23,890 bases of DNA from a virus. The notes under the pieces are model-generated. The model saw only the letters and a list, made by a program, of their open reading frames with translations. It ran no database searches and was not told the origin of the DNA. Position 1 is the stretch's first letter; the number at the start of each line of letters is the position of its first letter. The stretch covers positions 1 to 23,890 of IMG/VR virus record IMGVR_UViG_3300033143_002124; one strand, given 5' to 3'. Position numbers and translations under genes: made by a program. This document shows, in pieces, positions 1 through 23,890 of this stretch.

Positions 1-55
1 ATTTGACGGGAACTTTACTACCTTCAGCTTTATGGACTTTTGGTAAGTCAGACAT
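1..55 (-). CDS. Possible start of the next minus-strand gene (partial)
   Basis: An ATG at 55-53 is preceded by GGAAGGATACCAAT, a good ribosome binding site at normal spacing. It opens a frame reading MSDLPKVHKAEGSKVPVK to the window edge. It overlaps the 3' part of the gene that starts at 270, in a different frame. Such overlaps are common on this strand, so I read it as the 5' end of the next gene. Only 18 codons are visible, so no function can be given. Confidence 0.45.
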   Translation of the reverse strand, partial: MSDLPKVHKAEGSKVPVK

Positions 56-270
56 ATTGGTATCCTTCCATTGTTAAGTTTAATTTTTAATTCCACTATA
101 CGAGCTGGAGCGTATGCTAAGTATTGCTTAGCTGCTTGGACTGACCCGGGAGCCAATCCGTTAAAATGAGTCATGTCGAGGTATACACTCAAGTTTCCTT
201 CAAGACATGAAAGTTCTTTTGTTGCTATATCTAGTTCGGAGAAGTAGCTGTTTAGTTGTTCTATCCACAT
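1..270 (-). CDS. Hypothetical protein, open to the left edge
   Basis: The frame starts at an ATG (270-268) preceded by a strong AAGGAGGAAGT ribosome binding site and stays open for 90 codons to the window edge. The product begins MWIEQLNSYFSELDIATKEL and looks soluble and mostly helical; I recognise no family. A second ATG with its own AAGGAT site begins in another frame at position 55, so this gene may end just past the edge and overlap the next one. It is the last minus-strand gene in view, downstream of the polymerase genes, so probably a middle gene. The start is well supported; the function is unknown. Confidence 0.65.
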   Translation of the reverse strand, partial: MWIEQLNSYFSELDIATKELSCLEGNLSVYLDMTHFNGLAPGSVQAAKQYLAYAPARIVELKIKLNNGRIPICLTYQKSIKLKVVKFPSN

Positions 271-517
271 ACTTCCTCCTTATATAATTAGTTGGTGATC
301 TACGTCTGGTTTCATAGGGTTCGACGTTTGCAACCTCTACTTCCTCCACCCACAATAGTTTATTCACGGGTACACCCACCGTGTAAGCAGTTCCCACCTA
401 TTCATCTGCTTTTGTGTAGTAACTCATATATACACCCGGTCCCACGACACCCTCATGTCCAGACTCCCTGCTTGCCCGGATACAGGGGACAATGCAGCCA
501 TCATTTACTATTAATGG
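271..517. other. Gene-free stretch with short hairpins
   Basis: Between the stop of the gene at 518-859 and the strong ribosome binding site before position 270 I find no convincing gene. The minus strand carries only tiny frames (25 codons or fewer) plus a GTG-initiated frame at 200-397 without a good binding site that would overlap the next gene by about 70 bases. The stretch is less AT-rich than its surroundings. It contains inverted repeats on the minus strand, for example CCCTG/CAGGG and CACGG/CCGTG, so it may be a structured leader or spacer RNA. Confidence 0.4.
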
Positions 518-859
518 TTATAAACCTTCCAATATTACATTACCATGAATTTTATCAAGCATACGTTCTTGTTTCATTAAACGAATTGCTCCACCAGCTA
601 CACCTTCAGTGCGTTTACCTGCACATTGACCTTTCATGATAGATTTCTTAATCTTATCACCAGCCCATGCTTTTAATGGTTTCTTTGGTTCAGGTTTTTG
701 TAAATCACCTAATGGTATGAATTGACGATTCATACGTGATGCAAGATTACCATCGGTATCTTTAGCAACACGTTTCATAAGATTAGGTATGAAATTAATA
801 GCAGGCTCATCCTGGCCCTTAATCATATTAACAATTTGGTTTTTGATATTTTGAAACAT
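518..859 (-). CDS. Hypothetical basic protein
   Basis: This 113-residue, lysine/arginine-rich protein is not one I recognise. It starts MFQNIKNQIVNMIKGQDEPA and has a Pro/Lys linker (QKPEPKKPLK) near residue 55, then a Gly-rich stretch CAGKRTEGVAGGA. The start codon shares a base with the stop codon of the gene upstream (TAATG), so the two are probably translationally coupled. An AAAAGGAAACC site precedes it. It lies in the minus-strand series downstream of the split RNA polymerase. No membrane segment or catalytic motif is visible. Confidence 0.75.
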   Translation of the reverse strand: MFQNIKNQIVNMIKGQDEPAINFIPNLMKRVAKDTDGNLASRMNRQFIPLGDLQKPEPKKPLKAWAGDKIKKSIMKGQCAGKRTEGVAGGAIRLMKQERMLDKIHGNVILEGL

Positions 860-1182
860 TATTTGGTTTCCTTTTTAGGAGGCTTAGTTTTAGTAAGTAC
901 CACTTTACTTTCTACAGCATCAGTGATAGTAATATCTAATTTTAAATGAGTTAATATTAGATTAAATACTTCATTAAATGGAATAGTTTTTTGGGTATAA
1001 CTTAGAAAACTCATACCTAAATAATTAAATTGATCTGCAGGGCCATACTCTAATGTGGTTGCATCAGTTAAAGTCTTTTTGTGTACTTTATCTTCAAGTT
1101 GCTTTTCTACTGTTTGAAGTTTATTACTCATATCTTCAATTTGGTGCATTAGAGCTTTGTATTTTTGTTTGGTAATCCACAT
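859..1182 (-). CDS. Hypothetical protein with N-terminal coiled coil
   Basis: This is a 107-residue protein. Residues 5-35 (KYKALMHQIEDMSNKLQTVE and onward) have the charge and heptad pattern of a coiled coil. The middle is globular and the C-terminus is a Lys/Pro-rich tail ending KPPKKETK. It starts after ATTGGAGATAGACT, the ribosome binding site typical of this strand. It lies 13 bases from the gene upstream and overlaps the next gene by one base, so it belongs to the same small operon. I see no recognisable family. Confidence 0.75.
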   Translation of the reverse strand: MWITKQKYKALMHQIEDMSNKLQTVEKQLEDKVHKKTLTDATTLEYGPADQFNYLGMSFLSYTQKTIPFNEVFNLILTHLKLDITITDAVESKVVLTKTKPPKKETK

Positions 1183-1195
1183 AGTCTATCTCCAA

Positions 1196-1447
1196 TTAAT
1201 CTTCAAATTGTGCATAAAATTTAGCAGTAGTAGTATCTGCTCCTAACCAAGGATAGGAGCTACCATCTGGTATTATAACAAAGTCATTATCGGAGTGGTT
1301 GTAGATATATAGATTGTTACCTACTCGCTTATAAGTATCTGACCATATTTTATTATCATATTCCCATATTACTACAAATTGTCCACTTGTAGGACAATTA
1401 CTTGGGAATGTGCGTGTTGGATGCGTTGGTGTGTATTCTTTAATCAT
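1196..1447 (-). CDS. Hypothetical protein; start chosen at the inner ATG
   Basis: This 83-residue protein begins MIKEYTPTHPTRTFPSN. An upstream in-frame TTG at 1459 exists, but that TTGGAG is itself the ribosome binding site (TTGGAGATAGAA then ATG), so I place the start at 1447. It is rich in Tyr, Trp and Asp and looks like a compact beta-rich protein (GQFVVIWEYDNKIWSDTYKR). It has no signal peptide and no known motif. Immediately upstream lies a 12-bp inverted repeat containing 21 consecutive A/T pairs, which could affect its translation. It is the first gene after the terminator that follows the RNA polymerase. Confidence 0.75.
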   Translation of the reverse strand: MIKEYTPTHPTRTFPSNCPTSGQFVVIWEYDNKIWSDTYKRVGNNLYIYNHSDNDFVIIPDGSSYPWLGADTTTAKFYAQFED

Positions 1448-1457
1448 TTCTATCTCC

Positions 1458-1522
1458 AATAGTTTAAAAAAAAAAAAAAAAAAAAATATATATCCCTATT
1501 CTTATATAGGTTTTAAACTATT
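1458..1522 (-). repeat. Inverted repeat around a 21-base homopolymer
   Basis: The 12-base arms AATAGTTTAAAA (1458-1469) and TTTTAAACTATT (1511-1522) are exact reverse complements. Between them lie an unbroken run of A on the plus strand (1466-1486, part of it inside the left arm) and a smaller inverted repeat CCTAT/ATAGG (1495-1499 and 1506-1510). In minus-strand RNA the outer hairpin would end directly at the TTGGAG ribosome binding site of the gene that starts at 1447. Confidence 0.7.
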
Positions 1523-1574
1523 ACTTCATATTAAAGTCCTCATTTGAGATTATAAGATTATATTTTACTATCAC

Positions 1575-1594
1575 AAAAGCGTGCGGATGCACGC
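1575..1594 (-). terminator. Intrinsic terminator after the RNA polymerase genes
   Basis: On the minus strand GCGTGC, ATCC and GCACGC form a 6-bp GC-rich stem with a 4-base loop, followed at once by TTTTG. It lies 11 bases past the stop codon of the C-terminal polymerase gene. Shape and position are those of a rho-independent terminator that closes the polymerase operon. Confidence 0.75.
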
Positions 1595-1605
1595 AATTTA
1601 TATTA

Positions 1606-2685
1606 TTAACTTAACATATACTCACTATCCATAATATCTATAAATAGATTGTTACTTAACTTATTTACTGATTGTGGTGTTCCTGCTAATTCAGTCAAGA
1701 TATTAGCTAGTAAATCACTATCAGCTAGTTCAGCCATGATTAATCTATAATTGGTTCGTACTTTATCCATGTTATTTGGATGTGCAGCGAATGCATCATG
1801 AATATGAGCCAATTGAAATCCTTGTTGGTTGGCCATACGTACCATCTCTCGAGCGATATAAGCATCAATACTATGTATCACATTAGGTACTAATGAGCTG
1901 CTCTTAATAGATGGCTGGTTGGCTTCAAATCGATATGTGAATGTAGTATTAGCTAATTCATCAACTTGGATCCTTGCATTTACCATTTCAGTTACTTTAA
2001 CACATGCTACATGTCCATCAGGTAAAGTCCATTTATGTTGTAATGCATACTCGTCCCAGTATTGGTTAATTAAATCCATAACTGCTTGAGCACCTGTAAA
2101 TGAATCAGCCATAGCATTATAGAATGCTGCCTGTTGGACATCAGTCAATGTATCTTGTGACATCTTATTATAAAAATGAGTCATAAGAGGCCGCTTAACA
2201 TCACTACGATTTACATGCTCATGTAATGGTAGATTGAAATTCATTTCGTTTACCATATGAGTATATACGTCTTCCCGTTGTCCAGTAGGTATCATGTTTA
2301 CATGAGCTGCTGTACGTTTACAACCAGATAGTGCTGCCATTATCTGTAGCCCTGATGCAGTTGCATCTAACATCATGGCATGGCCAGATGTGAGACCAGC
2401 TTCAGTTTTACGAAGAGCATTAACAGCCTTAAGATATAACATTGGCTCATCTGCTTGATCTACATAATCTTCAAGATATGGTAAGTTTTGAGTCGTCCAG
2501 TCTATCGAAATGTTGCATGTATCTCTCCTAAATCGGTTATTAATTGGTAATAAAGCTTCAGCATAAGTGATGATCATTTCAAGATTATCTACTAAAGATG
2601 AATGCTTTAAATCTAAGGCTATTGATTGCCCTTTACGAGCACGTCGTATTATGTTTTCAATATCAGTAATCTCATTATGTGTCAT
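1606..2685 (-). CDS. RNA polymerase, C-terminal catalytic subunit (N4 RNAPII gp16-like)
   Basis: This 359-residue protein is the catalytic half of a T7-family single-subunit RNA polymerase. Motif A is LDATASGLQ with D107 (T7 D537). Motif B is RSDVKRPLMTHFY with R160, K164 and Y172 spaced like T7 R627, K631 and Y639. PNVIHSIDA holds H271 (T7 H784). Motif C is HIHDAF with H296 and D297 (T7 H811, D812). Motif B has Asn where T7 has Gly640. The N-terminal polymerase half is a separate gene just upstream, as in N4 RNAPII, where two subunits form the enzyme that transcribes middle genes. The ATG follows the upstream stop codon after a single base, with GGGG as ribosome binding site. All catalytic residues are present, so the gene should be functional. 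Confidence 0.93.
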   Translation of the reverse strand: MTHNEITDIENIIRRARKGQSIALDLKHSSLVDNLEMIITYAEALLPINNRFRRDTCNISIDWTTQNLPYLEDYVDQADEPMLYLKAVNALRKTEAGLTSGHAMMLDATASGLQIMAALSGCKRTAAHVNMIPTGQREDVYTHMVNEMNFNLPLHEHVNRSDVKRPLMTHFYNKMSQDTLTDVQQAAFYNAMADSFTGAQAVMDLINQYWDEYALQHKWTLPDGHVACVKVTEMVNARIQVDELANTTFTYRFEANQPSIKSSSLVPNVIHSIDAYIAREMVRMANQQGFQLAHIHDAFAAHPNNMDKVRTNYRLIMAELADSDLLANILTELAGTPQSVNKLSNNLFIDIMDSEYMLS

Positions 2686-2686
2686 A

Positions 2687-3586
2687 TTACCCCGTAATTA
2701 ATTCTTCATCATAGAAATCCAGTATTGCTTTCTTATACTGGGTTGATTGTAAATGTAAATGATAACCTTGTGAGTACATACGTCCTCTACTATCGTTATT
2801 CCATTCAAAGTAGAATTGGTTTCCACCATCCATTAACTCATTATAGACAACTGTTGATTGGTTTTTCATTAACTCAAATTGAGTCAATTTATCGTGAGTA
2901 TCTAATTCCTTATTAGATTTCTCAACATAGTCAACCAGTTCATTTAACTGCCAAGGTATATGCTGAAGTATATTCAAGACATCTAATGATTGGTCACCAT
3001 TGTGATGATTCATTGAACCAAGTATACAACTACCTGATCCCTGTAGCGCTCCTCCGTTTTTGTTATTCGTCCAATCGTTTGGTTCGCACAACATAGGTGG
3101 TAAGTACTTCGTCTTAGCTATTAAGTCGGCTGTTGCATCATCTAGTTTGAAGTTAGATCTTACACTTAGCGTTCCAGTCTCATTCAACTCGTCTGTATGC
3201 TTATAGATGGTGTATGCACCACTCTGTTCACACACTGCAATAAGTTCAGCCCCTGTTTTAACACCATCAAGTATGTTGTCATACCCTAATGCTAAGCCAA
3301 TCTGGCTTGCTAATGACTGAATTGGACTTACTTCTTGTATTGGTAATAATACTGCTAATAATTCAGATGCTATTTCTTCATTAGTTAATTTACCTTGTAA
3401 AGCCATAACTCTATCTGCTTTTGATTGATAATAACCAAAAGCTCCCATTCGATAATTATAAATGAGTTGAGTAATATTTAAAAATACTAGATGCTCTGGA
3501 TTAACATCTGCTTTAACTAATCCACGTATGTTTCTACGTGAGTATCTTTTTTCTACTAGAACTTGTTGTGTATAGCGATCTTGCAT
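2687..3586 (-). CDS. RNA polymerase, N-terminal subunit (N4 RNAPII gp15-like)
   Basis: This 299-residue protein carries the N-terminal part of a T7-type polymerase and ends just after the segment DSRGRMY (residues 265-271), which matches T7 DWRGRVY. The split falls before motif A, as in N4 RNAPII (gp15/gp16), though this subunit is somewhat longer than N4 gp15. The frame reaches an ATG at 3631, but that ATG lies inside the hairpin of an intrinsic terminator. The ATG at 3586 has a proper CAGGAGTGACATCC site, so I start there (MQDRYTQQ). The product should pair with the C-terminal subunit encoded one base downstream and recognise middle promoters, probably the five-copy element reported below. 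Confidence 0.92.
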   Translation of the reverse strand: MQDRYTQQVLVEKRYSRRNIRGLVKADVNPEHLVFLNITQLIYNYRMGAFGYYQSKADRVMALQGKLTNEEIASELLAVLLPIQEVSPIQSLASQIGLALGYDNILDGVKTGAELIAVCEQSGAYTIYKHTDELNETGTLSVRSNFKLDDATADLIAKTKYLPPMLCEPNDWTNNKNGGALQGSGSCILGSMNHHNGDQSLDVLNILQHIPWQLNELVDYVEKSNKELDTHDKLTQFELMKNQSTVVYNELMDGGNQFYFEWNNDSRGRMYSQGYHLHLQSTQYKKAILDFYDEELITG

Positions 3587-3612
3587 GGATGTCACTCCTG
3601 AATTAATGAAGG

Positions 3613-3640
3613 AAAAAATAGAGAGAGCCATAAGGCTCTC
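3613..3640 (-). terminator. Intrinsic terminator between the gp14-like gene and RNA polymerase
   Basis: On the minus strand GAGAGCC, TTAT and GGCTCTC form a perfect 7-bp stem with a 4-base loop, followed by TCTATTTTTT. It lies 16 bases past the stop of the gp14-like gene and about 27 bases before the polymerase start at 3586. It would limit read-through into the polymerase genes, a possible timing or dosage control. No promoter copy is visible between it and the polymerase. Confidence 0.85.
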
Positions 3641-3656
3641 AATATTTAAGGTATTT

Positions 3657-3956
3657 CTAATCTTCTTCTTTAGCTAGTTCAGCTGCTACTGCTTTATCAA
3701 GCTTAGCTTTTTCAATGATTTCTTGTACAGAACTCATATCACGATCTTCTGCTGCTTTAAATGGACGTAATTCTGCCATAGATAAAATAGCTGCCATACC
3801 ATCTGGTTCTTGTAAATCTGCTACTGTTTCTTTTGGTGTATTCTTTTCACCAATTACAATGTAGCCAACGTAAGTATCGCCTAACCAGATCTGGTGACCT
3901 TTGTTAGGTGTGAATGCTTTCTTTTGGTTTGTTGCTGCTAGTGGGTTGTCTTGCAT
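3657..3956 (-). CDS. N4 gp14-like conserved protein
   Basis: A 99-residue soluble protein beginning MQDNPLAATNQKKAFTPNKG. Its core QIWLGDTYVGYIVIGEKN looks like a small beta domain. The C-terminal third is acidic and helical (SSVQEIIEKAKLDKAVAAEL). N4-like phages keep a small conserved gene, gp14, directly before the two RNAPII subunits, and size and position fit. That assignment rests on gene order rather than on a recognised motif. The start follows ACTGGAGTAACACT. A copy of the promoter-like element lies upstream (4000-4033) and an intrinsic terminator downstream, so it may be its own transcription unit. Confidence 0.8.
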   Translation of the reverse strand: MQDNPLAATNQKKAFTPNKGHQIWLGDTYVGYIVIGEKNTPKETVADLQEPDGMAAILSMAELRPFKAAEDRDMSSVQEIIEKAKLDKAVAAELAKEED

Positions 3957-3999
3957 AGTGTTACTCCAGTAATTTAATTTAAGTTAAGTGAATTTAAGT

Positions 4000-4033
4000 T
4001 TCATATTGTAAAGATTGGGTTTGACTTTGTATA
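4000..4033 (-). promoter_or_regulatory. Phage promoter-like element, copy 1
   Basis: On the minus strand it reads TATACAAAGTCAAACCC followed by AATCTTTACAATATGAA. It matches the other four copies over more than 30 bases. It lies in the gap between the noncoding stretch and the gp14-like gene, about 45 bases upstream of that start codon. Conservation limited to intergenic positions, one orientation, and nearness to an encoded single-subunit polymerase all suggest a phage promoter. Confidence 0.65.
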
Positions 4034-4035
4034 CG

Positions 4036-4410
4036 GTGAAACCAGCCACACAACGACCCCCCGCGTGTGACTACAATGTTAAACTAAGAGGCGTACAACA
4101 GCCTATAAAACATCTTCTGGTTTCTGTTGCTAATAAGCAACGTGTGCTCCTATTGAAAGGATTCTAGGGGATCTATAATATCCCAGATGTATCTCTGTTA
4201 GGAGAATAAGATGTGCAGTCCACATAAAGGGTTCTAGCCCCCGATTTCGCCTACTAGAATAGACCGGCCTCTCTGGCCGCTGCACGATTAATAGTGAGCT
4301 CTTTAACCCCACTATCAAAATCAATTTGGTGCCCCCTCACTTCCGTGTTAGGAGGTCTTTAACCAGACGAATCAGGGCACAACCCCTGCCGATTTAACGG
4401 AACTGGTATT
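4036..4410 (-). ncRNA. Candidate structured noncoding RNA
   Basis: This stretch of about 375 bases has no credible gene on either strand but many short GC-rich helices on the minus strand. CCG/CGG (4389-4400). GTGCCC/GGGCAC (4329-4334 with 4375-4380) enclosing CAC-GGAA-GTG and GTCT/AGAC. ATAGTG/CACTAT (4291-4296 with 4310-4315). CTGCAC/GTGCAG (4213-4218 with 4280-4285) closing a junction that holds the CGGCC/GGCCG hairpin (4265-4279) and TTCTAG/CTAGAA (4232-4237 with 4254-4259). GGGAT/ATCCC (4168-4184). GTTGCT/AGCAAC (4126-4141). CACAC/GTGTG (4047-4051 with 4065-4069). Several loops contain GTTAAA. Promoter copy 2 lies immediately upstream and copy 1 immediately downstream, so it looks like its own transcription unit. 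I recognise no named RNA family; function unknown. Confidence 0.55.
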
Positions 4411-4445
4411 TTCATCTTTTAAAGATTGCTTTTGATCTTAGTATA
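4411..4445 (-). promoter_or_regulatory. Phage promoter-like element, copy 2
   Basis: On the minus strand it reads TATACTAAGATCAAAAGC followed by AATCTTTAAAAGATGAA. It overlaps the last codons of the gene at 4438-4869 and points into the gene-free, hairpin-rich stretch 4036-4410. In this copy AAGAT and ATCTT could also pair around an 8-base spacer, which is not conserved in all copies. Confidence 0.65.
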
Positions 4446-4869
4446 GATCATACCCATTATCGGCTAATATGCCTTTAATGCGGGTAACAACCATAGAAGG
4501 GGTTACATTTGCATGAATTACAGGATATTTATAAGGTGCAAATAAATATTCTGACTGTGTTGTAGTAATACCGGTAAATTCCCCAATAGCACTAAATGTG
4601 GTGCTAAGTTCCATTTCAATATGAGTGCCCTCATTTAAGGACAAGCCTATGCCTTTGAAGCTGAATTGTTTACGCCATGCAGGGATAAGTAAAATAGCCC
4701 AGCCAACTGCACAAGCAGAAGTACCACAATCCAATGCTTTCTTCAAAGTTGGTTCAGTACGACGGCCTGCATCATTTGCCCAGTGTGAAATGTTAAAGGT
4801 AGCTTCTTTAGGTAATGTTTCTAACATATTAAGTACACTTACTAATCGATTTGCTTGGATCTGTTTCAT
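4438..4869 (-). CDS. Hypothetical protein with CGTxAC..GW motif
   Basis: This is a 143-residue soluble protein. Residues 47-58 read DCGTSACAVGWA (C48, C53). I recognise this Cys-Gly-Thr-x-Ala-Cys-x-x-Gly-Trp signature from uncharacterised phage and bacterial proteins, but know no function for it. The N-terminus is helical (RLVSVLNMLETLPKEATFNI). The start follows ACCGGAGAATAAC, which contains the stop codon of the upstream gene, so the two are coupled. It is the last gene before promoter copy 2 and the noncoding stretch. The paired cysteines could bind a metal or form a disulfide; this is inference. Confidence 0.82.
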   Translation of the reverse strand: MKQIQANRLVSVLNMLETLPKEATFNISHWANDAGRRTEPTLKKALDCGTSACAVGWAILLIPAWRKQFSFKGIGLSLNEGTHIEMELSTTFSAIGEFTGITTTQSEYLFAPYKYPVIHANVTPSMVVTRIKGILADNGYDLY

Positions 4870-4870
4870 G

Positions 4871-5191
4871 TTATTCTCCGGTTATTTGTTTTACATTTAC
4901 TAATGAGACATAGTCACTAAGGGCTGTGCCATAACGTACCCCATTACAATGGTATCCAATAGATGCTCCATGAGTTCCAGCTGGTAATATATACCAGACT
5001 GCATTAGGACTTACATGTTTGATGTTATCTAAGTATGAGGTGTGGTCTATACCATGATGCAGTTGTAAGACTGCTGGTGTCACTATTATAGATGTTGGAT
5101 AGACAATTAGCTGAACTGCTTTCAAGCCTTCATGACGTTCTCTGTCCGCTACAATCTGTAAATGTGAGTTATATATGATATGATTATCCAT
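4871..5191 (-). CDS. Hypothetical protein
   Basis: A 106-residue protein starting MDNHIIYNSHLQIVADRERH, rich in His (9) and beta-prone segments (LKAVQLIVYPTSIIVTPAVL). It has no signal peptide or membrane segment and no family I know. It lies two bases after the stop of the small membrane protein gene upstream and ends inside the ribosome binding site of the next gene, so it is in one translated chain with both. The ribosome binding site is weak (GGGATAATT), which suggests dependence on upstream translation. Confidence 0.75.
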   Translation of the reverse strand: MDNHIIYNSHLQIVADRERHEGLKAVQLIVYPTSIIVTPAVLQLHHGIDHTSYLDNIKHVSPNAVWYILPAGTHGASIGYHCNGVRYGTALSDYVSLVNVKQITGE

Positions 5192-5193
5192 AA

Positions 5194-5310
5194 TTATCCC
5201 ATAAATACATATAAAATGAGAGCCAATAGTAATACAAACGCTGTCATAAATGCATCATATTTAGCTTGTTGGTTCCATCCGTTAGGATGTAATCGTTTCC
5301 ATATACTCAT
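5194..5310 (-). CDS. Small single-span membrane protein
   Basis: My translation gives 38 residues, MSIWKRLHPNGWNQQAKYDA followed by a hydrophobic segment (residues 22-37, MTAFVLLLALILYVFM) and a stop. The cationic N-terminus and C-terminal anchor suggest an inner-membrane protein with its N-terminus in the cytoplasm. Its start overlaps the upstream stop codon as ATGA, and AAAGGC precedes it. Tight packing between two real genes supports it despite its size. Function unknown. Confidence 0.7.
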   Translation of the reverse strand: MSIWKRLHPNGWNQQAKYDAFMTAFVLLLALILYVFMG

Positions 5311-5498
5311 ATACCATATGCCTTTAATAAATAACGCAATACTGCTAGATTTGATTCCATAAATGGGCATGTAGGTAACTTATGTTCTTGAGCATTAGCA
5401 ATACAAGTTTCCATGGTTTTGATATGATTCTTTATAATTCTATGCTCTTTGGCACGTTGATGTTCTCGTGCTTCAATTTTATCTTTTACTGATGTCAT
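5307..5498 (-). CDS. Hypothetical basic helical protein
   Basis: A 63-residue protein, very rich in Lys, Arg, His and Glu (KIEAREHQRAKEHRIIKNHI), so probably a long helix, with two cysteines (C32, C44) around a short linker. It could bind nucleic acid, but there is no known motif. It starts after AACTGGAGAGACTT, 12 bases from the gene upstream, and overlaps the next start by ATGA. It belongs to the early/middle minus-strand set. Confidence 0.75.
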   Translation of the reverse strand: MTSVKDKIEAREHQRAKEHRIIKNHIKTMETCIANAQEHKLPTCPFMESNLAVLRYLLKAYGI

Positions 5499-5510
5499 AA
5501 GTCTCTCCAG

Positions 5511-5747
5511 TTATTTAAGAAGGCAATCGCCATCTGTGTTATAAATATCAAATGCTACTGTACATGTAGCATTAATGTCACATTTATCACAAGTGATGTA
5601 TTTAAAAGAATACCCCATATCAGTTAAATCATGTTTAATACCATCACTAAATGCGCTAATTTGATCTGTATTTAATGGTACTTTACGCACATGTTTATTA
5701 GGTTCAATACTATCTTTTATTGCTTTATGGTCAGTTATTTCTGTCAT
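5511..5747 (-). CDS. Hypothetical protein with cysteine cluster
   Basis: A 78-residue protein. Its C-terminal half has four cysteines, C53, C56, C62 and C75 (CDKCDINATC and later GDCLLK), a spacing that could hold a zinc ion. The N-terminal half is charged and helical. It begins after AACTGGAGATAAAA, the classic ribosome binding site of this region. A 116-base gap with a 21-bp palindrome lies upstream. I recognise no family; a small zinc-ribbon-type regulator is one possibility, stated as inference only. Confidence 0.75.
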   Translation of the reverse strand: MTEITDHKAIKDSIEPNKHVRKVPLNTDQISAFSDGIKHDLTDMGYSFKYITCDKCDINATCTVAFDIYNTDGDCLLK

Positions 5748-5794
5748 TTTTATCTCCAGTTAATGTACAGGTAGTGTATAGTAGGTTTTTATCG

Positions 5795-5815
5795 TATACC
5801 CTATAATAGGGTATA
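5795..5815. repeat. 21-bp perfect palindrome
   Basis: TATACCCTAT (5795-5804) and ATAGGGTATA (5806-5815) are exact reverse complements around a single A. It stands in the gap between the exported-protein gene and the cysteine-cluster gene. As RNA it would be a 9-bp stem with a 3-base loop. As DNA it looks like a dimer operator. It has no U-tract on either strand, so it is not a classical terminator. Confidence 0.7.
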
Positions 5816-5863
5816 GGTAATTGAGCCAAGTGAAATATAGTTAGTATTTAGGTTTATATATAA

Positions 5864-6157
5864 TTACCACTTAAATAAACGGTGCTTAATGCCTATTTCA
5901 TTGGTCCCAGTATCACGTTGTTCAATTGAAGATTTATGAAGTGCGTAACCTGTCCAATCATTCTTTGTGTATCCTAGTTCAAATGTTGCAAAAGGCCCTT
6001 CCCATTCAATAGCATAATGTTTTTCTGCAATATAAATAGCATCACCATTATAATTGGTGGATATTCCAATATCAAAATAGAAGGTACCTTCAGTTGCATA
6101 AGTAGGTGTAATACTTAATGTTAATATAGCTAATATTACTAATAAATGTTGTTTCAT
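5864..6157 (-). CDS. Small exported, outer-membrane-like protein
   Basis: This 97-residue protein has a clear signal peptide (MKQHLLVILAILTLSITPTYA, cleavage after residue 21). The mature part of about 76 residues is made of alternating beta strands (FYFDIGISTNYNGDAIYI, FATFELGYTKNDWTGYAL). It ends in aromatic Trp after HRLFK, as many outer-membrane beta-barrel proteins do. It is too short for a full barrel, so it may be a periplasmic or partial-barrel protein that acts on the host envelope, for example in superinfection exclusion; that is inference. The start has TTGGAGAAACACT. A structured 203-base gap precedes it and a 21-bp palindrome follows. Confidence 0.8.
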   Translation of the reverse strand: MKQHLLVILAILTLSITPTYATEGTFYFDIGISTNYNGDAIYIAEKHYAIEWEGPFATFELGYTKNDWTGYALHKSSIEQRDTGTNEIGIKHRLFKW

Positions 6158-6288
6158 AGTGTTTCTCCAAGTATTTAAAGTTTATTTTCAATTTTTCCAT
6201 GTTAGTGTTTGCTATTCACATATTTATGCTTTAAGCTGGTCACATAGCGAGCTGGTTCACAAGAACTACTTCTCTCTTCTCCTAGTTA

Positions 6289-6353
6289 ATCAGGTAGAGA
6301 GTACGATCAACACGAAGCGTCAGCGAGAGTGTTGTGAAGTACGACTACCTGAT
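6289..6353 (-). other. Long intergenic RNA hairpin
   Basis: Three nested helices line up. ATCAGGTAG (6289-6297) pairs with CTACCTGAT (6345-6353), GTAC (6301-6304) with GTAC (6339-6342), and CAACAC (6308-6313) with GTGTTG (6329-6334), leaving small internal loops and a 15-base apical loop. It begins 7 bases after the stop codon of the gene at 6361-6570. No U-tract follows, so it may be an RNA processing or stability element rather than an intrinsic terminator. Confidence 0.65.
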
Positions 6354-6360
6354 ATATTAT

Positions 6361-6570
6361 TTAAACAGACATTTCCAATTGTTCAATTGCTTCCTGTCGG
6401 TTTATACCGAAAAGCATCCCATATGTATCTGCTACTTTAAAGAGTTTGCTCTCTTCATCTTCAGTCATTAATCGACCTTCACATTTATGAGCCAAGTTAC
6501 TGAATTGATTAGTTAATTCAATATAGTTAGCTGTTGATGGTGTAATTTGTATTGCTTGTTGGTTCGACAT
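6361..6570 (-). CDS. Hypothetical acidic protein
   Basis: A 69-residue helical, acidic protein beginning MSNQQAIQITPSTANYIELT, with a charged stretch MTEDEESKLF around residues 35-44 and a C-terminal helix RQEAIEQLEM. It has no membrane segment and I know no family. A good CCGGAGAAAGAAT site precedes the ATG. A long structured hairpin lies just downstream and a hairpin-containing gap of 61 bases upstream, so this gene may be expressed on a processed RNA of its own. Confidence 0.75.
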   Translation of the reverse strand: MSNQQAIQITPSTANYIELTNQFSNLAHKCEGRLMTEDEESKLFKVADTYGMLFGINRQEAIEQLEMSV

Positions 6571-6591
6571 ATTCTTTCTCCGGTTAGAACG

Positions 6592-6625
6592 AGGACAGGT
6601 TAGGCGTTCGCCGTTCCTGCCCGAA
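6592..6625 (-). other. Intergenic hairpin
   Basis: Between the genes at 6632-6841 and 6361-6570 the minus strand can fold GG-CAGG against CCTG-T-CC with one bulged base, then an inner GGC/GCC. It follows the upstream stop by about 7 bases and has no U-tract. Like the hairpins at 6289 and 9315 it sits directly behind a stop codon. Confidence 0.4.
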
Positions 6626-6631
6626 GTTCGA

Positions 6632-6841
6632 TTATTGATACATTACATCGCCATCATGAAAAGTAATAGGACGAGGAACGCCAGTTGCATTCGCTACCAG
6701 CTGCGCTGTACGCTCTGCACTAGCTGCAAGGAAAGCTTTTGACTTAGCACGAAGTACAACTACTTTAGTTGATTTAGTACGTACTACTGCTACAGTTGCA
6801 TATAGTACTTTGTTGTTTGTTAAGTTAGGTAAAGTATTCAT
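6632..6841 (-). CDS. Hypothetical basic protein
   Basis: A 69-residue protein with a strongly basic, beta-like core (LYATVAVVRTKSTKVVVLRA) and an Ala-rich helix (KAFLAASAERTAQLVANATG). It ends in a hydrophilic tail, FHDGDVMYQ. The basic face could bind DNA or RNA, but no known motif is present. The start has CTTGGAGTAATAT. It is 19 bases downstream of the membrane protein gene at 6861-7055 and is the second gene behind promoter copy 3. Confidence 0.75.
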   Translation of the reverse strand: MNTLPNLTNNKVLYATVAVVRTKSTKVVVLRAKSKAFLAASAERTAQLVANATGVPRPITFHDGDVMYQ

Positions 6842-6860
6842 ATATTACTCCAAGTTGTTG

Positions 6861-7055
6861 TTATTTAGTTTGTTTACCATCTTCAATGGGAATCCAGCCT
6901 AGAATTGCACCAAGTGGAGGAACAATACCAATAGTTCGTATTGCTTCACATTTGTAAGGTGCTACAAAGTCACATTGAGTTAGTTTGTATAGATTTATTC
7001 CCCAGCCAGTTATAGCTAAGATCATGATTAATATTAAAAGTATAGCTGATTTCAT
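6861..7055 (-). CDS. Small membrane protein
   Basis: A 64-residue protein starting MKSAILLILIMILAITGWGI, a membrane segment over residues 3-24. A short loop with two cysteines follows, then a second, weaker hydrophobic stretch (IGIVPPLGAILGWIPI). The frame extends to an ATG at 7085, but that ATG lies inside promoter copy 3. TTGGAGCAATAC precedes the ATG at 7055, so I use that start. First gene after promoter copy 3. A role at the inner membrane in host takeover or superinfection exclusion is plausible but not shown. Confidence 0.78.
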   Translation of the reverse strand: MKSAILLILIMILAITGWGINLYKLTQCDFVAPYKCEAIRTIGIVPPLGAILGWIPIEDGKQTK

Positions 7056-7080
7056 GTATTGCTCCAAGTTATTGATTAGA

Positions 7081-7114
7081 TTCATGTTATAGAGATTAGT
7101 TTTGACTTTGTGTA
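7081..7114 (-). promoter_or_regulatory. Phage promoter-like element, copy 3
   Basis: On the minus strand it reads TTACACAAAGTCAAAAC followed by TAATCTCTATAACATGAA. It almost exactly fills the gap between the genes at 7118-7318 and 6861-7055. Its final ATGAA lines up with the same bases in the other copies, which shows that this ATG belongs to the element and is not a start codon. Confidence 0.68.
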
Positions 7115-7117
7115 AGG

Positions 7118-7318
7118 TTAACGGAGGAATCCGTCACGATACGTAGTCATTGATTTAGGTACATTAGAATAGTTAGGTGCCTTACAAGAGAAGCGCCCAG
7201 TTGTAGTTGTACCCCACTTTATTGTGGCTTTAGTACGACAAGCCCAGAAGAAGCCTACTGTACCTGCTATAGCTACTATAGTTAGAAGTACAGCTAAGTT
7301 GTTGATAAAGAAGTTCAT
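7118..7318 (-). CDS. Small membrane-anchored protein
   Basis: A 66-residue protein with one N-terminal membrane segment (residues 4-26, INNLAVLLTIVAIAGTVGFF) and a basic, Thr-rich tail (TKATIKWGTTTTGRF and onward). The cationic tail suggests it faces the cytoplasm. Its ATG overlaps the stop of the upstream gene by one base (TAATG), and AAAGGAACAG serves as binding site. It is the last gene before promoter copy 3. No family recognised. Confidence 0.75.
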   Translation of the reverse strand: MNFFINNLAVLLTIVAIAGTVGFFWACRTKATIKWGTTTTGRFSCKAPNYSNVPKSMTTYRDGFLR

Positions 7319-7479
7319 TATAACTGTTCCTTTAGTTTACGTAGTTTGTTTAGTTTAGCTTCCAGTTGTGAAGTTGGCTTATTGTGTGTAGGAGAGAAGG
7401 ACAAGTTGAGTTCAACCTCAAGTTGACCTATCTCTGTTACTATTTCATTACGTTCAGGTAGTGTGTAAGACATTGTCAT
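7318..7479 (-). CDS. Hypothetical helical protein
   Basis: Translating the gap gives 53 residues, MTMSYTLPERNEIVTEIGQL then a charged helical C-terminus (QLEAKLNKLRKLKEQL) suitable for a coiled coil. The start has CGGAGAAATAACT, and its stop codon shares a base with the next start. It lies only 2 bases after the gene upstream. Consistent ribosome binding site and tight coupling on both sides make it a real gene. Function unknown. Confidence 0.72.
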   Translation of the reverse strand: MTMSYTLPERNEIVTEIGQLEVELNLSFSPTHNKPTSQLEAKLNKLRKLKEQL

Positions 7480-7481
7480 AG

Positions 7482-7649
7482 TTATTTCTCCGTATTATCA
7501 GTAAGCCATTGTTCTGCATCAGCTTTCTTTTTGAAAGAAGGTGAGTAAACGGCCAGTATAGTTACTATTTTATGTATTGGTTCAATGAAGACTTGGGCTA
7601 TGCAATAGCCACCAGTTATTATCATTTGTACTCTTGGTTCAGTTATCAT
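7482..7649 (-). CDS. Hypothetical protein, SPOR-like strand pattern
   Basis: My translation gives 55 residues, MITEPRVQMIITGGYCIAQV and on to FKKKADAEQWLTDNTEK. The beta strand followed by a KKKADAEQWL helix resembles the short fold in which residues flagged for modification or transport are presented, but this is weak. The start overlaps the upstream stop as ATGA and GGAGGAGCT lies before it. No membrane segment. I give no function. Confidence 0.7.
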   Translation of the reverse strand: MITEPRVQMIITGGYCIAQVFIEPIHKIVTILAVYSPSFKKKADAEQWLTDNTEK

Positions 7650-7810
7650 CGTATAGCTCCTCCATCATGATATCTCCAACCCATTGATGTTAGTGCACGC
7701 TTACGTAATTGCATTCTACGGTGTAGAGATACAGTACGTAATCTAAATACGTGAAACATTGTGCGATGACATACTAATGATTCAGTCCATTCTGTACATT
7801 TAACAGACAT
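7646..7810 (-). CDS. Hypothetical very basic protein
   Basis: A 54-residue protein beginning MSVKCTEWTESLVCHRTMFH, with a strongly arginine-rich middle (RLRTVSLHRRMQLRKRALTS). Such a peptide could bind RNA or DNA. The open frame reaches a TTG at 7834, but TTGGAGATCATT directly before the ATG at 7810 is the ribosome binding site, so I start there. It overlaps the gene upstream by 11 bases and the next by 4. Confidence 0.72.
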   Translation of the reverse strand: MSVKCTEWTESLVCHRTMFHVFRLRTVSLHRRMQLRKRALTSMGWRYHDGGAIR

Positions 7811-7973
7811 AATGATCTCCAATGTAGTCAACAATAGCTGTTGGTATATAATGTACAGTGTAAGTAGGTTCTTCAGCTATACCTAAGTCTTTGTATTTAA
7901 AGTTATCTTCATGGACTACTTCTCCATCTGAATAGATACGGAACTGAGTTAGTGATTGTGAAGGTATTCCCAT
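7800..7973 (-). CDS. Hypothetical acidic protein
   Basis: Translating this segment gives 57 residues, MGIPSQSLTQFRIYSDGEVV then HEDNFKYKDLGIAEEPTYTV and a stop after HYVC. It is acidic and beta-rich, without membrane segment or known motif. ATGGAGAATAACT precedes the ATG. It fills exactly the gap between the genes at 7986-8174 and 7646-7810 and overlaps the latter, which supports it as real. Confidence 0.72.
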   Translation of the reverse strand: MGIPSQSLTQFRIYSDGEVVHEDNFKYKDLGIAEEPTYTVHYIPTAIVDYIGDHYVC

Positions 7974-7985
7974 AGTTATTCTCCA

Positions 7986-8174
7986 TTATCGTTTGATTGT
8001 ACCATTACAGCGAGCGGCTGGGTGATACATTGGTACATGAGGTACAGTCTGATTCCAACATAGTGGAATATACTCTGTACGAGGCTTAGGTTCGTTCTTA
8101 CGATGATCTGCAACAATAGCACCAAAGCATGTTATTGTTACAACGATGAGCATACTAAATATAACTGGATGCAT
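7986..8174 (-). CDS. Small membrane-anchored protein, periplasmic tail
   Basis: A 62-residue protein with a hydrophobic N-terminus (residues 4-22, VIFSMLIVVTITCFGAIVA) that could be an uncleaved anchor or signal sequence. A polar tail of 40 residues follows, with two cysteines (LCWNQT, ARCNGT) able to form a disulfide in the periplasm. A TAGGAGTATTTATA site precedes the ATG. It is one of several tiny envelope-directed proteins in this region. Function unknown. Confidence 0.75.
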   Translation of the reverse strand: MHPVIFSMLIVVTITCFGAIVADHRKNEPKPRTEYIPLCWNQTVPHVPMYHPAARCNGTIKR

Positions 8175-8185
8175 TATAAATACTC

Positions 8186-8428
8186 CTAGGCTTTACAAGC
8201 CCATGTTGATGTACCCGGTAAGTAGTAGAAATGGAAGATCTCTCCATCACCTCGTAGATGAAAGTATTGCTGATTCTCATCAGTACCCTTGCTTATCATA
8301 CGACCATTACAGGTGTTCTCAATATCAGTAATGAAGTCTTCAACTGATACAGATAGCTCAATATTTGTCCACTCACGCCATGCGTTAGTAAGACGAGTAG
8401 ATAAATCTTGTGTTTGTTGATTACGCAT
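8186..8428 (-). CDS. Hypothetical protein
   Basis: An 80-residue soluble protein. The N-terminal half is helical (LSTRLTNAWREWTNIELSVS) and the C-terminal half is a set of short strands (YFHLRGDGEIFHFYYLPGTS), giving an alpha/beta small domain. It starts after ATAGGAGTACCACAAT and ends in TAG. The spacing to its neighbours is 11-12 bases. I recognise no family; the aromatic-rich C-terminus hints at a binding surface only. Confidence 0.75.
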   Translation of the reverse strand: MRNQQTQDLSTRLTNAWREWTNIELSVSVEDFITDIENTCNGRMISKGTDENQQYFHLRGDGEIFHFYYLPGTSTWACKA

Positions 8429-8440
8429 ATTGTGGTACTC

Positions 8441-8638
8441 CTATTTACATAGATCGTCTAATTGCATTTGATCTATTAGTTGTAAGTGTTCATAAGTGTA
8501 TGTATGTAAAGGTAATTCACTATGATCTAATGGTGTTTCATAGATATCATGATAGTCCATTTCAATACATTTGATCAGAGTATGACGTTGCATTGATGCT
8601 GAAGTAGTCATTGTTATTTCCATTGATAGTGTAGACAT
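8441..8638 (-). CDS. Hypothetical protein
   Basis: A 65-residue, Met-, His- and Asp-rich protein beginning MSTLSMEITMTTSASMQRHT. The frame extends to a TTG at 8650, but that TTGGAG is the ribosome binding site of the ATG at 8638, so I use 8638. Further ATGs lie close behind, so a shorter product is possible. It is the first gene behind promoter copy 4, with a 7-bp hairpin in its leader. No family recognised. Confidence 0.72.
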   Translation of the reverse strand: MSTLSMEITMTTSASMQRHTLIKCIEMDYHDIYETPLDHSELPLHTYTYEHLQLIDQMQLDDLCK

Positions 8639-8662
8639 AGTGTACTCCAATTAGTAGTATAT

Positions 8663-8680
8663 TCGGCTCAAATGAGCCGA
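8663..8680 (-). other. Leader hairpin
   Basis: TCGGCTC (8663-8669) and GAGCCGA (8674-8680) form a perfect 7-bp GC-rich stem around AAAT. It lies between promoter copy 4 and the next start codon at 8638, so it would be part of the 5' leader. No U-tract follows; it may stabilise or cap the RNA. Confidence 0.6.
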
Positions 8681-8705
8681 TTAGGTTATGTTAGTAAGCA
8701 CTAAC

Positions 8706-8738
8706 TTCATCTTATAAAGATTGATTTTGATTTACATA
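8706..8738 (-). promoter_or_regulatory. Phage promoter-like element, copy 4
   Basis: On the minus strand it reads GTATGTAAATCAAAATC followed by AATCTTTATAAGATGAA. This copy is one base shorter before the TCAAAA block. It begins right behind the stop codon of the gene at 8739-9011 and is followed by a leader hairpin and the gene at 8441-8638. Confidence 0.65.
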
Positions 8739-9011
8739 CTACCAGTTAGGATATTCCTCATTGTTACGAGGATCATTTTCAGGTAGTTGTTTGATTGATT
8801 CTAAAGCGTTAGCAATAAGAGTGGACTGAGCAGATACACTATAAACAGTGAAGTTATTATGACCTAGTCGTTTGATTTTACCTTCACTTGTTACAGCATT
8901 GACTAAGTCACGTAGTACTTGTTCTAATGACTGAGGTTGTTTATTAGTCATAATAGGTATAGTTACTCTCTTACCAGCTTTAATAGCTTTAATTGTTTGT
9001 TCTTTGTTCAT
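8739..9011 (-). CDS. Hypothetical protein
   Basis: A 90-residue soluble alpha/beta protein. It has a basic N-terminus (MNKEQTIKAIKAGKRVTIPI), a Gln/Leu helix (QSLEQVLRDLVNAV) and a strand pair around KRLGHNNFTVYSVS, then a helix LIANALESIKQLPE. It begins inside the 3' end of the 41-residue membrane-protein gene (overlap of 23 bases), with AAAGGACACCATT before its ATG. No known motif; the helix-turn-strand order is compatible with DNA binding but not diagnostic. Confidence 0.76.
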   Translation of the reverse strand: MNKEQTIKAIKAGKRVTIPIMTNKQPQSLEQVLRDLVNAVTSEGKIKRLGHNNFTVYSVSAQSTLIANALESIKQLPENDPRNNEEYPNW

Positions 9012-9114
9012 AATGGTGTCCTTTGTGGCAGTCTTTTATAATTAAGTAGCACATACCACACCATGAAATGATGATTAGGACATGTGCAATGATTAATGCT
9101 AGTTCCGGAGACAT
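8989..9114 (-). CDS. Very small membrane protein
   Basis: Translation gives 41 residues, MSPELALIIAHVLIIISWCG then MCYLIIKDCHKGHHYEQRTN and N. Residues 5-26 form one membrane segment; the tail is short, His- and Cys-containing and cytoplasmic if the positive-inside rule holds. An AAAGGATATTAAT ribosome binding site precedes the ATG, and the gene overlaps the next one by 23 bases. It is close to the beginning of the leftward gene series, so it should be expressed early. Function unknown. Confidence 0.7.
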   Translation of the reverse strand: MSPELALIIAHVLIIISWCGMCYLIIKDCHKGHHYEQRTNN

Positions 9115-9336
9115 ATTAATATCCTTTAGGTTGTGTTTAGTTAGTAATATTCGCTATCTTATTAAGGATAGGTGTGGGAATTAGGGTGAGGTTGTATTAG
9201 GAGCTGTTTAGGGAGAGTTTACGGGTTTTGTAGTACAAAGTACCAATTATCTCTCCAGTTTCTTACAGACCCTGGGAAGTCCCCTATATACCCGCTATCT
9301 AAGGGTTAGGTGTTGGAGCCCGAAGGCTCCGTAGTG
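9115..9336. other. Gene-free stretch in the early region
   Basis: I find no gene of normal quality here on either strand. On the minus strand there is a ribosome-binding-like AACTGGAGAGATAA before a TTG that opens only 12 codons. A GGAGCC/GGCTCC hairpin lies at its upstream end. The rest is unstructured, with short GGG/CCC pairs. It is probably the untranslated RNA between the first and second leftward genes. Confidence 0.4.
9315..9330 (-). other. Stable hairpin behind the first leftward gene
   Basis: On the minus strand GGAGCC, TTCG and GGCTCC make a perfect 6-bp stem with an unusually stable TTCG tetraloop, 6 bases past the stop codon of the gene at 9337-9549. No U-tract follows. It may act as a partial terminator or as a 3'-end stabiliser. 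Confidence 0.6.
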
Positions 9337-9549
9337 TTAGTCGTTGAGTTCTGCTCGTTTAGCTAAGCGTGCTTCTTGTAGCTGTTGACGTTCGTATGAG
9401 ACTTCGTCTAGACGGATTTGTTGTGCTGCATCTAGTGCATCGATCTCGTTCTCTGCTAGGTTGATGGTCTTCTCGGCCACACGTGTGAGTGATTCCACTG
9501 TGTTCATGACTGAAGTGATTGCGTTGCCTGTTGCTTTGAAAGGGTTCAT
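9337..9549 (-). CDS. Hypothetical helical protein, first leftward gene
   Basis: A 70-residue protein made almost entirely of amphipathic helix (VESLTRVAEKTINLAENEID, then AAQQIRLDEVSYERQQLQEA), so probably a coiled coil or helix bundle. It starts after ATGGAGCACATCAT. It is the first gene of the leftward series, about 45 bases behind promoter copy 5, and therefore probably among the first expressed. A stable hairpin follows its stop codon. No family recognised. Confidence 0.75.
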   Translation of the reverse strand: MNPFKATGNAITSVMNTVESLTRVAEKTINLAENEIDALDAAQQIRLDEVSYERQQLQEARLAKRAELND

Positions 9550-9592
9550 ATGATGTGCTCCATGGTATGTGTTAAGTTAATGTAAGGATATA

Positions 9593-9627
9593 TCCACGTT
9601 GTAGAGATTGCTCTTGATCTTGTGTGT
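9593..9627 (-). promoter_or_regulatory. Phage promoter-like element, copy 5
   Basis: On the minus strand it reads CTACACACAAGATCAAGAGC followed by AATCTCTACAACGTGGA. It is the most diverged of the five copies (G for A in TCAAGA, GTGGA for ATGAA) and lies at the head of the whole leftward gene series. AGAT and ATCT could pair within it, but this is not shared by all copies. Confidence 0.6.
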
Positions 9628-9664
9628 AGTGTGTGTACAGAGAGATTAAAAGATAGTTAATGAT

Positions 9665-9690
9665 GAAGCTACCGGGGGGTGCTTCGGTTT
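9665..9690 (+). terminator. Possible rightward terminator in the divergent region
   Basis: GAAGC (9665-9669) pairs with GCTTC (9681-9685), and ACC (671-673) with GGT (678-680) around GGGG, with one bulged T. GGTTTT follows on the plus strand. The shape suits an intrinsic terminator, though the U-tract is short. Confidence 0.4.
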
Positions 9691-9777
9691 TGATGGGCTT
9701 TGCCTATTAGTAATACACCAGCCTCTAAATTATAAATTCCAAAAAAACCTGAAAAAATTATAATAAAAACACCACAC

Positions 9778-9827
9778 ATATATTGCACATTAGATATACT
9801 TAGGCAATGTATATATTGCACATTAGA
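9778..9827 (+). repeat. Two 17-bp direct repeats, 33 bp apart
   Basis: ATATATTGCACATTAGA occurs at 9778-9794 and again at 9811-9827 without a mismatch. The 33-bp offset is about three helical turns, so both copies face the same side of the DNA. They lie upstream of the rightward late genes and may bind a regulator or replication protein. TTGCAC in each also resembles a -35 box, but I find no well-placed -10. Confidence 0.65.
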
Positions 9828-9980
9828 CTAATAGCAACACATAGATTGACTACTACAAGGTACATAACACCCTATTATGGTTACTATGACACTCATTTGC
9901 TACATCTCCACTATATAAATAGTAGACACTAACATCTCTATACTACTATACTACTCCTATACACTAAGTAGAGGTACAGT

Positions 9981-10193
9981 ATGTTCGTAGAATTCCACTT
10001 CCCAGATGCCACACCAGTAAAAGCTAATTTCCATTCAGATGGATTACATTGTAGAGGTTTACGTAGGAATAATTCCCGTCCTACTTCAGCTATGGCTGTA
10101 GTTCCAGCAGATTACCAGGAGCAAGCCAGACGGTATATTAATACTATTATGGATCCACAGTCTCATAATAAGATAGAATGGACACTACTGTGA
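9981..10193 (+). CDS. Hypothetical protein, first rightward gene
   Basis: A 70-residue protein starting MFVEFHFPDATPVKANFHSD, with strands followed by a basic turn (GLRRNNSRPTS) and a helix QEQARRYINTIMDP. The ATG follows AGAGGTACAGT. Its 3' end overlaps the next gene by 16 bases. It opens the rightward series next to the presumed genome end, where N4 has the small genes gp71 and gp72, but I cannot align it with them by eye. Function unknown. Confidence 0.72.
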   Translation: MFVEFHFPDATPVKANFHSDGLHCRGLRRNNSRPTSAMAVVPADYQEQARRYINTIMDPQSHNKIEWTLL

Positions 10194-10348
10194 ACTTCAC
10201 GAATGAGGAGATAATCCTGGAGAATGAAATCAAGAGGAAGGACAATATACAGATACAGTATATCCCTCCAACCCAGGTAATTAGAAATGGAGTTAATATA
10301 TTCCATGGTTCAAGTATGTTAGTGGTTACTAACAAGGATAAGAAATGA
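10178..10348 (+). CDS. Hypothetical protein
   Basis: My translation of this gap gives 56 residues, MDTTVNFTNEEIILENEIKR followed by KDNIQIQYIPPTQVIRNGVN and a short hydrophobic end (GSSMLVVTNKDKK). It starts inside the preceding gene and overlaps the following one as ATGA, so it fills the gap between two genes exactly. The ribosome binding site is weak (AAGATAG), which fits translational coupling. No known family. Confidence 0.66.
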   Translation: MDTTVNFTNEEIILENEIKRKDNIQIQYIPPTQVIRNGVNIFHGSSMLVVTNKDKK

Positions 10349-10536
10349 AAAATTTATTAATAGGTTTACTAATGTTAGTGACTACTAACTCGTTTGAGAC
10401 CACTGTAACAACTGTATGTGTAAAAGGTATGTACTACCATGTGGAACGAAGTGCAGTCCACACACTAGTAGAAAAGGTGTTTAAATACAATAAGATGTTA
10501 AATGCTTGGTTCCCCCATACTTGTAAGAAGGCGTAA
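10345..10536 (+). CDS. Small exported protein
   Basis: A 63-residue protein with a probable signal or anchor sequence (MKNLLIGLLMLVTTNSF). A 45-residue polar part follows, containing cysteines in VCVKG and TCKKA that could form a disulfide outside the cytoplasm. AAGGATAAG before the ATG is the ribosome binding site. It lies in a chain of overlapping small genes ahead of the SPFH gene, so a common role at the host membrane is possible. No family recognised. Confidence 0.7.
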   Translation: MKNLLIGLLMLVTTNSFETTVTTVCVKGMYYHVERSAVHTLVEKVFKYNKMLNAWFPHTCKKA

Positions 10537-10537
10537 A

Positions 10538-10807
10538 ATGAAATTTGATATAATTGATGCATTAGATAAAGCACAGAAAGCCCTGGCTCCTTATGATTCT
10601 CAAATTAATTGTAGTAAATCAGAAGAAGGGTACCTGGTCCAAATTAAAGTAATTGTACCAAGTAATCAACACAGGGGTATTCATCCTGAGGTGTATGGCC
10701 AACAGTTTGCTTTTACCAACCAGGAAGTTATGAATAACGAATGGTATGTAATGAATGATAAATTTGATATGGCCATTGCGAGTCTTAAACGACAGATAGA
10801 GGAATAG
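10538..10807 (+). CDS. Hypothetical protein
   Basis: An 89-residue soluble protein beginning MKFDIIDALDKAQKALAPYD, with a central strand pair (EEGYLVQIKVIVPSN) and a C-terminal helix (DMAIASLKRQIEE). The frame extends to 10502, but AGAAGGCGTAAA directly before the ATG at 10538 decides the start. It lies one base downstream of the exported-protein gene and one base upstream of the SPFH gene, with GAGGAATAGT at its end serving the latter. Family unknown. Confidence 0.75.
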   Translation: MKFDIIDALDKAQKALAPYDSQINCSKSEEGYLVQIKVIVPSNQHRGIHPEVYGQQFAFTNQEVMNNEWYVMNDKFDMAIASLKRQIEE

Positions 10808-10808
10808 T

Positions 10809-11315
10809 ATGTTTGAGAGACTATTAGATTTACTTATTGGTTTGAAAGATACTTTAAGCCCAGTGTTTATTGTAGATCAAACTGAAATGGGAATAGTTAA
10901 GCGATTGGGTCTCTTTAAACGAGTTGTAGAACCCGGGCTTAGATGGAAGTGGCCTATACTTGAGGCTGAAGAAACTGAAACAGTAGTTATTACAACACTA
11001 AATTTATCTTCCCAGACTCTAACTACTTTCGATGATAAGTCTATTGTTATAAGTGCTATTGTGACTTATAGCATAAATGATATAAAGAAGTACTTACTTA
11101 ATATGTATGATTGTGAGGAAGTACTTGCTGATATTACAATGGGTGTGATCCAAACTAAAGTATCAGAGATTAATTATGTTGATCTCTTTGAAGTTGAGAA
11201 AACTGTATTACCTATGGTTCGTAATAAGTTGAAAGATTACGGTATTAAGGTTAAGATGGTTACCTTTATAGATCTTGGAGCTGTCAGATCTATACGTTTA
11301 ATCCAAGACAGCTAA
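10809..11315 (+). CDS. SPFH / band-7 domain protein
   Basis: A 168-residue protein whose residues 15-160 follow the stomatin/prohibitin/HflK-HflC (SPFH) N-terminal fold: VDQTEMGIVKRLGLFKRVVE, PGLRWKWP, then strands with the typical SFDDKS-like turn (TTFDDKSIVISAIVTYSI) and a final strand IKVKMVTFIDLG. It lacks the long coiled-coil region of cellular members. The N-terminal FERLLDLLIGLKDTL is a short amphipathic anchor. Cellular SPFH proteins form membrane scaffolds and control the FtsH protease. A phage copy might change that control or the host membrane; this is inference. It lies in a tight operon of small membrane-linked genes. Confidence 0.85.
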   Translation: MFERLLDLLIGLKDTLSPVFIVDQTEMGIVKRLGLFKRVVEPGLRWKWPILEAEETETVVITTLNLSSQTLTTFDDKSIVISAIVTYSINDIKKYLLNMYDCEEVLADITMGVIQTKVSEINYVDLFEVEKTVLPMVRNKLKDYGIKVKMVTFIDLGAVRSIRLIQDS

Positions 11316-11331
11316 TAAATAGGTATATAAT

Positions 11332-11739
11332 ATGGTTAGTAAAAATAAAGAAGTAGTTGTAGATGAAGTTGAGTTAGACGAAATGACTGAAGCATTAATC
11401 GAAACTGGCGGAGCCGATGGGAACGCTACTTCTGAGGAGGTAGCTGAAGTAAGTTCTGAAGAAACTAAGGATGAAGGTTCTGATGTAGCGCCAGCGGAAT
11501 CGGAGACTGAAGACGAAATTTCTGAAGAAGTTACTTCTGATGCCGTATCTGAAGAAGTAGTGTCCCTCACTGTTACTCTTACTTTTGATGATGAAGCAGT
11601 AGAATTAGATGTTACTGAAAACTTCCAATTAGATTTACGTAAAGCATGCCAGGATAGAAACTCACGCTTTAATGAGTTTGAAGTAGCAGGTGATTTATCC
11701 CCTGAAAATCTACGTTTATTATTAAAAGCACTAAAGTAA
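11332..11739 (+). CDS. Highly acidic protein with small C-terminal domain
   Basis: A 135-residue protein. Residues 8-77 are disordered and extremely acidic, with repeats of the SEEV and SETEDE kind (for instance EISEEVTSDAVSEEVV). Residues 78-135 form a small domain (VSLTVTLTFDDEAVELDVTE, then LSPENLRLLLKALK). It has almost no Lys or Arg in the first part, so it could imitate nucleic acid or act as a protein partner; this is inference. It follows the SPFH gene by 16 bases and is followed by a terminator-like hairpin. The long frame on the other strand is a shadow of the repeated GAA and GAT codons. Confidence 0.8.
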   Translation: MVSKNKEVVVDEVELDEMTEALIETGGADGNATSEEVAEVSSEETKDEGSDVAPAESETEDEISEEVTSDAVSEEVVSLTVTLTFDDEAVELDVTENFQLDLRKACQDRNSRFNEFEVAGDLSPENLRLLLKALK

Positions 11740-11746
11740 AATAAAG

Positions 11747-11775
11747 ACCCGGGTTATTTTAGCCTGGGGTATTTT
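11747..11775 (+). terminator. Probable terminator after the acidic-protein gene
   Basis: ACCCGGG and CCTGGGGT pair with one bulged G around TTATTTTAG, followed by ATTTTAAAT. It starts about 8 bases after the stop codon. The stem is imperfect and the U-tract is short, so termination may be partial. Confidence 0.5.
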
Positions 11776-11796
11776 AAATAGAACTGAGGAAGTCGG

Positions 11797-12594
11797 ATGA
11801 ATTTTTCTCCTACCGGAAAGCCAAGTATTATACCAGAGGGTGATATACTTGTTATTGCAGACACCCAGATTACGAAAGATGCTCCATTGGAACACCTTCA
11901 TAGCCTGGCCAGATATATCTGGAAACACAAGCCAGCACATATTGTGCACATTGGTGATCATTGGGATTTTGAATCACTTAGTTTTTATGCAACTCAGGAA
12001 GAGAAAGAAGGTCGTCGTTTAGTTGATGACTTGCGTTCAGGTCAGAAGGCGTTGAAGATCATTACAGATTATATCGATACACGTAATCGTATTGAGAAAA
12101 AGAAGAGGTACCTCCCAACATTAGATTTTATTATGGGTAACCATGAGAATCGACTAATGCGTATGGTAGGCACTCATACTCATCTATTAGGATTGATTGA
12201 TTTAGAGAGTATGATTGAGCGTTTAGGTTGGACAGTCCATGGTTTCCTTGATCCATTGTGGATTGGAGATATTTGTTTCAACCATTTCATGCCAAATCCT
12301 GCTTCAGGGCGACCTGTAGGTGGTGGTGTTGAGAATAAGATGAATAAGTTCCCCCATTCATTTGTTCATGGGCACCAACAACAGTTTCAATATGCTCGTC
12401 GTCAGAATTTACAGGGTCGGCCACACTTTGGTGTATGTGCAGGATCCTTTTATATTCATGATGAAGCATACCGTGGAGCCAATAATACAGAAATACGGGG
12501 ATTTGTCCATCTGAAGCCTTTTATTAATCGATATGATTATTTGGACCATGATGTAGAGTTTGTTTCTTTGGAAAGATTGTTAGGTACATACTAA
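11797..12594 (+). CDS. Metallophosphoesterase
   Basis: This 265-residue protein has the calcineurin-type phosphoesterase signature. D22 (IADTQ), GDH with D54 (HIGDHWD), GNHE with N115 and H116, H163 (CFNHFM) and H191-G192-H193 (VHGHQQ) are the expected metal and phosphate ligands. The first motif is D-T-Q instead of the usual D-x-H, so one metal ligand is changed. It cleaves phosphate esters in a two-metal site; the substrate in phage (nucleotide, RNA or nucleic acid end) is unknown. It starts after GAGGAAGTCGG, and its stop codon almost touches the next start, so it is coupled to the membrane-protein gene. Confidence 0.9.
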   Translation: MNFSPTGKPSIIPEGDILVIADTQITKDAPLEHLHSLARYIWKHKPAHIVHIGDHWDFESLSFYATQEEKEGRRLVDDLRSGQKALKIITDYIDTRNRIEKKKRYLPTLDFIMGNHENRLMRMVGTHTHLLGLIDLESMIERLGWTVHGFLDPLWIGDICFNHFMPNPASGRPVGGGVENKMNKFPHSFVHGHQQQFQYARRQNLQGRPHFGVCAGSFYIHDEAYRGANNTEIRGFVHLKPFINRYDYLDHDVEFVSLERLLGTY

Positions 12595-12595
12595 T

Positions 12596-12865
12596 ATGAT
12601 CCTGGGTTTAATAACTTTCCTTAGTGTGTTCCTATTAGGATTCCAGCAGAAGAACGTCCAGCATGATAAGTACTTCATGGCAGCAGGAACTTCGTTCTGT
12701 ATAGCCTTTGCTCAGTTCACTGTATATCGAGAGGCTGCTATGGCTAGTCCTTTAGATTGGGTGTATATGGGTATTGGAGGTGCACTTGGTATTACTTTAT
12801 CAATGTACACACATAACAAGTTAAGAGGAAGATCTTGCACCAAAGAGAAGGAAGGTGTAGAATAG
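12596..12865 (+). CDS. Membrane protein, three predicted spans
   Basis: An 89-residue protein with hydrophobic segments at about residues 2-17 (ILGLITFLSVFLLGFQ), 27-44 (FMAAGTSFCIAFAQFTVY) and 56-71 (VYMGIGGALGITLSMY). A charged tail (KLRGRSCTKEKEGVE) is probably cytoplasmic. It begins one base after the phosphoesterase stop. Its size and shape would suit a holin-like or envelope protein, but a better holin candidate lies in the lysis genes further right. It ends in TAG, and the downstream sequence stays open in frame until another TAG; see findings. Confidence 0.75.
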   Translation: MILGLITFLSVFLLGFQQKNVQHDKYFMAAGTSFCIAFAQFTVYREAAMASPLDWVYMGIGGALGITLSMYTHNKLRGRSCTKEKEGVE

Positions 12866-13086
12866 TACTCAATTAGGCAGCTGGTATATCCTGGAGTAAC
12901 CGGGGTGTATTTATTTCGGGACCTTCCAGAGGGTTCTTGTCGAATATACTGGAAATAGATTGGAAACATTCACACATGTGTAATATATGAAGGTGGTGAT
13001 AAAGATCTCGTATGGATTGTACGTAAAATAATCAAACAACACCTCTCACGCCTATCAGCAACGAAGCGCACCAGAGAGGTTACTTT
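12866..13086. other. Gene-free stretch before the tRNAs
   Basis: No good start codon with a ribosome binding site is found here. CTGGTATAT (12881-12889) pairs with ATATACTGG (12944-12952, two G-T pairs), and CTGGA (12891-12895) with TCCAG (12925-12929) inside it. ACCTCTC and GAGAGGT also form an inverted repeat just before the tRNAs (around 13040-13080). It may be a structured leader of the tRNA transcript. Confidence 0.4.
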
Positions 13087-13164
13087 CCGGGTGTAACGAA
13101 AGCTTGGTCATCGTCCTGGTCTGGAGCCAGGAATACGTAGGTTCAAATCCTACCGCCCGGACCA
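13087..13164 (+). tRNA. tRNA-Pro (anticodon TGG), unusual loop
   Basis: A full cloverleaf can be drawn: acceptor CCGGGTG/CGCCCGG, D arm ACGA/TCGT, anticodon stem CCTGG/CCAGG, T arm GTAGG-TTCAAAT-CCTAC, then A and an encoded CCA. The anticodon loop TCTGGAG puts TGG at 34-36, which reads proline CCA codons. It has C in place of the near-universal T at position 33 and no base 26 between D and anticodon stems. The loop may be a mutation or the tRNA may be special; identity is therefore less sure than for its neighbours. Confidence 0.75.
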
Positions 13165-13170
13165 AATTTA

Positions 13171-13246
13171 TGAGGTGTAGCTCAGCTGGTAGAGCATTCG
13201 GCTGATAACCGGAGGGTCGTTGGTTCAAGTCCAACTACCTCAACCA
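13171..13246 (+). tRNA. tRNA-Ile (anticodon GAT)
   Basis: Acceptor TGAGGTG/TACCTCA, D arm with AGCTGGTAG, anticodon stem TTCGG/CCGGA with loop CTGATAA (anticodon GAT), T arm GTTGG-TTCAAGT-CCAAC, then A and encoded CCA. All usual conserved bases are present. It follows tRNA-Pro by 6 bases, so the set is probably cut from one transcript. It reads ATC and ATT codons, which are frequent in these AT-rich genes. Confidence 0.95.
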
Positions 13247-13252
13247 TTATAT

Positions 13253-13327
13253 AGAGATGTGGCGAAATGGGAACGCATCGGGCTTTGATCCCGACATGAG
13301 AGGGCTCGATACCTTCCATCTCTGCCA
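13253..13327 (+). tRNA. tRNA-Gln (anticodon TTG)
   Basis: Acceptor AGAGATG/CATCTCT, anticodon stem TCGGG/CCCGA with loop CTTTGAT (anticodon TTG), T arm GAGGG/CCTTC with loop CTCGATA (C at the first position of the loop), discriminator G as in bacterial tRNA-Gln, then encoded CCA. It reads CAA codons. It is 6 bases behind tRNA-Ile. Confidence 0.9.
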
Positions 13328-13333
13328 TTTACC

Positions 13334-13418
13334 GGTTGTGTAGACACGTAAGGATCGTGTGCGGACTGTAAATCCGTTCCTTCGGGCATCCTAGGATCGT
13401 TACCTAGAACAACCACCA
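13334..13418 (+). tRNA. tRNA-Tyr (anticodon GTA)
   Basis: Acceptor GGTTGTG/AACAACC (last pair G-A mismatched), anticodon stem GCGGA/TCCGT with loop CTGTAAA (anticodon GTA), long variable arm of class II type as in bacterial tRNA-Tyr, T arm CTAGG-ATCGTTA-CCTAG, A and encoded CCA. The T loop begins with A rather than T. It is the last of the four and ends 14 bases before the next gene. Confidence 0.9.
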
Positions 13419-13432
13419 AACAAGAGGTCATT

Positions 13433-13606
13433 ATGACATCAAGAGTAACAGTTGAGGCTATTTGCCCCAATGACAAAGAAGTAAGAGTAGTAGTATTAGA
13501 TGACGGAACTGTAGATACTGAAGATTTCCTTCAGAATGGTGAGGTTGAAGTTTATATTTTACATGATTCTCGTGAATTGTTTGCGAGAGAACAAACCAAA
13601 AGCTAA
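13433..13606 (+). CDS. Hypothetical acidic protein
   Basis: My translation gives 57 residues, MTSRVTVEAICPNDKEVRVV then VLDDGTVDTEDFLQNGEVEV and a short end. Alternating strands with acidic turns suggest a small beta domain. AAGAGGTCATT before the ATG is a good ribosome binding site, and the next gene begins 12 bases after the stop. It lies between the tRNA genes and the late operon. I recognise no family. Confidence 0.75.
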   Translation: MTSRVTVEAICPNDKEVRVVVLDDGTVDTEDFLQNGEVEVYILHDSRELFAREQTKS

Positions 13607-13618
13607 TAGGAGTTAGTA

Positions 13619-14008
13619 ATGGCCACTGAATACCAAAGAGAACAGGCACGCATTAAAGCACGTAAAGCTGGTAAAGTACCTGCAGGTGATAAAACTAAGT
13701 TGATTAACCTGGTAGATGAAAACAAGTTAGGTAAGAATGCTGATGTTAGTAATAAAGGTCGTACTCGTAAGCAACGGGAATTAGATGAGATTTCTGAGTA
13801 TAATAAACGATATCGATCAGGTAAGAAGAAAGATACTCGTCCTTTGTCTTCATTAGGTGGTTATGGTAAATCTACCGCTACATCTGGTGGTTCAAAAGCT
13901 ACACGTAAGATTGATCCTAAATTTAAAGGTAAGACCACTCCAGCTCGAACTGGTGAAAATGAATTAGTTGACCGTTTGCGTCGTAAACCTTTTAAATATA
14001 TTAAATAA
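13619..14008 (+). CDS. Hypothetical very basic protein
   Basis: A 129-residue protein that is rich in Lys and Arg throughout (ARIKARKAGKVPAGDKTKLI, then RKQRELDEISEYNKRYRSGK) with a Gly/Ser/Thr-rich flexible part at about 78-98. Such composition suits nucleic acid binding or a small virion protein. It has TAGGAGTTAGTA before its ATG. N4 has a small gene gp70 in front of gp69 and terminase, and this gene has the same position, but I cannot confirm homology by eye. A GGGGTA/TACCCC hairpin follows. Confidence 0.78.
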   Translation: MATEYQREQARIKARKAGKVPAGDKTKLINLVDENKLGKNADVSNKGRTRKQRELDEISEYNKRYRSGKKKDTRPLSSLGGYGKSTATSGGSKATRKIDPKFKGKTTPARTGENELVDRLRRKPFKYIK

Positions 14009-14023
14009 AAATTGAGTCACTTC

Positions 14024-14044
14024 GGGGTACGCTGACGCTACCCC
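14024..14044 (+). other. Hairpin upstream of the packaging genes
   Basis: GGGGTA (14024-14029) pairs with TACCCC (14039-14044) around 9 bases, 15 bases past the stop codon of the basic-protein gene. Only scattered T residues follow, so it would be a weak terminator. A sigma70-type promoter begins 11 bases further on. Confidence 0.45.
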
Positions 14045-14054
14045 CTTGTGCCTC

Positions 14055-14084
14055 TTGTACTATACCTTCCCTTAATGCTATAAT
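14055..14084 (+). promoter_or_regulatory. Sigma70-type late promoter
   Basis: TTGTAC (14055-14060), an 18-base spacer, and a perfect TATAAT (14079-14084) preceded by TGC (extended -10). It lies 27 bases upstream of the gp69-like gene start. In N4 late genes are read by the host sigma70 polymerase with phage SSB as activator, so a host-type promoter on this strand fits. Confidence 0.72.
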
Positions 14085-14110
14085 GATTCTTTTACAGATA
14101 GAGGCTCATT

Positions 14111-14857
14111 ATGTCCACACTTCCAACTACAGCGTATACAGATGAACAACTGACAATAGATCAGTTTCAGCGTGTACTTCCAAAACAGGTTAAAGCGAAA
14201 TTAACCCCTGAAATGATTAAGAACATTAATGGGGTCATTAGTGATCCTGGGATTCGGGATAATTACCGGGATAACCTATTAAGTTACACCGGTGTAATGC
14301 AAGATGGTAAGTATAAGATCCAGTCTTATATTGATGCTGTGCGTTATGTCTCCCATAAGTTAATGGGCAGCTCTAATGTGGAAGCTTATACCAAAACATT
14401 CCCTAACCGGTACCAACGAGTTGTTACTGAAAACAAGCACTTAGCACCAGAAGCTATTGGTAAGATTTTATCCAGCTATGTTGCTGCGTATAACAAAACC
14501 AAGTTAGTTGTTAAGGTGTTTGAGCAGACATTAGTTCCAAGCTATATTCTGAATGCTGATCTATATCAGAAAGCTCTTAATCGCCAAGCATACCTAATGG
14601 TCCATGCTAATAGTGAGAAAGTACAGTCAGATGCAGCTAACTCAGTATTAACCCATCTCAAGGTTCCTGAGGCTACGAAGATTGAGCTTGATATTGGTGT
14701 CAAGCAGGATAAATCGATTGATATGTTACGGGAGGCTACTTTGGCTCTAGCTAAAGAACAACAGGCTGCAATTGAACGTGGTGAGATGACTGCTAAGGAT
14801 ATTGCGCATAGTCAGATCATCCAGGGTGAAGCTGTGGAACTAAAAGATGTCAACTAA
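14111..14857 (+). CDS. N4 gp69-like protein, possible small terminase subunit
   Basis: A 248-residue, mostly helical protein. The first 60 residues (TDEQLTIDQFQRVLPKQVKA and onward) and the middle are rich in charged helices, without membrane segment. It sits just before the large terminase, whose start codon lies in its last bases (11-base overlap), as gp69 precedes gp68 in N4-like phages. Small terminase subunits recognise the packaging site and load the large one; the role here is inferred from position and size, as no diagnostic motif is visible. AGAGGCTCATT before the ATG and a sigma70-type promoter upstream decide the start. Confidence 0.78.
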   Translation: MSTLPTTAYTDEQLTIDQFQRVLPKQVKAKLTPEMIKNINGVISDPGIRDNYRDNLLSYTGVMQDGKYKIQSYIDAVRYVSHKLMGSSNVEAYTKTFPNRYQRVVTENKHLAPEAIGKILSSYVAAYNKTKLVVKVFEQTLVPSYILNADLYQKALNRQAYLMVHANSEKVQSDAANSVLTHLKVPEATKIELDIGVKQDKSIDMLREATLALAKEQQAAIERGEMTAKDIAHSQIIQGEAVELKDVN

Positions 14858-16454
14858 TGTCTTTGAAGAGGGTATTGAGGTATTCCGTACGGTTACATCC
14901 TATCTGGATGAAATTAGCTATGAAGTAGACCCTTCCTATGTGCCAAGCCAATTTGCATTAGAGTTTGTTAACTTTATTAAGATGGTGGATGGTGGAGAAT
15001 CTGAGAATAAGACCCCAGTGGTACACTATCATATGATTGATGGTTTTATAGCCGATGATGAGGAAGGTCTTGATCTCATCAACATGTGCCATCGTGGTAT
15101 CGCGAAGTCCACACTAAAAGAATACCTAATATTATATATTGGTTTGTACGGAGAATTACCTGTATTTGGTAAGGTCCCCTATGCGTTGTATGTATCTGAT
15201 AGTATTGAGAATGGTGTTAAGAAGATGCGTAAGTCACTGGAGTACCGATGGAATAATTCAGACTTCTTACAGGAGTATATACCTATAACCAAGTTTACTG
15301 ATGTAAGATGGGAGTTTATCAACAAGTACGGGAATAGCTTCGTTGTATCTGGATATGGTGCTAAGACCGGTGTTCGTGGTACTCGTGAAAATGGTAGTAG
15401 ACCTGTATTAGCTCTCCTGGATGATTTAATTAGTGATGCTGATGCACGGTCTGCAACAGTAATCGCTGATGTTGAAGATACTGTAACAAAGGCAATCGAT
15501 TATGCACTCCACCCAAAGAAAAGAAAAATTATCTGGTCAGGTACCCCCTTCAATGCTAGAGATCCTTTGTATAAAGCCGTCGAATCCGGTGCCTGGAGGG
15601 TTAATGTCTACCCCGTGTGCGAAAGGTTTCCATGTTCCCGGGAAGAATTCCGAGGATCCTGGGAAGACCGATTCGATTATGACTACGTCTACAAGATGTA
15701 CAAAAAAGCAATGCGTCAAGGTAAATTAGCATCCTTCAATCAGGAATTAATGCTGCGCATCATGAGTGAAGAGGACCGGTTGATCCAAGATTCTGATATT
15801 ATGTGGTATAAACGTCGTAATTTGATCAAGAATCGCCACTTATTCAACTTCTACATTACAACTGACTTTGCTACCAGTGATAAGACTGCAGCAGACTATA
15901 GTGTTATCTCAGTATGGGCCTTAAACAATAAAGGTGATTGGTTCTGGGTTGATGGTATTGTTAAGAAGCAGTTAATGGACAAGAACATTGATGATTTGTT
16001 CCGATTAGCTCAGATGTATAAGCCTATGGCAGTAGGTATCGAAGTATCTGGCCAACAGGGTGGATTCATACCCTGGATTACTGATAAAATGATTGAGAAG
16101 AACATCTTCTTCAACCTGGCATCAGATAATAATGGTAAGAAACCTGGTATTCGCCCTTCAACACAGAAGATTGAGCGCTTTAACCTTATGGTTCCGATGT
16201 TTAAGACTCACCAGATGTGGTTTCCTGAAGAATTGAAGATGGATCCACGTATTGTTGAGTTCATGGAGGAATTGACCCTGGTGACCCCGGCAGAATTCAA
16301 ATCCAAGCATGATGACTGCTGTGATACTATCTCAATGTTAGCTTCTTTAACAACATTTAAGCCAGCAGAGGCTGAATTGACTAATGTACTTGATCCTCTT
16401 TGGGAAGATGAGGAGAGAGAAGTATCCTCAGATTTGGATTCATACCTAGTATAG
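14847..16454 (+). CDS. Large terminase subunit (N4 gp68-like)
   Basis: This 535-residue protein is the packaging motor ATPase and nuclease. Residues 81-89 are an atypical Walker A, CHRGIAKST (K87, S88, T89). Residues 186-193, PVLALLDD, are Walker B. IIWSGTPFN (228-236) is the coupling motif. The nuclease part has YITTDF (D340), a central acid in AVGIEVSG (E399) and KHDDCCD (D489, D490). Length matches N4 gp68 within a few residues. It would cut and translocate DNA into the prohead through the portal. It overlaps the gp69-like gene and ends in TAG about 48 bases before the next gene. Confidence 0.94.
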   Translation: MSTNVFEEGIEVFRTVTSYLDEISYEVDPSYVPSQFALEFVNFIKMVDGGESENKTPVVHYHMIDGFIADDEEGLDLINMCHRGIAKSTLKEYLILYIGLYGELPVFGKVPYALYVSDSIENGVKKMRKSLEYRWNNSDFLQEYIPITKFTDVRWEFINKYGNSFVVSGYGAKTGVRGTRENGSRPVLALLDDLISDADARSATVIADVEDTVTKAIDYALHPKKRKIIWSGTPFNARDPLYKAVESGAWRVNVYPVCERFPCSREEFRGSWEDRFDYDYVYKMYKKAMRQGKLASFNQELMLRIMSEEDRLIQDSDIMWYKRRNLIKNRHLFNFYITTDFATSDKTAADYSVISVWALNNKGDWFWVDGIVKKQLMDKNIDDLFRLAQMYKPMAVGIEVSGQQGGFIPWITDKMIEKNIFFNLASDNNGKKPGIRPSTQKIERFNLMVPMFKTHQMWFPEELKMDPRIVEFMEELTLVTPAEFKSKHDDCCDTISMLASLTTFKPAEAELTNVLDPLWEDEEREVSSDLDSYLV

Positions 16455-16502
16455 TTCTTGTAAGTTGTGTATACTAGACCCTCAACCATATAGGAATGAA
16501 AT

Positions 16503-17207
16503 ATGCGCCTCTCTAAGATATTTGAACACCTTACCCATAACACTTTATCACACCTTTCAATTGGATCTGATGATATTGGTGAGATTTCCCTAGATAACTA
16601 CCCAAAACTAATTACACTTGTTAATGCTGGTATGGTAGAACTCTATACCCAATTTGCTTTGCGTACCCGTGACCTTACATTACAATTATGGGATGGGCAA
16701 AATATTTATCCTCTTACGTCTGATTATGCTGAAAGTAATACTGAGTCATTAGAGACAAAACATATACTTGATGCTACAACTGTTTATAAATTCACAGATA
16801 ATATTATTGTAGTAGATGAAGTATATAATGAAATTGGAGGTAAAGTACCTTTAAATGATTTACATAGTGACTCTTCTGTATTTACCCCTTCACCTACAGT
16901 TTTACAAGTTCCCTATACTAGCCGGGAAAACATATTATCGATTATATATCGAGCTTTACCTGATGAAATAGACACAAGTTTACTTGATTCAAGTACAGAA
17001 GAGGTAGATTTACCTTACCATTTTATGGAGGCATTGACTTCATTTATTGCCTGGAAGATATACACTCCTACTGATGGAGCTGATAATCCTAAAGGGCGTA
17101 TTCATCAGGGAAACTACTTATCTGCTCTTCAAGTAATTAAAAATACTGGTACAGCAATTGAAGATAATTTTACTAACACAAGATTTGGGGATAACGGATG
17201 GCTTTAA
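16503..17207 (+). CDS. N4 gp67-like virion protein
   Basis: A 234-residue protein with a helical N-terminus, a beta-rich middle (LWDGQNIYPLTSDYAE; YKFTDNIIVVDEVYNE) and a C-terminal helical part (FMEALTSFIAWKIYTP, then SALQVIKNTGTAIE). Length and place right after the large terminase fit N4 gp67, a 30-kDa virion protein. The assignment is by position, size and overall look. TAGGAATGAAAT before the ATG is the ribosome binding site. It overlaps the tail fibre gene by 10 bases. Probably a head or connector protein. Confidence 0.82.
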   Translation: MRLSKIFEHLTHNTLSHLSIGSDDIGEISLDNYPKLITLVNAGMVELYTQFALRTRDLTLQLWDGQNIYPLTSDYAESNTESLETKHILDATTVYKFTDNIIVVDEVYNEIGGKVPLNDLHSDSSVFTPSPTVLQVPYTSRENILSIIYRALPDEIDTSLLDSSTEEVDLPYHFMEALTSFIAWKIYTPTDGADNPKGRIHQGNYLSALQVIKNTGTAIEDNFTNTRFGDNGWL

Positions 17208-18865
17208 GACCACAAACATATACTAAAGGTAATACAGTTGAGAAGCATATTAATACTGCTTATGATATCGTTAAAGAAGTAGCTGATAATATAGACTCTA
17301 TTCTAAAAGTGTCAGATGATGCTGCATTAGCAGATTTAGCAGTAGTTGCTGCAGATATTGTTAATGTTAACTTAGTTGGCACTGATATAGCTAATGGTAA
17401 GATTGATGCAGCTATTGAAGCAGTATTCCTTACTGCTTTAAATGTTCTTGCAACTAACGCTGATGTTGCTATTACCAACGCAGATGTAGTGCAAACTGCT
17501 CTAGATGTTATTTCCACAGGTGCGGATAGTATACAAACTGCATTAGATGTCATCATAACTAACGCAGATGTGGTTCTGACTAATGCTGATGTAGTATCTA
17601 CAAATAATGATGTAGGTTTAACTAATGCAGATGTTTTAATTACTAATAATGATGTTGTATTAACATCTGCTGATGTTAATACAACCAATGCCGATGTAGT
17701 TACAACTAACGCTGATGCAGTAACAACTAATGGCGATGTAATTACAACTGCTGCAAGTGTGGTAGAAGCAGATCATTGGGCGAATTACCCAGAGAACACT
17801 TTGGTACCTGAAGGTAATCTAAGTGATGAGTATTCCGCCTTTCATTGGATGAAGAAAGCCCAAGCTATTGCTGTAGGTGCTCTAACATATCAAGGTGATT
17901 GGGATGCCTCAGGTAGTGTATATCCAGGTGCACCTGAACTCGGATTCTTCTACAAAATAAGTGTCGCAGGTACTATTAGTGGTACCAATTTTGCTATTAG
18001 TGATTCTATTATATATAATGGCACTGATTGGGATAAGCTTGATAATACAGAACAAGTAACAAGTGTTGCTGGGTTAATTGGTAGTATTACAGCATCAGCA
18101 TTAAGAACGGCTCTTAATGTAGAAGATGGGGCAACAGCGGATCAATCGGCTGCTGAAGTTAAAACGCTTTTGAGTGATGTTATAACTTTTGATGGTTCTA
18201 ATAATGCGTCTTTTGTTGGTGATGTTAGCCTCGATGATAACAAACACCTGTATTTAGGTGCTGGCAACGACCTTGATATATTCCACGACGGTACCAATGG
18301 TAGGTTTTATAATGCCACCGGTGACATGCTATTTATTGAACAGGTTAATAGTGGAACAATTGCCCACCGAATATATAACGCCGGTGGTGCATCTCATTAC
18401 GCCATGATAATGGGTGGAGCTGTAACAAAAGTCGCTCTTTATTATGATAATGCTTTACAATTAACCACCGCGTCTGGCGGTGCTATTTTAAATGCGTCGC
18501 CGGCTACAAGCGACGACTCGCTTAAGATACCGACAACTGCTTTTGTTAAAAATGTTACAGGTGGACTTAATACAAAAGTTATTGACATCGGTGACTGGGA
18601 CATGGACGCTGACACGTTTGCACAGGTCGCACACGGTTTAACGTTATCAAAAATACGAAGTATTTCCGCTTTGATTCGTCGCGATGATGATTTATTCCGC
18701 TATGACTTCATGGCTTTTAATAGTAGCGGAACAGGTGCTCATTATATAAACGCTTCAAGCACAAATGTAAGTTTGTTTCGTCATACGTCTGGCACGTTCG
18801 ACTCGACAAATTATAATGCGACTGCGTTCAATCGTGGTTGGATAACCATTCAGTATATAGATTAA
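17198..18865 (+). CDS. Tail fibre protein with heptad repeats
   Basis: A 555-residue fibre. The N-terminus is a probable virion-attachment part. Residues about 85-185 are a run of 7-residue repeats of type xTNADVV (VVLTNADVVSTNNDVGLTNA and so on), a pattern for a trimeric coiled coil or stalk, and encoded by near-identical 21-base units. Residues 187-300 (HWANYPENTLVPEGNLSDEY and GDWDASGSVYPG) form a knob. The C-terminal part has NDLDIFHDGTNGRFYN and a terminal receptor-type domain. It should bind the host surface. The DNA from about 18240 onward uses more C and G in third positions than before, so the tip may have been exchanged with another phage. Confidence 0.88.
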   Translation: MALRPQTYTKGNTVEKHINTAYDIVKEVADNIDSILKVSDDAALADLAVVAADIVNVNLVGTDIANGKIDAAIEAVFLTALNVLATNADVAITNADVVQTALDVISTGADSIQTALDVIITNADVVLTNADVVSTNNDVGLTNADVLITNNDVVLTSADVNTTNADVVTTNADAVTTNGDVITTAASVVEADHWANYPENTLVPEGNLSDEYSAFHWMKKAQAIAVGALTYQGDWDASGSVYPGAPELGFFYKISVAGTISGTNFAISDSIIYNGTDWDKLDNTEQVTSVAGLIGSITASALRTALNVEDGATADQSAAEVKTLLSDVITFDGSNNASFVGDVSLDDNKHLYLGAGNDLDIFHDGTNGRFYNATGDMLFIEQVNSGTIAHRIYNAGGASHYAMIMGGAVTKVALYYDNALQLTTASGGAILNASPATSDDSLKIPTTAFVKNVTGGLNTKVIDIGDWDMDADTFAQVAHGLTLSKIRSISALIRRDDDLFRYDFMAFNSSGTGAHYINASSTNVSLFRHTSGTFDSTNYNATAFNRGWITIQYID

Positions 18866-18904
18866 TGATATACCGAGAACATTAAGTGAGATTCTAGGCT
18901 AATA

Positions 18905-19381
18905 ATGGTACAAACATATTTAAGTCATGGCGAAGGGAATCAAATCCCTAAAGCTATAATTATTCACGCTATGGGGGAGTTTATTGGCGGAGTGGGGTGG
19001 GAGAAGCATGCAGTACAATTTTTAGCTGGAGTTGGTTTGTCCGCCCATGCTATAATAGCTCCAGATGGTGAAAACTACCGGTGTCGTAAAGATACCCAGG
19101 GGGCTTACCATGCTTTAGGTCACAATACTAACACTTTAGGGCTAGAGTTTCTTGTAGCTGGAGTACACACATACGGTACATTTATTGATACTATACGTAC
19201 TTCATACATAACAGCACAACAGTATGAAGTAGGCGTAGAGCAAGTTAGATATTGGATTAAACACTGGGGTATTACCGAAGTCTTACGCCATAGTGATATC
19301 TCGCCAGAACGTAAAGTAGATCCAGGAGAAGGATTTCCCTGGACAATGTTTTTAAGGGATATAGGTATAACGAATGAGTGA
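18905..19381 (+). CDS. Endolysin, N-acetylmuramoyl-L-alanine amidase (T7 lysozyme type)
   Basis: A 158-residue protein of the amidase-2 family. H21 in AIIIHAMGE, H129 in LRHSDISPERK and D139 in VDPG are the zinc ligands, with D in place of the Cys of T7 lysozyme, as in other family members. K137 matches the catalytic Lys of T7. The middle has HAIIAPDGENYRCRKDTQGA and GHNTNTLGLEF, usual for the family. It cuts the amide bond between MurNAc and the peptide in the cell wall. T7 lysozyme also inhibits T7 RNA polymerase; whether this one touches the phage polymerase is open. It is followed by holin-like genes. Confidence 0.9.
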   Translation: MVQTYLSHGEGNQIPKAIIIHAMGEFIGGVGWEKHAVQFLAGVGLSAHAIIAPDGENYRCRKDTQGAYHALGHNTNTLGLEFLVAGVHTYGTFIDTIRTSYITAQQYEVGVEQVRYWIKHWGITEVLRHSDISPERKVDPGEGFPWTMFLRDIGITNE

Positions 19382-19676
19382 TGTAATAATGACCCCAGAT
19401 GATGTAACGAAGATACATGTATCCTTAGCTAAGATAGAGACTCTACAAGCAGTCTCTAATAAAGAGTTTGAGGACCATAAGAAAGAAGATCGAATACACT
19501 TTGACCGTATCTATGATACGCTAGAAGATTATGTAGTAACGATGAGTGAAAATACAACAGCACTAAAAGTATTTGAAACTAAAGTATTGGCTTGGGTTAC
19601 AGGTATATCTGTAGCTGGTATTGCGCTCTCATCTGTAATAAACTGGTATTTAAAGGTTTTAGTAGTAGCAGTATAG
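19374..19676 (+). CDS. Coiled-coil membrane protein, lysis-associated
   Basis: A 100-residue protein with a charged helical part (residues 10-68, DVTKIHVSLAKIETLQAVSN and FEDHKKEDRIHFDRIYDTLE) and one C-terminal membrane span (71-99, VLAWVTGISVAGIALSSVIN). This plan is like XhlA-type hemolysin/holin accessory proteins. It overlaps the amidase gene by 8 bases and lies upstream of the two-span holin candidate, so a role in holin function or lysis timing is likely. Confidence 0.78.
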   Translation: MSDVIMTPDDVTKIHVSLAKIETLQAVSNKEFEDHKKEDRIHFDRIYDTLEDYVVTMSENTTALKVFETKVLAWVTGISVAGIALSSVINWYLKVLVVAV

Positions 19677-19716
19677 CTAAATTAGTGTGTGTTCTAATTA
19701 TACTTTAGGAGATAAA

Positions 19717-19920
19717 ATGAAACAAGAAATTAAAGGGGCTGTTAAGTCCAAAACTATCTGGTTTAATACCATCGTAGGTATGTTGTTAGCAGCAGAACCT
19801 GCTTTAAGCCTATTACAACCTTTATTAGGTGCCAGTACTTATGGTATTGTATCATTCATCCTTATTGTGGGTAATGTTGGACTTCGTGCAATCACAACAA
19901 AAGCTCTAGCAAGTAAATAA
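19717..19920 (+). CDS. Holin candidate, two membrane spans
   Basis: A 67-residue protein starting MKQEIKGAVKSKTIWFNTIV. Spans lie at about residues 13-32 (IWFNTIVGMLLAAEPALSLL) and 42-59 (YGIVSFILIVGNVGLRAI), and it ends in a short basic tail (TKALASK). This is the class II holin plan, and the KSKTIWFN start is common in phage holin-like proteins. A longer frame starts at 19687, but TAGGAGATAAA before the ATG at 19717 decides. It lies between the coiled-coil membrane gene and the spike genes. Confidence 0.8.
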   Translation: MKQEIKGAVKSKTIWFNTIVGMLLAAEPALSLLQPLLGASTYGIVSFILIVGNVGLRAITTKALASK

Positions 19921-19944
19921 ATTTAAAATCCAAGAGAGGATACT

Positions 19945-20265
19945 ATGTTACAAAAAATATTAGACGCAGCAACAGATACAACCCCAGGTAAAATTGTTAC
20001 AGAGGCTGATAATGGAAATAATAGTAAAACATTTAATCAAGCTACTACCTTCCAGATTAATACTACAGGAGTCCCTACTGCACTTACCGTAAGTATTAAG
20101 GCATCAATTGATGGAGAAAATTTCCATGAAATTATTCTTCATGATGTAATTGCAGATGGCAATATTTTTCATTTAGGGGATCGCCCAGTGACTAGTATCC
20201 AGGCTAATATTGCTTCAATATCTGGTGGCACTACGCCGAGTGTGACTCTGTTTATAGGTAATTAA
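19945..20265 (+). CDS. Small beta-rich virion or fibre-associated protein
   Basis: A 106-residue protein with strands throughout: TFQINTTGVPTALTVSIKAS, IDGENFHEIILHDVIADGNI, and a terminal Ig-like end TPSVTLFIGN. The pattern resembles small beta-sandwich proteins found with phage tails. It has AGAGAGGATACT before its ATG and stops 2 bases before the spike gene, so it is likely made with the spike and may adapt or decorate it. No catalytic motif. Assignment is by composition and place. Confidence 0.72.
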   Translation: MLQKILDAATDTTPGKIVTEADNGNNSKTFNQATTFQINTTGVPTALTVSIKASIDGENFHEIILHDVIADGNIFHLGDRPVTSIQANIASISGGTTPSVTLFIGN

Positions 20266-20267
20266 AA

Positions 20268-22088
20268 ATGTCTACCTCTCCTATATATTACTTTAGAGAC
20301 ACGAAAACCGGTGCCGATGTTAATGCAACTGCTGGTGATGATACTAATAGTGGATTAACTGACGCCAACGCTTTCCAGACTTATGGTAAATTAGTCTCTT
20401 TACACGGGTCTGCTCCCGCAGGGACTCAGTTCTTAATGGCTAGGGGCGGAGGGTTTACTACAGCAGCAGGTTGGACTATTAGAAATGATAACGGTGTTAC
20501 AACCTTATCAGGAATAACTCGATCAGGGACTACTGCTACAGCAACCGCTACTAATACACATAATCTAGAAGTTGGAGACACAACAACTATTACTGGTTGC
20601 GATCAATCTGATTATAATATATCGGCTACTCTGACTGCGGCAACAACAACAACCTTTGAATTTACTGTCGCCGGATCTCCAACAACACCGGCCACCACCT
20701 CTGATAAGATGCGTTTTACTGGTAGCGGTATTTATTTAGATCATTATACGTCTACAGAATACACGCAAGCTGTTGATGCGAAACCCTATGTTTCTGTTGC
20801 TTTGGACTCTGATTTCTTAAAAATTAGTGGTTCAGCGGTTAATCAGGAAGGTTATTATTTCAAAAATACCAGTTATAAGTATGATGGTACTTTAGGCGCG
20901 TCTGCTGATTTCCTTTTTTTATATCAGGAAGAAAAAGATACCGTTGTTTTTGATGGGGTGACTATCGATGGTTGGCGTGTAGGTATCGGCGTTAATTCTA
21001 CCGCTGGAGTATCTTCTAATGTACAGGTTTTGAATTGCGACATTAAAAATAACTACCAGCAAGGTATATTAGCTTCGTCTACTGGATTATTGATAGACAA
21101 TAACACAATCACTAATAACGGTCATAATAACGCTACAGGTGGTAGTGCTTTACTCCATAATATTTATATTACAGGCGGGAGCGATGTAATTATTAGAAAT
21201 AATACATTGTATCAGTCCGCCCTTAATTCAGGCACTCCAAGAGGAACATCTCTCGTCGGACACACTAGCATTACTAACATGGATATTTACGATAACTATA
21301 TCTATGAAGATGTTGCTGGTGATGCAACAGGCAATGGTGCGTGGGGGATAAGTATTAATACTGGTCATGCCGCTGTAGAGACATTTACTAACATAAATAT
21401 TTATAGAAATAAAATTGAGAATGTTGGCAATGTTGCCATAAATGCTTCTGCATGGGATGGAGGAGTAATAGAAAATAATATCATTATACAGAATCAAACT
21501 GCCTTCACTTCAAAAGGGATAAGCTGTACCGATGAAACAGTTGGCACTGGGAATGGGCCTAACACTGATATCAACATACGGAATAATTCTATATACGGCA
21601 ATATCCGAATAGGTATAGAAGCCTCAGAAGGTACAGGATTTAATATCGTTTCAAATTCTGTTCATTCGACAACAACTGGCGTATTTTCTCTATTGGATGT
21701 ACCGCTTTCTATTACAGATACCACGAACTATGACGTTATAGATAATAACGTAGCTTATGCCCCAAGCGCGTCTTCTGTTGATTATGAACTAACAACAACA
21801 GGGGCTTTATCAGCGTGGCAAACAGCCTCAGTATTTAGTGATAACGATCAGGTTTCTGATCCGCTTTATACAGACGCGGCAAATGAAGATCTAACCATAG
21901 GATCTGGATCACCTTGCGTCGATAATGGGCATGCAACTTTATCCGCAGCAGGGGACTATCTAGAAGTTACTCGTGGGGCTTCTCCCGATATTGGAGCCTA
22001 TGAGTATATTTCAGTGCTGGTTACATCATGGATATCTAAATTATATGGTATTACTAATTCACTTTATGGGTCAAACCTTTATGTGTAA
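20268..22088 (+). CDS. Tailspike with right-handed parallel beta-helix
   Basis: A 606-residue protein. Residues 1-70 (YYFRDTKTGADVNATAGDDT) are a cap and 76-150 hold an inserted beta domain (SGTTATATATNTHNLEVGDT). Residues about 200-480 are short repeated strands with Asn ladders (VQVLNCDIKNNYQQGILAS; LLIDNNTITNNG; VIIRNNTLYQ; INIRNNSIYGN), the mark of a parallel beta-helix as in pectate lyases and tailspikes. The C-terminus (DIGAYEY, then about 20 more residues) closes it. It probably binds or cuts host surface polysaccharide; the active site cannot be named. It stands inside the lysis gene set, between holin and spanins. Confidence 0.87.
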   Translation: MSTSPIYYFRDTKTGADVNATAGDDTNSGLTDANAFQTYGKLVSLHGSAPAGTQFLMARGGGFTTAAGWTIRNDNGVTTLSGITRSGTTATATATNTHNLEVGDTTTITGCDQSDYNISATLTAATTTTFEFTVAGSPTTPATTSDKMRFTGSGIYLDHYTSTEYTQAVDAKPYVSVALDSDFLKISGSAVNQEGYYFKNTSYKYDGTLGASADFLFLYQEEKDTVVFDGVTIDGWRVGIGVNSTAGVSSNVQVLNCDIKNNYQQGILASSTGLLIDNNTITNNGHNNATGGSALLHNIYITGGSDVIIRNNTLYQSALNSGTPRGTSLVGHTSITNMDIYDNYIYEDVAGDATGNGAWGISINTGHAAVETFTNINIYRNKIENVGNVAINASAWDGGVIENNIIIQNQTAFTSKGISCTDETVGTGNGPNTDINIRNNSIYGNIRIGIEASEGTGFNIVSNSVHSTTTGVFSLLDVPLSITDTTNYDVIDNNVAYAPSASSVDYELTTTGALSAWQTASVFSDNDQVSDPLYTDAANEDLTIGSGSPCVDNGHATLSAAGDYLEVTRGASPDIGAYEYISVLVTSWISKLYGITNSLYGSNLYV

Positions 22089-22109
22089 CTTTACAAAGAA
22101 GGAGTTATT

Positions 22110-22346
22110 ATGAGCATACCAGGCATAAGTACATTGAAGACTTGGGGTTTAGCTGCCCTGGGTTTCGCCTTGGCTGTTGTATACGCTATGTTCCAAGTAC
22201 AAGTTGCTGGAAGAGCTAAGGACAAGCTTGCACTGGAGGTTGAAAACCGGAAGGTGCAAGCTCAGGCCATTAAAGAAATTAACAAAGGACTTAATAATGA
22301 AATTAAAACTCAAAGCGCTCCTATTGACCCTAACTATTTTTCTTAG
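22110..22346 (+). CDS. Inner-membrane spanin (Rz-like)
   Basis: A 78-residue protein with one N-terminal span (residues 12-30, WGLAALGFALAVVYAMFQV) and a charged helical periplasmic part (AKDKLALEVENRKVQAQAIK). This is the plan of an i-spanin that joins the inner membrane to an outer-membrane lipoprotein and fuses both membranes at the last step of lysis. The last 50 bases overlap the start of the Rz1-like gene in another frame, as in lambda. It starts after AAGGAGTTATT. It is short for Rz, but long enough for the nested type. Confidence 0.85.
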   Translation: MSIPGISTLKTWGLAALGFALAVVYAMFQVQVAGRAKDKLALEVENRKVQAQAIKEINKGLNNEIKTQSAPIDPNYFS

Positions 22347-22596
22347 TGGGTGTGGGACTACTTATATAACAAATCCTTTACCTTATCCGGACCCATTAGT
22401 TATCCCGGCTAATCTTAAGATATTAGATAGTGAGTGGGGTTGTTTGGCTCCGAGAGTAATAGATCCAGTTAATGAAGCTTTACGTAGATCTAAGTGTAAG
22501 GCGTTCATTAAGTTACAGCGTCGCTCTGCGCTGAAGAGTGAACGTAATAACACTTTAATGGGTATAATTAAGTCTACTCATAATGTAGAGAAGTAG
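22297..22596 (+). CDS. Outer-membrane lipoprotein spanin (Rz1-like)
   Basis: A 99-residue lipoprotein starting MKLKLKALLLTLTIFLSGCG, with lipobox LSGC and lipidated C19. A Pro-rich part (NPLPYPDPLVIPANLK) follows, usual for o-spanins, then a basic tail. It begins inside the i-spanin gene in a different frame. The frame is open further upstream (to 22177), but only the ATG at 22297 gives the signal sequence. The two proteins should bind in the periplasm. It is longer than lambda Rz1 and has two further cysteines (WGCL, SKCK). Confidence 0.87.
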   Translation: MKLKLKALLLTLTIFLSGCGTTYITNPLPYPDPLVIPANLKILDSEWGCLAPRVIDPVNEALRRSKCKAFIKLQRRSALKSERNNTLMGIIKSTHNVEK

Positions 22597-22616
22597 AGCT
22601 ACTATTGACTAATACC

Positions 22617-22841
22617 ATGAAATACGCGTATAATCGTTCTATCGGAGGGTATGTAGTTACATTCCCGGTAGGGCCTACGCCTAAAGAGTTACACAGAATG
22701 TTTTTCGAGCTCTATGATACTGTATTTAAAGGTCGTAGGGTTTTTAGTGCAGGTAGTCCCCATATCTTTGGCCGCCACTGCAAATTCCATAAAAGATTAG
22801 GAAATAAGGTAATATATGAGTTCATTCGATCCAAAAGATAA
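22617..22841 (+). CDS. Hypothetical basic protein
   Basis: A 74-residue protein from the ATG at 22617 (MKYAYNRSIGGYVVTFPVGP); a TTG at 22605 would add four residues. It is rich in Arg, Lys and aromatic residues (KELHRMFFELYDTVFKGRRV, GRHCKFHKRLGNKV), so a small basic alpha/beta domain. The ribosome binding site is weak (AGAG). Its end overlaps the portal gene by 26 bases, which suggests translational coupling. No family recognised. Confidence 0.68.
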   Translation: MKYAYNRSIGGYVVTFPVGPTPKELHRMFFELYDTVFKGRRVFSAGSPHIFGRHCKFHKRLGNKVIYEFIRSKR

Positions 22842-23890
22842 AGAAGATTTACGCATTTTTGAAGAAAATGTAGTCGATGTAGCTGAATCTACTCCTTTCC
22901 AAAAATGGGCAAAAGAGCCCACTGTTGCTGACTTAAAGCAAGATTTAGAAGATGCTAAACAAGCTCACGATACTCATGTTAATAAAGTAGGTAGTTGGCT
23001 CGATAACTTAAATGTTACAGGTGCTGCTAAGATTAAAAAGCGTGCTGGTAGATCTTCATATGTTCCTAAGGTTATTCGTAAACAAGCTGAATGGCGTTAT
23101 GCCGCTCTAAGTGAACCTTTTCTAAGCACAGAAGACTTATTTAATACTGCACCGGTTACCTTTGAGGACCGCACCTCTGCCAGACAGAATGGATTGGTTT
23201 TAAATAGTCAATTCAACCATAAGATTAAAAAGATTAAATTTATTGATGAGTACGTACGTGCTGCAGTTGATGAGGGTACAGTAATTTGCCGTTTAGGTTG
23301 GGATTTCCAGGAAGAGGAAGTCACTACTAATGAACCAGTATATGAATATCGTCTAACTGAAAGCTTAGCTATTGTACAAAAGTTTCAACAAAACCATCAG
23401 ATGATGACCCAGGCTCCGGAAGAGTTCAAGAAATTGACTCCTGCTGACCAGGAACTACATGAAAAAGGTATGGAAATGGGAGGCGCTGTAGAGCGTGTCC
23501 GTACTGGAACTAAAGAAGTAACAAAATTGGTTACACTTAAGAATGATCCGACTGTTGAAGTATGTGATTATCGTAATGTAACTATTGATCCATCGTGCCA
23601 GGGTGATTTAGATAAGGCACAATTTGTTATTTACAGTTATGAGTCCTCTCTTGCAGAATTGAAAGCTGTAGGTAAGTTTAAGAACTTAGATAAGATTATG
23701 GTTGAAACTTCATCTACACTAAACGAACCTGAAGTAGCTCCTAATAGTAAAGTTGATGAGAATTTTAATTTCAGTCATAAAGCGCGTAAGCGTTTCGTAG
23801 TTAAGGAATATTGGGGATACAGGGATGTAGAGGGTGATGGTAATCTACAAGCTATTGTAGCTACTTGGGCCGGAAATGTTATGATCCAAA
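22816..23890 (+). CDS. Portal protein, N4 gp59-like (partial)
   Basis: 358 codons are visible and the gene runs on past the right edge. It starts after AAATAAGGTAATAT with MSSFDPKDKEDLRIFEENVV. The parts YVPKVIRKQAEWRYAALSEP and FLSTEDLFNTAPVTFEDRTS, then ARQNGLVLNSQFNH and DYRNVTIDPSCQGDLDKAQF, are typical of the long portal proteins of N4-like phages (N4 gp59, about 760 residues). Portals form a 12-fold ring through which the terminase pumps DNA. It overlaps the preceding gene by 26 bases. The full size cannot be checked here. Confidence 0.88.
   Translation, partial: MSSFDPKDKEDLRIFEENVVDVAESTPFQKWAKEPTVADLKQDLEDAKQAHDTHVNKVGSWLDNLNVTGAAKIKKRAGRSSYVPKVIRKQAEWRYAALSEPFLSTEDLFNTAPVTFEDRTSARQNGLVLNSQFNHKIKKIKFIDEYVRAAVDEGTVICRLGWDFQEEEVTTNEPVYEYRLTESLAIVQKFQQNHQMMTQAPEEFKKLTPADQELHEKGMEMGGAVERVRTGTKEVTKLVTLKNDPTVEVCDYRNVTIDPSCQGDLDKAQFVIYSYESSLAELKAVGKFKNLDKIMVETSSTLNEPEVAPNSKVDENFNFSHKARKRFVVKEYWGYRDVEGDGNLQAIVATWAGNVMIQ

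Follow-up and report, generated by a model that had tools for sequence, protein, structure and literature searches.

A candidate two-domain noncoding RNA with an exchangeable linker ahead of the RNA polymerase operon of an N4-like phage

Ahead of the RNA polymerase operon of an N4-like phage lies a stretch of about 375 nt without a gene, and the question it raises is whether this DNA encodes a structured RNA and, if it does, how such an RNA would be made and used. N4-like phages are a family of well-studied lytic podophages. The stretch lies in 23,890 nt of viral DNA (positions 1 to 23,890 of IMG/VR record IMGVR_UViG_3300033143_002124), the whole of which we call the window. Judged by its gene content, the phage is N4-like (family Schitoviridae): the window encodes the N4-type hallmarks, namely both RNA polymerase II subunits and the large terminase, and the nearest named relatives of the terminase (14847-16454) are Schitoviridae, at 61-66% identity. 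The stretch is flanked, on the early strand, by a 143-aa gene (4438-4869) and by the 99-aa gene that opens the polymerase operon:

3657-3956, minus strand: 99-aa gene, function unassigned, first in the phage RNA polymerase operon, downstream of the RNA
2687-3631, minus strand: RNAP1, N4-type RNA polymerase II subunit (PHROG 2166, 2051 and 414 across RNAP1 and RNAP2)
1606-2685, minus strand: RNAP2, N4-type RNA polymerase II subunit

The initial annotation had placed a large structured noncoding RNA with its own promoter at 4036-4410. We confirmed the observation itself; its interpretation is partly supported. The coordinates are correct, the conserved RNA running from 4410 to 4037 on the minus strand. 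The stretch carries no plausible gene, as had been claimed, in that frames of at least 50 aa are limited to one of 64 aa (minus strand) and one of 50 aa (plus strand), both starting with TTG; the orthologous stretch of the relative described below has no listed ORF of at least 50 aa. It is also richer in GC than its neighbours, 45% vs 37-40% nearby. The folding energy of the whole stretch beat that of dinucleotide shuffles on both strands (z of -2.85 on the minus and -3.94 on the plus strand), and thus the folding energy of the single sequence settles neither function nor strand.

A search with the 99-aa protein found one relative, a 77 kb IMG/VR contig (IMGVR_UViG_3300033143_002183; L003 or G001 in the coordinates given here). 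It encodes a 70% identical ortholog of the 99-aa protein in the equivalent position, has the same gene order and carries the element in the equivalent place (L003:5558-5942), with a length of 385 nt vs 374 nt in the window. The two elements are not evenly conserved along their length. The 5′ part, domain A (4410-4328), is 88% identical; the 3′ part, domain B, is 77% identical overall, its P5-P6 half (4208-4117) reaching 91% and its P7-P9 half 59%, yet with helices P8 and P9 intact. The linker of about 120 nt that joins the two domains is 46% identical and barely aligns. At the DNA level the flanking genes are 54% and 76% (two upstream genes), 73% (the 99-aa gene), 79% (RNAP2) and 82% (a further gene) identical, so that both domain A and the better-conserved half of domain B (88-91%) stand above every flanking gene compared (54-82%). 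Elsewhere in the two genomes, a tRNA trio differs in its middle member (Pro-Ile-Gln at 13087-13327 of the window, Pro-Met-Gln at L052:1318-1570 of the relative), and RNAP1 of the relative (L003:6372-7221; G001:72218-73067) is split into two overlapping frames, either by a sequencing or assembly frameshift or by a genuine break.

Consensus folding of the two sequences gave the following helices:

4328-4410, minus strand: domain A (5′ domain), P1 enclosing P2 and P3, followed by hairpin P4
4407-4403/4366-4362, minus strand: P1, two compensatory pairs
4400-4398/4391-4389, minus strand: P2, loop UUAAAU
4388-4384/4377-4373, minus strand: P3, inside P1
4355-4347/4340-4332, minus strand: P4, hairpin 3′ of P1
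4037-4208, minus strand: domain B (3′ domain), compensatory changes in three pairs and one-sided changes in two, all pairs kept
4204-4200/4151-4147, minus strand: P5 (CUCCU/AGGAG), enclosing inner helices 4187-4177/4173-4163
4126-4141, minus strand: P6 (GTTGCT TATT AGCAAC), perfect 6-bp hairpin with a 4-nt loop, a U-A pair changed to C-G in the relative
4124-4119/4043-4038, minus strand: P9, enclosing the variable P7 and P8
4072-4065/4051-4044, minus strand: P8, within P9

The stretch contains two independent conserved folded domains on the minus strand. The consensus has 62 pairs, of which five are changed on both sides (P1 accounts for two, and P6, P7 and P9 for one each); a further three are changed on one side, and none is broken. 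Against column-shuffled alignments of the same composition and conservation, the consensus z was about -3.0 for domain A and -4.7 to -4.8 for domain B. Sliding the pairing partners by 1-3 columns lowered the paired cells from 100% to 29-57%. A simple shuffle of the 3′ letters (136/500 and 59/500) is, with two sequences, not significant alone. The covariation in a related phage on which the initial annotation had made its proposal depend is thus present, although five compensatory events between two members lie below R-scape-grade statistics. The comparison also favours the minus strand, to which the RNA had been assigned: for domain A the z was -2.98 vs -2.67 on the opposite strand and for domain B -4.71 vs -3.66, with lower minus-strand energies.

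Individual helices proposed earlier fared unequally. The P6 hairpin and the CTGCAC/GTGCAG closing helix (4213-4218 with 4280-4285) are present in the sequence and were predicted when the pieces were folded. Of the 'at least ten short helices', some are conserved and several fall outside the conserved fold. GTTAAA does occur three times, but just the first copy (4398-4393) forms a hairpin loop, that of P2, when both species are folded together; the second is the single-stranded joint between P1 and P4, and the hairpin proposed for it is impossible in the relative. The RNA also contains a conserved ACCUCCU (4356-4350, minus strand), which resembles the 3′ end of 16S rRNA and is mostly locked in P4, and an AGGAG (4151-4147, minus strand) locked in P5; the pair could be due to chance or could reflect a link to the ribosome.

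How would such an RNA be transcribed? Both genomes carry a 33-nt repeat with the consensus ACACAAGATCAAAAGCAATCTTTACAACATGAA. The window has five copies and the relative four, each of which lies on the early strand ahead of an early operon and scores far above the background:

Starts at 9625, 8738, 7113, 4443 and 4032, minus strand: repeat copies in the window (matrix scan)
Starts at G001 65435, 66292, 68360 and 71372, plus strand: repeat copies in the relative (matrix scan)
4411-4443, minus strand: promoter-like repeat directly upstream of the RNA, matrix score 40.0 (best background site in the window, 14.9)
4000-4032, minus strand: second copy, in the interval between the RNA and the 99-aa gene, matrix score 38.5

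Two strong copies therefore do bracket the RNA, at 4443-4411 and 4032-4000, as the initial annotation had described. The upstream copy is conserved in the relative (G001:71372); the second is absent there, the best score in the interval between RNA and operon being negative. From its position and recurrence, the repeat upstream of the RNA is likely a promoter, and it may be that of this clade's virion RNA polymerase or of RNAP II. The early promoters of N4 are short hairpins in single-stranded template DNA (PMC3715699). As a standard N4 hairpin promoter the 33-nt repeat is not a clear fit; most copies allow a stem of 3-4 bp with a 4-nt loop. Separately, a near-identical C-rich segment, AACCGAAGCACCCCCCGGTAGCTTCATCATTAACTATCTTTTAAT, precedes the first early gene in both phages (window about 9645-9690, minus strand; G001 about 65365-65410), and C-rich hairpins similar to it occur in contigs G016/G017 and G024; it is possibly a left-end or early regulatory element.

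We found no intrinsic terminator after the RNA; the sole terminator-like match inside it is a hairpin in the linker, with a poor T tract. Taken with the missing second promoter, this means that the relative's RNA would form one transcript with the polymerase operon in the absence of processing. Of the claim that the RNA has its own promoter, the promoter-like element directly upstream therefore stands, but an independent transcript is not established.

These observations give some weight to a second reading, which we consider a real possibility though not the favoured one: the RNA may be a cis-acting, structured 5′ leader of the operon that comprises the 99-aa gene and the two polymerase subunits, tuning the timing or dosage of their expression through folding, RNase processing or attenuation, with the tRNA-like insert of the relative (below) as a processing site. 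The RNA lies immediately upstream of the operon in both phages, transcripts in the relative would run on into it, and the SD-like AGGAG of domain B is locked in P5. In N4, moreover, the early-to-middle transcription switch is RNAP II synthesis (PMC4496689). Against a leader, the operon of the window has its own strong promoter-like copy downstream of the RNA, domain B ends 80 nt ahead of the start codon with the ribosome site outside any conserved structure, and a long two-domain architecture with an exchangeable linker exceeds what an attenuator needs. In our view, trans action by a stable early RNA is somewhat more likely than a cis leader, and the leader stays alive because the relative lacks the second promoter.

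The linker is where the two RNAs differ most:

4209-4327, minus strand: linker of the window, hairpin 4318-4288 plus junction 4285-4213, joint z -3.49
4213-4285, minus strand: multi-helix junction, GTGCAG (4285-4280) paired with CTGCAC (4218-4213), hairpins inside; fold of 4210-4288, z -2.08
L003:5648-5768: tRNA-Leu-like cloverleaf in the linker of the relative (ARAGORN, intron mode), with an encoded CCA end

In the insert of the relative, the acceptor stem has 7 bp (TGAGAGA/TCTCTCA) and is followed by ACCA; the D arm is of Leu type and the T arm contains TTCGACT. The intron mode thus recovers both of these arms together with the acceptor stem and the CCA end. ARAGORN detects the insert solely when skipping 36 nt at the anticodon; the insert has no usable anticodon arm and is missed by standard ARAGORN and by the Rfam tRNA model. 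Its 5′ half aligns to a phage tRNA-Leu over the interval that runs from D arm to variable arm, with part of the anticodon arm missing, and the D-arm half matches annotated phage tRNA-Leu genes, weakly. Detection in intron mode alone, together with these alignments and matches, indicates that the linker of the relative probably derives from a tRNA without being a decoding one. The linker of the window shows no tRNA features, either to Rfam or to intron-tolerant ARAGORN, and the sequence of its junction is not conserved in the relative. A 5-bp hairpin with a loop of 5 nt, and an AGGCG in the second hairpin, are common to this junction and to the expanded variable-arm junction of the relative; the two align too weakly for a claim of homology.

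Could the whole element then be a functionless relic of a region of tRNA genes, made up of a decayed tRNA-Leu and its adjoining spacer? The tRNA-Leu-like skeleton of the relative suggests it, as do the frequency of tRNA genes in phages and the tRNAs that both genomes carry elsewhere. Decay would not, however, have kept the parts outside the insert as the best-conserved DNA of the neighbourhood, with compensatory changes, and the linker of the window is devoid of tRNA features; we consider a remnant very unlikely.

We give equally little credence to an element that works as DNA, such as a replication or packaging site or a promoter cluster, whose inverted repeats would form DNA hairpins like the promoters of the N4 virion RNA polymerase. 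Flanking by promoter-like repeats would suit such an element, given that N4-type early promoters are hairpins of the template strand (PMC3715699), and plus-strand folding also beats shuffles. In the two-species comparison, though, it is the minus strand that scores better, and the consensus P4, the inner P5 helices, P7 and P8 contain minus-strand U-G pairs, which are mismatches on the plus strand. Multi-domain junctions are, besides, typical of RNA and not of DNA sites.

Searches for further members gave no third one in the collections covered. Scanning with all 4227 families of Rfam release 15 (cmscan, E up to 10), the check that the initial annotation had proposed, gave a lone chance match to a CRISPR repeat in the window (E 2.9), no match for the relative's RNA and hence no family for the RNA; neither ARAGORN nor Rfam found a tmRNA in the window or the relative. 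Nucleotide searches with both RNAs against 50,697 phage records, and with the relative's RNA against 72,556 plasmids, gave no homolog, the phage matches being tRNA or coding pieces. In IMG/VR, pattern scans at the DNA level with segments of both domains and of P8 returned the one relative and no third member; matches in L006 and L066 are chance hits in unrelated GC-rich contigs. The same kind of scan, run once on bacterial and archaeal genomes, yielded one exact occurrence of the pattern, in Marinicella. A further 27 records, nearly all from N4-like phages (15 N4-type IMG/VR contigs and 12 named phages), contained no real member by covariance models of the two domains, and the domain A model R1 gave real scores for the window and the relative only. 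The best outside matches, in G024 and Alteromonas phage PT15-A5, are weak and lie inside a DNA polymerase gene and antisense in a tape-measure gene, respectively.

In three other N4-like contigs, L067, L068 (G017, G016) and L071 (G024), stretches of 550-860 nt without ATG-started genes of at least 40 aa lie on the early strand upstream of RNAP1. They gave no Rfam match except tRNA; some may hold opposite-strand genes and some further RNAs.

That the RNA is a diverged member of a described family (GOLLD, ROOL, group I/II intron, tmRNA, RNase P RNA or HEARO) is the least probable reading of all, since its layout resembles that of GOLLD and ROOL but the Rfam scan gave nothing beyond the chance CRISPR-repeat match and no tmRNA was found. 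Size and covariance models do not match GOLLD or ROOL, as the initial annotation had supposed when it named no family, and by these measures the RNA is a separate small family with two known members.

Given the conserved fold with its preference for the minus strand, its location just behind the repeat and, in the relative, the tRNA-like insert, we favour, at about even confidence, a conserved structured early noncoding RNA of about 375 nt, with two domains and an exchangeable linker, which would be stable and act in trans as a scaffold or decoy. The promoter-like element at 4443-4411 would drive its early transcription on the minus strand, and the RNA is predicted to fold as domain A (4410-4328) and domain B (4208-4037) joined by the linker. 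We infer, by analogy with the manner of action proposed for GOLLD and ROOL, that it would accumulate as a stable species, with the linker as its displayed or enclosed part. A tRNA-like linker might be bound by the host tRNA machinery, for which RNase P, CCA-binding factors and leucyl-tRNA synthetase would be the first candidates. A bolder version, which we regard as rather unlikely, is that the RNA represents a new class of 'ornate' phage RNA, far more compact than GOLLD and ROOL, unrelated to them in sequence and convergent on their plan, that acts in trans at an early stage of infection and, by displaying or enclosing its linker, captures host tRNA or the translation machinery.

Large phage RNAs have so far been long and hard to work with, and we know of no function for GOLLD, ROOL and similar RNAs. 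A two-domain RNA of less than 400 nt with the same layout would be far easier to probe, delete and study structurally, and the natural swap of a tRNA-like for a non-tRNA linker between close relatives makes the idea that the linker is the cargo directly testable. Were the RNA instead a leader, it would place RNA-level control on the early-to-middle transcription switch of N4-type phages, a switch at which we know of no RNA element.

Among known systems, structured leaders of phage operons are alike in position, the RNA being flanked by an early promoter-like element on one side and by the RNA polymerase operon on the other, but the operon of the window has its own promoter copy, and neither a terminator nor a ribosome-site switch is evident. 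With tmRNA and other tRNA-like domains the linker of the relative shares acceptor, D arm, T arm and CCA in the absence of a functional anticodon arm; unlike tmRNA, the insert is internal to a longer RNA, Leu-like and not Ala-like, has no tag frame and is absent from the window. ROOL, with stems P1 to P19 and a pseudoknot, is likewise a phage or prophage RNA with a variable linker, but the RNA described here has far fewer helices and no Rfam covariance match. GOLLD is often longer than 800 nt; the RNA here has 374-385 nt, gave no Rfam covariance match in either phage (E up to 10) and carries, in the relative, a tRNA-like insert that cannot decode. A homo-oligomeric RNA cage is a further trait of GOLLD, and one that the N4-like phage RNA may or may not share. 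The likeness lies in the plan. The linker of ROOL has little or no similarity among homologues and lies between conserved parts, and GOLLD has separate 5′ and 3′ domains with a variable linker that sometimes contains tRNAs (PMC12286853); like GOLLD, the RNA described here is predicted to be a phage-encoded multi-domain noncoding RNA, whose conserved domains (88% and 77% identity) flank a linker that is 46% identical and, in the relative, tRNA-like.
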